64,000 nt of DNA, taken from Rhodobacteraceae bacterium Alg238-R152. GTDB lineage: Bacteria > Pseudomonadota > Alphaproteobacteria > Rhodobacterales > Rhodobacteraceae. How positions within the stretch are numbered: the stretch's first letter is position 1; the number at the start of each line of letters is the position of its first letter. A program made the translations under genes and the position numbers. The notes under the pieces are model-generated. The model made no database searches and was not told the origin of the DNA. It was given only the letters and a program-made list of their open reading frames with translations. Shown here in pieces: positions 1 to 64,000 of this stretch. The stretch is from positions 1-64,000 of the forward strand of contig UNRJ01000007.1 of NCBI GenBank assembly GCA_900537125.1, given 5' to 3'.

Positions 1-510
1 CATGAGCGTTTTGAGAAGACATACTTTTCCGACTACAAAAACTACTACTTTGCTGGCGACGGCTGTAAGCGCGACGCAGATGGCGACTACTGGATCACCG
101 GCCGCGTGGACGATGTGATCAACGTGTCCGGTCACCGCATGGGCACCGCTGAGGTCGAAAGCGCGCTGGTGGCACATGCTGCCGTGGCGGAGGCCGCGGT
201 GGTGGGCTATCCACATGACATCAAAGGTCAGGGCATCTACTGCTACGTGACCCTGATGAACGATCAGGAGCCGTCAGACGAGCTGCGCAAGGAGCTGCGC
301 ACCTGGGTGCGGACCGAGATTGGCCCGATTGCCAGCCCGGATCTGATCCAATGGGCGCCAGGCCTGCCCAAAACCCGCTCCGGCAAAATCATGCGCCGCA
401 TCCTGCGCAAAATTGCTGAAAACGACTACGGCGCATTGGGGGATACATCCACGCTGGCTGATCCGTCGGTGGTGGATGATCTGATCGAACACCGGATGAA
501 CAAAGGGTAA
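1..510 (+). CDS. acs: Acetyl-CoA synthetase, C-terminal part (5' end outside window)
   Basis: Open from the first base in frame 1 to the stop at 508-510, so only the last 169 residues are here. The enzyme makes acetyl-CoA from acetate, ATP and CoA, releasing AMP and PPi. Visible are the hinge/C-terminal-domain signature ([15 protein letters not shown]) and the C-terminal SGK motif whose Lys is the acetylation-controlled catalytic residue in Acs enzymes. adk begins 4 bp downstream, so AMP formed here can be recycled by a co-transcribed enzyme. Propionyl-CoA synthetase is a possible alternative, but acetate fits the neighbours better. Confidence 0.93.
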
Positions 511-514
511 GCGG

Positions 515-1198
515 ATGTTGGATTCAGTAAAAACAAACGCGCCTGTCTTGATCTTACTTGGCCCCCCTGGGGCCGGCAAAGGCACGCAGGCACGCATGCT
601 GGAGAACCGGTTTGGTTTGGTGCAGCTGTCCACCGGTGATTTGTTGCGGGCAGCGGTTGCCGCAGGCACGAAGGCTGGTTTGGCAGCGCGTGCGGTGATG
701 GATGCCGGTGATTTGGTCTCTGATGAAATTGTGATTGCCATCCTGCGGGATCGTTTGAAAGATGCGGATTGCGCCAAAGGGGTGATCCTCGACGGGTTCC
801 CACGCACCGGTGCGCAAGCTGAAGCGCTGGATGCATTGCTGGCAGACAGTGGTCAGTGCATCAATGCCGCGATCAGCCTTGAGGTGCAAGATGACGCCAT
901 GGTGAGCCGGATTTCTGGCCGCTACACCTGTGGTGATTGTGGAGAAGGCTACCACGACAGTTTCAAACAACCAGCCAAAGGCGGCGTGTGTGATCAGTGT
1001 GGAGGCACTGATTTCAAACGCCGTGCGGATGACAACGCGGAAACTGTAGCCAGCCGGCTAAAAGCCTACCACGCACAGACCGCACCGCTCATTGACTACT
1101 ACGAGGGCAAAGGTGCGCTGAAGAAAGTGGATGCGATGGGTGCAATTGACACCATCGCCAAAGAACTGAGCGCGATCGTTTCTGAAACGACCGCATGA
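515..1198 (+). CDS. adk: Adenylate kinase (zinc-binding LID type)
   Basis: Catalyses AMP + ATP to 2 ADP in the cytoplasm. The P-loop GPPGAGKGT is at residues 16-24 and the NMP-binding region (STGDLLRAA) follows. The LID carries Cys139-x2-Cys142 and Cys159-x2-Cys162, a four-Cys zinc site as in long-type adenylate kinases. At 227 aa it matches that class. The main adk of alphaproteobacteria usually sits in the ribosomal-protein operon; this copy starts 4 bp after acs, so it is probably a dedicated AMP-recycling enzyme. Whether a second adk exists elsewhere cannot be seen. Confidence 0.95.
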   Translation: MLDSVKTNAPVLILLGPPGAGKGTQARMLENRFGLVQLSTGDLLRAAVAAGTKAGLAARAVMDAGDLVSDEIVIAILRDRLKDADCAKGVILDGFPRTGAQAEALDALLADSGQCINAAISLEVQDDAMVSRISGRYTCGDCGEGYHDSFKQPAKGGVCDQCGGTDFKRRADDNAETVASRLKAYHAQTAPLIDYYEGKGALKKVDAMGAIDTIAKELSAIVSETTA

Positions 1199-1269
1199 GG
1201 GAAAGCACTTGCGCGTCTTTTCAGGGGGCGTGGGTGTTGAGGAACGGAACCGAGAGGGAGGAGACATAA

Positions 1270-1530
1270 ATGTCTGACAACTCATCCAACGACGCATATT
1301 GGAAAGCCAATGTGCGCATCATTTTGATCAGCCTTGTGATTTGGGCGCTGGTCTCTTTTGGGTTTGGCATTCTGCTGCGCCCAATGCTTGCGGGAATCTC
1401 CGTAGGCGGGTCTGACCTGGGCTTCTGGTTTGCCCAGCAAGGGTCGATCCTGGTCTTTCTGGCGCTGATTTTTAACTACGCCTGGCAGATGAACAAACTC
1501 GACGTCGCGCACGGCGTGGACGAAGAATAA
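1270..1530 (+). CDS. DUF4212 small membrane subunit of sodium:solute symporter
   Basis: 86-residue protein with two predicted membrane segments (about residues 14-36 and 47-70) and a charged C-terminus. Small DUF4212 proteins are regularly encoded just before VC_2705-type sodium:solute symporters and are presumed to be their accessory subunits. The start is supported by a strong Shine-Dalgarno (GGGAGGAG) 6 bp upstream. The symporter gene begins 17 bp after its stop. Confidence 0.88.
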   Translation: MSDNSSNDAYWKANVRIILISLVIWALVSFGFGILLRPMLAGISVGGSDLGFWFAQQGSILVFLALIFNYAWQMNKLDVAHGVDEE

Positions 1531-1547
1531 GAGGGATCTGAGGGACA

Positions 1548-3335
1548 ATGAGCCAATTTGCAATTAACCTGATGTTTGTGGGCGCGTCATTCGCGCTTTA
1601 CATCGGTATCGCGATCTGGGCCCGCGCTGGGTCCACATCTGAATTTTACGCCGCGGGTCGCGGCGTTCACCCGGTCACCAATGGTATGGCGACAGCAGCG
1701 GACTGGATGTCTGCGGCCTCGTTTATTTCCATGGCGGGCCTTATCGCCTTTACAGGCTATGACAACTCTTCCTTCCTGATGGGCTGGACTGGTGGCTATG
1801 TGCTGCTTGCGCTGCTGCTTGCGCCTTACTTGCGTAAGTTTGGTAAGTTCACCGTGTCGGAATTCATCGGGGACCGCTTCTACAGCCAGACCGCCCGCAT
1901 CGTGGCGGTTGTCTGTTTGATCGTGGCCTCCACCACCTACGTGATTGGTCAGATGACTGGTGTGGGCGTGGCCTTTGGCCGCTTCCTGGAGATTTCCAAC
2001 ACCGCAGGTCTTTTGATCGGTGCTTGTGTGGTTTTTGCCTATGCTGTTTTTGGTGGCATGAAAGGTGTAACCTACACGCAGGTGGCGCAGTATTGTGTGT
2101 TGATCACCGCCTACACAATTCCGGCGATCTTTATCTCACTGCAGCTGACCGGCAATCCAATCCCGGCGCTGGGTCTGTTTGGTGACCATGTGGCCTCTGG
2201 TGAGCCTCTGCTGTCCAAGCTGGACGCGGTTGTGACCGAGCTTGGCTTCAAGGAATACACGGCACACCACGCCGACACGCTGAACATGGTGCTCTTCACC
2301 CTGTCTTTGATGATCGGTACTGCGGGCCTGCCACACGTCATCATGCGTTTCTTCACTGTGCCTAAAGTATCCGACGCCCGTTGGTCCGCTGGTTGGGCGC
2401 TGGTGTTCATTGCACTGCTGTATCTGACTGCTCCGGCTGTTGGTGCGATGGCGCGTTTGAACATCTCTGAGCTGATGTGGCCCAACGGCGGCATCTCTGG
2501 TGAAGCTGTGACCACGCAGCAGATCGAGAACGAAGCAGAGTATGACTGGATGGCCACTTGGCAGAAAACCGGTCTTCTGGATTGGGAAGATAAGAACGGC
2601 GACGGCAAGATCCAGTTCTACAACGACAAGAACGCGGATCTTCAGGCGATGGCGGCGGAAAAAGGCTGGGAAGGCAACGAGCTGACCAAGTTTAACCGTG
2701 ACATCCTGGTGCTGGCGAACCCAGAAATCGCAAACCTGCCATCTTGGGTGATTGGTCTTGTGGCTGCGGGTGGTTTGGCGGCGGCGCTGTCAACGGCTGC
2801 GGGTCTGCTACTGGCGATCTCTTCGGCTGTGTCTCACGACCTGATCAAAGGGGCGATCAATCCGAGCATCTCCGAGAAGAACGAACTTCTGTCTGCACGG
2901 ATTGCAATGGGTGTGGCGATTGCTGTGGCAACCTGGTTGGGCCTGAACCCTCCTGGCTTTGCGGCGCAAACCGTGGCTTTGGCCTTTGGTCTGGCAGCGG
3001 CGTCGATCTTCCCGGCGTTGATGATGGGGATCTTCTCCACCAAAGTGAACAACGTTGGCGCCGTGTCTGGCATGCTGGCAGGTCTGACCGTGACCTTGGT
3101 CTACATCTTCCTGCACAAAGGCTGGCTGTTCATCCCAGGCACCAACTCCTTCACCGATGCTGACCCACTTTTGGGTACGATTAAATCGACCAGCTTCGGT
3201 GCCATTGGTGCGGCTGTGAACTTTGCAGTGGCCTACACTGTATCCGGTATGACCAAGCCAACTCCGCAAGAGATTAAAGATCTTGTGGAAAGCGTGCGAG
3301 TCCCCCGTGGCGCAGGCACGGCTCAGGACCACTGA
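1548..3335 (+). CDS. Sodium:solute symporter (VC_2705/ActP-like), acetate or short-chain acid uptake
   Basis: 595-residue SSS-family permease with about 13 hydrophobic segments; it opens with an SSS-type N-terminus (FYAAGRGVHPVTNGMATAADWMSAASF). The acs-adk context suggests acetate or another small monocarboxylate as substrate (inference). A soluble loop at about residues 310-400 interrupts the membrane segments and holds D348-N350-D352-G353-I355, an EF-hand-like calcium-loop pattern. Preceded by its DUF4212 partner and followed by a strong terminator. Confidence 0.9.
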   Translation: MSQFAINLMFVGASFALYIGIAIWARAGSTSEFYAAGRGVHPVTNGMATAADWMSAASFISMAGLIAFTGYDNSSFLMGWTGGYVLLALLLAPYLRKFGKFTVSEFIGDRFYSQTARIVAVVCLIVASTTYVIGQMTGVGVAFGRFLEISNTAGLLIGACVVFAYAVFGGMKGVTYTQVAQYCVLITAYTIPAIFISLQLTGNPIPALGLFGDHVASGEPLLSKLDAVVTELGFKEYTAHHADTLNMVLFTLSLMIGTAGLPHVIMRFFTVPKVSDARWSAGWALVFIALLYLTAPAVGAMARLNISELMWPNGGISGEAVTTQQIENEAEYDWMATWQKTGLLDWEDKNGDGKIQFYNDKNADLQAMAAEKGWEGNELTKFNRDILVLANPEIANLPSWVIGLVAAGGLAAALSTAAGLLLAISSAVSHDLIKGAINPSISEKNELLSARIAMGVAIAVATWLGLNPPGFAAQTVALAFGLAAASIFPALMMGIFSTKVNNVGAVSGMLAGLTVTLVYIFLHKGWLFIPGTNSFTDADPLLGTIKSTSFGAIGAAVNFAVAYTVSGMTKPTPQEIKDLVESVRVPRGAGTAQDH

Positions 3336-3350
3336 GCGCTTGCGTCCCCC

Positions 3351-3386
3351 TGACGGCGGGTTGTCCCCCAATCCGCCGTCATTTTA
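3351..3386 (+). terminator. Intrinsic terminator after the symporter gene
   Basis: A 9-bp perfect stem (TGACGGCGG with CCGCCGTCA) is followed by a T-rich tract (TTTTATT). It separates the acs-adk-symporter transcript from the DUF294 gene. Confidence 0.8.
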
Positions 3387-3513
3387 TTCCTGTTGCCTCC
3401 GATCTGGTCGGGGGCAACTTTCGCGTCAACGGAAACAGTTTAGACAGTTGGACTGGCCGCTGCGGCAGCACGTCCGCTTGTCGACCTTCGCTCTCGCATG
3501 ACAAGGTGCGCCC

Positions 3514-5349
3514 ATGTCACTAACTCATGAACAAACCACCCGATTTTTGCGCTCGGTGCATCCTTATGACAGCCTACCTGATGAGGCTTTGGAACATCTT
3601 GGTGCGTCTTTTGAAATTCAAGCTCTGCCTGCTGGTGCTCAGATTTACCGACTGGGAGAGAAGCTCGCAGGGTTGTATTTGATCTACAGTGGAACCGTTG
3701 AAGTAACTGACGAGAATGGTGCAGTGGTATCCCATTTGGGGCTGCGCAATTCTTTTGGTGAACGGGGGTTGTTGCGCGATGGCATGGCGGTCACAAGCGC
3801 GCGGTGTGAAAGCGAATCCACGCTGCTAATGTTGCCGGTGGCGGCGTTTCAGGACATTCGAAACACAGAGGGTGCGGTACAGCGGTTTTTTGATCGCGCT
3901 GGACCTGTGACGCGCAAGGCACCCGCAAGTGATCTGGCTACCACTGAAGTGGCGACAATTATGGCGGTCAACCCGATCACGCTAAGCCCACATGACTCTG
4001 TACAGGAGGCGGCGCAAAAGATGCGTTCCTCTGAGATTTCGTCGCTCTGTATCACCGAGGGTGATGAGCTATTGGGTATCATCACCACGGGCGATCTGGT
4101 GGGGAAAGTGTTGGCCGAAGACCGGGCACCGGAGACAGCGCTTGCGGATATAATGACACCCGCGCCACGAACTTTGCCATCAACCGCGATTGGCAGTGAT
4201 GTGCTGCATATGATGATGGAACACGGGATTGGCCATATCCCGATTGTCGATAAAGATCAGCTGGTTGGAATTGTCACACAGACTGACCTGACCCGGTTTC
4301 AGGCCGTAACCAGCGCCGAGATGGTGCGCGATATTGCCCGCTCTGAGAATGCAGAAGAGATGGCCAAAGTCACGGCCCGCATACCGCAGCTTTTGGCGCA
4401 ATTGGTGGGCACCGGGCATCGCCATGACATTGTTACACGGTTGATCACCGATGTTGCGGACACTGCCACAAGGCGGTTGCTGACGTTGGCAGAGGCCAAA
4501 TTTGGCGCGCCGCCAGTGCCCTATGTTTGGTTGGCCTGTGGCTCCCAAGGGCGGCAGGAGCAAACCGGTGTGAGTGATCAGGACAATTGCCTGATCCTAG
4601 ATGACGCGGCCACGGCTGAGATGCAAAATGGTTACTTTGCTGATCTTGCGAGATTTGTCTGTGACGGGCTCAATACATGTGGCTATGTGTATTGTCCTGG
4701 TGACATGATGGCGACGGCGGACCGGTGGCGGCAGCCGCTGCGCGTGTGGCGTAAATATTTTGCTGGGTGGATAACGACCCCAGACCCTGAAGCTCAAATG
4801 TTGGCCAGCGTGATGTTTGATCTGCGCCCTGTTGGTGGTGCGCTCAATTGTTTTGCGCGGTTGCAAAATGAAACCTTGGCGGCCGCGTCACATAACTCCA
4901 TTTTTGTGGCCCATATGGCGTCCAATGCGCTCAAGCATCATCCCCCGCTTGGCGTTTTGCGCGGATTGGCAACCATTCGATCAGGGGAGCACAAAAACCA
5001 GATTGATATGAAGCACAACGGGGTTGTGCCGGTGGTTGATCTGGGCCGGTTGTGTGCCTTGCAGGGGCGGTTGACACCTGCCAATACCCGCGCGCGGTTG
5101 CGAGCAGCTAGTGACGGATTGGCGGGGATTTCGACCTCTGGCGCGGCAGATCTGCTCAACGCTTACGATCTAATTGCGGAAATGCGGCTGGACCATCAGC
5201 TGCGCCAAATCCATGCTGGGCAAGCGCCAGACAATTATTTGTCCCCGGCGGATTTGTCAGATTTTGAACGCAGCCATCTGCGCGACGCCTTTGTGGTTGT
5301 GAAATCGCTTCAATCTGCGATTGGCCATGGGCGCGGAGCATTGAGCTAA
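3514..5349 (+). CDS. cNMP-binding / CBS-pair / DUF294 putative nucleotidyltransferase
   Basis: 611 residues. The N-terminus resembles a cyclic-nucleotide-binding domain (about 20-130). Two CBS repeats follow (about 145-265). The DUF294 nucleotidyltransferase-like domain has G343-S-Q-G-R and D355-x-D357, the GlnD-type metal-binding pattern, followed by the DUF294 C-terminal helical domain. Such proteins commonly neighbour DUF4212/SSS acetate transporters and are thought to sense nucleotides and regulate uptake or metabolism; the substrate is unknown. The acidic NTase residues are retained, so activity is plausible. Confidence 0.88.
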   Translation: MSLTHEQTTRFLRSVHPYDSLPDEALEHLGASFEIQALPAGAQIYRLGEKLAGLYLIYSGTVEVTDENGAVVSHLGLRNSFGERGLLRDGMAVTSARCESESTLLMLPVAAFQDIRNTEGAVQRFFDRAGPVTRKAPASDLATTEVATIMAVNPITLSPHDSVQEAAQKMRSSEISSLCITEGDELLGIITTGDLVGKVLAEDRAPETALADIMTPAPRTLPSTAIGSDVLHMMMEHGIGHIPIVDKDQLVGIVTQTDLTRFQAVTSAEMVRDIARSENAEEMAKVTARIPQLLAQLVGTGHRHDIVTRLITDVADTATRRLLTLAEAKFGAPPVPYVWLACGSQGRQEQTGVSDQDNCLILDDAATAEMQNGYFADLARFVCDGLNTCGYVYCPGDMMATADRWRQPLRVWRKYFAGWITTPDPEAQMLASVMFDLRPVGGALNCFARLQNETLAAASHNSIFVAHMASNALKHHPPLGVLRGLATIRSGEHKNQIDMKHNGVVPVVDLGRLCALQGRLTPANTRARLRAASDGLAGISTSGAADLLNAYDLIAEMRLDHQLRQIHAGQAPDNYLSPADLSDFERSHLRDAFVVVKSLQSAIGHGRGALS

Positions 5350-5368
5350 CAACAAAAAGGGGCCGGAA

Positions 5369-5890
5369 ATGTTTCTGGAACTGATCGCGGTAATTTTTGC
5401 GGGTATGGCGGGGGCAGGGTTGATGGCCATCATCAGCAAGGTCTCTGGTGAGCGCTTGCCCAAATGGATGACGCCGGTGGCCGCAGGGGGGGCAATGCTC
5501 GCGGCAACGATAAGCTCGGAATACAGTTGGTTCAGCCGCACCACCGCGACCTTGCCCGAAGGGTTGGTCGTTGTGGAGACGGTTGAAAGCAGTGTGATGT
5601 ATCGCCCCTGGACCTATGTGGTGCCAATGACCGAACGCTTTCTAGCCTTGGATGAGCCTTCCGTGCAAACCAACCCGTCACAGCCAGATTTGCGTTTGGC
5701 GCAGGTGTATTTTTATGGCCGCTGGGCGCCACTCAACCGGCTCAATGTGGCAGCAGATTGTGGCACGGGACGTCGAGCGGCACTGACCGATGGTATCAGT
5801 TTTGATGACCGTGGTGCCATTGAGGGCGCCAAGTGGGTGACTGTGCCTGCGAAAGACCCGCTGCTTGACGCGATTTGTGAGGTGTCGTGA
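5369..5890 (+). CDS. Membrane-anchored protein of unknown function
   Basis: 173 residues. Hydrophobic segments lie at about residues 5-25 and 36-52, followed by a probably periplasmic soluble domain with two Cys (near residues 131 and 171). I do not recognise a family. It sits between the DUF294 protein and the exonuclease, 19 bp after the former and overlapping the latter's start, so the three are probably one transcript. The co-conserved position in acetate-transport clusters suggests a role in the same system (inference). Confidence 0.7.
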   Translation: MFLELIAVIFAGMAGAGLMAIISKVSGERLPKWMTPVAAGGAMLAATISSEYSWFSRTTATLPEGLVVVETVESSVMYRPWTYVVPMTERFLALDEPSVQTNPSQPDLRLAQVYFYGRWAPLNRLNVAADCGTGRRAALTDGISFDDRGAIEGAKWVTVPAKDPLLDAICEVS

Positions 5891-7317
5891 TGGGACACCG
5901 CGCGGTCTTGGCTGGCTTGTCACTGCGTTTTAGAATTTTGTTGTTTTTTGCGCTTCTGGCATTTGGGGGCGTAGCGGTGATGTTTGGCGCGCTGTGGGTG
6001 GGCTATCGCAGCGCGCTCACAGACGGGGTCGCGAACGGTTTCCTATTGGCCGGGATCATTGGTGGTTTTGGATTTCTGGGTTTGGCCGTGGGCATATGGC
6101 TGCTGTTTGATGAGAACGTGGCCAAACCTATTCAGGCGTTGGCAACCACGTTGCGCGCACGAGCGCATTCAGGTGTGAACGCGACCGTGGACATGCATTC
6201 CGCGCGATATCTGGGCGATCTAGCTCCAGCGGTGGAAGCGGTCGGCACGCGGTTGAGCAATGCAACCATTGATATTGCCAAGACCGTGGCCCAAGAAACC
6301 GAAACGCTGAGTTCGGACCGGGAGCAGTTGACCGCGTTGTTGACGGAAATTCCGGTGGCAATCCTCTTGGTGGGGCCGGACCACCGGATAGTGCTTTATG
6401 ATGGCCAAGCGGCGGGCACTTTGGCGCAGATTGCGCCACCACGGCTTAACGCTTCGATCTTTGACTATCTGGCCAAAGACAGGGTTCTTGACGCGCATGA
6501 AGCCTTGATCCGCGAGGGTGCGGAAGTGGGGTTTGAGGCGATGTGCCCAGATGGGCGGGTGTCATTTGATGCGCGTCTGAAACCACTGCGCGGCACGCAT
6601 AGTTATATGATCTTGATTGATGACGCGCATTTGGAGATTGCCCCGGACGAGGCCCGGCCGCTGACATTTGATTTTGAACTGCTGGGCGATCAGCCGATTT
6701 CGGATCTGGCGGCGCGGCGGCTCGATCAGATCCCGTTTGTTGTGTTTGATTGTGAAACAACGGGTTTGTTGCCCCACAAAGACGAGTTGGTACAGTTGGG
6801 TGCTGTGCGTGTGCTGCGCGGCGAGATTGTGCCGGGGGAGACGATGGATCGGTTGATCCACCCTGGCCGGCCTATACCGCCAGCCTCCACACGGGTGCAT
6901 CACATATCGGACGTCATGGTTGCCAGTGCTCCCCCGCCCAAATCCGTGGTGGCGGAGTTTCACCACTTTGCCCGCGATGCGGTGATTGTGGCCCACAATG
7001 CGCCGTTTGATATGGCGTTTATGCATCGGCACGGCAACGAGATGGAAATCGACTGGCCACAACCGATATTGGATACTGTGCTGTTGTCGGCGGTATTGTT
7101 TGGCACCACAGAGCGTCACACGCTTGATGCGCTGTGCGAGCGCTTGGGGGTGGTGATCCCAGAGCACTTGCGCCACACCGGACTTGGCGATGCGCAAGCG
7201 ACCGCGGAGGTGTTATGTCACATGCTGCCAATGTTGGCGGCACGAGGCTACGTCACTTTGGGGGATGTTCTGGAGCAAACGCGCAAACACGGGCGACTGC
7301 TTGACGACATGAATTGA
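5890..7317 (+). CDS. Membrane-anchored 3'-5' exonuclease (DnaQ/DEDDh) with HAMP/PAS-like sensor region
   Basis: 475 residues from ATG 5890 (a GTG at 5887 is also possible; both overlap the preceding stop). Two membrane helices (about 12-34 and 44-66) are followed by a HAMP-like linker (VAKPIQAL), a coiled segment and a PAS-like domain (about 150-250). A DEDDh exonuclease domain follows with D287, E289, D374, H429 and D434 all in place. Ordinary DNA polymerase epsilon subunits lack the membrane and sensor parts. Its place beside the DUF294 protein suggests signal-controlled nuclease activity on a nucleic acid or nucleotide; the target is unknown. Confidence 0.85.
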   Translation: MGHRAVLAGLSLRFRILLFFALLAFGGVAVMFGALWVGYRSALTDGVANGFLLAGIIGGFGFLGLAVGIWLLFDENVAKPIQALATTLRARAHSGVNATVDMHSARYLGDLAPAVEAVGTRLSNATIDIAKTVAQETETLSSDREQLTALLTEIPVAILLVGPDHRIVLYDGQAAGTLAQIAPPRLNASIFDYLAKDRVLDAHEALIREGAEVGFEAMCPDGRVSFDARLKPLRGTHSYMILIDDAHLEIAPDEARPLTFDFELLGDQPISDLAARRLDQIPFVVFDCETTGLLPHKDELVQLGAVRVLRGEIVPGETMDRLIHPGRPIPPASTRVHHISDVMVASAPPPKSVVAEFHHFARDAVIVAHNAPFDMAFMHRHGNEMEIDWPQPILDTVLLSAVLFGTTERHTLDALCERLGVVIPEHLRHTGLGDAQATAEVLCHMLPMLAARGYVTLGDVLEQTRKHGRLLDDMN

Positions 7318-7326
7318 ACTTGGTCC

Positions 7327-7749
7327 CTACTTGGGCAGAACCGGAACCATGGTGCCGGTCAAAAGGGCAATCTGTGTGCGCCTCCCGTTTTCGAGGGCAT
7401 AAACTTCGGCCTGTACAATCACCAGACGTTTGCCGGGTTTGATCACCTTTCCGACGGCTTCTAGGTGCTCGCCTTTGGCGGGCGCGAGCAGGTGGATTTT
7501 CATTTCACTGGTGAGAACTTCGGCCTCCAAAGGCATGACAGATAGGGCAGAATACCCTGCGGCGCTATCTCCTAAGCCAAAGGTCAGCGCAGCATGGCCA
7601 AAACCATGTTGCTGTTTACAGCTGTCCAAGAGTGCCGCGTTCAGGGTGACGCTGCCGTCGGATACATCGGCCACTGTGGCGCCCATTGTTTGCATCATGG
7701 ACTGTTTGGCAAAGCTGTTGCGGATTTTAGCGTCAAGGTCCGGTGACAT
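7327..7749 (-). CDS. PaaI-family hotdog thioesterase
   Basis: 140 residues from the ATG at 7749, chosen because GGAGGG lies just upstream; an earlier in-frame ATG at 7806 would add 19 residues of non-conserved sequence. Hotdog-fold features include the QHGFGH turn, the central helix GDSAAGYSAL and the final strands ending at LLTGTMVPV. Family members hydrolyse acyl-CoA thioesters in the cytoplasm. The exact substrate cannot be told. It converges on the exonuclease gene with a 9-bp gap. Confidence 0.82.
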   Translation of the reverse strand: MSPDLDAKIRNSFAKQSMMQTMGATVADVSDGSVTLNAALLDSCKQQHGFGHAALTFGLGDSAAGYSALSVMPLEAEVLTSEMKIHLLAPAKGEHLEAVGKVIKPGKRLVIVQAEVYALENGRRTQIALLTGTMVPVLPK

Positions 7750-7854
7750 AACGGGCCCTCCATTTCTCACACATACCGTGCGTGTGTCGGGCACATCGGT
7801 CAACATGTAACGTTGCGGATTTCTCTACCGTTTTTAACTCCCTAGTCGGGGATG

Positions 7855-8517
7855 TTAACGCGGCATCGGCAGTAGCCTTGGAGTTTGTCCAGTGAGAATG
7901 GCCATGGCTTCTGGGCGCATGAGAGCGGACAGCGCTGCATCATCGGATCGCAGGCCGCCGGTATAGGTGCCATACGCGGGGAGGATCACCCGGTCACTGT
8001 CAAACAGAAAGGCGGGACGGGAAATTGTCCGCAGGCGTGTTTTTACACGAACTTTGGGATGGTAGTGACCTGAGATTTCGCCACTTTTCCCGTTCTGCGC
8101 AATATGGCGGAAAGTCAAAGGAGGCACAGGAAGTTCCGCCAGATGTGTCCCGCCAAGGTCAATTGGGCCGGGATCATGGTTGCCTTCGATCCAGACCCAA
8201 CGGCGTCCAGCTTGAAGGCGTGAAATCCACAGTCGGTCCGCTTCAGACAGGGACTGGGCGGCCGCGACATCATCAAAGCTGTCCCCAAGGCAAATCACGG
8301 TTGCCGCGCTGCTGGCTTGTAGATCGTTTTCCAATCTTATCAAGGTGTCACGGGTTTCATACGGGGGCATCGCCGGACCACCTCGACGCAGAACACGTTC
8401 GGCTTTCCCGAGATGCAAGTCGGAGACAATCAGCATCTGTTGCTCCGCCCACCATAAGGCGCCTGACCCGAGGGCCCTCAGCGTTGTGCCGGCCAGGAAA
8501 AAGGAAATTTCGTTCAT
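7855..8517 (-). CDS. pdeM: Ligase-associated DNA damage response endonuclease PdeM
   Basis: 220-residue calcineurin-like metallophosphoesterase. Motifs in order: SDLHLGKAE, GDSFDD, GNHDPG and GHYHPK, covering the metal ligands. PdeM is one of four genes (ligase LigD-like, ExoMBL exonuclease, Lhr helicase, PdeM) that form a DNA-repair set in many proteobacteria. Here it lies 113 bp downstream of the Lhr gene, on the same strand. No clear Shine-Dalgarno precedes the ATG, so the start is less certain than the function. Confidence 0.88.
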   Translation of the reverse strand: MNEISFFLAGTTLRALGSGALWWAEQQMLIVSDLHLGKAERVLRRGGPAMPPYETRDTLIRLENDLQASSAATVICLGDSFDDVAAAQSLSEADRLWISRLQAGRRWVWIEGNHDPGPIDLGGTHLAELPVPPLTFRHIAQNGKSGEISGHYHPKVRVKTRLRTISRPAFLFDSDRVILPAYGTYTGGLRSDDAALSALMRPEAMAILTGQTPRLLPMPR

Positions 8518-8630
8518 GATATGTTCGTAGGTTGTGCATCAAAGTCGATCAAGTACCCAATGGAGAGACTTGACCAAATCGAACATTTTTCTGTGAAAAT
8601 CGCAGGTTTGTGGGGGCGTGTCATCACAGC

Positions 8631-11054
8631 CTAAACTTTTGCGAGGCCGCTGTCGTTCATCAGAGATTCTGTCTCTTGCGCAAGCAAACGTTCTTCAGCG
8701 CTGCCACCTTGAACCGGAATTTTGCCTACTTCCAAGAGCAAAGGCGCGGCCAAAGGCGTGACATGTGGCGCGACGACGTGATCAATGCGGTTTTCAACGT
8801 CTTTGAGCAACGCTTCGATCCGGGCAAAATCAACAAGGCCACGCAACGCCTCTTCGCGGGTGATCTGCATCAAGACGTGATCTGGATCGTATTTGAGCAG
8901 AGTTTCGTAAAGAATGTCTGAACTGAACGTTGCTTGGCGTCCCGACTTGCGCGCACTTGGGGTGTTGCGCTCGATCAGGCCGGCAATGGTGGCGGCGCCC
9001 CTGAAGGTTTTTCTCATCAGCGCGTTGCCCGCGAGCCAGCCGTCGAGGCCATCCTTAAGGGCTTCATGATCAAACAGCGGGTGCGGGTCGATGACCTCAT
9101 CAAGCCCCCAAATAAGCGTGGCATAGTCTGACGATACAAATCCCATGGGCGCGAGGTCCAAGTCCTCCATGCGCTTGGTCAGCAGAAGGCCGAGGGTTTG
9201 CTGCGCGTTGCGCCCGGCAAACCCGTAGACACACATGTTTTGGCGACCATCACGCTCGAAGGTTTCAACCAAAAGTCGCCCCGGTTCCGGCAAGCGTGAT
9301 ATGCTGCGTTGGAGGTGCAACCAGTCGGCGGTGTGCGCGGGTAGATCTGGCCAGTTATCAGCCTGCAGGTAACGTAGAGTGCGTTGGGAAAGCTGTGTAG
9401 AGGTAGAGAATTTGCTACCGGAGAAAACCGCTACGCGTGGTTTACGGCTGGCATTTCGCGAGACTTGAACCGTCATGTCACGCAGCCCCTCGTAGCGTAC
9501 AATTTGCCCACCAATCAGGAAAGTATCACCCGCAGATAGGGTCGCGGCAAAGGCTTCTTCGACTTCACCCAAGGGTTTGCCGCCGCGATTGCGCTTGAGC
9601 TGCACCTTGAGCGTGTCACTGTCCTGAATGGTGCCAGCGTTCATGCGTAGGCGGGCGGCGGCGCGGGGATCTCGCAATTGCCACTGGCCGTCAGCGCGCT
9701 TTTGCAAACGCTGCCAGCGGTCATAGGCTTTAAGGGCGTAGCCGCCGGTGGCGCAAAACTCTAGGCAGGTGTCGAAGGCATCTCGGGTGAGATCGACGTA
9801 AGCGCCAGCGCTGGTCATTTCGGAATACAGGTCGCCAGCGTCAAAAGGACCGGCGGCGGCGCGCAGCAAGATATGTTGACACAGCACGTCGCGGGGGCCG
9901 GGGCCACGCGGATCGCCGTCGAGATCTCCGTCTTGTACAGCCTGAAGGGCGTTGATGCATTCGACCACTTCCCAGCGGTTGGCGGGTACCAAGAGGGCTT
10001 TGGACGGAGCATTGTAGCGGTGGTTGGCCCGGCCAATGCGTTGCACGAGGCGTTTGACATTTTTGGGGGCACCCACTTGGATGACAAGGTCGACGTCGCC
10101 CCAATCAATCCCAAGGTCGAGACTTCCGGTGCAGACTATGGCGCGCAAGTCACCGCGCACCATGGCGGCCTCAACCTTCTCGCGTTGTTGCCGATCGAGG
10201 CTGCCGTGGTGGATGCCAATTGGCAGGCCGTCGTCGTTGGCAAGCCATAGATTGTGAAAGAAAATTTCCGCCTGCGCGCGGGTGTTGTGAAAGATCAGGG
10301 TGGTGTTGTGGGCTTTGACCTGCTCCAGCACGGCTGGGATTGCATAGGCCGCGCCACCGCCAAGCCAGGGCGGGGATTCTTTGGTTTCAAGCATGGATAT
10401 GTCCGGTGCTGGGCCGGGATCAGCGAAAAGAATGCTGCAGGGATCTGGGTTGCGGGCCAGAAGCTTGGCGATGTCTTCTGGGCGATCAACGGTGGCTGAG
10501 AGCCCAACCCGTTTGAGGTCTGGGCACAGAGATTGCAGGCGGGCCAAAGCGAGGAAAAGCTGATCTCCGCGTTTGCTTTCGGCAAGGGCGTGAATTTCGT
10601 CCACCACCACACGTTTGAGGCCTTTGAAGATACGGGGTGCATCTTCGTAAGACGTTAAAAGCGCGAGACTTTCTGGTGTGGTGAGTAGGATATGCGGTGG
10701 GTCAACGCGTTGACGCTTCTTGACGGTTTGCGAGGTGTCGCCGGTGCGGTCCTCAATGCGGATGTCGAGGCCAATTTCCTCCACCGGTACGCGCAGATTG
10801 CGTTTGATGTCCGCTGCAAGCGCCTTGAGCGGGGAGACGTAGAGCGTGTGCAGCCCTTCGTGTGGGGTGGTTGCGAGATCGGCCAACGTGGGCAAAAAAC
10901 CGGCAAGTGTTTTGCCGCCGCCGGTGGGGGCAATCAGCAGGGTGCAGGGATCACCTGCGCGGTTGAGCATGTCGCGCTGATGGGGGTGGGGGTGCCAATT
11001 GCGTTTGGCAAACCACGCTTCGATATTGTCCGGGAGAGCCGTTAGGTCCGGCAA
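8631..11054 (-). CDS. Ligase-associated DNA damage response DEXH helicase (Lhr-type)
   Basis: 807 residues from the TTG at 11054, 4 bp after the ArsR stop; the open frame continues to 11261 but that part is antisense-like sequence inside arsR. Superfamily 2 motifs: APTGGGKT (Walker A), VVDEIHAL (DEIH box), SATV, and QRIGRANHR (motif VI), then the long Lhr C-terminal region. The length is typical of the ligase-associated Lhr family (about 800 aa). Role: 3'-5' DNA translocase in repair, cooperating with PdeM. Confidence 0.9.
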   Translation of the reverse strand: MPDLTALPDNIEAWFAKRNWHPHPHQRDMLNRAGDPCTLLIAPTGGGKTLAGFLPTLADLATTPHEGLHTLYVSPLKALAADIKRNLRVPVEEIGLDIRIEDRTGDTSQTVKKRQRVDPPHILLTTPESLALLTSYEDAPRIFKGLKRVVVDEIHALAESKRGDQLFLALARLQSLCPDLKRVGLSATVDRPEDIAKLLARNPDPCSILFADPGPAPDISMLETKESPPWLGGGAAYAIPAVLEQVKAHNTTLIFHNTRAQAEIFFHNLWLANDDGLPIGIHHGSLDRQQREKVEAAMVRGDLRAIVCTGSLDLGIDWGDVDLVIQVGAPKNVKRLVQRIGRANHRYNAPSKALLVPANRWEVVECINALQAVQDGDLDGDPRGPGPRDVLCQHILLRAAAGPFDAGDLYSEMTSAGAYVDLTRDAFDTCLEFCATGGYALKAYDRWQRLQKRADGQWQLRDPRAAARLRMNAGTIQDSDTLKVQLKRNRGGKPLGEVEEAFAATLSAGDTFLIGGQIVRYEGLRDMTVQVSRNASRKPRVAVFSGSKFSTSTQLSQRTLRYLQADNWPDLPAHTADWLHLQRSISRLPEPGRLLVETFERDGRQNMCVYGFAGRNAQQTLGLLLTKRMEDLDLAPMGFVSSDYATLIWGLDEVIDPHPLFDHEALKDGLDGWLAGNALMRKTFRGAATIAGLIERNTPSARKSGRQATFSSDILYETLLKYDPDHVLMQITREEALRGLVDFARIEALLKDVENRIDHVVAPHVTPLAAPLLLEVGKIPVQGGSAEERLLAQETESLMNDSGLAKV

Positions 11055-11058
11055 GGCG

Positions 11059-11385
11059 TCAGGCCGCGTCGGGGTCGCAGAAAAGGTTATACAGCAAAGA
11101 GATAACCTGGGAGGTGTTGTCGTCTGCCAGGCTGTAGAAGATGGTTTTTCCGTCGCGGCGTGTGGTGACAAGACCTTCATCGCGCAGACGTGCCAACATC
11201 TGACTGACAGCGGCTTGGCGCAGATCCAATAAGGCTTCCAATTCCGACACCGATTTCTCACCAGATCCCAAGTGGCACAGGATCATCAAACGCCCCGAAT
11301 GCGCCAGCGTTTTAAGGTAAGCGGCTGCTGCTTCAGCGTTTTTTTCCATCTCGGAGGGTGGCGGTGGCGGGGTTTGGATATTCAC
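11059..11385 (-). CDS. ArsR-family regulator with SqrR/BigR-type cysteine pair
   Basis: 108-residue winged-helix repressor. Helix-turn-helix at about residues 49-72 (SELEALLDLRQAAVSQMLARL). Only two cysteines are present, Cys37 (in MILCHL) and Cys103 (in NLFCDP). Their spacing of 66 residues equals that of Cys41/Cys107 in SqrR, whose pair forms a tetrasulfide in response to persulfides. The metal-site Cys motif of ArsR/SmtB (ELCVCDL-like) is absent. It is 4 bp upstream of the Lhr helicase gene. Regulation of sulfide stress is an inference; no sulfide-oxidation genes are nearby. Confidence 0.85.
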   Translation of the reverse strand: MNIQTPPPPPSEMEKNAEAAAAYLKTLAHSGRLMILCHLGSGEKSVSELEALLDLRQAAVSQMLARLRDEGLVTTRRDGKTIFYSLADDNTSQVISLLYNLFCDPDAA

Positions 11386-11452
11386 GGTAATAGGCCCAGT
11401 TGCTCCTGACTACGCTTCATATAACATCGACCGGCCTGGTTTTCGAGATGTC

Positions 11453-12682
11453 TTACGATTTTAGTGGGGCACCACCTGCAAACGCGTTGCCGTTGACGTA
11501 GTCACAAGGGGCGTCCTGCATTTGTAGGTGCAGGCCGTTGCCGTCAAATTTGTGTTGTCTGGCAAGGGCTTCGTTAACCTCGACGCCAAGACCGGGTGCG
11601 GTTGGGGGCGTAACAAAGCCATCTTGGACTGTGATCGAGGAGGAGATCAGTGCGTCGTGGAACTTGGTTTCGATGGTTTCTATCATCAACAGGTTGGGAA
11701 TGGAGGCAGCGAGGTGGATGTTGGCGGCCCACTCAACGGGGCCAGCGTAGAGGTGTGGGGCGATTTGGGTGTTGTAACACTCTGCGATCGCGGCGACTTT
11801 TTTCATTTCCCAGATGCCACCTGCACGGCCCAAAGCGGGTTGTAAGATCTCGGCGGCACCAGATCGGAGCACAGCAGCGAACTCAGATTTTGTGGTCAGG
11901 CGCTCACCGGTAGCCACTGGAATCCTTACGTTTTTGGCAACGCGTGCCATATCTTCGATGTTGTCGGGGGGAGTTGGTTCTTCGTACCAGAGCGGGCTGT
12001 AAGGCTCCAAAGCTTGACCCAAACGGATAGCGCCTGCGGTGGTGAATTGACCATGGGTGCCGAAGAGCAAATCTGCTTTGTTTTCAACAGCTTCTCGAAT
12101 TGCGCGGCAGAAGTCGACAGACATAGAGATGTCGCTCATGGCGGGCATGTGGCCGCCGCGCATGGTGTAGGGGCCTGCGGGGTCAAATTTGACCGCTGTG
12201 TAACCTTGTTCCACGGCGGCAAGAGCGCTTTCAGCTGCCATGTCCGGTGATGTCCAGAAGTCAGAAAGGTTATGATGGTCAAGGGGATAGAGGTAGGTGT
12301 AGGCGCGCAGGCGTTCGTTCATCAGGCCGCCCAAAAGCGCATAGACGGGGCGATCTCGGTCTTTGCCCAGGATGTCCCAACAGGCGATTTCAAGGCCGGA
12401 GAAGGCCCCCATAACCGTTAAATCTGGGCGTTGCGTGAAGCCGGATGAATATGTGCGGCGGAACAATCGTTCAATGTTTTCAGGGTTTTCGCCCTCGAAA
12501 TACCGTTCAAACACGTCGCGGATCACGGCTTCCATCGCGTCGGGGCCAACGGAGGAGGCGTAACACTCGCCCCAGCCGGTGATGCCAGTATCCGTTTGAA
12601 GTTTCACCAAAATCCAGTAGCGCCCGCCCCAGCCTGAGGCGGGGGGCGCGGTGACGATGATATCCAGATCGGTGAGCTTCAT
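11453..12682 (-). CDS. Mandelate racemase/muconate-lactonizing (enolase superfamily) enzyme, probable sugar-acid dehydratase
   Basis: 409 residues from ATG 12682 (AAGGA upstream); the 20 residues before it in the open frame lack conservation. Enolase-superfamily features: capping domain (1-130), then a barrel with VKFDPAG, a DLLFGTHGQ strand, WYEEPTPPDN, VATGERL and IAPHLYAG. These supply the metal ligands (Asp/Glu, EE, GE) and the late His. The Lys/His arrangement suggests acid-sugar dehydratase chemistry, but the substrate cannot be assigned. Located 122 bp downstream of tmpB on the same strand. Confidence 0.8.
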   Translation of the reverse strand: MKLTDLDIIVTAPPASGWGGRYWILVKLQTDTGITGWGECYASSVGPDAMEAVIRDVFERYFEGENPENIERLFRRTYSSGFTQRPDLTVMGAFSGLEIACWDILGKDRDRPVYALLGGLMNERLRAYTYLYPLDHHNLSDFWTSPDMAAESALAAVEQGYTAVKFDPAGPYTMRGGHMPAMSDISMSVDFCRAIREAVENKADLLFGTHGQFTTAGAIRLGQALEPYSPLWYEEPTPPDNIEDMARVAKNVRIPVATGERLTTKSEFAAVLRSGAAEILQPALGRAGGIWEMKKVAAIAECYNTQIAPHLYAGPVEWAANIHLAASIPNLLMIETIETKFHDALISSSITVQDGFVTPPTAPGLGVEVNEALARQHKFDGNGLHLQMQDAPCDYVNGNAFAGGAPLKS

Positions 12683-12804
12683 CGGCGTGGTCCTTACAAC
12701 AACGTTCGATGAAGTAAGGGGCCTTTTTGAAGTCAAAATCAACGTCGGTATTTTGTCTGTATTGCAACTGTTTCGCGGTGGTGCGTATTTGCCTGTTGCG
12801 TTTG

Positions 12805-14609
<1,805 letters not shown>

Positions 14610-14648
14610 TCAAATTATCCTTTTTCATCCTGAGGGGCGGTTTTGCTA

Positions 14649-15527
14649 ATGGATAAGACTGGGTTTGACCATCTGCCACTGGAGTGGGTGCGGGCGTTTG
14701 AGGCGGCGGCGCGGCTGGGCAGTTTCACGGCGGCGGCGCAGGAAACCGGATTGACGCAATCGGCGATCAGTCAGCGGATTGGACATTTGGAAGCGCTGCT
14801 GGGGACACAGCTGTTTGTGCGTCAGGCACGGCGGATCACCCTGACGGCGGACGGGGAGGCTTGGCTGCCGCATGTGCAGGCGGCGCTGGTAGGGTTGCGT
14901 GACAGCACCGAGGCGCTGTTTGGCGTGTCGCGCAATCGGCTCACAATTTCGGCCAGCGGCTCGATCAATGAGTTGTGGCTGGTGCCGCGATTGGGGCCGC
15001 TCGCCGAGGTGAGCGGGGCGCAGATCACGCTGAGCACGATGGTGGTGGCATCAGGCGATACCAAAGACGATGCGCCGGTGCGCATTCGCTATGGCAGCGG
15101 GGATTGGCCGGTGTCCTATGCGGCGCCTCTGTATGAGGAGCGGCTAAGCCCGGTGGCGGCGTCGGCATTGTTGGCGCAAGGGGAGTGGCAGAGCTTGCCG
15201 CGCCTGTCGGTGTCAGGGCCACGGCCAAGCTGGCGGCGATGGTGTGCGGAGAAAGATACGCCGACCACGCCGGTGGCGCATCTGCGGTTTGATAGTTTTT
15301 GTGCGGGGCTGGCGGCGGCGCGGGCCGGGCAGGGGGTGCTGTTGGCATCCTTGCCCTTGGTGCAGGCGGAGTTGGATGCGGGGCGATTGGTGCGGGTCAC
15401 AGAGGAAGTGCTGCGTCACCACGAGACCTATTGGTTGCTTGGCGCCAAAGAGCGGCTGTCGCGGCGACAGTGGCGTCAGTTGGTTGGCTGTCTGGTGGAT
15501 GAAAATGCGGAGGCTGAGCGCGGTTAG
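14649..15527 (+). CDS. LysR-family transcriptional regulator, divergent from tmpA
   Basis: 292 residues from ATG 14649, with GAGGGGCGG upstream; an in-frame TTG at 14643 would add two residues. The N-terminal helix-turn-helix (AARLGSFTAAAQETGLTQSAIS) resembles the GcvA subgroup. The C-terminal substrate-binding domain is less conserved. Divergent orientation suggests control of the tmpA-tmpB(-dehydratase) operon, with the phosphonate or a degradation product as ligand (inference). Its stop overlaps the end of the convergent downstream gene by 4 bp. Confidence 0.85.
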   Translation: MDKTGFDHLPLEWVRAFEAAARLGSFTAAAQETGLTQSAISQRIGHLEALLGTQLFVRQARRITLTADGEAWLPHVQAALVGLRDSTEALFGVSRNRLTISASGSINELWLVPRLGPLAEVSGAQITLSTMVVASGDTKDDAPVRIRYGSGDWPVSYAAPLYEERLSPVAASALLAQGEWQSLPRLSVSGPRPSWRRWCAEKDTPTTPVAHLRFDSFCAGLAAARAGQGVLLASLPLVQAELDAGRLVRVTEEVLRHHETYWLLGAKERLSRRQWRQLVGCLVDENAEAERG

Positions 15528-15895
15528 GCCCCTATGGATTCAGCGAAGGCTTCCAACTCGCGCTCGATTTCGCTGATCGCGGCTTGGGTGCTGAAGAAAT
15601 AGAGGTCCGGGGCGTCGACGTCATCCATGAAGGCTTCGATTTCCATTTGGATCGGTTGGTCATCGATCGCACCGGTGACCCGCCAGCGACGGGTGTCCTC
15701 AACCGCCATGCAAGCGAGGTTGCGACGGACTTCTTGGGCAAGGTCCGCTGGAAAATCCAGCCGCGGATTGTTGGCCAGCTGGGTGAAAAATGGCGCGACC
15801 TCGTCGGACGCGAAGTTCATCGAGGTCTGGGATGTCATTGGCGGCAGGGGCTTGGGAGCTACTGGTTTAAGTAGGTCTTTCATGAATTGGAACAT
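15524..15895 (-). CDS. Conserved-looking small protein of unknown function
   Basis: 123 residues, acidic at the C-terminus, no membrane segment. A proline-rich stretch (residues 10-21) precedes a compact region; residues 25-115 look like an alpha/beta domain (PRLDFPADLAQEVRRNLACMA, DDVDAPDLYFFST). I do not recognise a family. The gene lies 28 bp upstream of the alcohol dehydrogenase's 3' end and on the same strand, but is not obviously linked to it. Confidence 0.6.
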   Translation of the reverse strand: MFQFMKDLLKPVAPKPLPPMTSQTSMNFASDEVAPFFTQLANNPRLDFPADLAQEVRRNLACMAVEDTRRWRVTGAIDDQPIQMEIEAFMDDVDAPDLYFFSTQAAISEIERELEAFAESIGA

Positions 15896-15922
15896 TCAGC
15901 GCCTCCCGGCAGGTTTTGTGGT

Positions 15923-17011
15923 TTAGCTGTCAAATACAATTACATTGCGCTTTGCGCTACCCGTCTTTGTGTCGGCGATGGCCTCGTTGATTTGGTCCAG
16001 CGTCCAGCGGCCGGAGATCAGCTCGTCAAGTTTCAGGCGGCCTTGTTTATAGAGGTCGACCATCCACGGGATGTCGCGTTTGATCACCACGTCGCCCATT
16101 TTGGAACCCTGCATGCCCTGTCCGATAGCAGCCATGATAACCGGTTCGTAGGTGGATTTGGCGCCGGAATGCGGCATGCCAACCATGATGACCTTGCCAC
16201 CCGGTGCGAGGTAGCGCGGGGCGTCGTCATAGGCAGGGATGGCGCCGACGGTGACGATCACCGCGTCGGCGCCGCGGCCCATGGCGCGCATGGCTTTGAT
16301 GAAGGGCTTTTTGTCGGTGGCCAGTACGCCGTCGGTGGCACCAAACTCCTTGGCGATGGCGAGTTTTTCTTCGCTCATGTCCACGGCGACAATGCGGCGG
16401 GCGCCAGCGATGCGCGCGCCTTGGATGGCGTTGAGGCCAACCCCGCCAGCACCGATGACAACCACGTCCTGACCCGCGCGGATTTGGGCGGCGTTCACAA
16501 CCGCGCCAATGCCGGTGATGACACCGCAAGCAATCAGGCTGGCGGCTTCCATTGGGATGTCTTCAGAGATTTTTACCACTTGGGATTGGTCCACCACAAC
16601 CTTCTCGGCAAACGCGCCGCAGGCCATGGCTTGGTGCAGTTTGCCTCCGTCAGCTGTGGTCAGTGGGCCTTTGTCGCCATCATACGGCGTGCCGCAGATC
16701 ACTGGTTTGCCTTCGGAGCAGGTCGGGCAGGTGCCGCAGGCGCGGATCAGAGTGACAATCACAGGGTCGCCTTCAGAGAGGCCGACCACGCCGTCGCCCA
16801 CGGAGGTGATGTGGCCTGCGGCTTCGTGGCCGTAGACCGCAGGCAGGCTGCCGCCCCATGCGCCGTCCGCAAAGGAGATGTCGGAATGGCAGATGGCGAC
16901 GGCGGAGAGGTTGACCTCGATCTCACCCATTTGCGGTGCGCGCAGGGTGACGTCCTCGACGACGAGGGGCTGGCCAAATTCATGGCAGACGGCGGCTTTG
17001 ATGGTGCTCAT
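15923..17011 (-). CDS. Zinc-dependent alcohol dehydrogenase (MDR family)
   Basis: 362 residues from ATG 17011; the upstream in-frame ATG at 17041 adds 10 residues without a better ribosome site. Catalytic zinc residues are in CHSDI and GHEAAGH. The structural zinc site is C-GTC-PTC-SEGKPVIC. The nucleotide fold has GAGGVGLNAIQGA followed by an acidic strand end (VAVD), indicating NAD. It resembles class III-like alcohol dehydrogenases; the substrate is unknown. A role in oxidising an aldehyde or alcohol from the neighbouring phosphonate pathway is possible but unproven. Confidence 0.85.
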   Translation of the reverse strand: MSTIKAAVCHEFGQPLVVEDVTLRAPQMGEIEVNLSAVAICHSDISFADGAWGGSLPAVYGHEAAGHITSVGDGVVGLSEGDPVIVTLIRACGTCPTCSEGKPVICGTPYDGDKGPLTTADGGKLHQAMACGAFAEKVVVDQSQVVKISEDIPMEAASLIACGVITGIGAVVNAAQIRAGQDVVVIGAGGVGLNAIQGARIAGARRIVAVDMSEEKLAIAKEFGATDGVLATDKKPFIKAMRAMGRGADAVIVTVGAIPAYDDAPRYLAPGGKVIMVGMPHSGAKSTYEPVIMAAIGQGMQGSKMGDVVIKRDIPWMVDLYKQGRLKLDELISGRWTLDQINEAIADTKTGSAKRNVIVFDS

Positions 17012-17107
17012 GAGCGAGGAGTCCCTTGTGTTTGGTGTCACGTCCAGTTTGGGCCAGCTTAGGCACGGGTGGACTGTTCAATCCAGACACAGGGTGTCGT
17101 TTTTTGT

Positions 17108-18313
17108 CTAAGTGGCGCGACGTGACTTCGCAAAAACGACTATTGCGATCATCAAAAGGGCGGCGGCGAGCACAAAAGGCGCGCCGGGCAGATAGAGCAC
17201 GGCGTGTTTGTCGGAGAAATAGGCAAAGGTCTGTGTCATCACCAAAGGGGCGGCGATGTGGGCCAGAGAGGTGAGTGAGGCGGAGATGCCTTGCAGCTCG
17301 CCCTGCGCGTCATCGGACACGCGGCGGGACATGATGCTTTGTAGCGCCGGCAGGCCCACAGAGGAGAGCGCGGCAACAGGAATGCCGATAAACAAGAGTA
17401 TGCCGTTGGAGATGACTGCGAGATAGATCAGCGCCACAACTTCCAGTCCAAGCCCAATCACAACCGTGCGGCGGTTGCCAAACCATTTGGTGAACGGGCC
17501 AATCAGGGTCGCTTGTACGATGGCAAAACAGAGACCGTAAGCCGTGAGGCTGAGGCCGATCATGGCTTCCTCCCAGCCAAAGCGCTCAATGATGAAGTAG
17601 GGCCAAATTGCCGGATAGACCGCAGCGGCGATTTGGTAAAAGAAGAAGACAATCAGCAGGTTGGTCATGGCAGGCAATTTGCCAAGCGCTTGCAAAGCCC
17701 CAAGTGGATTGGAACGACGCCATTCAAACGCGCGACGGTTGGCGTCGGTCACGGTTTCCTTGAGCACCATCCAGCCTAAAAGCGCGTTGCCACCTGCCAG
17801 CACAGCCGCAGCCCAAAACGGCGCGCGGGTGCCGTACTGGCCCATAAAACCGCCCATTGCTGGGCCAAAGACAAAGCCAACCCCCATGGCTGCGCCGATC
17901 ATGCCAAAGGCGCGGGCCTTTTCTTTGGCGTCAGACATGTCGGCCATATATGCCATGGCGGTGGCATAGGTCGCTGCGGTGATCCCCGCCACGATGCGGC
18001 CAATCACCAAAATCCAGATATTGTCGGCCAAGGCCATGATTACGTAGTCTGCCGACATCACTGCAAGCGACACCAGCAGCACCGGACGGCGGCCAAAGCG
18101 GTCTGACAGGTTGCCCAGAAGTGGACCGCAGAGGAACTGCATGAACGCAAAGACGGTTGCAAGAATGCCGCCCCAAACCGCCGCTGATCCCAAATCGCCA
18201 CCAGCCACCTCTTGGATGAGGTCGGGCATCACCGGGATGATCAGGCCGATGCCCATGGCATCAATCATCACCGTGGCCAGAATTACAAATATTGGCAGAC
18301 GGTTGCGCATCAT
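17108..18313 (-). CDS. MFS transporter, TetA-like drug:proton antiporter family
   Basis: 401 residues with 12 hydrophobic segments. Motif A is GNLSDRFGRRPVLL after TM2, and the N-terminus (VMIDAMGIGLIIPVMPDLI) matches the TetA(A/B/G)-type DHA1 family. No adjacent TetR regulator is present, which argues against a dedicated tetracycline-resistance unit. More likely a general efflux pump of the chromosome. Confidence 0.82.
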   Translation of the reverse strand: MMRNRLPIFVILATVMIDAMGIGLIIPVMPDLIQEVAGGDLGSAAVWGGILATVFAFMQFLCGPLLGNLSDRFGRRPVLLVSLAVMSADYVIMALADNIWILVIGRIVAGITAATYATAMAYMADMSDAKEKARAFGMIGAAMGVGFVFGPAMGGFMGQYGTRAPFWAAAVLAGGNALLGWMVLKETVTDANRRAFEWRRSNPLGALQALGKLPAMTNLLIVFFFYQIAAAVYPAIWPYFIIERFGWEEAMIGLSLTAYGLCFAIVQATLIGPFTKWFGNRRTVVIGLGLEVVALIYLAVISNGILLFIGIPVAALSSVGLPALQSIMSRRVSDDAQGELQGISASLTSLAHIAAPLVMTQTFAYFSDKHAVLYLPGAPFVLAAALLMIAIVVFAKSRRAT

Positions 18314-18492
18314 AATGTCTTTAACTCTATAGTTGTATCTGGGCAGGAAAACGCATGTGGGTCAACTGATTACTTGGGCTTGGCCTCTACTTGGCGGTTT
18401 TCGTGTCAGCGCATTTGGCAAAGATGGCGACCGCACAGCACGCTGACCCAACGGTTTTGAAGGGGCAAGTCTTCCGTCAGGTCAATTGGCGG

Positions 18493-19257
18493 TTAGGTGG
18501 CCGTGGCTTGATGTAAGAGCGACAGGCTGCTCAGCGCAATTTGAGGCATGTAGAGTGGCTCGCTGGCCACATCAGATGTTGCCTGAAACAACGCGTTGAG
18601 GCCAAGCAGCTGCGCACTGAGCGCAGAATTGGCGGGCGAAACACTTAGGGTTTTTGCGGCTGTATCGCCGGCCAAAGTAAGCCAGTTGGCAATGGTACGG
18701 ATGGGGGCGCGTGGCGCCTGAGGCGCGCCGAGTTTCAGAGCGTCGGCAAGGGCCATGCCGATTTCCGGTGCCTCCAAAAAGGTGACGTGCAGGCATGATT
18801 TTCTGATCATTGGCAAATCTGCCAGCAGCGTATTGGTGTCTGCGTTTTTGGGCAGAGTTTTTAACGCGGTTTCAGCGAGCGTAAGCAATTGGCGCAAACG
18901 CAGCATCAGCGCCGTATCGGCCACATCTTGAGCATCGGTGTTGTGCATCAGATGCTGGCTGTGGGGCGGGGCTTCCATGGCTTTGGCAAAGGCCGCCACC
19001 ATACCCGGAATATAGGTGCCGTCTTGGGCCAAATCGTTTGCCAATCCCGCTGGATCGATCTGCACTTCCATGGAACTTCTGTGGATGAAGTATGCGCTGT
19101 CTTGGGGGATGTCACCGCGCGCACCCTGAGCCTCGGCCAAGGTGCCCAGCACCAGCAGTGCGGCGCGGATTTCGGCGCTGTGGGTGAACAGGCGACCTGC
19201 CTCACCCACCGGGTAGAGTTTGGTGAACATCGGGCTGTCAAAAACGGAGGCGGTCAT
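18493..19257 (-). CDS. Shortened PcaB-like (3-carboxymuconate cycloisomerase) protein, probably inactive
   Basis: 254 residues. The N-terminal 150 residues follow PcaB closely in pattern: MTASVFDSPMFTKLY, SAYFIHRSSMEVQIDPAGLAN, FAKAMEAPPHSQHL and DTALMLRLRQLL. The family's substrate loop (normally GATSQD) reads HNTDAQD, and the signature region with the catalytic Ser (SSxMPQKxNP) is missing, as is about a third of the usual length. Downstream of a PcaD homologue in the same operon. Either a decaying pca gene or a repurposed non-catalytic homologue; the frame is intact. Confidence 0.7.
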   Translation of the reverse strand: MTASVFDSPMFTKLYPVGEAGRLFTHSAEIRAALLVLGTLAEAQGARGDIPQDSAYFIHRSSMEVQIDPAGLANDLAQDGTYIPGMVAAFAKAMEAPPHSQHLMHNTDAQDVADTALMLRLRQLLTLAETALKTLPKNADTNTLLADLPMIRKSCLHVTFLEAPEIGMALADALKLGAPQAPRAPIRTIANWLTLAGDTAAKTLSVSPANSALSAQLLGLNALFQATSDVASEPLYMPQIALSSLSLLHQATAT

Positions 19258-19276
19258 GGGCGCGGTCTTTCTGGTG

Positions 19277-19987
19277 TCAGTCTTTTAGGATGCGATCAAT
19301 CAGAGCGGCGAGGCCTACGGGATCGGCAAAGAAGGGAGAGTGGCTTGTCGGCATCTCATAAACGTCGGCTGATGGCCAGTCCTCTGTCATGGTGACCTGA
19401 AATTCCGGTGGGATGGCTTGGTCATCCATGCAGCGAATGTAGCTGCGTGGGGTTTGTCTGTGGCCATCGCCCAGGGCGATTTTGGTGTTTTGTGCGGCGA
19501 TGGACTGCGGTGACAAATGGGCCAAGGCGTAGTCCTCGGTGCCTTTGGGGCAGTCGTGATAGAGGGCGTCGCGAACCTGTGCGGGGTCAAAGGTGTAGCT
19601 TAGTCCGTCTTCGTGGCGCTGGATGGCCTGCATCAGCGGTTGGCGTGGTGCGGCGATGCGCATGTCGGCGGTGGAGTGGTTGTCCCACGGGGTGTAGGCG
19701 CAGAGATAGATCAGGCGGGCGATGCGACCGGGGGCCAGATCTGCGGCGCGGGTGATCGGGAAGCCGCCCCAGCTGTGGCCCAAGACCACGGTGTCTTCGC
19801 GAAGAGCGTCGAGGACGGATTGGGCGCAGCTGTCCAGGGTGACATCAGCCACCGGGGTTGTGTCTTCCCCGTGCGACGGCATGTCGATGGCGCGAGCGCT
19901 GTGGCCCAAAGCCTCGAGCGCGGGGATGAGATCGCGATAACACCATGCACCGTGGCAGGAGCCGTGCACGAGAAGGATGTCAGACAT
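19277..19987 (-). CDS. Alpha/beta hydrolase (esterase-like)
   Basis: 236 residues. Oxyanion region LVHGSCHGAWCY, nucleophile elbow GHSWGG, and a late His in TSHSPFFADP. This pattern is found in the plant methyl-esterase/EstC-like group. Its ATG overlaps the PcaD homologue's stop by 8 bp and the PcaB-like gene follows after 19 bp, so the three genes are one operon. Substrate unknown; an aromatic-acid or lactone ester would suit the context (inference). Confidence 0.82.
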   Translation of the reverse strand: MSDILLVHGSCHGAWCYRDLIPALEALGHSARAIDMPSHGEDTTPVADVTLDSCAQSVLDALREDTVVLGHSWGGFPITRAADLAPGRIARLIYLCAYTPWDNHSTADMRIAAPRQPLMQAIQRHEDGLSYTFDPAQVRDALYHDCPKGTEDYALAHLSPQSIAAQNTKIALGDGHRQTPRSYIRCMDDQAIPPEFQVTMTEDWPSADVYEMPTSHSPFFADPVGLAALIDRILKD

Positions 19988-20768
19988 GGCCGGTTTCTTT
20001 CATGAAGTCAGTGAGTAGGGCGGCGTATTCGGCGGGTTTCTCGACGCAAGGCAGGTGGCCGGTGCGGCGCAGCAATTCCAAGCGTGCGCCGGGGATCAGC
20101 TCCACAGTTTCGCGCACCAAATCGGGTGGTGTTGCGCCGTCTTCGGACCCGGCAATGCCCAGGGTTGGCAGGCGCAGACCAGAGGTGGGGGTGTAAAAAT
20201 CGGTGCCTTGGATCGCGGCGCAGCAGCCCGCGTAGCCCTCGGGTGGGGTGGCTTCCAGCATGGATTTCCAATGAGCCAACTCGGGCTGGGCCTGAAAGTC
20301 CTGGGAAAACCAGCGTTCCATGACACCTTGGGACAAGGCGGCGAGGCCTTGGGCATGCACGGCCTCAATGCGCTCTTCCCACATCTTGGGGGAGCCAATT
20401 TTGGCAGCGGTGTTGGAGAGAACCATGGTGCGGACCAGATCGAGGCGTTTCACAGCCAGTCCTTGGGTGACCATGCCGCCAATCGAGAGGCCAACCACCA
20501 GCACCTCTTTGAGGTTCAAATGGTCGAGCAGTGCTTCGGCGTCTTTCACCAGCGCGCCCATGGTGTATGGCGCAGGCGGCACCTCCGTTTCGCCATGGCC
20601 ACGCATGTCGTAGCGAATGATGCGCATGCCGTCTGGCAGATGCGGCAGGATGGGATCCCATAGGTGCAGGGTGGTGCCCAGTGAGTTGATAAAGAGCACC
20701 GGCGCGCCGTTGGGGTCACCTTCGTCGCGGTAATGGGTTTGGATGCTGTTCAGGTTGGCAAAGGGCAT
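19980..20768 (-). CDS. pcaD: 3-oxoadipate enol-lactonase-like hydrolase
   Basis: 262 residues. PcaD hydrolyses 3-oxoadipate enol-lactone in the beta-ketoadipate pathway. Family features: NSLGTTLHLWDP (oxyanion), GLSIGGMV (nucleophile Ser), GCCAAIQGTDF (PcaD-typical), GSEDG (Asp) and GHLPCVE (His). Unlike complete operons, no pcaC, pcaH, pcaG or pcaQ is adjacent, and the PcaB homologue nearby is degenerate, so it may serve another lactone. Two bp separate it from the upstream EEP gene. Confidence 0.78.
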   Translation of the reverse strand: MPFANLNSIQTHYRDEGDPNGAPVLFINSLGTTLHLWDPILPHLPDGMRIIRYDMRGHGETEVPPAPYTMGALVKDAEALLDHLNLKEVLVVGLSIGGMVTQGLAVKRLDLVRTMVLSNTAAKIGSPKMWEERIEAVHAQGLAALSQGVMERWFSQDFQAQPELAHWKSMLEATPPEGYAGCCAAIQGTDFYTPTSGLRLPTLGIAGSEDGATPPDLVRETVELIPGARLELLRRTGHLPCVEKPAEYAALLTDFMKETGHV

Positions 20769-20770
20769 GA

Positions 20771-21976
20771 TTAATCTTTGATATCGTTGGTGTTCAGGGC
20801 CATGTGGGCTATGATTTGCCCATGGTCGGAGGCAAGCTTGTTATAAGGCGCTTCGGCGTGACTGCCATCGGTGAGATGGTCGTTCAGCACGCTGAAGTAT
20901 TCCATATCGCCAAGCCGGTCTGGATTGTCTGGATGGAAATGCTGGCTGAGGTAAATCTGGTCAATGCTCTCATATACGCCGCCAAAAGCGCTGGTGTAGA
21001 CCATGTCGCGCAGGGATTTGCGGGTGAATAAGGCTTCGGCGGAGGTCAAGCGGACAGAGGAGACGGCCTGTTGGATGGCATCGTTTTCGTGACGGGTGTA
21101 GCGGTCGTTGCCATGTTTGGCGTCATGGCGCAGCATCCAGCTGTAGTTGCGGAAGGGGACTTCGCCGGAGATGATTTCCGAGCTGACCGCGTGTTCGCCG
21201 TCGTTGAAATCACCCAACACCATCACCGGACGGCCCTGGTTGAGTTCTTCGACAACGGCGCGGCGTAGGACCCAGGCTTCGGCCATGCGGCGCAGGGCGG
21301 CACGCATGGCGCCCATGGCGCGGCCAAGTGGGTCGTAGTTGGTAAGGTCGGCCTCAGAGGCGTTGCCGTCAGAATCGCGGGGGAATTCACCCAGTTTGGA
21401 TTTGAGGTGGCAGTTGAAGACGGTGATCACCTGATCGCCAACCGGGATGCGTGCCTTGAGGATCGGGCGGGAGGTGCGGCGCAACACGAAGGCGCCGGAA
21501 TCGTCACCATCCAGGCCTTGGAAGGGGATTTCGACCGGGGTGTCGAGATCTTGAATGATCTCGGGCGGCTCGGCAAAGCCGTAGCGCGACAAGATGGCGA
21601 CGCCGGGGCGGCGGTGGCCGGGCTCACCGGTGTCGTTCACGTTGGGCGCAACAAACAGGCCCCCGTCGCCGTAAGGGGTGTAGCCGAGTTTGCGGAAAAT
21701 GGCTTTGCGGTGGTAGCGCTTGGATTTGTCGGGGATCACTGCGGCGTTGGAGTCATCGCCAATGCGGTCGGCCTCTGCGATCACAGCCTGCAGGGAGGGT
21801 TCGTCAAAAATCTCCTGAAAGCCCACGATGTCGGCGTCCATGGAGAACAGCTGGCTGGCGGTCCAGTCCTCTTTCCAGGCGTGTTCCTCGGGTTTGTAGG
21901 ATTGGAAGGTGTAGTATTCCTGATCCGGGCCAATCAGGTTTTTCACGTTGAAAGATGCGATTGTGAAATTGGTCAT
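20771..21976 (-). CDS. Endonuclease/exonuclease/phosphatase-family protein
   Basis: 401 residues, cytoplasmic (no signal peptide). EEP-fold motifs: IASFNVKNL, VGFQEIFDE (catalytic Glu), FNCHLKSKLG, VLGDFND, and a closing NDHLTDGSH near the C-terminus. Such proteins act as nucleases or phosphodiesterases. First gene of the operon with the PcaD homologue. Substrate unknown. Confidence 0.85.
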   Translation of the reverse strand: MTNFTIASFNVKNLIGPDQEYYTFQSYKPEEHAWKEDWTASQLFSMDADIVGFQEIFDEPSLQAVIAEADRIGDDSNAAVIPDKSKRYHRKAIFRKLGYTPYGDGGLFVAPNVNDTGEPGHRRPGVAILSRYGFAEPPEIIQDLDTPVEIPFQGLDGDDSGAFVLRRTSRPILKARIPVGDQVITVFNCHLKSKLGEFPRDSDGNASEADLTNYDPLGRAMGAMRAALRRMAEAWVLRRAVVEELNQGRPVMVLGDFNDGEHAVSSEIISGEVPFRNYSWMLRHDAKHGNDRYTRHENDAIQQAVSSVRLTSAEALFTRKSLRDMVYTSAFGGVYESIDQIYLSQHFHPDNPDRLGDMEYFSVLNDHLTDGSHAEAPYNKLASDHGQIIAHMALNTNDIKD

Positions 21977-22021
21977 AACATAAGCCTAAAGCACAGGAAC
22001 CGGGGCGCAGCGCGCCTCGGC

Positions 22022-22057
22022 TCGCGCCCGACCCCGGCCCCCCAAGGACGGGCGCGA
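22022..22057. repeat. 9-bp inverted repeat in intergenic region
   Basis: TCGCGCCCG at 22022-22030 is exactly mirrored by CGGGCGCGA at 22049-22057 around an 18-nt C/A-rich loop. It lies between two same-strand genes and has no T tract, so it is not a typical terminator. Confidence 0.55.
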
Positions 22058-22150
22058 TGTTGCAACGATGGCCACAGCGTGTGGCAGTGTGAATGGGGCA
22101 GTGGGGTGTCATCTTGAGAGCCGCCCTTCGGGGCGGGCGCAATCCTTTTG

Positions 22151-23125
22151 TTACGGGAACCTTTTAAGAGCATCGGCAAAGACATCAGCGTCGACATTGC
22201 CGCCGGTGCAGACGGCCACAACTGCGTCGCCTTCGATTTTGTCGCCATGAAATAGGGCGGCGGCTAGGGCGCAGGCGCCGCCGGGTTCGGCGACAATTTT
22301 CAGGCGCTTGAAGGCGAGAGACATGGCCACACGCACTTCGTCTTCACTCACAACAAAGCCGGGACCAACCAAGCGTTGCAAGATCGGGAAAGTGAGGTCG
22401 CCGGGCTGGGGCGTGATGATGGCATCGCAGATGGAGCCGGTTTCAGTTGCGTTGCGTTGGATGCGGCCGGTTTCCAAGGAGCGGGCGGTGTCGTCAAAGC
22501 CTTCGGGTTCTGACGGACGCACGCGCATGTTGGGGGCGTCGGCTTCTAAGGCCAAGGCGATACCTGCGGTGAGACCACCGCCGCCGCAACAGGCAATCAC
22601 GTCGCCGGAAGTCACGCCGAGGTCTGCGGCTTGAGCCGCGATTTCCAGACCCACGGTACCTTGGCCTGCAATCACCTGCGGCTCGTCATAGGGGCGGATC
22701 AGGGTCAGGCCGCGCGCTTCGGCGATCTTGTTGCCCACCTCTTCGCGGCTTTCACCACCGGCGCGATCATAGAGCACAACTTCGGCGCCCAAAGCGCGGG
22801 TGTTGTCGATTTTCAGCTTCGGGGCGTTCTGCGGCATGATGATTACCGAGGGCGCGCGGTGGGCCGAGGCCGCTGCTGCGACGCCTTGGGCGTGGTTGCC
22901 GGAGGAGAAGGCGATCACACCACGTTTGCGGGTGGCCTCGTCCATGGCAGAGACCGCGGACCAACCGCCGCGAAACTTGAAGGACCCGGTGTGTTGCAGG
23001 TTTTCAGCCTTCACCAACACCCGGCGGCCAGCGATGTCATCCAAAAACGGCGAGGTCAGCATGGGTGTCATGCGGGCGTGGCCTTGGATGCGTTTTGCAG
23101 CGGCGCGGATCATGTCGATGTTCAT
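22151..23125 (-). CDS. PLP-dependent threonine/serine dehydratase-like enzyme
   Basis: 324 residues from ATG 23125, which overlaps the upstream stop by 4 bp; the open frame before it has no conserved sequence. Fold-type II PLP enzyme: SFKFRGGW (Schiff-base Lys), SSGNHAQGVA, and the glycine-rich phosphate loop CGGGGLTAG. It lacks the C-terminal ACT regulatory domain of biosynthetic IlvA, so it belongs with catabolic threonine dehydratases, serine racemases and 3-hydroxyaspartate ammonia-lyases. Exact substrate undecided. Confidence 0.85.
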   Translation of the reverse strand: MNIDMIRAAAKRIQGHARMTPMLTSPFLDDIAGRRVLVKAENLQHTGSFKFRGGWSAVSAMDEATRKRGVIAFSSGNHAQGVAAAASAHRAPSVIIMPQNAPKLKIDNTRALGAEVVLYDRAGGESREEVGNKIAEARGLTLIRPYDEPQVIAGQGTVGLEIAAQAADLGVTSGDVIACCGGGGLTAGIALALEADAPNMRVRPSEPEGFDDTARSLETGRIQRNATETGSICDAIITPQPGDLTFPILQRLVGPGFVVSEDEVRVAMSLAFKRLKIVAEPGGACALAAALFHGDKIEGDAVVAVCTGGNVDADVFADALKRFP

Positions 23126-23967
23126 GCGAGTTCTCCGGCGGGCAGTTGCGCGATCCATTGGTGCAGCACGTCGAGGCATTCTGTCTCATCGAGGAAAGGT
23201 ACGTGGGCGCGGTCTTTGACTTCGGCCGCCAGCATCGGTGCGCGCGCCTGCATCTCGGCGAAAGTCTCTTGGCTGAGAATGTCGGAGTTTTTGCCGCGCA
23301 GCACGGCAAGCGGCAGGCCTTTGAGTTTGTCAAACTGGGGCCACATGTCGCCAGCGGGGGCTTTGGGATCAAACTCTGCCAGCACGGCGTTGCGCAGTTT
23401 GGGGTCGTAATTGATGTTGAGACCGGATTCGGTTTCGACAAAGTGATGTTCGGCCTCCTCTGCCCAGCGGCTGGCCGGGACATTGTGGAAGCCGGGCAGA
23501 CGGGTGGCGAGGGCCTCTGCGGCTTCTGTGCGGCTGGTCCAGACTGGTTTGCGGCCAATGAACACAAGGATGACTTCGAGGCCGTTGGTTTCGATCACCG
23601 GTCCCACGTCGTTGAAACAGACGCCAGTGACGCGGTTGGGCGCCACCTCCATCAGGGTCAAAGCGATTAAACCGCCGCGCGAGGTGCCTAATATGGCGGT
23701 TTTATCGATGCCCAGATGGTTGAGTAGGTCCAGCGCGTCTTGGGCTTCGCGCACGAGATTGTAGGTGGTGAAGTCTTCCGCCCACTCCGATTGCCCGCGT
23801 CCACGATAGTCCATGCGGATCACGCGGGCGTTGCTCAGATGTGGGCGTACATAGTCAAAATCACTGGCGTTGCGGGTTAGGCCGGAGAGGCAGAGCACAA
23901 TTGGGCCGGACCCGCCGGTGTCGTCAAAATAGAGCGACAGGCCGTCAGTAGTGGTGAAATGGGGCAT
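23122..23967 (-). CDS. Alpha/beta hydrolase
   Basis: 281 residues. Oxyanion region VLCLSGLTRNASDF, nucleophile elbow GTSRGG, and a His in DRAHVPF near the C-terminus. Starts immediately after the dehalogenase stop (TAA directly followed by ATG) and overlaps the threonine dehydratase start, so translation is coupled through all three genes. The substrate is unknown. Confidence 0.85.
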   Translation of the reverse strand: MPHFTTTDGLSLYFDDTGGSGPIVLCLSGLTRNASDFDYVRPHLSNARVIRMDYRGRGQSEWAEDFTTYNLVREAQDALDLLNHLGIDKTAILGTSRGGLIALTLMEVAPNRVTGVCFNDVGPVIETNGLEVILVFIGRKPVWTSRTEAAEALATRLPGFHNVPASRWAEEAEHHFVETESGLNINYDPKLRNAVLAEFDPKAPAGDMWPQFDKLKGLPLAVLRGKNSDILSQETFAEMQARAPMLAAEVKDRAHVPFLDETECLDVLHQWIAQLPAGELA

Positions 23968-24663
23968 TTACAGTCTCAGCAAATCAGGAACAAATTTCAG
24001 GTCGGTCAAAACAAACTCAGGCTTCCATGGCAGTCGATCCACCTGTTCGCCGCTGTTGCGATGTACCCAGCAAGAGCGGAAGCCAAAGCCAGCGGCACCG
24101 GCGGCGTCCCAGCCATTAGAGGAGACAAAAATCACCTCTTCGGGTTGGCAGTCAAAGCGTTTGGTGACCAGCTCATAAACCTGATGGGCGGGTTTAAAAA
24201 TGCCGACCTCTTCGACGCTCAGGACATCGTCCAACAGGTGGCCAATGCCGGCGTTTTGCACCGCGCCATCGAGCATTTTGGGGGAGCCATTGGACAGAAT
24301 AGCGGTGTTCATGCCGGCGTCTTTGAGCTCTTGCAGCGCTTTGGGCACTTCGGGATAGGCGCTGAGTTCCCAGTACAGCTGCAACAAGCGTTCCCGCAGT
24401 TCCCAATGCTCCGGTGCGTTGAGTTTCACCACGTCCAGCGCATTATCGAGGGCGTTTTGGGTGACCTCCCAAAAGTCGGTATGGGCGTTGGTGATGGCGC
24501 GGATCCAAGTGTATTGCAGTTGTTTAGCACGCCAAACCTCCGCCACTTTAGGCCAGTGTTTGGCAAACGCTTCGCGGCCTGGCTCGGCGGCAAGTTCTCT
24601 CGCCGCGGCAGAGACATCAAAAAGCGTGCCATAGGCGTCAAAGACAAAGGTTGTGGTGGCCAT
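23968..24663 (-). CDS. Haloacid dehalogenase, type II
   Basis: 231 residues. HAD motif I is VFDAYGTLFDV with the nucleophilic Asp. Motif II is ILSNGS, then the conserved Lys (HQVYELV region) and motif III FVSSNGWDAAGA with the S-x-N-x-x-D typical of L-2-haloacid dehalogenases. It would hydrolyse 2-haloacids to 2-hydroxyacids, a useful reaction in marine bacteria. First gene of the operon with the hydrolase and dehydratase. Confidence 0.88.
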   Translation of the reverse strand: MATTTFVFDAYGTLFDVSAAARELAAEPGREAFAKHWPKVAEVWRAKQLQYTWIRAITNAHTDFWEVTQNALDNALDVVKLNAPEHWELRERLLQLYWELSAYPEVPKALQELKDAGMNTAILSNGSPKMLDGAVQNAGIGHLLDDVLSVEEVGIFKPAHQVYELVTKRFDCQPEEVIFVSSNGWDAAGAAGFGFRSCWVHRNSGEQVDRLPWKPEFVLTDLKFVPDLLRL

Positions 24664-24803
24664 CGTTTCCTCCCGATTTGTGGGCAGATTGGCAGGTTTG
24701 AAGCGGGGCGAAAAGGCCTGTTTTACAAATAGACGTGAGGCCTATAGGGTGCGCCGCTCAAGCCGGCTGAAAGGGTCGGGCAAGCTGACAGATGGGACAT
24801 TTT

Positions 24804-25232
24804 ATGACCGCAGCAAAATCGGGCGATACCGTCCGCATCCACTACACCGGCACCTTGAGCGACGGGTCCACTTTTGACAGTTCCGAAGGTCGTGACCCGC
24901 TGGAGTTTACGCTTGGTTCTGGCCAGGTCATCCCGGGGTTTGACACGGCTGTAGACGGCATGGCTGTGGGCGAGAAAAAAGTCGCGGAAATTCCGGCGGA
25001 TCAGGCGTATGGCCCGCGCCACGAAGAGGCCATTCAAGATGTGCCACGTGAGCAGATTCCGGCGGAAATTCCGCTTGAGATTGGCCTGCAGTTGCAGATG
25101 CAGTCTCCAACCGGTCAGGTTATGCCAGTGACGGTTGTTGAGATTTCCGATGAGATTGTGAAGCTGGACGCAAACCACATGCTGGCTGGCAAAGACCTGA
25201 CCTTCGCAATTGAGTTGGTGTCGATCAACTGA
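24804..25232 (+). CDS. FKBP-type peptidyl-prolyl isomerase (SlyD-like)
   Basis: 142 residues from ATG 24804, preceded by GGGA; an ATG at 24792 would add four residues without a ribosome site. FKBP core (SGDTVRIHYTGTLSDGSTFDS, VIPGFDTAVDGM) with an inserted IF domain (about residues 65-120), ending ANHMLAGKDLTFAIELV, as in SlyD. The His-rich nickel-binding tail of E. coli SlyD is absent. Cytoplasmic folding catalyst/chaperone. Confidence 0.9.
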   Translation: MTAAKSGDTVRIHYTGTLSDGSTFDSSEGRDPLEFTLGSGQVIPGFDTAVDGMAVGEKKVAEIPADQAYGPRHEEAIQDVPREQIPAEIPLEIGLQLQMQSPTGQVMPVTVVEISDEIVKLDANHMLAGKDLTFAIELVSIN

Positions 25233-25257
25233 TCTCACGTTCTGTGTGACAGATTGG

Positions 25258-25284
25258 AAAGCCCGTCATTTGGCGGGCTTTTTT
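25258..25284 (+). terminator. Intrinsic terminator after the FKBP gene
   Basis: Stem AAAGCCCG/CGGGCTTT with an 8-nt loop and a T6 tract. Confidence 0.88.
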
Positions 25285-25285
25285 G

Positions 25286-25627
25286 TTATCTTGGCACGTC
25301 GTTTGGGCGCGGGGCCTGATCGGCTACAAACCCGTCGCGTATGCAAAAGGCTATATCGTCAACCAGGGTCACGGTACCGCCAAGGCGGAGTTTGCAGTGT
25401 CTTTTGAAGAACCGTTCCTGCAGCTTTAGCGGACTTTGAAAGGAGAAGGATTTCTCCGAACTGTCCAACACCGAGCTTTGCAACGCAAGAAACAGAAGGG
25501 TGAGGCTGCACAGAGCCATTGCCGGCTCCACTTTTTTGAGCCATGGCCTGCTTTTGAGCGCGTTGGTGGCCAACAGGCACAGCAACGCAATGCCACTGGC
25601 AGCGAGGATGAATGCATCAATTTTCAT
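25286..25627 (-). CDS. Possible small membrane protein, unknown
   Basis: 113 residues with hydrophobic segments at about residues 4-22 and 34-50 and a basic soluble C-terminus. No good Shine-Dalgarno before the ATG, and its 3' end abuts the FKBP terminator. I do not recognise a family. The hydrophobic pattern and intact frame favour a real gene, but only weakly. Confidence 0.4.
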   Translation of the reverse strand: MKIDAFILAASGIALLCLLATNALKSRPWLKKVEPAMALCSLTLLFLALQSSVLDSSEKSFSFQSPLKLQERFFKRHCKLRLGGTVTLVDDIAFCIRDGFVADQAPRPNDVPR

Positions 25628-25827
25628 AAGCTCGACAATCCAACGAGTCGGGGGAGGTTTTGCGGCTCTATAGGGGGCAGGTCGGGGCGCGTCGAAAGGT
25701 TTTTGCCGCGTTTTACGCGTTTGGCGAAATTACGCCACTTGTTAAGTGATTTTGTGTTTGAGATGCACCTTTGCTAGGTCTCTCCGAGGGCGCGCTGGGG
25801 CAGTTGAAAGTTATTGCGGGCGCTGTG

Positions 25828-25856
25828 CCCCGTAGTTTGACGGGGTTTCCTTTTTG
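25828..25856 (+). terminator. Terminator-like hairpin upstream of the nitronate monooxygenase gene
   Basis: CCCCGT/ACGGGG stem with 6-nt loop, followed by TTTCCTTTTT. No + strand gene lies just upstream, so it could end a small RNA or act as an attenuator in the leader of the next gene. Nothing else is seen in 25628-25892. Confidence 0.6.
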
Positions 25857-25892
25857 CGGGGCAGCGTTAGCCTGAGGGCAGGAGGACGCTAT

Positions 25893-26948
25893 ATGGATTT
25901 GACTGCATTGCTGGGACTAAAATGGCCGCTGTTGCAGGCACCGATGGCGGGGGTGTCGACACCCCAGATGGCGGCGGCGGTGAGCAACGCCGGTGGTCTC
26001 GGTGCGCTGGGCCTTGGCGCGGCTGGTGTGGAAGGCGCGCGGGAGATGCTGCGGGGCACGCGGGCACTCACCGACAGACCGATTAATGCCAATGTGTTTT
26101 GTCACGCGCCTGCGCTGCGGGATGCGGATGTGGAGGCAGATTGGCTGACCGCATTGGCCCCAACGTTTGCGCGGTTTGCGGCCAAGCCCCCTGAAGCGTT
26201 GCATGAGATTTATCGCAGTTTTGTGGTGGATCGGGCGATGTGTGACATGCTGATCGCGGAAGCGCCGGGGGTTGTGAGCCTGCACTTTGGATTGCCAGAC
26301 ACAGCGTGGATTGCAGAGCTTCAGGCGGCGGGCAATCTGGTGTTCGCCAGCGCCACCAATGTGGCGGAGGCACGGGCCTGCGAAGCGGTGGGTGTAGACG
26401 CTGTTGTGGCACAGGGCATTGAGGCTGGTGGACATCGTGGGATGTTTGATCCGGATGTGGAAGATGAGGCGCTGTCAACTTTGGTGCTGGTGGAGCGGTT
26501 GGTTGCGGCATGTGAAGTGCCGGTGATTGTGGCGGGCGGTTTGATGGATGGCGTGGATGTGGCGCGGGCGTTGGTACGTGGCGCGGCAGCGGCGCAACTG
26601 GGCACGGCGTTTCTGGATTGCACGGAGTCGGCGGCGGATGCGGCCTATCGCGCGGCGTTGCGGGACCCGGAGCAGGGGCCGCCGGTGCTGACCACGTCAA
26701 TCTCAGGGCGTGCGGCGCGCTGTATGCGGAATGACTTTGTGGCTCTGGGACAAGGGTTACATGCCAAGGTGCCGGACTATCCGGTGACTTATGATGCGGG
26801 CAAGGCGCTCAACGCGGCGGCGAAGGCGGCAGGCAAGACGGGGTTTGGCGCGCAATGGGCGGGCACCGGTGTGGCGCGGGTGCGCTCTGGTGGTGCGGCG
26901 GAGATTTTGGAAGCCATTGGTGCGGAGCTCAAGGCGGCACAGGCCTGA
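25893..26948 (+). CDS. Nitronate monooxygenase (2-nitropropane dioxygenase family)
   Basis: 351 residues from ATG 25893, with GGAGGA 6 bp upstream; the open frame before it is not conserved. FMN-binding TIM barrel: LLQAPMAGVSTPQMAAAV at the N-terminus, VAQGIEAGGHRGMF (family-typical His), VAGGLMDG, and LGTAFLDCTES near the phosphate-binding end. Oxidises alkyl nitronates such as propionate 3-nitronate in the class I enzymes. Confidence 0.88.
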   Translation: MDLTALLGLKWPLLQAPMAGVSTPQMAAAVSNAGGLGALGLGAAGVEGAREMLRGTRALTDRPINANVFCHAPALRDADVEADWLTALAPTFARFAAKPPEALHEIYRSFVVDRAMCDMLIAEAPGVVSLHFGLPDTAWIAELQAAGNLVFASATNVAEARACEAVGVDAVVAQGIEAGGHRGMFDPDVEDEALSTLVLVERLVAACEVPVIVAGGLMDGVDVARALVRGAAAAQLGTAFLDCTESAADAAYRAALRDPEQGPPVLTTSISGRAARCMRNDFVALGQGLHAKVPDYPVTYDAGKALNAAAKAAGKTGFGAQWAGTGVARVRSGGAAEILEAIGAELKAAQA

Positions 26949-26960
26949 CCCCAGAAAAGC

Positions 26961-26985
26961 GAAATGCCCCGCGTGGGGGCATTTC
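26961..26985 (-). terminator. Hairpin between convergent genes
   Basis: 10-bp perfect stem (GAAATGCCCC/GGGGCATTTC) with a 5-nt loop. On the minus strand it is followed by CTTTTC, so it most likely ends the fabB transcript; it may also stop the convergent + transcript. Confidence 0.75.
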
Positions 26986-27009
26986 ATAAAGCTTGTTCGT
27001 GGGGCTTGA

Positions 27010-28239
27010 TTAGCCGCGATACTTGGACAACAGCATGGAGCCGTTGGTGCCGCCAAAGCCAAAGCTGTTGGTCATCACCGTGTCCAGACCGGCGTTTTCC
27101 ACCAGATCAGTGGCCACTTCGCCAGGATTGATGGCCGGGTCCAATGTTTCCACATTGATCGACGGGGTGATGAAGTCCCCATCCAGCATCAGAAGACAGA
27201 AGATTGCTTCCAACGCACCCGCCGCGCCTTGGGCGTGGCCGGTCATGGATTTGGTGGACGAGATCGGAGGTGTGGTACCTTCGCCAAAGACACGGCGCAC
27301 AGCCTCAACTTCACCTACATCGCCAACCGGCGTGGAGGTACCGTGGGCGTTGATGTAGCTGACCTTGCGGTCTTCTGGTAGCGTGGCTGTGGCCAAACGC
27401 ATGGCGCGTTCGCCGCCTTCACCGGATGGGGCAACCATGTCGTGGCCATCAGAGGTTGCGGCAAAGCCAGTGACTTCGGCATAGATTTTCGCACCGCGGG
27501 CCAGCGCGTGCTCGAGGTCTTCCAGCACCACAATGCCGCCGCCGCCGGAGATGACAAAGCCGTCGCGGTCCGCGTCAAAGGCGCGGGAGGCTTTTTCCGG
27601 GGTGTCGTTATACTTGCTGCTCATCGCGCCCATGGCGTCAAACAGGCAGGACAGAGTCCAGTCGAGCTCTTCGCCGCCGCCAGCAAACATCACGTCCTGC
27701 TTGCCCATCATGATCTGTTCCGCCGCATTGCCGATGCAGTGCAGGGAGGTCGAGCAAGCCGAGGTGATGGAGTAGTTGATGCCTTTGATTTTAAAGGCGG
27801 TGGCGAGGTTGGCGGAAATGGTCGAGCCCATGCATTTTGGCACGGCAAATGGTCCGATGCGCTTGGTTGCGCCGGTTTTGGCCACGGTTTGATGCGCGGT
27901 CAGCATTGCCGAGGTGGATGGCCCGCCGGACCCTGCCACAAGGCCGGTGCGCTCGTTGACGATCTGATCCTCGGACAGACCAGCATCGGCAATCGCCTGT
28001 TGCATGGCGATATGGGCATACGCCGCGCCAGGGCCCATGAAGCGCAGGGTGCGTTTGTCGACCTGCGCTTTGATATCGATGTCGATATGACCAGCGACCT
28101 GACTGCGGAAGCCGTGCTCGGCCATTTCGGCACTGGCGGAAATGCCGGATTTGCCCGCTTTCAGCGAGGCGGTGACTTCTTCGGCATTGTTGCCAATAGA
28201 GGATACGATACCCAGTCCGGTAACGACGACGCGACGCAT
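27010..28239 (-). CDS. fabB: Beta-ketoacyl-ACP synthase I
   Basis: 409 residues. Condensing enzyme of unsaturated fatty-acid synthesis in the FabA/FabB pathway. Active-site Cys162 in TSACSTSLH; His residues in [11 protein letters not shown] and [12 protein letters not shown]-terminal [11 protein letters not shown]. The partner fabA lies 9.5 kb away on the same strand, whereas the two genes are usually adjacent. No fabI follows; the gene ends facing the nitronate monooxygenase. Confidence 0.93.
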
Positions 28240-28367
28240 GTGCGCTCTCCCTTAGTTTGTTGAGCACTATGTAGGGGATGAAGGGGGGGCGGCGCAAGGT
28301 AGGGCGTGGCGACAGGTCGCCTAGGGGCGGGAATTTTGAGACCCGATGGTTGGTGCCGCCGCCAGCC

Positions 28368-28417
28368 CCGGTGTTGGAGGCCGGCAGCGGCGCCGGTGTT
28401 GGAGGCCGGCAGCGGCG
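28368..28417. repeat. Two tandem copies of a 25-bp GC-rich unit
   Basis: A 25-bp unit beginning CCGGTGTTGGAGG is repeated exactly at 28368-28392 and 28393-28417, just 3' of the GFA gene (on the minus strand) and upstream of fabB. Confidence 0.8.
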
Positions 28418-28422
28418 CCGCA

Positions 28423-28830
28423 TCAGCCCGGCATTTTCTCAAATGCGGGAAGACCGTCTTCGAGGACAGTCGCGTTGAGTTTGCTGGAAACGTAGACGTT
28501 CACCTTGGGGGCAAACTCTTCTTGTTCTTTGATGTTGCCAGCGCGGATGCCCAGCATGCCTTCGCGGGCGGAGTTTTGGGTAAATAGCGGCGTGCCGCAG
28601 GTGCCGCAGAAGTGTTTGGTCATTGTGGTGCCCGCATCTGAGCCGTGCGAAAATGTTTTGGGTGTACCGGTGATTTTGACGTCATCCTGTTTCATGAACA
28701 TCAGTGTGGCATAGGCGCTGCCTGTGGAGTGACGGCAGGCGGTGCAATGGCAATTGGCCATGACCGGCACGTCGCCATCCGCTTCAAATGAGATTTCGCC
28801 GCAGAGGCAGTGACCTGTGAGATGTGTCAT
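28423..28830 (-). CDS. GFA family protein (CENP-V/GFA zinc domain)
   Basis: 135 residues from ATG 28830, with AAGGGA upstream; an open frame continues to 28968 but lacks conserved sequence. Zinc-binding Cys pattern: GHCLCGEISF, CHCTACR and FCGTCGTPL. The family is named after glutathione-dependent formaldehyde-activating enzyme, but most members are uncharacterised glutathione- or zinc-related proteins. Confidence 0.87.
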   Translation of the reverse strand: MTHLTGHCLCGEISFEADGDVPVMANCHCTACRHSTGSAYATLMFMKQDDVKITGTPKTFSHGSDAGTTMTKHFCGTCGTPLFTQNSAREGMLGIRAGNIKEQEEFAPKVNVYVSSKLNATVLEDGLPAFEKMPG

Positions 28831-29005
28831 GGGGTGTCCCTTGTTTGTTCGCGTTTTGTGGCACGAGACTAAGGGAAAGGTGACATTCATCAAGGTTTCT
28901 GGGGGCAGATCACTGAATGGTGTTTTGATTGCCTTGCGCAGGCGGCGTTTTGGTCGATTTGGAACCAACAGTGGAAGGGGCGGTCAAAATGGCGTCTGAA
29001 CCCGT

Positions 29006-29617
29006 CTAGAATTTAATGGCCTCAATGACTTGTGGCAATTTCTCTGCCAAGTTGATCCCAGGGCAGAGTGTGCTGGCATGCGTCTTGTGATGTCCGATGT
29101 GGTCCGGTGCAATATTATGTTGTGAGGACAGTTGTTCCAGAATTTCCGTTAAGGCGCGCAATTGAGCAGCGGTTGGCATCTCCACTTCGAAGTTGCCTTC
29201 AACCACAATCGCGATGTGGCCGGTGGGGTTATAGTTGGTGTTGGTGTCCCCGACAAAGGAAACCTCACGGCCTTCTGCCACCCGCCCGGAGGCACCGATG
29301 TAATAGTGATACGGCACATCCGACCAGGCTTTCTTTGATCGCCCATCAGCCAGTTTGGCGTTGCTTTGTGAGAAATTCTGAAGGGAGCGGAGTTTGGCTT
29401 CTAGGGGTTTGGATGGGTTTTGCCGGACAGCCGTGTGGTGAATTGTCAGAAATTTTGGTGTATGCGGGATTTGCGCAGACAGAGGTGGTTTTGCGCCCCA
29501 GGCGTCACGGGTCACGAGTTCCACCGCGGGACCTGCGGAGGGCAGTGCTGCAACAAGTGCCGCGATGATCAGAACGGCGGGTCTAGTTGCCTTTTTTGAC
29601 ATAGGCATCCGAAACAT
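29006..29617 (-). CDS. Peptidoglycan recognition/N-acetylmuramoyl-L-alanine amidase (Amidase_2)
   Basis: 203 residues from ATG 29617, chosen for the GAAGGAG upstream; it overlaps the protease gene by 35 bp. A signal peptide ends near residue 30 (AALPSAGPAVE). Amidase_2/PGRP zinc residues: IHHTA (His), GHHKTHASTLCPG (His and Cys). The Cys ligand, missing in non-catalytic PGRPs, is present, so it should cut the MurNAc-L-Ala bond. Probably periplasmic cell-wall hydrolase, co-expressed with the M48 protease. Confidence 0.87.
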   Translation of the reverse strand: MFRMPMSKKATRPAVLIIAALVAALPSAGPAVELVTRDAWGAKPPLSAQIPHTPKFLTIHHTAVRQNPSKPLEAKLRSLQNFSQSNAKLADGRSKKAWSDVPYHYYIGASGRVAEGREVSFVGDTNTNYNPTGHIAIVVEGNFEVEMPTAAQLRALTEILEQLSSQHNIAPDHIGHHKTHASTLCPGINLAEKLPQVIEAIKF

Positions 29618-30473
29618 ATTGTTTCACTCCTTCAAGCGCATGAAAGGCACTGCTGCGGCTGTTGGTGGCGACCACAACGGAGTAAAGGCCGTTGGAGAGT
29701 TTTGCATAACTATCGGTGTTTACCAATCTGACCGGCAGGCCTTGAGCTTGCAGCCTATGCAATAAAATCTCAGCCTGAGCAACGGACGCATGTGGGTACG
29801 AGCCCGCGATCACAAACCAATCCCCCGCCACACTGGAGGTTGTCGGAGTTGACGGTTCATCTTTTGGGGTGGAGCGGATCACTTGACCGCCGGTGGCGTC
29901 TCGCCAGCCAACCGCCACAGCTTCCAATCGGGCGCCTCTGGGCGGGTGGGTGTCGCTGCCTGAAGCGGACAATTGTTTGAACAGCCATTGCGCGTCTTGC
30001 AGGCTGCCCCCCAGTTTTCCAACCGCAAAACCGGCAAATTTGTCAGCCTCAAGTTCGGTGGGCGGACGGCTGCCACCTGCTTCAAGCGTGTGGCCGTTGA
30101 GGTGGTGCGCAATTTCGTGGCTCAGCAAGGCCACTGCTGCCCAGCGGTTGTTCGCGATTTCGTTCTGGATCCAGTCTTCGCTGTACACAATCAAGCGCTG
30201 GTCACCGTCAATCACTGCCGCAGCATTTGGCACATTGCCGGCATAAATCTGAAATCGGGGAACAAGCCCGACGGTGGACAGGATATCGGCCACAAGGTCT
30301 TCGGCTTGTTTGCTAGAGGAGAACGAATAGATTTGTTCATCAAAGACTTCGTCGGGGGCAAAGGAACAGAGGTGGTCTTGTCCCCCAAGGTTAAGCAGCG
30401 TTTGCGCCGACACTTGAGGCGTGAAAAGGCTGAGAGAGAACAGTGCGGCGCTGAATTTTGTAAGGGTCTTCAT
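29583..30473 (-). CDS. M48-type metalloprotease with C-terminal SPOR domain
   Basis: 296 residues. Signal peptide (about 1-23, ending QVSAQ). Zinc site HEIAHH with the third ligand Glu in ELEADKFAG, typical of M48 peptidases such as BepA/YfgC. The C-terminus (about 215-290; FVIAGSYPHASVAQAEILL) is SPOR-like, a domain that binds denuded septal peptidoglycan. This pairing with a cell-wall amidase points to envelope or septum maintenance (inference). Confidence 0.82.
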   Translation of the reverse strand: MKTLTKFSAALFSLSLFTPQVSAQTLLNLGGQDHLCSFAPDEVFDEQIYSFSSSKQAEDLVADILSTVGLVPRFQIYAGNVPNAAAVIDGDQRLIVYSEDWIQNEIANNRWAAVALLSHEIAHHLNGHTLEAGGSRPPTELEADKFAGFAVGKLGGSLQDAQWLFKQLSASGSDTHPPRGARLEAVAVGWRDATGGQVIRSTPKDEPSTPTTSSVAGDWFVIAGSYPHASVAQAEILLHRLQAQGLPVRLVNTDSYAKLSNGLYSVVVATNSRSSAFHALEGVKQYVSDAYVKKGN

Positions 30474-30544
30474 GGTGTTTCCGAAACGTGATGACAGTGT
30501 CTTTGTTACCGCAACTTCACCAAAGACGATTGGAATTTCAAGGT

Positions 30545-31351
30545 TTATTGACGCACAATGGCCTCCCCGCGTGGATGGATGTGCGCCAATCTTGCATCCA
30601 CGTAGAGCACGTTGCGCTGCGTGCGCTCCAAATCTGTGAGCACGCGGTAGGTTTCTTCGATTTGGGGCAGGGCGAGGATGTGCTCTGGTTTGCCGTCCGC
30701 TAGGATCGCCCCGTCGCGTAGGAGCACGAGGCGATCGCAGAATTTTGCCGCGAGATTGAGATCATGCAGCGCGGCCATCACCACGGGTTTCTTGCGGTCC
30801 ATCTCGTTGCGGATTGAGGTCAGGATTGAAAGCTGATGGTGCAAATCAAGGGCGCTGGTGGGTTCATCAAGCAGGATCACATCTGGCGCACGCACGATGG
30901 TTTGGGCCACAGCGACCATTTGCGCTTGCCCGCCGCTGAGATCCGCAACGCCGCGGTTGGCGAGGTGGGACAATCCAAGGGCATGTAGTGTGTCGGAGAC
31001 GCGGTCGAGGTTGTCATCGTTCACTCGCCAGCCGGTGGTTTGTTTGAGCGCCAGCAGCACGCTTTCAAACACCGAGAGCAGCGCGTTGCAGCCATAGGCT
31101 TGCGGCATATAGGCGACACGTTTGGCGCGATCTTTGCGGCCCAGACAGGTGACGTCTTCACCTGCGATGGTGATGGCGCCTTTGCTGGGCGTGATCAGGC
31201 CCGCGATGGTTTTGAACAGGGTGGATTTGCCAGCAGCGTTGGGGCCGATGAGGCCAACAAAGGCCCCGGGGGGGATGTCGGTGACGGTCACATCTTGCAA
31301 GACATTGGTGCGGCCGTAGCCTGCGGAGAGATTGGCGATGGTCAGGGTCAT
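30545..31351 (-). CDS. ABC transporter ATP-binding protein, iron-complex uptake (FecE-like)
   Basis: 268 residues from ATG 31351, which overlaps the permease stop by 4 bp with GGAG upstream; the long open frame before it is a shadow of the permease gene. Walker A GPNAAGKST, signature LSGGQAQM, Walker B VILLDEPTSALD, switch His in AALHDL. Powers the FecCD-type permease upstream. Confidence 0.93.
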   Translation of the reverse strand: MTLTIANLSAGYGRTNVLQDVTVTDIPPGAFVGLIGPNAAGKSTLFKTIAGLITPSKGAITIAGEDVTCLGRKDRAKRVAYMPQAYGCNALLSVFESVLLALKQTTGWRVNDDNLDRVSDTLHALGLSHLANRGVADLSGGQAQMVAVAQTIVRAPDVILLDEPTSALDLHHQLSILTSIRNEMDRKKPVVMAALHDLNLAAKFCDRLVLLRDGAILADGKPEHILALPQIEETYRVLTDLERTQRNVLYVDARLAHIHPRGEAIVRQ

Positions 31352-32409
31352 TGCAGGCGCTCCCGTCGTGAGCTGAGGATGATCGAGATAAAGATCGGCA
31401 CGCCAATCAGCGAGGTGATGATGCCAATTGGGTAGATGATGCCGGGGGTGATGGTTTTGGAGATCAGGGACGTGAGCGAGAGCACCAGTGCGCCCACCAA
31501 GGCGGAGAGCGGCACGAAGTAGCGTTGGTCTTCGCCCACCAGCATGCGGGCAATGTGCGGCCCAACAAGACCCACAAAGCCAACAGTACCGACAAAAGAC
31601 ACGGCGGTGGCCGCAAGCAGGGAGATGCAGATCAGCATTTCCACGCGCAGGCGCCCAACGTCCACGCCCATGCTTTGCGCTGTAGTCTCGCCCATGCGCA
31701 GGGCGGTCATCGGCCACGTGCGGTAGAGGCTGAAGGGGATGGCAAAGCACAAGAGGATGGTGCCAAGGCCGATCTTTTCCCAGCTGGCGCGGCTGAGAGA
31801 GCCCATCATCCAAAACACAATGCGGGCGATTTGGTCCTCGGATGCCATGTATTGCATAAGCGCCAGCAGGGCGGAGAAAGTGAAGAAAATTGCGATGCCA
31901 AACAGGATCATGGTTTCGGACCCAACGCCTTTGATGCGGGTGGCGAGCAGGATGAAGCCGCAGGTGAACAGTGCAAAGACAAAGGCGTTTACGGTCACGA
32001 GGAGCGGGCCAACGGCGGGGATAACGCTGATGCCCAGCACAATGGCGAGCGAGGCGCCAAAGCTGGCGGCGGCGGAGACGCCCAACGTAAACGGTTCGGC
32101 CAGCGGGTTGTTGAGGATGGTTTGCATCTGTGCGCCAGCAACAGCCAGAAGCGCACCAACCAAGACGGCGGTCACGGCAACGGGCAGGCGGTAGTCCCAG
32201 ACAATGACTTTGAGGCGCGCCCCGTGGGACATTGGGTCAAACAGCACCTCGGCGATGGTGGACAGGCTGTAGCCGCCCGGGCCGGTGGTGATGTCCAACA
32301 GGAAGCTCAGGCACAGAAGGCCAAACACGGCGGCGATGACGCCGTACCGACGCGCCACACGCGCCACATAATCGTGGCGCAACGCCACGGGATCAACATT
32401 GAGGGTCAC
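31348..32409 (-). CDS. FecCD-family iron-complex ABC permease
   Basis: 353 residues, about 10 membrane helices. FecCD/BtuC-like signatures: GALLAVAGAQMQTILNNPLAEPFTLGVS split over the TM2-TM3 region and VGLVGPHIARML near the ATPase-coupling helix. Second gene of the binding protein-permease-ATPase operon. Substrate is likely a ferric siderophore or heme; not decidable from sequence alone. Confidence 0.92.
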   Translation of the reverse strand: MTLNVDPVALRHDYVARVARRYGVIAAVFGLLCLSFLLDITTGPGGYSLSTIAEVLFDPMSHGARLKVIVWDYRLPVAVTAVLVGALLAVAGAQMQTILNNPLAEPFTLGVSAAASFGASLAIVLGISVIPAVGPLLVTVNAFVFALFTCGFILLATRIKGVGSETMILFGIAIFFTFSALLALMQYMASEDQIARIVFWMMGSLSRASWEKIGLGTILLCFAIPFSLYRTWPMTALRMGETTAQSMGVDVGRLRVEMLICISLLAATAVSFVGTVGFVGLVGPHIARMLVGEDQRYFVPLSALVGALVLSLTSLISKTITPGIIYPIGIITSLIGVPIFISIILSSRRERLQ

Positions 32410-32481
32410 GAGGGTGGTCTCCGGTGGGGGGGAAGAGAGTCCGGCCCCGCAATGTGCGGAGCCGGGTGTTGGCGGGGGTGA

Positions 32482-33636
32482 TTAGCCGCCAACCTCCAAA
32501 CTGCCCCAGAACACGCCGGAGTAGTCGATCGGAAGGAACTTATCATGCAATTCCTTCATTGAGGTCTCTGGGTCCACGTCCTCAAACAGCTCCGGGTGCA
32601 TCCATTTGGCAAAAGCCTGCATGGCCACAAAGTGATACGGGCTGTTGTAGAACTGGTGGTAGACCGAGTGGAAACGGCCGTTTTTCACCGCCGACAGCTC
32701 GCCCCAACCGTCACGGGAGGCTAGTGCGCTCAGGCGCTCTTGTACCTGTGCTTGTTCAGCTTCGTACCCAAACAGCACAGCCGTGGTGGCCGGGTTGGCC
32801 TCAGACCAGTTGGCGCCAGTGCCTATGATGATTTCCGGATCATCCGCAAAGATCGCCTCAAGGCTGACGCTGGTTCGGAAGCCCGGGAATTTTAGGGAGC
32901 CCCAGTTGCGGCCACCGGACATATCAACCAGACGTCCAAGGTTGGCTGCACCAAAGGTGTTGCAGCATTTGTTTGGGTTATAGCCCGCGGCGCTTTCGAT
33001 GAAGACAACAGGGCGGTCTTCAACTGGGATCTGCTCCACGCGGGAATAGATCAGCTTCATCTGCTGTTGATAGTAGTCGCTAAAGGCGTCCGCATTGTCA
33101 CGTTTGTCAAAAATGCGGCCCATCAGCTGAATGCTGGACACGGTGTTTTGGGTTGGGTTTTGACGGAAATCGACAAAGACGGTGGCGACGCCAGCCTCTT
33201 CGAGCTTCTCGATGATGCCGCTTTCCTGCGCCTTGAGCAGGTTGCCGAGGTTCATAAACACCACTTCGGTGCCTAGCGTGATCACAGCCTCAAGGTTCCA
33301 CTCATCCGAGTAGGGGCTGCCAAAGCTCTTAAGATCAGCAATCTCGGGAAATTTTTCGAGGTATTTGCGGTAGGCGTCCGGGTCATATTTGACCATGTCG
33401 TCTTTCCAGCCAACGACACGCTCAAATGGGTTTTCTTGATCCACAACCGCAATGGAATAGATCATGCGGCCTTCGCCGATGACAATTTTGGACGGGTTTT
33501 TCTCTACTTCAACAACGCGGCCTGCAACGTCGGTGACAGTGATGGTCTCTGCGAGGGCGATCGTGGCGGACGTTGCGGTAAACGTCATAGCTGCGGCAGC
33601 GGAGCAAAGACCCCGTGTCAGTGTACTGACTTTCAT
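32482..33636 (-). CDS. Periplasmic iron-complex binding protein
   Basis: 384 residues from ATG 33636 with AAGGAG 6 bp upstream. A signal peptide ends near residue 29 (TIALAE). FecB/FhuD-like class III binding fold: VTDVAGRVVEVEKNPSKIV, and a long backbone helix. A Cys-Cys pair (NKCCNTFG) is unusual. Upstream there is a palindrome CAAGTACTTG (33709-33718) that could be an operator. No TonB receptor gene is adjacent. Confidence 0.88.
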   Translation of the reverse strand: MKVSTLTRGLCSAAAAMTFTATSATIALAETITVTDVAGRVVEVEKNPSKIVIGEGRMIYSIAVVDQENPFERVVGWKDDMVKYDPDAYRKYLEKFPEIADLKSFGSPYSDEWNLEAVITLGTEVVFMNLGNLLKAQESGIIEKLEEAGVATVFVDFRQNPTQNTVSSIQLMGRIFDKRDNADAFSDYYQQQMKLIYSRVEQIPVEDRPVVFIESAAGYNPNKCCNTFGAANLGRLVDMSGGRNWGSLKFPGFRTSVSLEAIFADDPEIIIGTGANWSEANPATTAVLFGYEAEQAQVQERLSALASRDGWGELSAVKNGRFHSVYHQFYNSPYHFVAMQAFAKWMHPELFEDVDPETSMKELHDKFLPIDYSGVFWGSLEVGG

Positions 33637-34229
33637 GGGTCTCTCCTTGGATGTGTCGCGATCAGAGCCGCGAACTAGGCGCAAAAGAAGGTAGTCTATC
33701 AAAAGAGTCAAGTACTTGTGGCGTTTTTTACGAGACCTGAGCAAAGAGGATAGGAGGGCTGTGTGTGGCCGTTGTATTAAGGGGGGCGAGTGAAAGGGGC
33801 TCAGACTGCGCAGGCGTCAGTTGGTAAGGACTGCTTCCAGCCCATATAAGACATTCGCCCAGGCGCAGCGATGGCGCCGCTGCAAGCGTCGAGGAAAATG
33901 CGAGAATTCCCGAAAGCGGACCTTCAGATCGGTGAAACAGGGCAGTGAGATGGTGCGCTGCGCTTAAGGTCAGGAAGGCGTAAAAGCGGTTAGTCAAACA
34001 GGTCTCTTCAGGCGACCGCTCTTCGCAGTGAAGCGGGCTCCCAAGCAATTTTATTTTGACCGTAGGTATTCACTTGCAAAACGGCCAATGCGCGTGTTTC
34101 AGAACACGGCCCCCGACGCGGGAAAAACAAGTTTCGGAAATTCCATCAAGAATTAGTATTTCCTCGCCCCTTTAAGGTCCACGTTGCCGCATGGAGACGA
34201 CCGGAAGGAAGCGACAATCATTTTGGTTG
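33637..34229. other. 593-bp stretch without a recognised gene
   Basis: Holds the upstream region of the iron transporter and the 3' flank of the AlbA_2 gene. One minus-strand open frame (33728-34048) has no codon or domain support. The section 33870-34050 reads like degraded sequence (for example CGAAAGCGGACCTTC). No tRNA, repeat pair or integrase seen. Confidence 0.5.
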
Positions 34230-35000
34230 CTATTCAACACGACATCTAATCAACGCTTCGATTGCTCTCGCTTTAATTTCAGCGCTTCCATTTCCGTTGC
34301 GCACATAAACAATCTCATCATTCATCTGTGTTGGCCGTCTACACACAGTAATCCCTTGTGTCCTGGGCCTGACTATAACGACACAAACCGTCGCTCCATC
34401 TTGACAAACGAGACGCCGAGAGATGTGCCCAATGCAGCTACGATAGTCATAAATGTATTTTTCAAGACATGCAGAAAAGAAGAGCTCCCAGGTGTCGAAG
34501 CTCTTTTCCCTCCCTGGAATGTAATCAAGTTCACAATTTATTCCGCAAATTTCTCGATCATCACTCACTCCAACCAGCAAGGTGCCTCCATCAGAGTTTA
34601 AAAAGGCGCAGATCGTTTTGATGCATTCAAATACCAAATCATCAGACACCCAATTTTCTCGCGGAACTTTCTCATTTCCAAATACGCGCTTCTTGAGGTA
34701 GAGCGATTCCTTGAATTCAACTTCCTGCCCTTCCTCCGACTGAATCGCATCATGCAAAGCTTGAACAAAGCGCTCGGTGGTTTTTATTCTCGATACTACG
34801 CGTGTCTGATCCAGCTCTCCCTCCGAGACTGGCGGGTTTAGTTCCAACCCTTTCTCAAGCAACGCCTCCGTAATTTGTGTACAAGCGGATATGGCACCCA
34901 AATCAGAGAAGTCTGGCAACTTCCGCAGGTCGTTTATCGTACATTCGAGCCCAGCTTGATAAGCCTGAACCACCAATTCCAGGAAATCCCCCGAGGCCAT
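34230..35000 (-). CDS. AlbA_2/Schlafen-type putative ATP-/nucleic-acid-binding protein
   Basis: 256 residues. The AlbA_2 (Schlafen-core) pattern covers about residues 90-250: E95-F-K-E, N135-S-D-G-G-T-L-L-V-G-V-S-D-D, and a late Y232-V-R-N-G. The N-terminal 85 residues are helical and not recognised. Its ATG overlaps the stop of the DUF262 gene by one base (TAATG), so the two are translationally coupled. The pair is visibly more AT-rich than its surroundings, suggesting transfer. A defence role is inferred. Confidence 0.8.
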   Translation of the reverse strand: MASGDFLELVVQAYQAGLECTINDLRKLPDFSDLGAISACTQITEALLEKGLELNPPVSEGELDQTRVVSRIKTTERFVQALHDAIQSEEGQEVEFKESLYLKKRVFGNEKVPRENWVSDDLVFECIKTICAFLNSDGGTLLVGVSDDREICGINCELDYIPGREKSFDTWELFFSACLEKYIYDYRSCIGHISRRLVCQDGATVCVVIVRPRTQGITVCRRPTQMNDEIVYVRNGNGSAEIKARAIEALIRCRVE

Positions 35001-36928
35001 TATAAAATTTTTGTCAGGGAAACAAGTTGGTCGGCGATCAAGTTCGCGCGACGTTTCCAGAACGCCTCAATTCCAGACATTCCGCTTTTCAAAAGATTGA
35101 AGCACTCTTCGTCTATGAAAACTTCCTCAAAGGAGGCCCTAATCGCTCCTTCATATTTTATGCCTTTCTCAAGAAAGAATGTCGCTGGACTTTTCGATTT
35201 CCACAAATTGTTCACCTCACGAGATATTGGCATCAAATTTGATATCGAATCGACGTAATCTTCCGAAACTGCATCTTTTCCCAACAAGCTAAAGTAATCA
35301 CCAGAGGCGTTCTCGCGGCACCACCTTTTCGGATAAATGTGGTGCAACTCAACACGGCTACCTTCTTCTCCTATTAACATTTTACCCATGAAATCTTTAG
35401 ATGCGGAAGCAATCATCGGCAGAAGGAGGGCAGACTGAATTGCTCCTCCAGGACGCCCATTCAGCAAGAGTTCAACCAACTGTTCATGAGATCGGACCTC
35501 AGAGTGCGGGATTTCACGACTGATTTGCTCTTCAGCAAAGGTTAGCCATTCGGTTCGGCTTGTAAAGTTTCCCTTGGAACCAAGGATGGACTTTAGCAAG
35601 TTCATATCAGTTCCCATTTGGCTCAGAAATCCCTGATCGTATCTCGTCGCTAGAGCGTTTCTCCAAAAAAATGCACGATAAAGCAAATCGAGATCGCCTA
35701 CAGACCAACTCCCGTGTGTGCTCTCTGGATCAAAGCGCTTGTGCCACCGGAGGCCGACATAGATCCCTGATGAAATTGGATACGGGCATTGCAGATATCC
35801 GAATGCACCACCGGCAACCACATTTTGGAATTCGCCAACGAATTGAGAAAATTCCTCGGTATGGTTTACCAGGTGAGTCCAGTGCTCAACCGGAGTCGCC
35901 AACAAGTCCGATGACTTAACCGAAGTAATGGACTTGGACTTGGACGATCCAGCCACCCTCCGCGCCTTAGGCTTGGTGGGGAGATCGGTAAGAGCAACAA
36001 AGCAAGCAGTTGAAATCTGGGCTATTAGCTCAGGTCTTTTTTTGGGCATCGCCCAACCTATTGCGCCGTCGAGTTGCGATAGGTCATCCATCCAGTCGCG
36101 CAAGTGCAATTTATCATTGGTGTCCCTCAATAGCCAAGAATTGATGAGATCAACCGTTGAGACCTTCATGCCTGTGAGGTTAAGTGTCTCAAAAATTTCA
36201 CAGATTTGCCCGAGGTCGTACCTTTGAGGCACTGTGCACGCGCCGAGTTTTGTCTCGGTAATGCCTTCAAAGGCCTGTTGCAAAATTTTGTCTCGCCGAG
36301 CAATCTCATCTTGATCTGGAAACTCTCCGTCGGGATAGATCGTTTCATCCTTTAGCTTTTGGATGTATCCATACCACTGCTGAAGGAGAGACTGATTTTT
36401 TTCGAAGCTAGATAGCGGGAAATACCCCTTTGCAATGCAAGCCTCTAAGTTTGTCAACCCTTCCTTTTGAATTTCGACCTTCTTCTTAAATACTACCTTC
36501 TCAAGCGGATCCTTGAGAGAGGCATTTAAGAAGTATTTACCCGAATATTTGTTTCCGCCAAAAGTCGGTGCAAATCCCGAAAATGCCATTGCCAGAGCAG
36601 TACTCCTTTGGCGACCATCGAGAATAGCCATAACTTGGGTGGGATTGGCTTCGGGCTTGCCAAATTCAAGTACAACCTTGGTTTTGGATTGACTATTCCA
36701 GTCGTCAATAGATAGCGGCTCAAGCTCTATGTGAGAGTCAGATGGCTGCTCCCATAGGGTCACCATACCAATGGGATAGCCATCGATCACAGACGTTGCC
36801 AGCCCCGCGACTGCAGAGGTGTCCCAGACAAATTCCCGCTGAAACCTGGGCACCTTCCACTTCCTGCTGCTTAGGTTCTCAAGAACCTCTGAGATAGAAA
36901 GTTCGGAAATTCTGATGCTCGATGCCAT
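35000..36928 (-). CDS. DUF262/DUF1524 protein (GmrSD-like nuclease)
   Basis: 642 residues from ATG 36928; the frame runs on to 37063, but the family-like N-terminus begins with the chosen start (IRISELSISEVLENL). DUF262 (ParB/Srx-like) has D104-G-R-Q-R, the nucleotide-handling motif. DUF1524, near the C-terminus, has the HNH-like H529-H530-I-Y-P and N564. The combination is that of type IV modification-dependent enzymes (GmrSD) and SspE. The middle 300 residues are not recognised. Low G+C relative to neighbours. Confidence 0.85.
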   Translation of the reverse strand: MASSIRISELSISEVLENLSSRKWKVPRFQREFVWDTSAVAGLATSVIDGYPIGMVTLWEQPSDSHIELEPLSIDDWNSQSKTKVVLEFGKPEANPTQVMAILDGRQRSTALAMAFSGFAPTFGGNKYSGKYFLNASLKDPLEKVVFKKKVEIQKEGLTNLEACIAKGYFPLSSFEKNQSLLQQWYGYIQKLKDETIYPDGEFPDQDEIARRDKILQQAFEGITETKLGACTVPQRYDLGQICEIFETLNLTGMKVSTVDLINSWLLRDTNDKLHLRDWMDDLSQLDGAIGWAMPKKRPELIAQISTACFVALTDLPTKPKARRVAGSSKSKSITSVKSSDLLATPVEHWTHLVNHTEEFSQFVGEFQNVVAGGAFGYLQCPYPISSGIYVGLRWHKRFDPESTHGSWSVGDLDLLYRAFFWRNALATRYDQGFLSQMGTDMNLLKSILGSKGNFTSRTEWLTFAEEQISREIPHSEVRSHEQLVELLLNGRPGGAIQSALLLPMIASASKDFMGKMLIGEEGSRVELHHIYPKRWCRENASGDYFSLLGKDAVSEDYVDSISNLMPISREVNNLWKSKSPATFFLEKGIKYEGAIRASFEEVFIDEECFNLLKSGMSGIEAFWKRRANLIADQLVSLTKIL

Positions 36929-37711
36929 AATTGCCCGCAATCTGTAATTTTTCAGCCCGAGCATGAAGGCTCGCCTGTTTAGTCCATGTACGCATGCGTT
37001 GAATCGCATGAGTTTGGTCAAGCATAGTTTCTGAGTCGGCCTAACCGCAATGGCTTCGGGCAAAGAAATTTGCGCCCTTCAGTCAATGTGATCTTTCTAT
37101 CGATCACCTTGAAGTTGAGGTGAGCCCGCAATTTGGGGCTTTCCCTGTAATTTGTATAAATGCCGATTTAGCGCATAAGTAGCTTCAACAGTCGGTGATG
37201 AGCCAACGGTGCTGCAGCAACGGTTCTCTCTTTCTAAAAACCTTGAATGCTCCAGGCGATAACGTAGACGGTCAAACAGAAATCTCTCCGAGATGGCAGA
37301 AATGTCTTCGGCAGCGGATCCCAGTTGCCTGTAACTTGCAGCAAGTGCGAAGTCTCGGCTCTGGTAGACCCAAAGTTTCCTTATCCGCCAGGGAGACAGC
37401 CCGCTATAGGCTGGCACCTCCCATCCGGTGGTCTACTCGGCGCGTGTCGAGGTCGCATACCTATCAATTTATGAATTTGATAGCTTTGTCTGCGCTGTCG
37501 CCGGTCCATCAGGAATCAATACTGCACTTTCGACGAATGGCAGCTCCTTCGGACGGCATCTCAGAAAAAGTTACGGCGGATCGTGTCAAAAGGCAGAGTT
37601 TGCAAAGTTCGCTTTCTGCGCATTGCCGTCATAGAGCGCTGAAAATACAAAATCTCCCGAGGATTACATCGGGAGCTCTTGCTAAGAGTGCTTCTGGTTT
37701 GCCTGCGCTGC
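36929..37711. other. 783-bp stretch without a recognised gene
   Basis: Upstream region of the DUF262 gene and the 3' flank of fabA. Open frames on both strands (37097-37417 minus, 37195-37746 plus) lack starts with ribosome sites, codon bias or known domains. It looks like eroded non-coding or pseudogene sequence at the edge of the transferred block. Confidence 0.5.
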
Positions 37712-38218
37712 TTACTCTGTCGCCAGACCAACCTTCATGTCTTTGACTGCATAAATCTCTTCGCCGTCTGCGAACACGGTGCCATTGGCGACGCCGAGCT
37801 TGAGCTTGCGGTCAATGATGCGGGTGTATTGTACGTTGTAGGTCAGCATTTTGCGATCCGGTTTGACCATGCCTTTGAGCTTCACTTCGCCCACGCCCAT
37901 CGCCATGCCCTTGCCGGGCATGCCGCGCCAGCCGAGGCCAAAGCCGGTCAGTTGCCACAGGCCGTCAAGACCCAGGCAGCCGGGCATGATTGGGTTGCCG
38001 GGGAAGTGGCAATCAAAGAACCAGAGGTCTGGTGTGATGTCGAATTCTGCAAGCACGTGGCCTTTGCCAAAGTCACCGCCGTCTGCGGAGATGTCGGTGA
38101 TGCGGTCCATCATCAACATCGGTGGCATTGGCAGTTGGGCATTGCCGGGACCGAACAATTCGCCACGGGCGCATTTCAGCAGGTCGTCTTTGTCAAAGCT
38201 CGTGGGATAGTCGGCCAT
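37712..38218 (-). CDS. fabA: 3-hydroxydecanoyl-ACP dehydratase/isomerase
   Basis: 168 residues. Introduces the double bond in unsaturated fatty-acid synthesis. Active-site His71 (DCHFPGNP) and Asp85 (GCLGLDGLWQL), both at family positions. Divergent from irr, the common alphaproteobacterial arrangement; fabB, usually next, is displaced by 9.5 kb. Confidence 0.96.
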   Translation of the reverse strand: MADYPTSFDKDDLLKCARGELFGPGNAQLPMPPMLMMDRITDISADGGDFGKGHVLAEFDITPDLWFFDCHFPGNPIMPGCLGLDGLWQLTGFGLGWRGMPGKGMAMGVGEVKLKGMVKPDRKMLTYNVQYTRIIDRKLKLGVANGTVFADGEEIYAVKDMKVGLATE

Positions 38219-38325
38219 TCTGGGGGGTCCCTTGTCATAGTGATGTTGCTTTTGCCTGCTTTACCACCGGGCAAGGTGATCCTGCAAGACAACAGTCGGG
38301 GTGGGGCGCTGGGCCGCAGATCTAT

Positions 38326-38347
38326 TTGCGACTCATTTTCATTTGAA
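38326..38347. promoter_or_regulatory. Fur-box-like A/T-rich site in the fabA-irr intergenic region
   Basis: TTGCGACTCATTTTCATTTG resembles one half-to-whole of a Fur box (CATTTTCATTTG) and lies 53-74 bp before irr. Irr normally binds ICE boxes, and no clean ICE motif is seen. Tentative. Confidence 0.25.
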
Positions 38348-38399
38348 ATTGGGGAGCATTTTGGGTTAAATATGCAGCTGACGCACAGGATATGACAGA

Positions 38400-38816
38400 A
38401 TGACCACTGAGGCACTTCGCAACGGCACCCAATGGCTCTCATCAGCTGGGCTGCGCCCAACACGGCAACGTGTGGCGCTGGCGGCTTTGCTTGTGGGCGA
38501 TGGTCAGGACCGCCACGTGACAGCAGAGAGCTTGTTTGCCTCGGTGCGCGAGCATGGCGATAGCGTGTCTTTGGCCACGGTTTACAACACGCTGCGGGCG
38601 TTTTGTGAGGCGGGGTTGATGCAGGAAATCACTGTGGATGGCTCCAAAAGCTATTTTGACACCAATACCGGTGACCACCCGCATTTCTTCTGGGAAGACG
38701 ATCGTGTGCTGACCGATGCGCCTGCAGAACAATTGGAAATTGTGCGGTTGCCGCATGCGCCGGAAGGTGCTGAGATTTCAAAGATCGATGTGGTGATCCG
38801 GCTGCGACGCACCTGA
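38400..38816 (+). CDS. irr: Iron response regulator, Fur family
   Basis: 138 residues. DNA-binding domain with LRPTRQRVALAALL and SLATVYNTLRAF, Fur-like. The metal/heme region contains the H-P-H motif (GDHPHFFW) typical of Irr, and the zinc CxxC pairs of Fur are absent, as is the N-terminal Cys-Pro heme motif of Bradyrhizobium Irr. Irr represses or activates iron-use genes when iron is scarce; an iron ABC transporter lies 5 kb away. Confidence 0.93.
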   Translation: MTTEALRNGTQWLSSAGLRPTRQRVALAALLVGDGQDRHVTAESLFASVREHGDSVSLATVYNTLRAFCEAGLMQEITVDGSKSYFDTNTGDHPHFFWEDDRVLTDAPAEQLEIVRLPHAPEGAEISKIDVVIRLRRT

Positions 38817-38902
38817 GCGACGCTGGGTCATCGCCTTCCACGAGTGATTGTTCGTGATCTTGGCCTGTGACAGCATGGGGCAAGAGCAGGGAGACATTGT
38901 CT

Positions 38903-39883
38903 ATGAAAGCGATCACATGGCGTGGATTTGGTCCGGCGCAGGATGTTTTGCACATTGAAGAGGTGCCGACGCCGGCGCCTGCCGCAGGTGAAGTTCTGGT
39001 GCGGGTGGCGTTTTCCGGCGTAAACCCATCAGATTGCAAAGCCCGCGGTGGCGCGCGGCCGGGCGTGATCAAACCACCATTTGAGGTGATTGTGCCCCAC
39101 AGCGATGGGGCTGGCGTGATTGAGGCGGTTGGCGACGGTGTGGATGCGGACTGGATTGGTCAGCGCGTTTGGATCTGGAATGGGCAGTGGCAGCGGCCAA
39201 TGGGCACCTGTGCAGAGTATATTTGTGTGCCGGCAGAACAGGCTGTGGCCTTGCCTGACAGCGTATCTTTGGAAGATGGCGCGGTGCTGGGCATTCCAGG
39301 ATTGACGGCGGCACAGACGGTGTTTGGGGACGGGGATGTGACTGGGCAGACCGTGCTGGTGTCTGGTGGCGGTGGCTCGGTTGGCTATCTGGCGGTGCAG
39401 CTGGCCGCCTGGGGTGGTGCCACGGTGATCGCCACTTGTGGGGGGCGCGATATGGCGCGGGTGAAGGCAGCGGGGGCGGCACATGTGTTTGACTATGCAA
39501 GTCCAACGCTGGCGGCTGATATTCTAGGAGTCTGTGACGGTGTGGATCGTGCGGTGGAGGTTGAGTTGGGTCCAAACCTGCCATTGTTAACCGAAGTCAT
39601 GCGACCGCTGGGCACTATCGCGGCCTATGGATCGGCCAAAGACATGGCGCCAGAGATGCCGTTTGGGCCGATGCTGTTCAAAGCTTTGAAGCTGGATATT
39701 ACGTTGATCTACATCTTGCCGCTTGCAGAGCGGGAGGCGGCGATTGCGCGGCTGCATGGGGCGTTTGCGGATGGGGCGTTGAGGCTTGAAACGCCAAATG
39801 TCTTCGCGCTGGAAGAGGCCGCATCGGCCCATAATTTGGTCGAGGCCGGTGGTCGCACAGGGGCTGTCTTGGTGAAGCTCTGA
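38903..39883 (+). CDS. NADPH:quinone reductase-like MDR protein (zinc-free)
   Basis: 326 residues from ATG 38903 (AGGGAGA upstream). Medium-chain dehydrogenase fold: FSGVNPSDCKARGG, PHSDGAGVIEAVG, and nucleotide site VSGGGGSVGYLAVQLA. No catalytic zinc Cys, so a quinone- or enal-reductase of the QOR group. Substrate unknown. Confidence 0.88.
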   Translation: MKAITWRGFGPAQDVLHIEEVPTPAPAAGEVLVRVAFSGVNPSDCKARGGARPGVIKPPFEVIVPHSDGAGVIEAVGDGVDADWIGQRVWIWNGQWQRPMGTCAEYICVPAEQAVALPDSVSLEDGAVLGIPGLTAAQTVFGDGDVTGQTVLVSGGGGSVGYLAVQLAAWGGATVIATCGGRDMARVKAAGAAHVFDYASPTLAADILGVCDGVDRAVEVELGPNLPLLTEVMRPLGTIAAYGSAKDMAPEMPFGPMLFKALKLDITLIYILPLAEREAAIARLHGAFADGALRLETPNVFALEEAASAHNLVEAGGRTGAVLVKL

Positions 39884-39887
39884 GTGG

Positions 39888-41432
39888 TTAAGTCAGGCCT
39901 TCAAGGCCAAACCACTGAGGCAGCACAGACATGAAACGCCGCCAAAAGCCTGCATCTGGGTCTTTGTTGACCACAGTTGGTGCGATTGATTTGGGCTGGT
40001 GTGTCCATTGTAGACCGGTGTCCTCGTCGGTGACTCTGTAGGCGAAGTCTGCGAGGTTTTTGTCCAGACTTTTCAGGATACTGCGCGCGTAGTTGGGACT
40101 TTCGACCAAAAGACCAATTTCGGCGTTGGTTTTGATCGACCGTGGGTCGAGGTTGAGCGAGCCAACCAGTACTGAGGTGTCATCGATGATGGCCAATTTG
40201 GTGTGCAATGTGATGTGGGGCGGGCTGTCATGATTCATGAGGTTTAGGGCTTCAATGGCGTCATGGCGCAGCTCGTAGAGGTCAACGCCTGCGGCGAGAA
40301 GTTCAGCCCGGTGGCGGGCGTAACCACCATGCACATAGGCGTGGTTGGTAGAGGCCAAAGAGTTGGTGACGATGCGCACCTTCGCGCCGGACCGGGCGAG
40401 ATTGGCATAGAAGCGCGCACCGTAGTTTTCGGGCACAAAATAGGGGCTGATCAGGGTGACCTGTTTTTTGGCCTCTCCAATGGCGGCAAAGAATGCTTCC
40501 CCAAGAATATGTGGGCCTGTGCCATCTGGATTGCGCAGCTTTTGCGGGGTGTCTGCGATGATGCGAGAGGTGCCGCGAAACGGGGAGAATTCGCGGTTGG
40601 ATATGTTTTGCAGATAAGGCGCGTTTATGGCCTTGGTGTAGGCAGCCACTTCCGGGCTGTCCGGGTCATAAGCCCAATCCGACAAGCTGATCCGGGGCGG
40701 AGGTGGGGCGGATTTTGGGCGCAGGTTGGCAATGGGCACGGAGAACCTGTCGTTCCAGTACTGGTCAAACACCGGGTTGATCTCTGCGGCCTCTTTACCA
40801 AACACAGCGAGGTCGTAGTCGGCAAAGACCTCTGAGGGTTTGAGTTCGTAATACTCATCCGCAAAATTGCGCCCGCCGATGATAGCCATCATATTGTCGA
40901 CCACAAAGGTCTTGATGTGCATGCGCCGGTTCACACGTTTGAAATCCCAGAGGAACCCCATGGCTTTGGGCGCATTGCGTGAGCTGGGGTTAAAGATACG
41001 GATTTCAATGTTGGGGTGGGCATCCAGCACGGCAAAGTCGGCATCATCCGCGGTGGTGAAAACGTCGTCCACCAACAGGCGCACCCGCACACCACGTTCC
41101 GCAGCATCAAACAAGCGGTTGGTGAGGATGTCACTGGCGGTGTCCGGTTTGATCAGAAAGGTGGCAATGTCGATGCTGTGCTCTGCGCCTTCGATCATGC
41201 GCAGGCGCGCACCAAGCGCGTCGGTGCCGTTGGTCAGCTCGAAATAGGCAGATTGGGCACCGGTTTGGGCAGAGACCGCGCGGCTGACGGCGTCTGAAGA
41301 GGCATCTGTCGTGAAGGCGTAAGACGGCGTCCGCGGCGCGTCAAAAGGGACTTTGGCGCAGGCAAGGAGGCTAACAGCACCCAGCAAGAGGGCTGTGGTG
41401 GTCTTTAGAAAGCGCAAATCCGTCAGAACCAT
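39888..41432 (-). CDS. Phospholipase D-family lipoprotein
   Basis: 514 residues. Lipobox LLACAK (Cys25) marks a lipoprotein. Two HKD motifs: HIKTFVVDNMMAIIGGRNF and HTKLAIIDDTSVLVGSLN, both complete, as in cardiolipin synthase-like PLD enzymes. Its ATG overlaps the upstream gene's end by 10 bp. Probably an envelope phosphodiesterase/transphosphatidylase; a toxin role is possible but unsupported. Confidence 0.87.
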   Translation of the reverse strand: MVLTDLRFLKTTTALLLGAVSLLACAKVPFDAPRTPSYAFTTDASSDAVSRAVSAQTGAQSAYFELTNGTDALGARLRMIEGAEHSIDIATFLIKPDTASDILTNRLFDAAERGVRVRLLVDDVFTTADDADFAVLDAHPNIEIRIFNPSSRNAPKAMGFLWDFKRVNRRMHIKTFVVDNMMAIIGGRNFADEYYELKPSEVFADYDLAVFGKEAAEINPVFDQYWNDRFSVPIANLRPKSAPPPPRISLSDWAYDPDSPEVAAYTKAINAPYLQNISNREFSPFRGTSRIIADTPQKLRNPDGTGPHILGEAFFAAIGEAKKQVTLISPYFVPENYGARFYANLARSGAKVRIVTNSLASTNHAYVHGGYARHRAELLAAGVDLYELRHDAIEALNLMNHDSPPHITLHTKLAIIDDTSVLVGSLNLDPRSIKTNAEIGLLVESPNYARSILKSLDKNLADFAYRVTDEDTGLQWTHQPKSIAPTVVNKDPDAGFWRRFMSVLPQWFGLEGLT

Positions 41433-42355
41433 TGCCCCGGTTCCATCAGACCAAGGTCCAAAAGCTGGCGGGAGTGCCAGTCAAACCGCACCGAATTGTG
41501 CCAGGTGAACTCGGTGATATCAAAAGTCGATCCAGGGTTGGATTTGAGCGCCTTGGCGGTGCGGAAAGAACAAACCGCGGCGGTCAAGTTGTTGTGCCAA
41601 GGGCAGGCAAAGGTGTTGTACTCTTCGTCTGAAAACGTGAAGTCCTCGCGCAATTGCAGACCCGGTTTAGCTCGGAAAATGGAGATGCGATCGATTTTGC
41701 GTTTGTTTGCAGGAATGTGTTCTTCGAACCGCCAGCGCAAGCCGCCAAAAAAATCCAGTTGTCGCTCTTTGGGGTGATTATGGTTGTTAGCATCCGGTCG
41801 GGCCAGAGCATAGTAGCCGGAGCGATCAAGTTGTGCCTCTTCCAGAGACACAGCATTGGGGGAAACCTCCAAGTTGGGGGCGTAGAGATCAATCACATAG
41901 GTGAGCATCGCATCCCGCTGTTCTTCGGTGTGGAAGGCCAGCATTTCACTGGCGCGGCGAGCCTCGCAAAACGGAAAAAACAAGTATTCGGCGTTGAAAC
42001 AGTAATAGAGCCAAAGTTCAGGTGCAGCCTCGATTATCCGGTTCACCGCATCAATCATAGGCTGGCCACGGGGCGCGTCCATGGTGATGCGCGGGCAAAG
42101 TGTTGCCAATTCGTTGGATAGTGCAAATTCTGCAGGCATGAACACGATGACTTTTTTGAAGCCCAGGTCGAGATGATGATAAAGAGTACTCTCGATTTCG
42201 ACGTCATCTTCGGCAAAAATCAGTGCCACCGGCCCTTTGGCCAATTCCGCTGTGCCGCTGCGCAGAAACTGCTCCAACGAGTCATATGTCATGCGCGGCC
42301 CCATTTGCGTGTTTTTGTCCTTGTTGCGCTCAAAATCGGCTAAAAGCGAGCGCAT
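41423..42355 (-). CDS. Conserved protein of unknown function
   Basis: 310 residues (or 289 from an ATG at 42292). Early residues (LIFAEDDVEIESTLYHHLDLGFKKV split across 42-66) suggest a Rossmann or GT-A fold with an acidic metal site, and the C-terminus is rich in aromatic residues and His (TWHNSVRFDWHSRQL). A glycosyltransferase-like enzyme is a possibility, but I cannot assign a family. Overlaps the PLD lipoprotein gene, so they may be co-expressed. Confidence 0.65.
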   Translation of the reverse strand: MRSLLADFERNKDKNTQMGPRMTYDSLEQFLRSGTAELAKGPVALIFAEDDVEIESTLYHHLDLGFKKVIVFMPAEFALSNELATLCPRITMDAPRGQPMIDAVNRIIEAAPELWLYYCFNAEYLFFPFCEARRASEMLAFHTEEQRDAMLTYVIDLYAPNLEVSPNAVSLEEAQLDRSGYYALARPDANNHNHPKERQLDFFGGLRWRFEEHIPANKRKIDRISIFRAKPGLQLREDFTFSDEEYNTFACPWHNNLTAAVCSFRTAKALKSNPGSTFDITEFTWHNSVRFDWHSRQLLDLGLMEPGQWF

Positions 42356-42414
42356 TGCAAGCGCCCCTGGTTTTCTGTAGTGAGGCGCCTTGAAACCGCT
42401 ACAGGATATGTCCC

Positions 42415-43749
42415 ATGGCCGAGACCCCCTCCGCTGATAAAAAGAAGCTCTTCATCAAGACCTATGGCTGTCAGATGAACGTCTATGACAGTGAGCGTAT
42501 GGCGGAGGCCATGGATGGTGCGGGTTATGAGACCACGGACACGCCGGGTGACGCGGATATGATCCTGCTCAATACCTGCCACATTCGGGAAAAAGCGGCG
42601 GAAAAGGTCTATTCCGAGCTGGGGCGCATGAAGGCGTTGAAGGTTGATAAACCGGATTTGAAGATTGGTGTGGCGGGCTGTGTGGCGCAGGCCGAAGGCG
42701 CAGAGATTATGCGGCGCCAACCCATTGTTGATCTGGTGGTGGGGCCACAAGCCTATCACCGTCTGCCGGAGATGGAAGCCAAGACCCAAGAAGGTGTGAA
42801 AGCGCTGGACACGGATTTTCCAGAAGAAGACAAATTTGAGAAACTCAAACGTCGTCCTAAGGCCAAACGTGCACCTTCAGCGTTTTTGACCGTTCAAGAA
42901 GGCTGTGACAAATTCTGTGCGTTCTGCGTTGTGCCTTACACGCGCGGGGCGGAAGTCAGCCGTCCGGTGGATCGTGTGATCACAGAGGCGCAGGATCTGG
43001 TGGAACGCGGCGTGCGGGAAATCACTCTGTTGGGGCAAAACGTGAATGCCTACCATGGAACACACAGTGGCGGCGACATGACCCTTGCCGGTCTGATCTG
43101 GGAGTTGGACAAGATCGACGGACTGGAGCGCATTCGGTTCACAACATCACATCCCAACGACATGATGGATGATTTGATTGAGGCACATGGAACCTGTTCG
43201 AAGTTGATGCCGTACCTGCATTTACCGGTGCAGTCGGGCTCCAACAAAATCCTCAAACGTATGAACCGCAGCCATGATCGCGAAAGCTACATCAAGCTGA
43301 TTGAGCGCATCCGCGCCGCGCGGCCGGACCTGATGCTGTCCGGCGACTTCATTGTGGGTTTCCCGGAAGAGACCGAACAAGATTTCCAAGACACGTTGGA
43401 TTTGATCAAAGAGGTTACATACGGGCAGGCGTACAGTTTCAAGTATTCCACGCGTCCAGGTACCCCCGCGGCGGAGCGTCCCTTGGTGGATGAGGCAGAG
43501 GCAAATGACCGGTTGCAACGCCTGCAAGCGTTGCTGAGCACGCAGCAAAAAGAGATTCAGGACTGCATGGTCGGCAGAGAGGTCAATGTGCTTTATGAGA
43601 AGGCCGGACGTCTTGACGGGCAGATGGTGGGTAAATCCGACTACTTGCATGCGGTTTATGTGGCTGATCCCAAGGGGCAAATTGGCGACATCAAACGCGT
43701 GAGAATCGTGGAGAGTTCAACCAACTCTCTGGGTGGTGTTTTGGTCTGA
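42415..43749 (+). CDS. miaB: tRNA-2-methylthio-N6-dimethylallyladenosine synthase
   Basis: 444 residues. Methylthiotransferase N-domain Cys19, Cys55, Cys89 (second cluster) and radical-SAM CDKFCAFC (Cys164, 168, 171), with a C-terminal TRAM domain. Modifies A37 of tRNAs reading UNN codons. Begins the conserved miaB-phoH-ybeY-corC-lnt-metK cluster, here interrupted by the ompA/lipoprotein pair. Confidence 0.97.
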
Positions 43750-43798
43750 TATTGATCGAACCCTGGAAACAATCTTGGCTAATTTGCGAATATTGATG

Positions 43799-43827
43799 CG
43801 CGCGCTCACCTTCCGGTAGGGCGCGCG
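43799..43827. other. GC-rich hairpin in the miaB-ompA intergenic region
   Basis: CGCGCGC (43799-43805) pairs with GCGCGCG (43821-43827), with an inner ACC/GGT helix around TTCC. No T tract. Could be a regulatory RNA structure or a terminator remnant. Confidence 0.4.
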
Positions 43828-43990
43828 TGCCACATTCTGGACATATTTTATGACCTCCCACGTGGGAATTAAGCATTTCTTCTTCACATGACGCGCAACT
43901 CAGTGCATCTTGATCGCATAGAGAAAGCTTTGATTTAGAACGTGTTTCAAAAAATATATGGCTTTCGGGGGATATGGAGAGGTACTCGCT

Positions 43991-44566
43991 GTGGCGAATA
44001 AATCCAAGAAAATGGCGCGGGCGGCGTTTGGAGGTGTGGCAGCTGCCTGTGTTGCACTTATGACGATTGCTCAGCCTGCTGCGGCCCAAAACCAACGCAC
44101 TGTTCTGGGCCAACCGTATGTGCCAACTGTCTGGGTCGATCCGGATGGCTGCGAGCACTGGGTGATGGACGATGGCGTGGAGGGGTATATGACCCCGCAT
44201 GTGACCCGTCAGGGCATTCCGGTCTGTCGCCGTGGCAATGTCTGTGGTGTGATGAACTCTGATCAGTTTTTTGCGACCGACAAATACGCGATCAATTCTG
44301 CCAATCGTCAGCGCCTGGCGGAGTTCTTTAACAGCTCTTCTGCGTCAGCCTTTATTGTTGCCGGTCACACGGACAGCCGCGCAAGCGACGATTACAACAT
44401 GCGCCTGAGTTACAACCGCGCCAACGCGGTGGCCAAAGTGGCCCGTAGTACAGGTGCACGGGTTGTGGATGTGCGTGGGTATGGTGAGCGCATGCCGCGC
44501 GCGACCAATCGCACAGCCGCTGGCATGTCGGAAAACCGTCGTGTCGAAATCATCTGTCTGCGCTAA
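43991..44566 (+). CDS. OmpA-family outer-membrane/periplasmic protein with a DP-GC-HW module
   Basis: 191 residues from GTG 43991 (GGAGAGG upstream); ATG 43958 has no ribosome site. A signal peptide ends near residue 33 (PAAAQ). Residues 47-79 form a Cys-bounded module (VWVDPDGCEHW ... PVC). The C-terminal OmpA domain (about 95-185) has VAGHTDSRASDDYN and SENRRVEI, for peptidoglycan binding. Next gene: a lipoprotein with the same module. Confidence 0.85.
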   Translation: MANKSKKMARAAFGGVAAACVALMTIAQPAAAQNQRTVLGQPYVPTVWVDPDGCEHWVMDDGVEGYMTPHVTRQGIPVCRRGNVCGVMNSDQFFATDKYAINSANRQRLAEFFNSSSASAFIVAGHTDSRASDDYNMRLSYNRANAVAKVARSTGARVVDVRGYGERMPRATNRTAAGMSENRRVEIICLR

Positions 44567-44578
44567 GGGAGAGGCGAT

Positions 44579-44878
44579 ATGAAACTGACCAAAAGCGTTC
44601 TGCTTCTCGGCCTCGCAGTGAGCCTGTCGGCTTGCATCGACAACAAGGTCGACAAAACCGTGGACAACTTCACCGATGACGGCCATCTGAGCAATCTGAT
44701 TGCCGGTGTCTGGGTTGATCCAAACGGTTGTGACCACTGGATCATCGATGACGGTGTTGAAGGGTATCTGTCTCAGCGCCTGGATCCCTATGGCAAGCCA
44801 GTGTGTTCTGGTGCTGCCCCTCCCGGCGTGGCGACCGGTCCGTTCAAAGCGGGCGCGGGTATTGGCGATTGGATCTGA
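44579..44878 (+). CDS. Small lipoprotein with the same DP-GC-HW module
   Basis: 99 residues; lipobox LSAC with Cys19. Residues 44-76 match the module of the preceding OmpA-like protein at 20 of 33 positions (VWVDPxGCxHW, DDGVEGY, PVC). The Cys pair probably forms a disulfide. The two genes, 12 bp apart, form an operon and probably arose by domain sharing. Function unknown. Confidence 0.8.
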   Translation: MKLTKSVLLLGLAVSLSACIDNKVDKTVDNFTDDGHLSNLIAGVWVDPNGCDHWIIDDGVEGYLSQRLDPYGKPVCSGAAPPGVATGPFKAGAGIGDWI

Positions 44879-44896
44879 TCCACATTGCATAGAGAT

Positions 44897-44930
44897 AAAA
44901 AGGTCGCCGATGTCATTCGGCGGCCTTTTT
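44897..44930 (+). terminator. Intrinsic terminator after the lipoprotein gene
   Basis: Stem AAAAAGG-CGCCG / CGGCG-CCTTTTT with T5 tract; separates the ompA/lipoprotein pair from phoH. Confidence 0.87.
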
Positions 44931-45044
44931 CTATGTTGGGTCAACGCAATATTATGCGTGTCACGCAAAATTCACGCGCCTGCGCTTGCACCTGACTGCG
45001 CAAATTGGCACCATGGGGCATAACCTTCTTCACAGGAGATGTGA

Positions 45045-46085
45045 TTGCCCACAGGCACCATGACCCCACCGCCTTCATCCGATGCCCCGAAACATACCTC
45101 GGTGGAATTTCCGGACAACAGACTGCTGATCGAGCTTTGCGGCGAATATGACCGCAACCTTGCGGATATAGAGCAGAAACTGGATGTGCAGATTTTGCGA
45201 CGTGGGAATTTACTCGACATTCACGGCGAAGAGGCCGCGCAAGAGGAAGCCGCTGAGGTGCTCACCGGGCTCTACACCCGCTTGGAAAGTGGCAAGTCGG
45301 TTGAGGGTGGCGACATTGATCGTGAGATTCGTATGGGTGGGTCTGAGCAAGACACCGGCGTGCGTGATGGGGATCAAATAGAGATGTTCAAAGGCGGCGC
45401 GGTCGAGATTAAAACCCGCAAAAAGCTGGTTGAGCCGCGCACCGATGCCCAAAAAGCTTATGTCATGTCGCTGTTTGACAACGAGCTGGCCTTTGGCATT
45501 GGTCCGGCAGGTACGGGGAAGACCTATCTGGCTGTCGCTGCCGGTGTAAGCATGTTCATTTCGGGCCAAGTAGATCGGATTATTCTGTCTCGACCTGCTG
45601 TGGAAGCGGGCGAAAAGCTTGGGTATCTGCCGGGTGACATGAAAGATAAAGTCGACCCTTACATGCAGCCGTTATATGACGCGCTGAATGACTTCCTGCC
45701 CGCCAAACAGCTGGGCAAATTGATCGAGGAAAAGAAGATCGAGATTGCGCCGCTGGCCTTTATGCGCGGCCGCACGTTGGCGAATGCGTTTGTGGTGCTG
45801 GATGAGGCGCAGAACGCCACAACCATGCAAATGAAGATGTTCCTCACCCGTCTGGGTGAAGGCAGTCGCATGGTGATTACGGGTGACCGCAGTCAAATCG
45901 ATTTGCCACGGGGGGTGCCGTCGGGTCTAAAAGACGCCGAGCGGCTGTTGTCTGACATAAAGAACATCAGCTTCAACTACTTTACTGCGGATGATGTTGT
46001 GCGCCACCCGCTTGTGGCGGCCATCATCAAAGCCTATGACGCGGATGCGATACGGGCATTGAAAGATAAGGACCAAAAGTCCTGA
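45045..46085 (+). CDS. phoH: PhoH-family ATPase
   Basis: 346 residues from TTG 45045: AGGAG sits 6 bp before it, while ATG 45060 is 21 bp from that site. N-terminal KH-like domain, then Walker A GPAGTGKT, Walker B VVLDEAQN and TGDRSQIDLP. PhoH proteins are RNA-helicase-like partners of YbeY, encoded next. Confidence 0.94.
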   Translation: MPTGTMTPPPSSDAPKHTSVEFPDNRLLIELCGEYDRNLADIEQKLDVQILRRGNLLDIHGEEAAQEEAAEVLTGLYTRLESGKSVEGGDIDREIRMGGSEQDTGVRDGDQIEMFKGGAVEIKTRKKLVEPRTDAQKAYVMSLFDNELAFGIGPAGTGKTYLAVAAGVSMFISGQVDRIILSRPAVEAGEKLGYLPGDMKDKVDPYMQPLYDALNDFLPAKQLGKLIEEKKIEIAPLAFMRGRTLANAFVVLDEAQNATTMQMKMFLTRLGEGSRMVITGDRSQIDLPRGVPSGLKDAERLLSDIKNISFNYFTADDVVRHPLVAAIIKAYDADAIRALKDKDQKS

Positions 46086-46152
46086 GACGTTCTCTTTCCA
46101 AATCGTTCCACGGGAGTGTGGGGGGCGTCAGCCCTCGCACGGTACAGGGACA

Positions 46153-46659
46153 ATGCTGACAGACACTATTATCGAGGATGACCGCTGGAACGAAGTGGCA
46201 TTCGAGGACTTGGCGGAGAACGCTGCGCAGGCGGCTTTGATGCATCTGGCTCTGGATACCGCAAAGTTTGAGATTGCGGTGTTGGCCTGTGATGATGCGC
46301 GGATCGCTGAGTTGAACGCGGATTTCCGGGACAAGGACAAAGCCACCAACGTATTGAGTTGGCCCAGTGAAAAGCGCGGTGTTGACGTGGATGGAGATGA
46401 GCCGGACCTGCCCGAACAGAGTTTTCCTGGCATGCCCGAAGAGCTTGGCGATATTGCAATTTCCTATGACACCTGTGCGCGAGAAGCGGCCGCAGCGGGC
46501 AAATCCATGGCTGATCACGTGACTCATTTGATGGTGCATGGCACCTTGCATGTGCTGGGCTATGATCATGTGCGTGACAAAGATGCCACTTTGATGGAAG
46601 GTTTGGAGACCACCATACTTGGCAAACTGGGTCTGTCAGACCCATATGACGTGAATTAG
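46153..46659 (+). CDS. ybeY: Endoribonuclease YbeY (16S rRNA maturation)
   Basis: 168 residues. Zinc-site HLMVHGTLHVLGYDH, plus RDKDKATNVLSWP. Involved in 3' processing of 16S rRNA and ribosome quality control. Lies between phoH and corC as in most proteobacteria. Confidence 0.95.
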   Translation: MLTDTIIEDDRWNEVAFEDLAENAAQAALMHLALDTAKFEIAVLACDDARIAELNADFRDKDKATNVLSWPSEKRGVDVDGDEPDLPEQSFPGMPEELGDIAISYDTCAREAAAAGKSMADHVTHLMVHGTLHVLGYDHVRDKDATLMEGLETTILGKLGLSDPYDVN

Positions 46660-46695
46660 CGGCAATCAGACCGCAATAAGCTTTGGAAAGGGCCC

Positions 46696-47592
46696 ATGGG
46701 CGACAGTACAGACGGATCTTCTAACGCAGCGCTTAGCGCGCAGCCAGAAGGCCAGAAAACAACGTCAAAAGGTTGGCTAAGCCGCCTGTTTGGCACAAGT
46801 GACACCCAAGATGTCGTGGCAGAACGCCCGGCCACTGCAATCAAGCTGGCGCCGCAGGCGCATGGCATGATGAACCTGCGCCGGATGCGGGTCGAAGATG
46901 TGGCTGTACCCAAAGCTGATATCCAAGCGGTGCCCACAACCATTTCCAAAACGGAGCTGGTAAAGCTGTTTCGCGACAGTGGCCTGACGCGTGTCCCGGT
47001 GTATGAAAATACGCTGGATACGCCGGTGGGGTTTGTGCACCTCAAAGATTTTGCGCTGCGTCATGGGTTTAATGGCGACACTGCCAGAGATTTTGACATC
47101 GCCAAAGTGCTGCGTCCGCTGTTGTTTGTGCCGCCCAGCATGTCGATTGGTGTGCTGTTGACCAAGATGCAGGCCGAGCGCCGGCACATGGCGTTGGTGA
47201 TTGATGAATACGGCGGCGTTGACGGTCTGGTGACCATTGAAGACCTGATTGAGCAGGTTATTGGGGAAATCGAAGACGAGCATGACGTCGAAGAGGCGGA
47301 CCTCTTTGTGGAGGAAAAGCCCGGCTGTTACCTCGCGCTGGCGAAAACGCCACTGGACGAGTTTGAGACCGCTGTTGGCCGTTCTTTGACCCACCATGAA
47401 GAGGTGGACCCAGAAGAAATCGATACTTTGGGGGGGCTGGTCTTTATGCTGGCGGGACATGTGCCTGCGCGCGGTGAAGTGGTTGAAAGCCCGGATGGTG
47501 TAGAGTTTGAGGTGGTGGATGCCGATCCGCGCCGGATCAAACGTCTGCGCGTGTTCCTGCCAAGCCCCAGCGTGGTGGTTCAGGATGGCTGA
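46696..47592 (+). CDS. corC: CBS/CorC-HlyC domain protein (CorC/TlyC family)
   Basis: 298 residues. Two CBS repeats (about 70-190; VPVYENTLDTPVGFVHLKD, VIDEYGGVDGLVTIEDL) and a C-terminal transporter-associated domain (about 210-290). No membrane helices, so the soluble CorC type, linked to Mg/Co efflux or membrane homeostasis. Overlaps lnt by 8 bp. Confidence 0.92.
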   Translation: MGDSTDGSSNAALSAQPEGQKTTSKGWLSRLFGTSDTQDVVAERPATAIKLAPQAHGMMNLRRMRVEDVAVPKADIQAVPTTISKTELVKLFRDSGLTRVPVYENTLDTPVGFVHLKDFALRHGFNGDTARDFDIAKVLRPLLFVPPSMSIGVLLTKMQAERRHMALVIDEYGGVDGLVTIEDLIEQVIGEIEDEHDVEEADLFVEEKPGCYLALAKTPLDEFETAVGRSLTHHEEVDPEEIDTLGGLVFMLAGHVPARGEVVESPDGVEFEVVDADPRRIKRLRVFLPSPSVVVQDG

Positions 47593-49084
47593 CGGCGCAC
47601 TGCGCCGCTGGTTGCGGGCTGTTCCTTGGAAGATGTTTGGCGTCGGGGCCGCTTTTGGACTGATAGCGGCGCTGGGTCATCCTCCCATTGGGTACACCTT
47701 TTTGACGCTGGCCGGGTTTGGCGCTGTGTTTATGGCGCTTGCGCAAAGCCAAACAGCCAAGCAGGCTTTTTGGCTTGGGTCGGGATTTGGCAGCGGATAT
47801 TTTGCGCTGGCGCTCAACTGGATCATTGAACCGTTTATTGTTGATGTCTGGCGGCATGGCTGGATGGCCCCGTTTGCCATCACCTTTTTGTCTATGGGTT
47901 TGGCGCTGTTCTGGGCTCTGGCGTTTTGGGGTGCAAAGCGGCTGCATGCTTCCGGATGGCCGGTGGTTCTCACGCTAACCTTTGCCGAATTGATCCGGGC
48001 CTATTTGTTCACCGGGTTTCCTTGGGCCATGCCCTCTTATGTGCTTGTCGACAAGCTGGTAGGGCAGGCGGCGGCCTCAGTTGGGCCCCATGGGCTGAAC
48101 GTGATGCTGTTTTGCACGGTGGCAACGGTGCTGATCAAGCGGCGCCTGGTGCGTGTACTCATCCTTGGAGTTGCATTGGCGGGCATGACGGTGCCGGTGG
48201 GAAATCTGAGCGACAGCATTGATCCCCAGCAGGATGAGAGGCCAGTTGTCCGCCTCATCCAGCCAAATGCCCCGCAACATCAAAAGTGGGATCCACAATA
48301 CGCGCGCATCTTCTTTGAGCGTTTGGTGAAATTCAGTCGCGCAGGGGAAGAGCGGCCAGACCTAATTGTTTGGCCGGAAACGGCGGTGCCGGTGTGGCTG
48401 CACAATGCGGCAAATACGCTGGGGATCATTTCCGGTGCAGCCGGAGATGTGCCTGTGGTGCTAGGCATAAACCGTGCAGAAGGGCAGCGAATTTTCAACG
48501 CGGCGGTGTTGATGGATGAAGAGGGGCGTGTGGCGCAGACCTATGACAAACATCATTTGGTGCCGTTTGGAGAGTACATTCCACTTGGCAACCTTCTGAG
48601 CAAGATTGGCATCCAAGGTTTGGCAAGCCGGAGCGGTGATGGGTTTTCGCCTGGGGCGGGGCCAACGGTGATGGATTTTGGGGCGTTGGGCAAAGCCTTG
48701 GTGCTGATCTGTTACGAAGCGGTGTTCCCACAAGATGTGTACGCGGCCCCAGAACGGCCGGACTTCATCTTGCATCTGACCAACGATGCCTGGTTTGGCA
48801 ACTTCTCCGGGCCGTATCAGCATCTGTCCCAGGCGCGGATGCGGGCGATTGAGAGTGGTTTGCCGGTGCTGCGGGCTGCCAACACAGGCGTGAGTGCGGT
48901 GATCGATGCCAAAGGGCGGGTGCTGGATGAATTGCCGCTCAATACCGAAGGATATTTGGATGCGGCGCTGCCCAAAGCGTTGCCCAAGACGATTTACGCA
49001 AAAAACGGTGATCTGCCGTTGGCCATTGTGATTGTTCTGCTGCTGTTAATAGGGCTTTTACGATGGGGGCGTGAAACTGATTGA
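47585..49084 (+). CDS. lnt: Apolipoprotein N-acyltransferase
   Basis: 499 residues from ATG 47585 inside the corC end. Several N-terminal membrane helices then a nitrilase-type domain with catalytic Glu265 (WPET), Lys322 (YDKHHLVPFGEY) and Cys376 (ICYEAVFP). Adds the third acyl chain to lipoproteins; relevant to the two lipoproteins nearby. Last gene of the miaB-lnt block. Confidence 0.95.
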   Translation: MADGALRRWLRAVPWKMFGVGAAFGLIAALGHPPIGYTFLTLAGFGAVFMALAQSQTAKQAFWLGSGFGSGYFALALNWIIEPFIVDVWRHGWMAPFAITFLSMGLALFWALAFWGAKRLHASGWPVVLTLTFAELIRAYLFTGFPWAMPSYVLVDKLVGQAAASVGPHGLNVMLFCTVATVLIKRRLVRVLILGVALAGMTVPVGNLSDSIDPQQDERPVVRLIQPNAPQHQKWDPQYARIFFERLVKFSRAGEERPDLIVWPETAVPVWLHNAANTLGIISGAAGDVPVVLGINRAEGQRIFNAAVLMDEEGRVAQTYDKHHLVPFGEYIPLGNLLSKIGIQGLASRSGDGFSPGAGPTVMDFGALGKALVLICYEAVFPQDVYAAPERPDFILHLTNDAWFGNFSGPYQHLSQARMRAIESGLPVLRAANTGVSAVIDAKGRVLDELPLNTEGYLDAALPKALPKTIYAKNGDLPLAIVIVLLLLIGLLRWGRETD

Positions 49085-49122
49085 CCCTGCTTTCACAGGG
49101 GCGTATCCCAGACTGGAATTTG

Positions 49123-49167
49123 TCGCCACAACGGCTTCCTGACGTGGCGAATTACACATACTGGAGC
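49123..49167 (+). promoter_or_regulatory. SAM/SAH riboswitch in the metK leader
   Basis: Stem TCGCCAC (49123-49129) / GTGGCGA (49144-49150) encloses the loop AACGGCTTCCTGAC. The downstream CTGGAGCA (49161-49168) can pair with the GCTTCC of the loop as a pseudoknot. This fits the SAM/SAH riboswitch consensus known from metK leaders of Rhodobacterales. The masked GGAG is the Shine-Dalgarno 7 bp from the metK ATG, so ligand binding should block translation. Confidence 0.88.
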
Positions 49168-49172
49168 ACTTC

Positions 49173-50354
49173 ATGACACGACAGAACTACACGTTTACTT
49201 CCGAAAGTGTTTCGGAAGGACATCCTGATAAGGTGTGCGATCGCATTTCCGACGCGGTATTGGACGCATTTTTGGCAGAGGAACCAGAGGCCCGTGTGGC
49301 CGCGGAGACCTTTGCCACAACAAATCGGGTGGTGATTGGCGGTGAGGTTGGTCTGTCAGACCAAGAAAAGCTGCATGATTACATGGAGCGTATCGATGAT
49401 ATCGCGCGCGCCTGTATCAAGGACATCGGCTACGAGCAGGAAAAGTTTCACCACGAGACCGTAGAGATCACCAATCTGTTGCACGAGCAGTCGGCGCATA
49501 TTGCGCAGGGCGTGGATGCGGACGGCGATAAAGATGAAGGTGCAGGTGATCAGGGGATCATGTTTGGCTATGCCACAACTGAAACTGATGCGCTGATGCC
49601 AGCTCCAATCCAGTATGCACACGCGATCCTGCGCCGTTTGGCGGAAGTACGTAAGTCTGGTCAGGAGCCAACGCTTGGCCCCGATGCGAAGTCGCAGCTG
49701 TCCGTGCTTTACGATGGCGGCAAGCCGGTCGGCGTGAGTTCCATTGTGTTGTCGACACAGCATTTGGATGAGACCATGACCAGCGCCGACGTGCGCGCGG
49801 TTGTGGAACCCTACATTCGCGAGACGCTGCCTGATGGCTGGATCAACGATGCAACCGCGTGGCATGTGAACCCAACTGGCAAATTTGTGATTGGTGGCCC
49901 TGATGGGGACGCCGGTCTGACCGGTCGCAAGATCATCGTGGACACTTACGGCGGCGCAGCCCCGCATGGGGGCGGAGCCTTCTCCGGCAAAGATCCAACA
50001 AAAGTTGACCGGTCCGCAGCCTACGTGGCGCGTTATTTGGCTAAAAACGTTGTGGCCGCTGACATGTCAGAGCGCTGCACCATTCAGCTGTCGTATGCAA
50101 TTGGTGTGTCTGAGCCATTGTCGATCTATGCCGACACGCATGGCACGGGCGACGTCGCACCAGCTGACATCGAAAAAGCCATTCGCAACGTGATGTGCCT
50201 GACACCGCGCGGCATTCGCGAGAAGCTACAATTGAACAAACCCATCTATGAGCGCACCGCCGCGTATGGCCACTTTGGCCGCGCACCAAGTGAAGATGGT
50301 GGCTTCAGCTGGGAACGTACCGATCTGGTTGAGGATCTGAAAAAAGCCATCTGA
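49173..50354 (+). CDS. metK: S-adenosylmethionine synthetase
   Basis: 393 residues. Motifs: [40 protein letters not shown]. Makes SAM from Met and ATP. Regulated by the riboswitch just upstream; followed by a terminator. Confidence 0.98.
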
Positions 50355-50376
50355 TCTGCGAATTTTGTAAGTTTGG

Positions 50377-50407
50377 AAAGCCCGCCGATGAGAATTGGCG
50401 GGCTTTT
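50377..50407 (+). terminator. Intrinsic terminator after metK
   Basis: 10-bp stem AAAGCCCGCC/GGCGGGCTTT plus short T tract. Confidence 0.88.
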
Positions 50408-50509
50408 CTATGCTTGAGGCAAAGTGACCGCGCTGGTGCCCCTACGGAAGTCTTTGGAATTGCACTGGACTTGTGCCACGGTTCCGCCGGGAAATGAGAG
50501 GAATGCGCG

Positions 50510-51364
50510 ATGTTGATCGATGTGGCTTTGCCGCTGTCGTTGGCGATTATTATGTTTTCGCTCGGATTTGGGCTGACTTTTTCTGACTTTGGCCGGGTAC
50601 TGACCATGCCCAAGGCGGTGATTGTTGGCGTTCTCTTGCAGGTGATGGCCGTACCCGCTGTGGCGTATCTAATGGTGTCGTTCACATCTCTGCCACCCGC
50701 GATGGCCTTTGGGGTAATGCTGCTGTCGTTTTGCCCCGGGGGAGTGACCTCCAGCATTTTGACCAAACTGGCTGGGGGAACCGTGGCTTTGTCGATCACG
50801 CTCACCGCAGTGGTGAGCTTGTTGTCGGTGGTCACGGTGCCTGCGCTGGTAGGCTGGGCGGCAACCACATTCTTGGGTGGCGATGCGCCTGTAATCAACG
50901 TGACGGCGATTGGCATGAGTATGTTTGTGATTACGGCTATTCCGGTGGCAATAGGCGTGCTGCTGCGATTTGTGGCGCCAACGTTTGCAAACACCAATGA
51001 ACGCCGTGTTTCGGCGGTGGCGTTGGTGCTGTTTGTGGTGATTGTTATGGCGGCACTGGCCACCAATTGGGACATGTTTGTCGCCAACATTGGTGGGCTG
51101 GGACCGATCCTTATGACGCTCAACGTGGTGCTGTTGATTGCCGGTGTTGTGGTGGCGCGGACGTTGGGGTTGTCTGGGCCGGATGGGCTGTGCATCTCGG
51201 TGGAAATGGGTGTGCAGAACGCGGCTCTGGGCATTGCTGTGGCTGGGTTAATCGCGCAAACAGGCGGCATTCCTGAGTATGCCATTCCGGCGGCGGTCTA
51301 CGGGATCACCATGTATCTTGTGACGCTTCCAGGCATGTTTATCCTGCGTAAGATTTTTGGCTGA
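50510..51364 (+). CDS. Bile acid:sodium symporter (BASS) family transporter
   Basis: 284 residues with about nine hydrophobic segments. Family signature regions: LSFCPGGVTSSILTKLAGG (the G/N-rich crossover) and VEMGVQNAALGIAVA. Transports organic acids or similar anions with sodium. It sits between metK and trmB, which are commonly adjacent in this group. Confidence 0.85.
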   Translation: MLIDVALPLSLAIIMFSLGFGLTFSDFGRVLTMPKAVIVGVLLQVMAVPAVAYLMVSFTSLPPAMAFGVMLLSFCPGGVTSSILTKLAGGTVALSITLTAVVSLLSVVTVPALVGWAATTFLGGDAPVINVTAIGMSMFVITAIPVAIGVLLRFVAPTFANTNERRVSAVALVLFVVIVMAALATNWDMFVANIGGLGPILMTLNVVLLIAGVVVARTLGLSGPDGLCISVEMGVQNAALGIAVAGLIAQTGGIPEYAIPAAVYGITMYLVTLPGMFILRKIFG

Positions 51365-51422
51365 ACTTGACCTTTGTCGCCGGTTTGGGCAAAGGCTGAT
51401 CCGCAGCATAAGGTAATTTGGC

Positions 51423-52160
51423 ATGTCCGACGACAAACACCCAGGCAAAGATCCAGGCAGACACGCAAGCGGTGCACCGTGGCGCAACTTCTATGGGCGC
51501 TTCAAAGGCAAAAGTCTGCGTCCGAACCAAGAGGCCTATCTGGACGAAGATCTGGCGGCGTTGTCACCCGGAAAGGTTGGCTGGGATGTCAACCCGGAGC
51601 GAGATGATCTCGACCTTGAGGTGCTGTTTGGTGGCAAAGATGTCTGGCTGGAGGTTGGCTTTGGCGGCGGCGAGCACATGGTGCATCAAGCAGTGCAGAA
51701 CCCAGATGTGGGCATCATTGGGTGTGAGCCTTACATCAATGGCGTGGCCATGTTGTTGGGTAAAATCCGTGCAGCTGGCGCGGAGAACATCAAGGTGCAT
51801 CCCGGTGATGCACGCGACATGTTTGACGTGCTGCCTGATGAAAGCCTAAGCCGCGCGTTTTTGCTTTACCCTGATCCTTGGCCAAAGAAACGTCATCACC
51901 GTCGGCGTTTTGTGACGCCGGAACATCTGGAGCCTTTGTCGCGTAAGTTGAAGCCCGGCGCGATTTTCCGGGTGGCGACGGATATTGAAGATTACGTGCG
52001 CCAGACGTTGGAAGAAGTGCCGCGTCAGGGATTTGAATGGTTGGCGGAGAAGCCTGAGGATTGGCGCGAGCCGTGGGGCGATTGGATTTCCACGCGTTAT
52101 GAGCAGAAGGCCTTTCGCGAAGGGCGTACGCCGCATTACCTGACTTTTCGAAAGACGTAG
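51423..52160 (+). CDS. trmB: tRNA (guanine-N7-)-methyltransferase
   Basis: 245 residues. LEVGFGGGEHM (SAM site) and LYPDPWPKKRHHRRRF (TrmB signature). Forms m7G46 in tRNA. Confidence 0.95.
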   Translation: MSDDKHPGKDPGRHASGAPWRNFYGRFKGKSLRPNQEAYLDEDLAALSPGKVGWDVNPERDDLDLEVLFGGKDVWLEVGFGGGEHMVHQAVQNPDVGIIGCEPYINGVAMLLGKIRAAGAENIKVHPGDARDMFDVLPDESLSRAFLLYPDPWPKKRHHRRRFVTPEHLEPLSRKLKPGAIFRVATDIEDYVRQTLEEVPRQGFEWLAEKPEDWREPWGDWISTRYEQKAFREGRTPHYLTFRKT

Positions 52161-52199
52161 CAATCATGGGCAACGCGCACTGCACAGGTAGTTTTTCAC

Positions 52200-53051
52200 A
52201 TGAGTGACGCGTTGCTTTCCCGCTTTGGAATGACTGAAAGCGCCTTTTTGGGCGGAGGGGTCGAAGCGGATGTCTTTTTAATCGACAAGCAGTCCGTGCT
52301 GCGGATCGAGAAACCTGGGCGCGATCCAAAAGCAGCGCAACACCGGGTCGATTTACTTTCAAAGCTTACCAATGCGCAGTTTTCGGTACCCAAGGTGCGT
52401 GAGTTTGATGTCCTAGAGGGCGTGGCCTTCACTGTGGAAGACAGGCTGGAAGGTGAGCCGATGTCTCAAACCCTAAAAACCCTACACGGCGGTGCGCGGC
52501 AAGATTTGATACTAGATTATCTTGATGTGTCTCTGCAGGTGGGCGACCTGATGACCGTCAGTTCCGGCGCGGAATTTGGCGAGCTGGGCACAGCTGTCCC
52601 CATACGCCGCAAACGGTTTCATGACTTCCTTAGGGCGCGTGCGGAAGCCTCGTTGGCCGTTAAGTCACTTGATGTCGATCTTGACTCAATTTTGTCCCAG
52701 GTAGAGTCTCCGGAAAACGCAGCGCTCGTGCATTTGGATTACTGCCCGTCCAACGTGCTTTGTGAGGGAAACAGGATCACGGCAGTTTTGGATTTTGGTG
52801 GGACCTCCATTTTGGGGGCCGATATGTTCAATCCGGTGGTCGCCAAGCTGTTTCTGACGCCAGCTATAACCCCACAAGCAACGCCATCTGATCTCAATCT
52901 GGCAAGCGAATGGCTTACTTCACATACTCCGCAAGACGTCCAAGATGCGGTCACGGAGTGGCTGGCCTGCTATTGGTCATTTTGTGGAACAAATGAAGCG
53001 TTACCGCTGTACCAATGGTGTCTTAGGACGCTTGGGCTGCGGGGCGGTTAG
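52200..53051 (+). CDS. Aminoglycoside phosphotransferase (APH)-family kinase
   Basis: 283 residues. Catalytic loop LDYCPSNVL (HxDxxxxN type) and VLDFGGTSILGADMFN (DFG-like). Weak Shine-Dalgarno before the ATG. The family also covers choline, homoserine and fructosamine kinases, so a resistance function should not be assumed. Confidence 0.75.
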   Translation: MSDALLSRFGMTESAFLGGGVEADVFLIDKQSVLRIEKPGRDPKAAQHRVDLLSKLTNAQFSVPKVREFDVLEGVAFTVEDRLEGEPMSQTLKTLHGGARQDLILDYLDVSLQVGDLMTVSSGAEFGELGTAVPIRRKRFHDFLRARAEASLAVKSLDVDLDSILSQVESPENAALVHLDYCPSNVLCEGNRITAVLDFGGTSILGADMFNPVVAKLFLTPAITPQATPSDLNLASEWLTSHTPQDVQDAVTEWLACYWSFCGTNEALPLYQWCLRTLGLRGG

Positions 53052-53102
53052 TCGGCGATATCTCTGCTGTCATCGGTGGGGCGGACTGTGTGCGTTCATT
53101 TC

Positions 53103-53128
53103 TTGCAGACGTAATATTCGAAGTGCAA
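53103..53128. promoter_or_regulatory. 26-bp dyad upstream of aroA
   Basis: TTGCA-N5-AATATT-N5-TGCAA is fully symmetric at the outer and central blocks, 66 bp before the aroA start. Candidate operator; no known consensus matched. Confidence 0.35.
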
Positions 53129-53193
53129 ACGTCATGGACCTTAGCCATTTGTTGCGCTAACAGCGTTGGCAAAAGCAATAAGGATGACGCGCT

Positions 53194-54540
53194 ATGTCTG
53201 GCCACGGCACCCCAATTCCGATGACTTCTTCTCCTTGCGGCCCGCTCTCTGGTGAGGCGCATGTACCTGGCGATAAGTCGATCAGCCACCGCAGCCTGAT
53301 CCTTGGTGCCATGGCCGTTGGTGAGACCAAAATCTCCGGCCTGCTAGAAGGTGAAGATGTGCTCGACACCGGCAAAGCCATGGCGGCGTTTGGCGCAGAG
53401 GTGATCAACCACGGTGAGGGCAATTGGTCTGTGCACGGCGTTGGTGTTGGCGGATTCGCAGAGCCCGACAATGTGATTGACTGCGGCAACTCAGGCACCG
53501 GCGTGCGGCTAATCATGGGGGCAATGGCGAGCAGCGACATCACGGTGACATTTACCGGTGATGCGAGCCTCAACAGCCGTCCGATGGCGCGGGTGACGGA
53601 CCCAATTGCATTGTTTGGCGCGACCTCGGTGGGGCGCTCCGGCGGGCGCTTGCCGATGACGATTGTTGGGGCAAAAGATGCGGTGCCCGCGCGCTACGAA
53701 GTGCCTATGCCGTCTGCGCAAGTGAAGTCGGCGGTGCTTCTGGCTGGTCTAAATGCGCCGGGACAAACTGTGGTGATCGAGAAAGAAGCCACACGGGATC
53801 ACACCGAACGCATGTTGGCTGGCTTTGGTGCGGAGATATCGGTGGAAGAAACCGAAGAGGGGCGTGTGATCACCCTGACCGGTCAGCCGGAGCTGAAGCC
53901 GCAGACAATTGTGGTGCCACGTGACCCAAGCTCGGCGGCTTTTCCAGTTTGTGCAGCAATCATCACGCCGGGCTCGGACGTGTTGGTGCCTAATATCGGC
54001 TTGAACCCAACTCGTGCAGGTCTGTTTTATGCGTTGCAGGCGATGAACGCGGACCTGACGTTTGAGAACGAGCGCGAAGAAGGTGGGGAGCCTGTGGCGG
54101 ACTTGCGGGCACGGTTCTCGCCTGATCTTACGGGCGCTGAGATCGACCCGGCGCGAGCGGCCAGCATGATTGACGAATATCCGGTGCTGTCTGTGGTGGC
54201 TTCCTTTGCCAAAGGCGACACGGTCATGAAAGGCGTAAAAGAGCTGCGCGTGAAAGAAAGCGACCGGATTGATGCCATGGCCAAAGGTCTGCGCGCCAAT
54301 GGTGTGGAGGTTGATGAGGGTGACGATTGGTGGATCGTGAAAGGGCTGGGGCATGGCAATGTGCCGGGTGGCGCGACCTGTGAGAGCCATTTGGATCACC
54401 GTATTGCCATGAGCTTTATGGTGATGGGCATGGCCACACAACAGCCGGTCAGCTTGGACGACGGCAGCCCGATTGCCACGTCGTTTCCGATTTTTGAGCC
54501 GTTGATGTCTGGGCTTGGTGCGCAGGTCACGCGGACTTAA
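53194..54540 (+). CDS. aroA: 5-enolpyruvylshikimate-3-phosphate synthase (class II-like)
   Basis: 448 residues. Lys28 in [21 protein letters not shown] and DEYP segments match class II enzymes (Agrobacterium CP4 type). The glycine that is Ala100 in CP4 is Gly101 here (GNSGTG). Sixth step of the shikimate pathway. Starts the aroA-cmk-rpsA series. Confidence 0.96.
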
Positions 54541-54586
54541 GACACAAGTCGTTGCCTCAGGCTGCAGCTTTTTGTTGATTTTGGCG

Positions 54587-54610
54587 AAGCCCCGGTCATG
54601 ATCGGGGCTT
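54587..54610 (+). terminator. Hairpin after aroA
   Basis: AAGCCCCG/CGGGGCTT stem, no T tract. Possibly a weak terminator; it overlaps an ATG at 54598, so that start is unlikely for the next gene. Confidence 0.5.
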
Positions 54611-54633
54611 ACGTCATTTGTGGGCCTTATTGC

Positions 54634-55146
54634 ATGAGCTACATTCAGCGGGTTTTCTGGGTCAGTTTTGCCGCAGCAACCGCCATCTATCTGGTGATGG
54701 TGTTCTGGACCATGCCAACCATCAGTGCCGCCGCAGGAGGCTTGGTGCCTTTTGATATGCGGCCCCTTGGCTATACGCCGGAGGAGGCGCGCGGGTTCTT
54801 GTCGGCGCTGACAGCGGAGGGGCGGGAGTTTTATATCACGGTGCAGCAGCGGCTGGATTTGGTGTATCCGGCGCTGCTGGGCATTATGCTGATTGTTGGC
54901 TTTCAAAGCCTGTACCAGCGGCCTTGGAGCATGGTGTTCTCGTTTGTTGCGCTGATCATGGTGTCTGCGGACTATCTGGAGAATTACATGGTCGCGACCA
55001 TGCTGCACATTGGTCCGGAAGCGGTGGAAGACAACGTTGTTGCCTTTGCCAGTTTCTGGACGCGGTGCAAATCGGCGGCAGCCACAGTTGCTTTTGTTGG
55101 GCTTTTGGCGGGCGCCGTGATGCAGATTCGCCGTCGGTGGGCGTAA
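54634..55146 (+). CDS. Small multi-span membrane protein, unknown
   Basis: 170 residues from ATG 54634. Hydrophobic segments at about 8-28, 85-103, 110-127 and 145-163, with a conserved-looking loop after the first (MPTISAAAGGLVPFDMRP). No family recognised. Lies between aroA and cmk, all on the + strand. Confidence 0.7.
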   Translation: MSYIQRVFWVSFAAATAIYLVMVFWTMPTISAAAGGLVPFDMRPLGYTPEEARGFLSALTAEGREFYITVQQRLDLVYPALLGIMLIVGFQSLYQRPWSMVFSFVALIMVSADYLENYMVATMLHIGPEAVEDNVVAFASFWTRCKSAAATVAFVGLLAGAVMQIRRRWA

Positions 55147-55231
55147 ACTGGCCAAGGAAAGTGCCTGCATCTTGCGCTGGCGTCCTTGGATCGGTAGAGC
55201 GGCTGGGATTTGAGAAAAGGCAGGGCAAGAC

Positions 55232-55846
55232 ATGCGGTTTACCATTGCGATTGATGGGCCAGCGGCGGCAGGCAAAGGCACAATTTCCAAAGCAGTGGCT
55301 GCGCATTATGGCTTTGCCCAACTGGACACCGGTTTGCTGTATCGCGCTGTTGGTGCCCGAACGCTGGACGGAACGGATCCAATTGAAGCCGCCAAAGCCC
55401 TGACCGCTGAAGATCTTGATGCAGACAACCTGCGCACGCCAGAGGTGGCGCAAGCGGCCAGTAAGGTGGCGGTGATTGGTGAGGTTCGGGCCGCGTTGGT
55501 GGACTTTCAGCGGGCGTTTGCGCGGCGTGCCGGTGGGGCGGTGCTGGATGGGCGTGACATTGGCACGGTGATTTGCCCCAATGCCGAAGCCAAACTGTTT
55601 GTCACCGCCAGTGCCGAGGTGCGGTCAGAGCGCCGGTATCTGGAGCTTGTTGGCAAAGGCACCGAGATTGATCGCGAGACCGTATTGGCAGACGTAAAAG
55701 AACGTGACGCGCGGGATATGGAGCGGGCTGAAGCACCGTTGAAACCAGCCGAGGACGCGGTGTTGATCGACACCTCCGATTTGGCCATTGAGGCAGCCAT
55801 CGCGGCGGCCGTAGCGGCGATTGACAAGCTGCGCCCAGCAGAGTGA
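55232..55846 (+). CDS. cmk: Cytidylate kinase
   Basis: 204 residues. P-loop [18 protein letters not shown], and [12 protein letters not shown]. Phosphorylates CMP and dCMP. Middle gene of the aroA-cmk-rpsA order. Confidence 0.97.
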
Positions 55847-55857
55847 ACCGTGCCTGA

Positions 55858-56244
55858 TCAGGCGGACTTCTTCTCATCTGCTTGCAGATCATAATCCGCG
55901 CGGGCCTCGTCGATGTTGGGCAGGTTGTCCAACGCCCAGGTGCCAAGCGTTTTGACTGGCTCATAGAAAGAATAGCCCAGCTCTGTGAGGGCGTATTCCA
56001 CCTTGGGTGGGATGGTCGGGTGGTAGGTGCGGTTGACCAGCCCGTCACGCTCCAGCTCCCGCAGTTTCAAAGACAACATGCGTTGGGAAATGCCAAGGTG
56101 GCGCTTCAACTCATTGAAGCGCAGCACTTTGTATTGCGCCAATGAGAGCACGATCAGCACCGACCAGCGGTCGCCGACGCGGCCCAGAACCTCATTGATG
56201 CGGGAACATTGCGGGCAGCCTTGATGGGCGGACTTCTCAGGCAT
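55858..56244 (-). CDS. HxlR-family winged-helix regulator
   Basis: 128 residues from ATG 56244 (GAGAGGAAC upstream). N-terminal CPQC, as in redox-sensing HypR/YodB-type members, then HTH RFNELKRHLGISQRMLSLKLREL. Divergent from the nitroreductase gene, its probable target. Between the genes, AAGTATACC and GGTACCTT form an imperfect inverted repeat (about 56319-56346). Confidence 0.88.
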   Translation of the reverse strand: MPEKSAHQGCPQCSRINEVLGRVGDRWSVLIVLSLAQYKVLRFNELKRHLGISQRMLSLKLRELERDGLVNRTYHPTIPPKVEYALTELGYSFYEPVKTLGTWALDNLPNIDEARADYDLQADEKKSA

Positions 56245-56386
56245 GGCGGTTCCTCTCGTGTAACCGGGTCTCAGACATGTGCCTTCTTGTGGCGATTTCT
56301 GGTGCCACTTATATCTCAGGTGTCGAAAGTATACCACCCTCGACCACGGTACCTTCTACCTGCCCGCAACAAGGACAACAGAGCAT

Positions 56387-57022
56387 ATGACAACCCTGAA
56401 AGACCTGATGACATGGCGCTATGCCACCAAGAAGATGGACCCGGCACAAGCGGTGCCGGAAGAGAAGGTGGAGGCGATCCTGGAAGCGATCCGCATGGCG
56501 CCAACCTCCAGCGGCACACAGCCGTTTGAGGTGTTTGTGATCACCAATGACGAAATGCGCGAGAAGATCCGCAAGGTGGGCTGGGATCAGAGCCAGATCA
56601 CCGAAGGCAGCCACTTGTTGGTGTTTGCGGCTTGGGACAATTACTCGGCGGAGCGCATTGATGCAGTGCGCGCGCATATGGAAGAGCTGCGTGGCGAGAA
56701 CGAGATGTTGTCGCAGTATTTTGAGAACCTCAAAAACGTCTATTTGCCGCGTGATGAGACCGTGAACCACGACCACGCGGCGCGTCAGGCCTATATCGCT
56801 TTGGGCTTTGCCATGCTGGCGGCGGCGGAACTGGGCGTTGATACGTGTCCGATGGAGGGATTTGATCCAGATGCGGTGGATGAGATTTTGGGGCTGAAAG
56901 AACTGGGGCTGAAGTCCGTGACGCTCTTGCCGCTGGGCTACCGTCAGGAAGGCGCGGATTGGTTGCTGTCAATGGCGAAGGTGCGCAAGTCGCGTGAGAC
57001 GCTTGTGAACGAGATCAGCTAA
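56387..57022 (+). CDS. NAD(P)H-dependent nitroreductase-family oxidoreductase
   Basis: 211 residues from ATG 56387 (AAGGA upstream). FMN-binding motifs: MTWRYATKKMD, APTSSGTQPFEVFV, and GYRQEGADWL. Reduces quinones or nitro compounds. Regulated by the divergent HxlR protein (inference). Confidence 0.88.
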   Translation: MTTLKDLMTWRYATKKMDPAQAVPEEKVEAILEAIRMAPTSSGTQPFEVFVITNDEMREKIRKVGWDQSQITEGSHLLVFAAWDNYSAERIDAVRAHMEELRGENEMLSQYFENLKNVYLPRDETVNHDHAARQAYIALGFAMLAAAELGVDTCPMEGFDPDAVDEILGLKELGLKSVTLLPLGYRQEGADWLLSMAKVRKSRETLVNEIS

Positions 57023-57047
57023 GCCATTTGGATTAGGTCACGATAAG

Positions 57048-57075
57048 AAGGCGCTCCGGAGAGGGGCGCCTTTTT
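57048..57075 (+). terminator. Intrinsic terminator after the nitroreductase gene
   Basis: AAGGCGC/GCGCCTT stem (extended by CC/GG) with T5. Confidence 0.86.
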
Positions 57076-57156
57076 GCGTCATAGGTGGGGTTGAAATCCG
57101 CCACTCTAGAAATGTAATAACATAACTAAATGAATCTGTCGGATATGAGCGGGCTT

Positions 57157-57417
57157 ATGGCACGAAACATCAAAAGTAGCCTGCGGGGGCGACGCAGGCA
57201 GGGGAACGTGATGCAGGCCTATGATGCATTGCCACCAGAGCTGCGCCAATGGTTGCATACGGCAGCCTTGCCTTGGAGCCCGGCCTCTGCGCGGGGAATT
57301 TGGCGCAAGGCAGGCGGCGCCAAAAACCCAAAAGCGGCGCTTGAACGGTTGAAGGCTGTGGAAGCTGCGACATTGCGCCGGGACCAGCAAATGCAGGGAA
57401 TCGGCTTGCCGAACTAG
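57157..57417 (+). CDS. DUF6525-like small basic protein
   Basis: 86 residues from ATG 57157 (GAGCGGG upstream; ATG 57130 lacks a ribosome site). Basic N-terminus (MARNIKSSLRGRRR) and LPPELRQWLHTAALPWSP. Resembles a Rhodobacterales family (DUF6525) of unknown role; placement from memory. Confidence 0.6.
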   Translation: MARNIKSSLRGRRRQGNVMQAYDALPPELRQWLHTAALPWSPASARGIWRKAGGAKNPKAALERLKAVEAATLRRDQQMQGIGLPN

Positions 57418-57479
57418 AGGTTTGGGGCTATATCGCCCCTGTCTATAAGGCGCAAATGCCATAAAACAACGGGACGAGC

Positions 57480-57512
57480 AGGGTCGGAAACGCCGGCCCT
57501 CTTTGTTTTTTG
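57480..57512 (+). terminator. Terminator/attenuator hairpin ahead of rpsA
   Basis: 8-bp stem AGGGTCGG/CCGGCCCT (one G-U) with a 5-nt loop, followed by CTTTGTTTTTTG. Either ends the DUF6525 transcript or attenuates rpsA. Confidence 0.75.
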
Positions 57513-57636
57513 TGTGTTTTTCCAGTTGTTTGGCGCGCCAAAGACCAACTTGTTCTGCCAGAAGGCGGACACCAACCAAGACCGGCGGAGACAACCGCGC
57601 GGCCAGTAAAAATGTTTGAAAAGGAAATGACGCCAC

Positions 57637-59313
57637 ATGGCTGATACAACCATGGAGGAATTCGAAGCCCTCCTTAACGAAAGCTTCGAAATGGACACAC
57701 CGAACGAGGGTTCGGTTGTCAAAGGCAAAGTCATCGCAATTGAAGCGGGCCAAGCCATCATCGACGTAGGCTACAAAATGGAAGGCCGCGTTGATCTTAA
57801 AGAATTCGCAAATCCAGGTGAAGCTGCTGAAATCGCTGTTGGCGACGAAGTAGAAGTCTTCCTGCGCTCGGCTGAAAACGCCCGCGGCGAAGCGGTTATC
57901 TCCCGTGAGATGGCGCGCCGTGAAGAAGCATGGGATCGCCTCGAGAAAGCCTACGCAGACGAAGAGCGCGTTGAAGGCGCAATCTTTGGTCGCGTTAAAG
58001 GTGGCTTTACAGTTGACCTCGGCGGCGCCGTGGCCTTCTTGCCTGGCTCCCAGGTTGACGTACGTCCAGTACGTGACGCCGGCCCACTGATGGGTCTGAA
58101 GCAGCCGTTCCAGGTTCTGAAAATGGACCGTCGTCGTGGCAACATCGTTGTGTCCCGTCGTGCGATCCTCGAAGAGTCCCGTGCCGAACAGCGCGCAGAA
58201 GTCATCGGCAACCTGTCCGAAGGCCAAGCGGTCGACGGTGTGGTCAAAAACATCACCGAATACGGTGCGTTTGTTGACCTCGGCGGCGTTGACGGCCTGC
58301 TGCACGTCACTGACATGGCGTGGCGTCGTGTGAACCACCCATCTGAGATCCTGACAATTGGCGAGACCGTCAAAGTTCAGGTAATCAAGATCAACAAAGA
58401 AACCCACCGCATCAGCCTGGGCATGAAGCAGCTGCAGGACGATCCTTGGGATCTGGTGGCCGCGAAATACGCTCTGTCCTCTGTACACAAAGGCCGCGTG
58501 ACCAACATCACCGACTACGGTGCGTTTGTTGAGCTGGAGCCAGGTGTTGAAGGTCTGGTTCACGTGTCCGAAATGTCTTGGACCAAAAAGAACGTACACC
58601 CCGGCAAGATCGTTTCCACCTCGCAAGAAGTGGACGTCATGGTGCTGGAAATCGACGGTGCCAAGCGCCGCGTTTCCCTTGGTCTCAAGCAGACCATGCG
58701 CAACCCATGGGAAGTGTTTGCAGAAACACACCCCGAGGGCACCGAAGTCGAAGGCGAAGTCAAGAACATCACCGAATTTGGTCTGTTCATTGGCCTGCCA
58801 GGCGAGATCGACGGCATGGTTCACCTCTCCGACTTGTCTTGGGACGAGCGCGGCGAAGAAGCCATCCAGAGCTACCACAAGAACGACGTTGTTCAGGCCG
58901 TTGTGTCCGAAGTTGACGTTGAAAAAGAGCGTATCTCACTCTCGATCAAAGCCCTCGGTGGTGACAAATTTGCAGATGCAGTTGGCGGCGTGAAGCGCGG
59001 CTCGATTGTGACCTGTGAAGTGACTGCGATCGAAGAAGGTGGCATCGAAGTGGTATATGAAGGCATGAAATCCTTCATCCGTCGCTCCGATCTGTCGCGT
59101 GACCGTGCAGAGCAGCGCCCAGAGCGCTTCAATGTTGGTGACAAGGTCGACGTTCGTGTGACCAACATCGACAGCAAGACCCGTCGTCTGGGTCTGTCGA
59201 TCAAAGCACGTGAGATTGCTGAAGAGAAAGAAGCCGTGGAGCAGTATGGTTCTTCTGACTCCGGTGCATCCCTCGGCGATATCCTGGGCGCAGCGCTCAA
59301 GACCGACGAGTAA
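57637..59313 (+). CDS. rpsA: 30S ribosomal protein S1
   Basis: 558 residues with six S1 repeats, such as GVVKNITEYGAFVDLGGVDGL (third) and GRVTNITDYGAFVELEPGVEGL. Codon use is strongly biased, as for a highly expressed gene. ihfB, often the next gene, is absent here. Confidence 0.98.
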   Translation: MADTTMEEFEALLNESFEMDTPNEGSVVKGKVIAIEAGQAIIDVGYKMEGRVDLKEFANPGEAAEIAVGDEVEVFLRSAENARGEAVISREMARREEAWDRLEKAYADEERVEGAIFGRVKGGFTVDLGGAVAFLPGSQVDVRPVRDAGPLMGLKQPFQVLKMDRRRGNIVVSRRAILEESRAEQRAEVIGNLSEGQAVDGVVKNITEYGAFVDLGGVDGLLHVTDMAWRRVNHPSEILTIGETVKVQVIKINKETHRISLGMKQLQDDPWDLVAAKYALSSVHKGRVTNITDYGAFVELEPGVEGLVHVSEMSWTKKNVHPGKIVSTSQEVDVMVLEIDGAKRRVSLGLKQTMRNPWEVFAETHPEGTEVEGEVKNITEFGLFIGLPGEIDGMVHLSDLSWDERGEEAIQSYHKNDVVQAVVSEVDVEKERISLSIKALGGDKFADAVGGVKRGSIVTCEVTAIEEGGIEVVYEGMKSFIRRSDLSRDRAEQRPERFNVGDKVDVRVTNIDSKTRRLGLSIKAREIAEEKEAVEQYGSSDSGASLGDILGAALKTDE

Positions 59314-59344
59314 GATCAACCGATCTTTCGCTTGAAGATTTGGG

Positions 59345-59375
59345 AAACCCCGCCAGAGATGGCGGGGTTTTTCTT
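59345..59375 (+). terminator. Intrinsic terminator after rpsA
   Basis: 10-bp stem AAACCCCGCC/GGCGGGGTTT and T5. Confidence 0.9.
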
Positions 59376-59459
59376 TTGCGGGGCGCGGTAACGCCAAAGG
59401 ATCGCCGCAATGCGGTGTGATGATGCCGCTGACATCAAGGCGAGATGAGGTGCATTGTG

Positions 59460-60299
59460 ATGCGGGTTGTGCTGCTGTTTTTGGTTGTTGTGGCTTGTGC
59501 GGCGGCGGGTCTGTTTGTTTGGACTGCCCACAGCGCTAAGGCGCGTAATTTGGCGGCCACAATGCCGGTTGCTCAAGTGACACCAGAGCCTGCAACATTC
59601 ACTGTGGAAAGCGCGACGCAATTCCATGTGCGTCATTTGAAAGAGTTTGATTACACGCCATCTGAGAAGATGCAGCACAGTGTGGCGTCAGACACCACCT
59701 TGGACGGAATTACACCGATCACGTGGCATTACGTTGGCCCACAAAGTGCGCGGCCAGAGCCTTTGGTGGTTTTATTCCATGGTCATGACCGGAGCGGTCT
59801 TTCGATGATCGAGATGTGGTATGAAGCCGCGCGCAATAACGGATTTGCCATTTTGGCGCCCACTGCGCCGAGCGGTAACTGGCCTTACGAAGATCCATCA
59901 CCCCAGGTGATAGAAAAGATGATCTCCCAATTGAACAGAACGCATCGGATCAATCGCGAGCAGATATATCTGTTTGGACATTTAGCAGGCGCGGTTTATG
60001 CGCAAGCCATGTTGAATAAAACGCAAGGGCCATGGCGTGCCGCTGCGTTGCATGGCGGATTTCTACCGGCGGATCTCCAGATTGTTCCCCAAGTTGCCAA
60101 GCCTTACCGCGCCTATGTAGGGCAGTATGAACGGGCCTTTCCGTTGGAAGATATCCGGGCCACAGGCGAAGAGATGGCGCGGCGTGGGCATGACAATGAC
60201 CTGTTGATCATTCCAGCCCACACCCATTGGTTTTACGACATTGGAGACCAGATCGCCGCCGACAGTTGGCGTTGGTTTCGGTCTCTACCGGAGTCCTAG
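59460..60299 (+). CDS. Alpha/beta-hydrolase-like protein lacking the nucleophile Ser
   Basis: 279 residues from ATG 59460 (GAGGTG upstream; ATG 59445 also possible). N-terminal membrane anchor (about 2-22). Fold markers LFHGHDRSG and a C-terminal HTHWFYD. The elbow reads GHLAGA: Leu175 (codon TTA, 59982-59984) in place of Ser. Resembles phospholipase/carboxylesterase or PHB-depolymerase-like proteins. Likely non-catalytic or a mutated enzyme. Confidence 0.75.
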   Translation: MRVVLLFLVVVACAAAGLFVWTAHSAKARNLAATMPVAQVTPEPATFTVESATQFHVRHLKEFDYTPSEKMQHSVASDTTLDGITPITWHYVGPQSARPEPLVVLFHGHDRSGLSMIEMWYEAARNNGFAILAPTAPSGNWPYEDPSPQVIEKMISQLNRTHRINREQIYLFGHLAGAVYAQAMLNKTQGPWRAAALHGGFLPADLQIVPQVAKPYRAYVGQYERAFPLEDIRATGEEMARRGHDNDLLIIPAHTHWFYDIGDQIAADSWRWFRSLPES

Positions 60300-61057
60300 C
60301 TGTAGTGTCGGCTGGCTTGATCCGTGAGCGCTTTCATTGCGGTGCGGTAGGGGGCAGGACCAAAGCTGATGCGGGAGACACCTTGGGCTGCCAGAGGGCC
60401 TAGGTCAGCGGTCACATCAAGGCACATGACATTGACCGGCAACGATATGGCCTCACAGATGGTTTGTATCATTTCTGGGTTTGTTAAGCCCGGGATGAAA
60501 AAACCACTTGCGCCTGCCTGCGTATAGGCTTGGCCGCGTGTGATGGCGTCATCAACGTAGGTTCCGTGGTCGCTGGGGTCGGACTGCAGAAACAGGTCAG
60601 TACGCGCGTTGATAAAGAGCGGGATTGCTTGCGCCTCTGCTTCTGCGCGGATTGCGGTGATGCGGGCGGATTGGTCAGCGACGCTATGCAGCCCGTCTCC
60701 TGCAACCACACGATCTTCAAAGTTGATGCCGACGATGCCTGCGTCAATCACGCGCGCGATGTTTGTGCGCAATTCTTGCGGTGCGGTTGCGTACCCGCCT
60801 TCAAAATCAAGCGACACTGGCACACTAGAAGTTGCAGTGATGCGGGCAGCGATTTGCAGCAGGACATCAAGGGGTAAGGCCTGACCGTCGGCGTAGCCTT
60901 GAGCGGCGGCGACGGACCAGCTTCCAGTGGCCAGCGCAGGAGCACCAGCCTTGGCGATGGCAGACGCGCTGCCGGCGTCCCAGCAGTTATAGAGTACCAG
61001 CGGGCTTCCAGGTTGGTGCAGGTCGGCAAATGTGTGGGCGCGGTCGGTTTGTGTCAT
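60296..61057 (-). CDS. Isocitrate lyase/PEP mutase-family enzyme
   Basis: 253 residues. TIM-barrel motifs LYNCWDAGSA, SLDFEGGYA and GINFEDR. The Cys of isocitrate lyase (KKCGH) is absent, so another C-C or C-P lyase of the superfamily, for example oxaloacetate decarboxylase-like. Its ATG overlaps the ada stop by 4 bp. Confidence 0.85.
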   Translation of the reverse strand: MTQTDRAHTFADLHQPGSPLVLYNCWDAGSASAIAKAGAPALATGSWSVAAAQGYADGQALPLDVLLQIAARITATSSVPVSLDFEGGYATAPQELRTNIARVIDAGIVGINFEDRVVAGDGLHSVADQSARITAIRAEAEAQAIPLFINARTDLFLQSDPSDHGTYVDDAITRGQAYTQAGASGFFIPGLTNPEMIQTICEAISLPVNVMCLDVTADLGPLAAQGVSRISFGPAPYRTAMKALTDQASRHYS

Positions 61058-62118
61058 GACACGGTCTTTCTTTGATATTGGCGTTCGATTTCGATGAGTT
61101 TCTGTTTGCGCCAGAGGCCGCCGCCGTAGCCTGTGAGCGCTCCGTCCGCGCCCAAGACGCGATGGCAGGGCACAAGAAGGGCAATTTGGTTGGCGCCATT
61201 GGCGCGGGCGACCGCGCGCGTGGCGGAGGGACGGTCAATGGTTTGGGCCAGTTTGGAATAGGTGCGGGTTTCGCCTGCGGGAATGTCGCAGAGTGCGTGC
61301 CAGACCTCTTTGGTGAAGGCTGTGCCGTGAAACGCGAGGGGTGTTTCGAAGGTGGCGTTTTGGCCTTTGAAGAATGCCTCAAGTTCGGCGTCAACCTGAT
61401 CCGTGGGGCCGAAACGGCCCAAGCCGAGGTCGCCTTTGGCAAAATCGCGCAGGCGAGTGAGTTCGCGGGGCAGGGCTTTGCGTTCGACAAATTCCAACAG
61501 ATGCAAATGAGAGGCGCTGGAGACGGCGATCATGTCCCCAAGCGGAGAAGTAATCCAGTCTGCGCGCAACAAACCGCCCTGTCGAAGGTCGGCAGGGGCG
61601 CACCCCAGTAGCCGGGCAAAGGCGGCGCGGAAAGCGGAAGGGCTCTCAAAGCTGGCACTCATCTGGGCGTCGATGACTTTGTCCCCTTGGCTCAGGACTT
61701 CAAATCCTTCCCGCAGACGGCGTTGGCGGGCCATTTCAAGGAAGGTCATGCCAAACTGGCGCTTGAAAGACCGACGTACAGTGGAGAGGTCAAAGCCCAT
61801 TTGTACGATGTGCCGTTCTGACCAGCGGAAATCTGGGCGCTCATCCAAGGCTGCCAAAAGTGCGGAAATGGCCGGGTCAGCTTCTGCTGCGGGGGCCATG
61901 GGGTGGCAGCGCTTGCAGGCGCGGTAACCTTGCTCGATGCATTCGCCAATGGAGGCAAAGAAAGTGCAATTCTCGGTTTTGGGTTTGCGGGCAGGGCAGG
62001 TGAGGCGACAGAAGACACCGGTGGAAGAAACACAGACATAGGCGCGTCCGTCATAAGCGGAATCGCGGGCCAGGAGGGCCGCATAAAGCGTGTCATGGGT
62101 GGGTAAATCAAACATCAT
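61054..62118 (-). CDS. ada: Bifunctional Ada: transcriptional activator and O6-methylguanine-DNA methyltransferase
   Basis: 354 residues. Ada zinc domain Cys37, Cys41, Cys68, Cys71 (E. coli 38/42/69/72), AraC helix-turn-helix (about 85-180), and methyltransferase with PCHR (Cys318). Complete for the adaptive response to alkylation. An ICL/PEP-mutase-family gene follows by overlap, which is unusual for an Ada operon. Confidence 0.94.
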   Translation of the reverse strand: MMFDLPTHDTLYAALLARDSAYDGRAYVCVSSTGVFCRLTCPARKPKTENCTFFASIGECIEQGYRACKRCHPMAPAAEADPAISALLAALDERPDFRWSERHIVQMGFDLSTVRRSFKRQFGMTFLEMARQRRLREGFEVLSQGDKVIDAQMSASFESPSAFRAAFARLLGCAPADLRQGGLLRADWITSPLGDMIAVSSASHLHLLEFVERKALPRELTRLRDFAKGDLGLGRFGPTDQVDAELEAFFKGQNATFETPLAFHGTAFTKEVWHALCDIPAGETRTYSKLAQTIDRPSATRAVARANGANQIALLVPCHRVLGADGALTGYGGGLWRKQKLIEIERQYQRKTVS

Positions 62119-62253
62119 GACGTCACCCTAGCAGCGGCAGAACGGTGTGCAGCCGAAAATCGGGCGTGTATTTCAGAAAGCTGGTCAGGTTTGCGTGACT
62201 GGCAGTTTACCTTGGGGCAGGCTTAAGGTCAGACAGCATGTGTGAGGGTAGTG

Positions 62254-63003
62254 ATGGCAGAGAATAGTTTGTATTCGAATCCGGCGTTGATTGCGGTCTA
62301 TGACGCGTTAAATGCCGGGCGGGAAGACTATGATTTCTACTTGTCACAATTGCCCAATGTGCCGCAGAGAATTTTGGACGTTGGCTGTGGTACCGGCCGG
62401 TTTGCGCTGGAGCTGGCAGCGCGGGGCCATGATGTCTGTGCAGTTGATCCGGCTCCAGGCATGGTGGCCTTTGCGCGGGAGAAACCCGGTGCCGAGTTGG
62501 TCGAGTGGTACGTCGGGCGCTGTTGTGTGGTGCCCAAGTCGCGCCCGTTTGATTTTGTATTCATGACCGGCCACGCGTTTCAGTGCCTGTTGACCGATCA
62601 GGATATCCTACGGCTCTATGCCGATGTGGTGGCACGGTTGGCACCTGACGGCGTGTTTTTTGCCGAGAGCCGCAATCCGGCGGTGAAAGCCTGGGAGCAG
62701 TGGTGCCCAGAGAGTATGGGGCCTCCGGAGGACCTGCCGGTAGGGTGCAAGGTTCAGGTGCAACAGGAGGTGACGTCCGTGCACGGCGAACTCGTGCGCT
62801 TTGTGGAGACCTATCGATTTGAGCCTGAGGGGGCAGCTGTGCGCTCTGAGAGTTGTTTGCGTTTTTGTACTAAAGAAAAGTTGGAGGCGTTGGCGCAACA
62901 AGCTGGTCTGTACGTGGGGCATCTCAGCGGGGGCTGGGATGGACAGGCCTTCGATGCGGCCAGCAGCCCTGAGATCATTTTTGGTCTACAATTCCAAAAC
63001 TAA
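62254..63003 (+). CDS. Class I SAM-dependent methyltransferase
   Basis: 249 residues from ATG 62254 (GAGGG upstream). Motif I ILDVGCGTGRFALELA and VDPAPGM. Substrate unknown; divergent from ada. Confidence 0.85.
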   Translation: MAENSLYSNPALIAVYDALNAGREDYDFYLSQLPNVPQRILDVGCGTGRFALELAARGHDVCAVDPAPGMVAFAREKPGAELVEWYVGRCCVVPKSRPFDFVFMTGHAFQCLLTDQDILRLYADVVARLAPDGVFFAESRNPAVKAWEQWCPESMGPPEDLPVGCKVQVQQEVTSVHGELVRFVETYRFEPEGAAVRSESCLRFCTKEKLEALAQQAGLYVGHLSGGWDGQAFDAASSPEIIFGLQFQN

Positions 63004-63004
63004 A

Positions 63005-63028
63005 AAGGCCGGGCAACTGCCCGGCCTT
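63005..63028. terminator. Bidirectional hairpin between convergent genes
   Basis: AAGGCCGGGC/GCCCGGCCTT stem; on the minus strand followed by TTTTT, ending the oppC-like transcript. Confidence 0.82.
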
Positions 63029-63048
63029 CTGTATTTTGTGTGGCTGTC

Positions 63049-63960
63049 TTACCGGCCGCGAATGCGGGGGTCGAGCGCGTCGCGCAGGCCGTCGCCGAGG
63101 TAGTTCACCGACAGAACGGTCAGCGAGATGCCCAAACCGGGCCAGAACACGCGTTCTGGGTAATCTTGCAGATACTGCACCGCATCGTTCAGCAAACGGC
63201 CCCAGGTTGGGAAGTCTGGCGGGAAGCCAAGGCCCAGGAAGGACAGCGCCGATTCCGTGATGATCGCGTTGGCGATCCCCAAAGTGGCCGACACCATGAT
63301 GGGCGACAGCACGTTGGGCAGGATGTGACGGGTGATCATGTTCTTGTTGGAGGTGCCGATAGAGCGGGCAGCCAGAACAAATTCACGTTCTTTCAGCGCC
63401 AGCACATCGCCACGCACGATCCGTGCGGTGGGCATCCAGGACGTGATGCCAATGGCAACCACAATCAGGATGAAGATACCACGCTCTGGACCAACCGCTG
63501 AGGACAGCGGTTCGCGGAAGAGCATCATCATCACCAACAAAAGTGGCAGGATTGGCAGCGCCAGGAACAGATCCGTCAGGCGCATCAGCGGACCGTCCAA
63601 CTTCTTAAAGAAGCCCGCAACGATGCCGACAAAACTGCCGAGGCTCAAGGCCAACAACATGGCGGTGAGGCCCACCGCGATGGAGGTCTGCCCCCCAGCC
63701 ATCATTCTCGCAAGGAGGTCACGGCCCAATTGGTCGGTGCCAAAGGGGTGTGCCAAGCTTGGACCTTGGTTGCGCGATCGGATGTCGATGTAGGTCGCGT
63801 CGTAAGGCCAGAGCAATGGGCCGAGAAAGACCCCGAACACAATGATCAGGAAGACGATGCCACCCAGCATGGCGCCTTTGTGCGCCTTGAACTGGTGCCA
63901 AACATCGTACCACTGGCTGTGCGGTGGGGTGGTTGGCTCGGTGTTGGTGGTATCAGTCAT
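63049..63960 (-). CDS. Oligopeptide/dipeptide ABC transporter permease (OppC/DppC family)
   Basis: 303 residues from ATG 63960. An N-terminal TM with following region (HPFGTDQLGRDLLARMM, OppC-typical), six TMs, and the EAA loop ARSIGTSNKNMITRHILPN. Peptide or other solute uptake. Overlaps its partner gene by 8 bp. Confidence 0.93.
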   Translation of the reverse strand: MTDTTNTEPTTPPHSQWYDVWHQFKAHKGAMLGGIVFLIIVFGVFLGPLLWPYDATYIDIRSRNQGPSLAHPFGTDQLGRDLLARMMAGGQTSIAVGLTAMLLALSLGSFVGIVAGFFKKLDGPLMRLTDLFLALPILPLLLVMMMLFREPLSSAVGPERGIFILIVVAIGITSWMPTARIVRGDVLALKEREFVLAARSIGTSNKNMITRHILPNVLSPIMVSATLGIANAIITESALSFLGLGFPPDFPTWGRLLNDAVQYLQDYPERVFWPGLGISLTVLSVNYLGDGLRDALDPRIRGR

Positions 63961-64000
63961 AGCGGATCCTCGGATCAAGAATGCCGTAGAGCACGTCTGC
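63953..64000 (-). CDS. OppB/DppB-type ABC permease, last 15 residues (rest outside window)
   Basis: Reading the minus strand from 64000 gives ADVLYGILDPRIRYD and a stop. This is the usual C-terminus of the OppB/DppB family, and it overlaps the OppC-like start by 8 bp. Confidence 0.85.
   Translation of the reverse strand, partial: ADVLYGILDPRIRYD

Follow-up and report, generated by a model that had tools for sequence, protein, structure and literature searches.

The GmrSD-family gene described here, with a DUF262 domain and an HNH motif, is translationally coupled to a gene for an AlbA_2 (Schlafen/SAMD9-type) protein in Rhodobacteraceae bacterium Alg238-R152, and the same combination recurs elsewhere both as split pairs and as single-chain fusions. 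Our best reading, drawn from sequence comparison, is that the pair is a GmrSD-type system with a Schlafen-type partner, of which the GmrSD kind is known and the combination with this partner would be new. We put at roughly one half the probability that it is a horizontally moved two-gene anti-phage system, in which a BrxU/GmrSD-like DNA enzyme would be joined by a Schlafen-type RNase as second effector. Positions refer to the window, the 64,000-nucleotide stretch of contig UNRJ01000007.1 that was analysed, and the features are collected in Table 1.

Table 1. Coordinates of the gene pair, its domains and motifs, and the segment that holds it.
Feature	Position	Strand	Basis or remark
Two-gene pair	34230-36928	minus	both ORFs intact
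Gene 1: GmrSD-family protein, 642 aa; DUF262 N-terminal, long helical middle, C-terminal HNH/DUF1524-like motif	35000-36928	minus	
DUF262/GmrSD_N domain, residues 16-267	36128-36883	minus	Pfam, 3.8e-24
DGRQR nucleotide-pocket motif, residues 104-108	36605-36619	minus	
HHIYP of HNH motif, residues 529-533; H530 proposed catalytic	35330-35344	minus	alignment to BrxU
HNH asparagines N564 to N573	35210-35239	minus	invariant in 5/5
TAATG stop/start overlap, one base common to both genes	34998-35002	minus	
Gene 2: AlbA_2 (Schlafen/SAMD9-type) protein, 256 aa	34230-35000	minus	
N-terminal region of gene 2, residues 1-73, weakly winged-helix-like	34782-35000	minus	
AlbA_2 domain, residues 90-241	34278-34733	minus	Pfam SLFN_AlbA_2, 9.5e-16
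E90 and E95, first two acids of the Schlafen triad	34716-34733	minus	15/15 aligned domains
D147, third triad acid	34560-34562	minus	14/15 aligned domains
Accessory segment holding the pair, 9.5 kb	28240-37711		between fabB (27010-28239) and fabA (37712-38218)

A GmrSD-family gene overlapping an AlbA_2 gene

The first-pass annotation had described a DUF262 gene with an HNH motif beside an AlbA_2 gene, with DGRQR and HHxYP motifs, a TAATG overlap, AT-rich composition against a GC-rich background and gene-free flanks. The reading frames, the motifs and the Pfam matches to GmrSD_N and SLFN_AlbA_2 bear this out, as does the single base that stop and start have in common. GC content is 46.9% in the pair, compared with a mean of 57.5% (sd 1.9, minimum 53.2%) over 550 overlapping 2.7-kb stretches taken from the rest of the window, and it lies below that of the flanks in all six split-type loci. 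The two flank ORFs examined, 33728-34048 and 37097-37417 (flanks 33745-34229 and 36929-37711), have no Pfam match. The label "GmrSD/SspE-like" stands as far as the GmrSD family is concerned; the closest solved relative is BrxU rather than SspE. Since both frames and the invariant motif residues are kept in four homologous pairs, with 46-74% identity in gene 1, we take these to be genuine genes and not chance ORFs. An ATG at 36928 fits the N-termini of gene 1 homologues, and an alternative frame from a TTG would extend to 37063. A search for non-coding RNA across 28000-38500 gave none at gathering score, and a sigma-70 scan, with 0 sites and 3.7 expected, was uninformative.

The motifs of gene 1 lie at residues 29 (FQREFVW), 104 (DGRQR), 246 (FETLN) and 529 (HHIYP), followed by N564 and N573. 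The QR and FxxxN of DUF262 are invariant in 5/5 gene 1 proteins, and so are H530, N564 and N573, while the match to Pfam GmrSD_C stays below the cut-off (only 0.047 for gene 1), as it does in 6/6 split-type proteins. All six split-type DUF262 proteins read DG[R/K]QR, whereas DGQQR is found in all 53 other rows having the motif, so that nucleotide use may differ or be lost in the split-type proteins. BrxU is the sole significant structural match of gene 1. The structure model of gene 1 is poor (pLDDT 56.9). Among PADLOC models the best match is HEC-05 (4.9e-22, residues 9-119), which the accessible text of PMC11411939 equates with BrxU; PDC-M55C ranks third (5.4e-11), and the SspE match is weak (8.8e-05).

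Gene 2 combines the AlbA_2 fold with the acidic triad of Schlafen-type RNases. SLFN_AlbA_2 is its only domain match at E-values up to 1, and the chain ends 15 residues past this domain. E90, E95 and D147 were assigned by motif spacing in an alignment of 15 of 16 AlbA_2 rows; the Haloquadratum row, left out of it, has by eye the same E, E, K and D. The structure 7ksp holds a SAMD9 domain with DNA, and AlbA_2 domains are thus also DNA binders; because of this, and because the triad is common in the family, the residues are no proof of RNase activity. At one further locus (L104:4738-5526, genome G458) the gene 2 homologue carries N at the position of D147 and its partner gene reads DGKQR, so this homologue may be an altered or inactive member. 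Matches of gene 2 to the PADLOC models for pAgo (0.013) and Cas6 (0.019) and to the NCBIfam Hfq model (0.064) were taken as noise.

Recurrence, fusion and chromosomal setting

Is the pair peculiar to this locus? A scan of species genomes for gene 1 with six short peptide patterns, whose counts are an underestimate, returned at least 43 loci. Four of them match gene 1 over essentially its full length (45-74% identity), and each of these four has a gene 2 homologue directly downstream (27-57% identity across the four homologous pairs). The other 39 are distant partial matches and none has AlbA_2 within 3 kb (profile search; some loci cut by contig ends), which indicates that most DUF262 enzymes do without AlbA_2. 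The sixth pair, at L104, came from a search for domain co-location and is therefore not an unbiased case. Gene order is identical in all six split-type pairs, and at the junctions the two genes either overlap, by up to 4 bases, or are separated by no more than 8 bases. The first-pass annotation had proposed looking for the gene pair across genomes and for enrichment in defence islands; the pair does recur, split and fused, but its defence-island context is modest. Among the four pattern-scan loci, one lies beside type I R-M genes and a transposase (L004), two lie behind a phage integrase (L005, and L002, which has a T7-type tail-fibre gene on the same stretch) and one has neither (L003, beside a gene taken for lepA by eye); L104 adjoins a transposase. 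Around the window copy, no other defence gene was recognised between fabB and fabA.

On pSymA of S. meliloti, DUF262, HNH motif and AlbA_2 form one chain of 711 aa, full-length relatives of which are found on plasmids of Haloquadratum walsbyi and of the halophilic archaeon DL31. Among the matches listed, at least three of 427 plasmid records matching this fusion reach 100% query coverage. More such one-chain proteins occur in G735, G684, G594 and G713, and AlbA_2 is the last domain of the fused proteins, C-terminal to the HNH part. Across 299 genomes of the phylum, at least nine of 149 DUF262 matches have AlbA_2 on the same strand within 3 kb (among the PF04326 matches listed), where random placement, which ignores the clustering of defence genes, gives an expectation of 0.11. 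These nine comprise two split-type pairs (the window and G458), three fusions, two almost identical loci next to type I R-M genes, where a canonical GmrSD gene and a Schlafen-HATPase-HTH gene share 4 bases, and two looser cases, with AlbA_2 upstream in G567 and two ORFs in between in G699.

Further couplings were seen around these loci. The G735 fusion (L110:7865-13140) has a one-base overlap with the next gene, a type I restriction subunit R. In G553 (L109, 4513-6660 and 6977-7168) a 715-aa protein with a different front carries a C-terminal AlbA_2 that shares 60% identity with the AlbA_2 of the S. meliloti fusion; immediately upstream there is a short DUF262-like piece. A plasmid of Pseudoalteromonas nigrifaciens (L050:3147-5498) encodes an N6-methyltransferase with C-terminal AlbA_2 beside type I R-M genes. 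The joining of AlbA_2 to other front ends, as in the N6-methyltransferase and the long G553 protein, is the look that would be expected of an interchangeable effector.

In a tree of 56 DUF262 rows, built without the duplicate loci L001, L045, L053, L057, L093, L096, L098 and L100 and without rows above E 1e-10 or shorter than 180 residues, the six split-type proteins fall into a single clade (100/100), with the fused proteins placed at three other points. The link to AlbA_2 then amounts to four changes, and a single clade for all 13 linked rows is rejected (AU p = 3.8e-44). There are several long branches, and some deep forks are open. The split clade and the fused L106 are placed by starred branches; that L107/L108 stand apart from the S. 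meliloti group is less certain, so that three origins are firmer than four. The DUF262-HNH and AlbA_2 combination thus appears, from this tree, to have been made several separate times in bacteria and archaea.

The interval between fabB and fabA that holds the pair is a variable spot. The distance between the two genes was taken at 30 of the 78 fabA sites listed, the window's included; in relatives, fabB lies less than 150 bases from fabA in 18 of 29 loci and about 0.9 kb away in 2 of 29, and was not found within the 1.5 kb examined in the remaining 9. In a genome of the same genus two other genes occupy the spot. Homologues of gene 1 occur in 1/25 genomes of the genus, 2/195 of the order and 1/385 of the class, the window's genome being counted each time. 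Given this rarity and the adjoining of fabA and fabB in most relatives, we regard the pair as an accessory insertion. The other genes of the segment are a GFA-family gene, an amidase, an M48/SPOR gene and a FecCD-type ABC transporter with its binding protein. This iron-type transporter, adjoining the pair (30545-33744), is itself rare, its binding protein being present in 4/80 family genomes at E <= 1e-60, its own included.

Repeats bounding the insertion were limited to short two-copy families, and similar-DNA searches for an integrase remnant in 36929-37711 gave only a dispersed 30-47-base repeat and no plasmid match. The stretch concerned, at about 37587-37633, has further copies elsewhere in the same genome as well as in genomes of its congeners and is possibly a dispersed repeat. 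Phage records held no match to gene 1. Viral contigs gave three distant partial relatives with the gene 1 profile and no match for the gene 2 profile, the S. meliloti fusion or gene 2 alone, and neither collection yielded the full pair on a phage. Plasmid records contained nine distant matches to gene 1, all below 60% identity, and three partial ones to gene 2.

Comparison with known systems

With BrxU/GmrSD the pair shares a DUF262 domain with QR, DGxQR and FxxxN, followed by the HNH residues H530, N564 and N573 (gene 1 numbering). It differs in having DGRQR for DGQQR and a translationally coupled AlbA_2 partner, and identity is low outside DUF262. TgvAB and GrwAB, two-gene GmrSD-like systems of Vibrio, likewise consist of a DUF262-HNH protein and a second gene; their second proteins, as described in the available portions of the source texts, carry DUF262, whereas gene 2 is an AlbA_2 protein without it. 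The phosphorothioate-sensing enzymes SspE/DndI have the same DUF262-DUF1524 layout and, according to the accessible part of PMC10952713, act with phosphorothioation genes. SspE-like phosphorothioate sensing is at most weakly disfavoured here: the DndC model TIGR03183 has 0 matches in the genome; control genomes were also without a match over the cut-off.

The AlbA_2 fold and acidic triad of gene 2 are those of the Schlafen/SAMD9 (t)RNase domains. Schlafen nuclease domains of mammals have two lobes, whereas gene 2 has one AlbA_2 match. Bacterial Schlafens are reportedly the subject of Taboada et al. 2025. BREX-associated Schlafen RNases have a C-terminal histidine-kinase-like part and a wHTH in the available text of PMC12839542, and share with our pair a Schlafen domain coded beside restriction-type genes. 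Locus L111 has a gene resembling theirs, of Schlafen-HATPase_c_4-HTH make-up, which shares 4 bases with a GmrSD gene; gene 2, set against that partial description, lacks the HATPase part and has an extra N-terminal region. The same text, a BREX survey, lists GmrSD and Schlafen as separate accessory nucleases in the portion available. Also on record is a DUF262-HNH-HEPN fusion, VNG7073 (PMC3710099, a HEPN survey, accessible text), with a DUF262-HNH core and an RNase-type domain as here, but with HEPN instead of AlbA_2. Close to brxX in a BREX cluster there is an HTH/helicase-like protein that has a Schlafen-like triad, and its place has been compared to that of brxU (PMC8777954, available portion).

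The first-pass annotation did not recognise this exact pairing as a named anti-phage system, and none of the PADLOC 2023 models spans it: gene 2 has no credible match, and the models matching gene 1 cover DUF262/HNH only. No description of a DUF262/GmrSD and AlbA_2/Schlafen pairing was found in the literature searched, whose coverage leaves out bioRxiv and most subscription papers. The fused L106 is matched best in PADLOC by PDC-M55C (5.7e-64, residues 6-539, AlbA_2 not covered), and the pair may overlap the candidate system PDC-M55.

Proposed mechanism, alternatives and meaning

How might the two proteins act together? The DUF262 domains of BrxU, SspE, TgvAB and GrwAB are taken to sense DNA modification and to control the HNH nuclease by means of NTP, in the accessible parts of PMC10952713, PMC11411939 and PMC12137116. 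The DUF262 domain of gene 1 would bind or hydrolyse nucleotide in sensing the modified DNA of an invader, and would then license the HNH domain to cut that DNA. Gene 2 would be a Schlafen/SAMD9-type RNase, most likely acting on tRNA, that stays inactive unless gene 1 has engaged foreign DNA or has failed, and that, once released, would stop translation as a second line. The basis for this proposal is the domain content, the kept active-site residues, the tight coupling, the repeated pairing or fusion in separate lineages and the accessory distribution; from these we infer the role in defence, the sensing of modified DNA, the RNase activity, the tRNA substrate and the order of events.

Gene 2 could instead lack nuclease activity and serve as a nucleic-acid-binding helper that uses its AlbA_2 and winged-helix-like regions to bind DNA and places or stabilises gene 1 on modified DNA, much as restriction by TgvAB and GrwAB requires their second proteins. 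We consider this unlikely, as retention of the three Schlafen acids in 14 of 15 domains across distant lineages goes beyond the need of binding alone, and the AlbA_2 of the fusions comes last in the chain, behind the HNH part. The C-terminal fusions, made in several lineages, also count against a second alternative, in which genes 1 and 2 are separate defence modules co-travelling in a mobile cassette without mutual action. Defence genes do cluster, the DUF262-AlbA_2 neighbours in G567 and G699 are loose and L111 sits in a type I R-M operon; yet the tight junctions and constant order of all six split-type pairs make mere co-travel quite improbable.

An integrase directly upstream in L002 and L005 and the plasmid location of fused forms would also suit a toxin-antitoxin-like or plasmid/prophage maintenance module, with gene 2 as an RNase toxin restrained by gene 1 and no role in phage defence. 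Unlike a plain antitoxin, however, gene 1 keeps a complete DUF262 domain and the HNH motif residues, and the window copy sits at a chromosomal spot between fabB and fabA, so that we hold a maintenance function to be very improbable. A two-gene anti-phage system remains our preferred reading. A bolder extension of it, which we offer tentatively and regard as doubtful, is that these loci represent a class of immune switch in bacteria and archaea, assembled separately several times, in which GmrSD-type recognition of modified DNA would directly unleash a Schlafen-type tRNase and make restriction and translation shut-off one unit; the DG[R/K]QR of the split clade may then determine which of the two outputs is chosen.

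Type IV restriction enzymes tend to be seen purely as DNA cutters, and the Schlafen proteins of animals are antiviral and cut RNA. Because the family has both split and fused members, the coupling between the two activities is testable, and the clade-specific change in an otherwise constant DGQQR makes the nucleotide step directly testable. If our reading is true, a repeatedly evolved Schlafen-type link would tie the sensing of DNA modification to abortive defence at the RNA level, and the pair would offer a prokaryotic setting for how Schlafen/SAMD9 domains get switched on.
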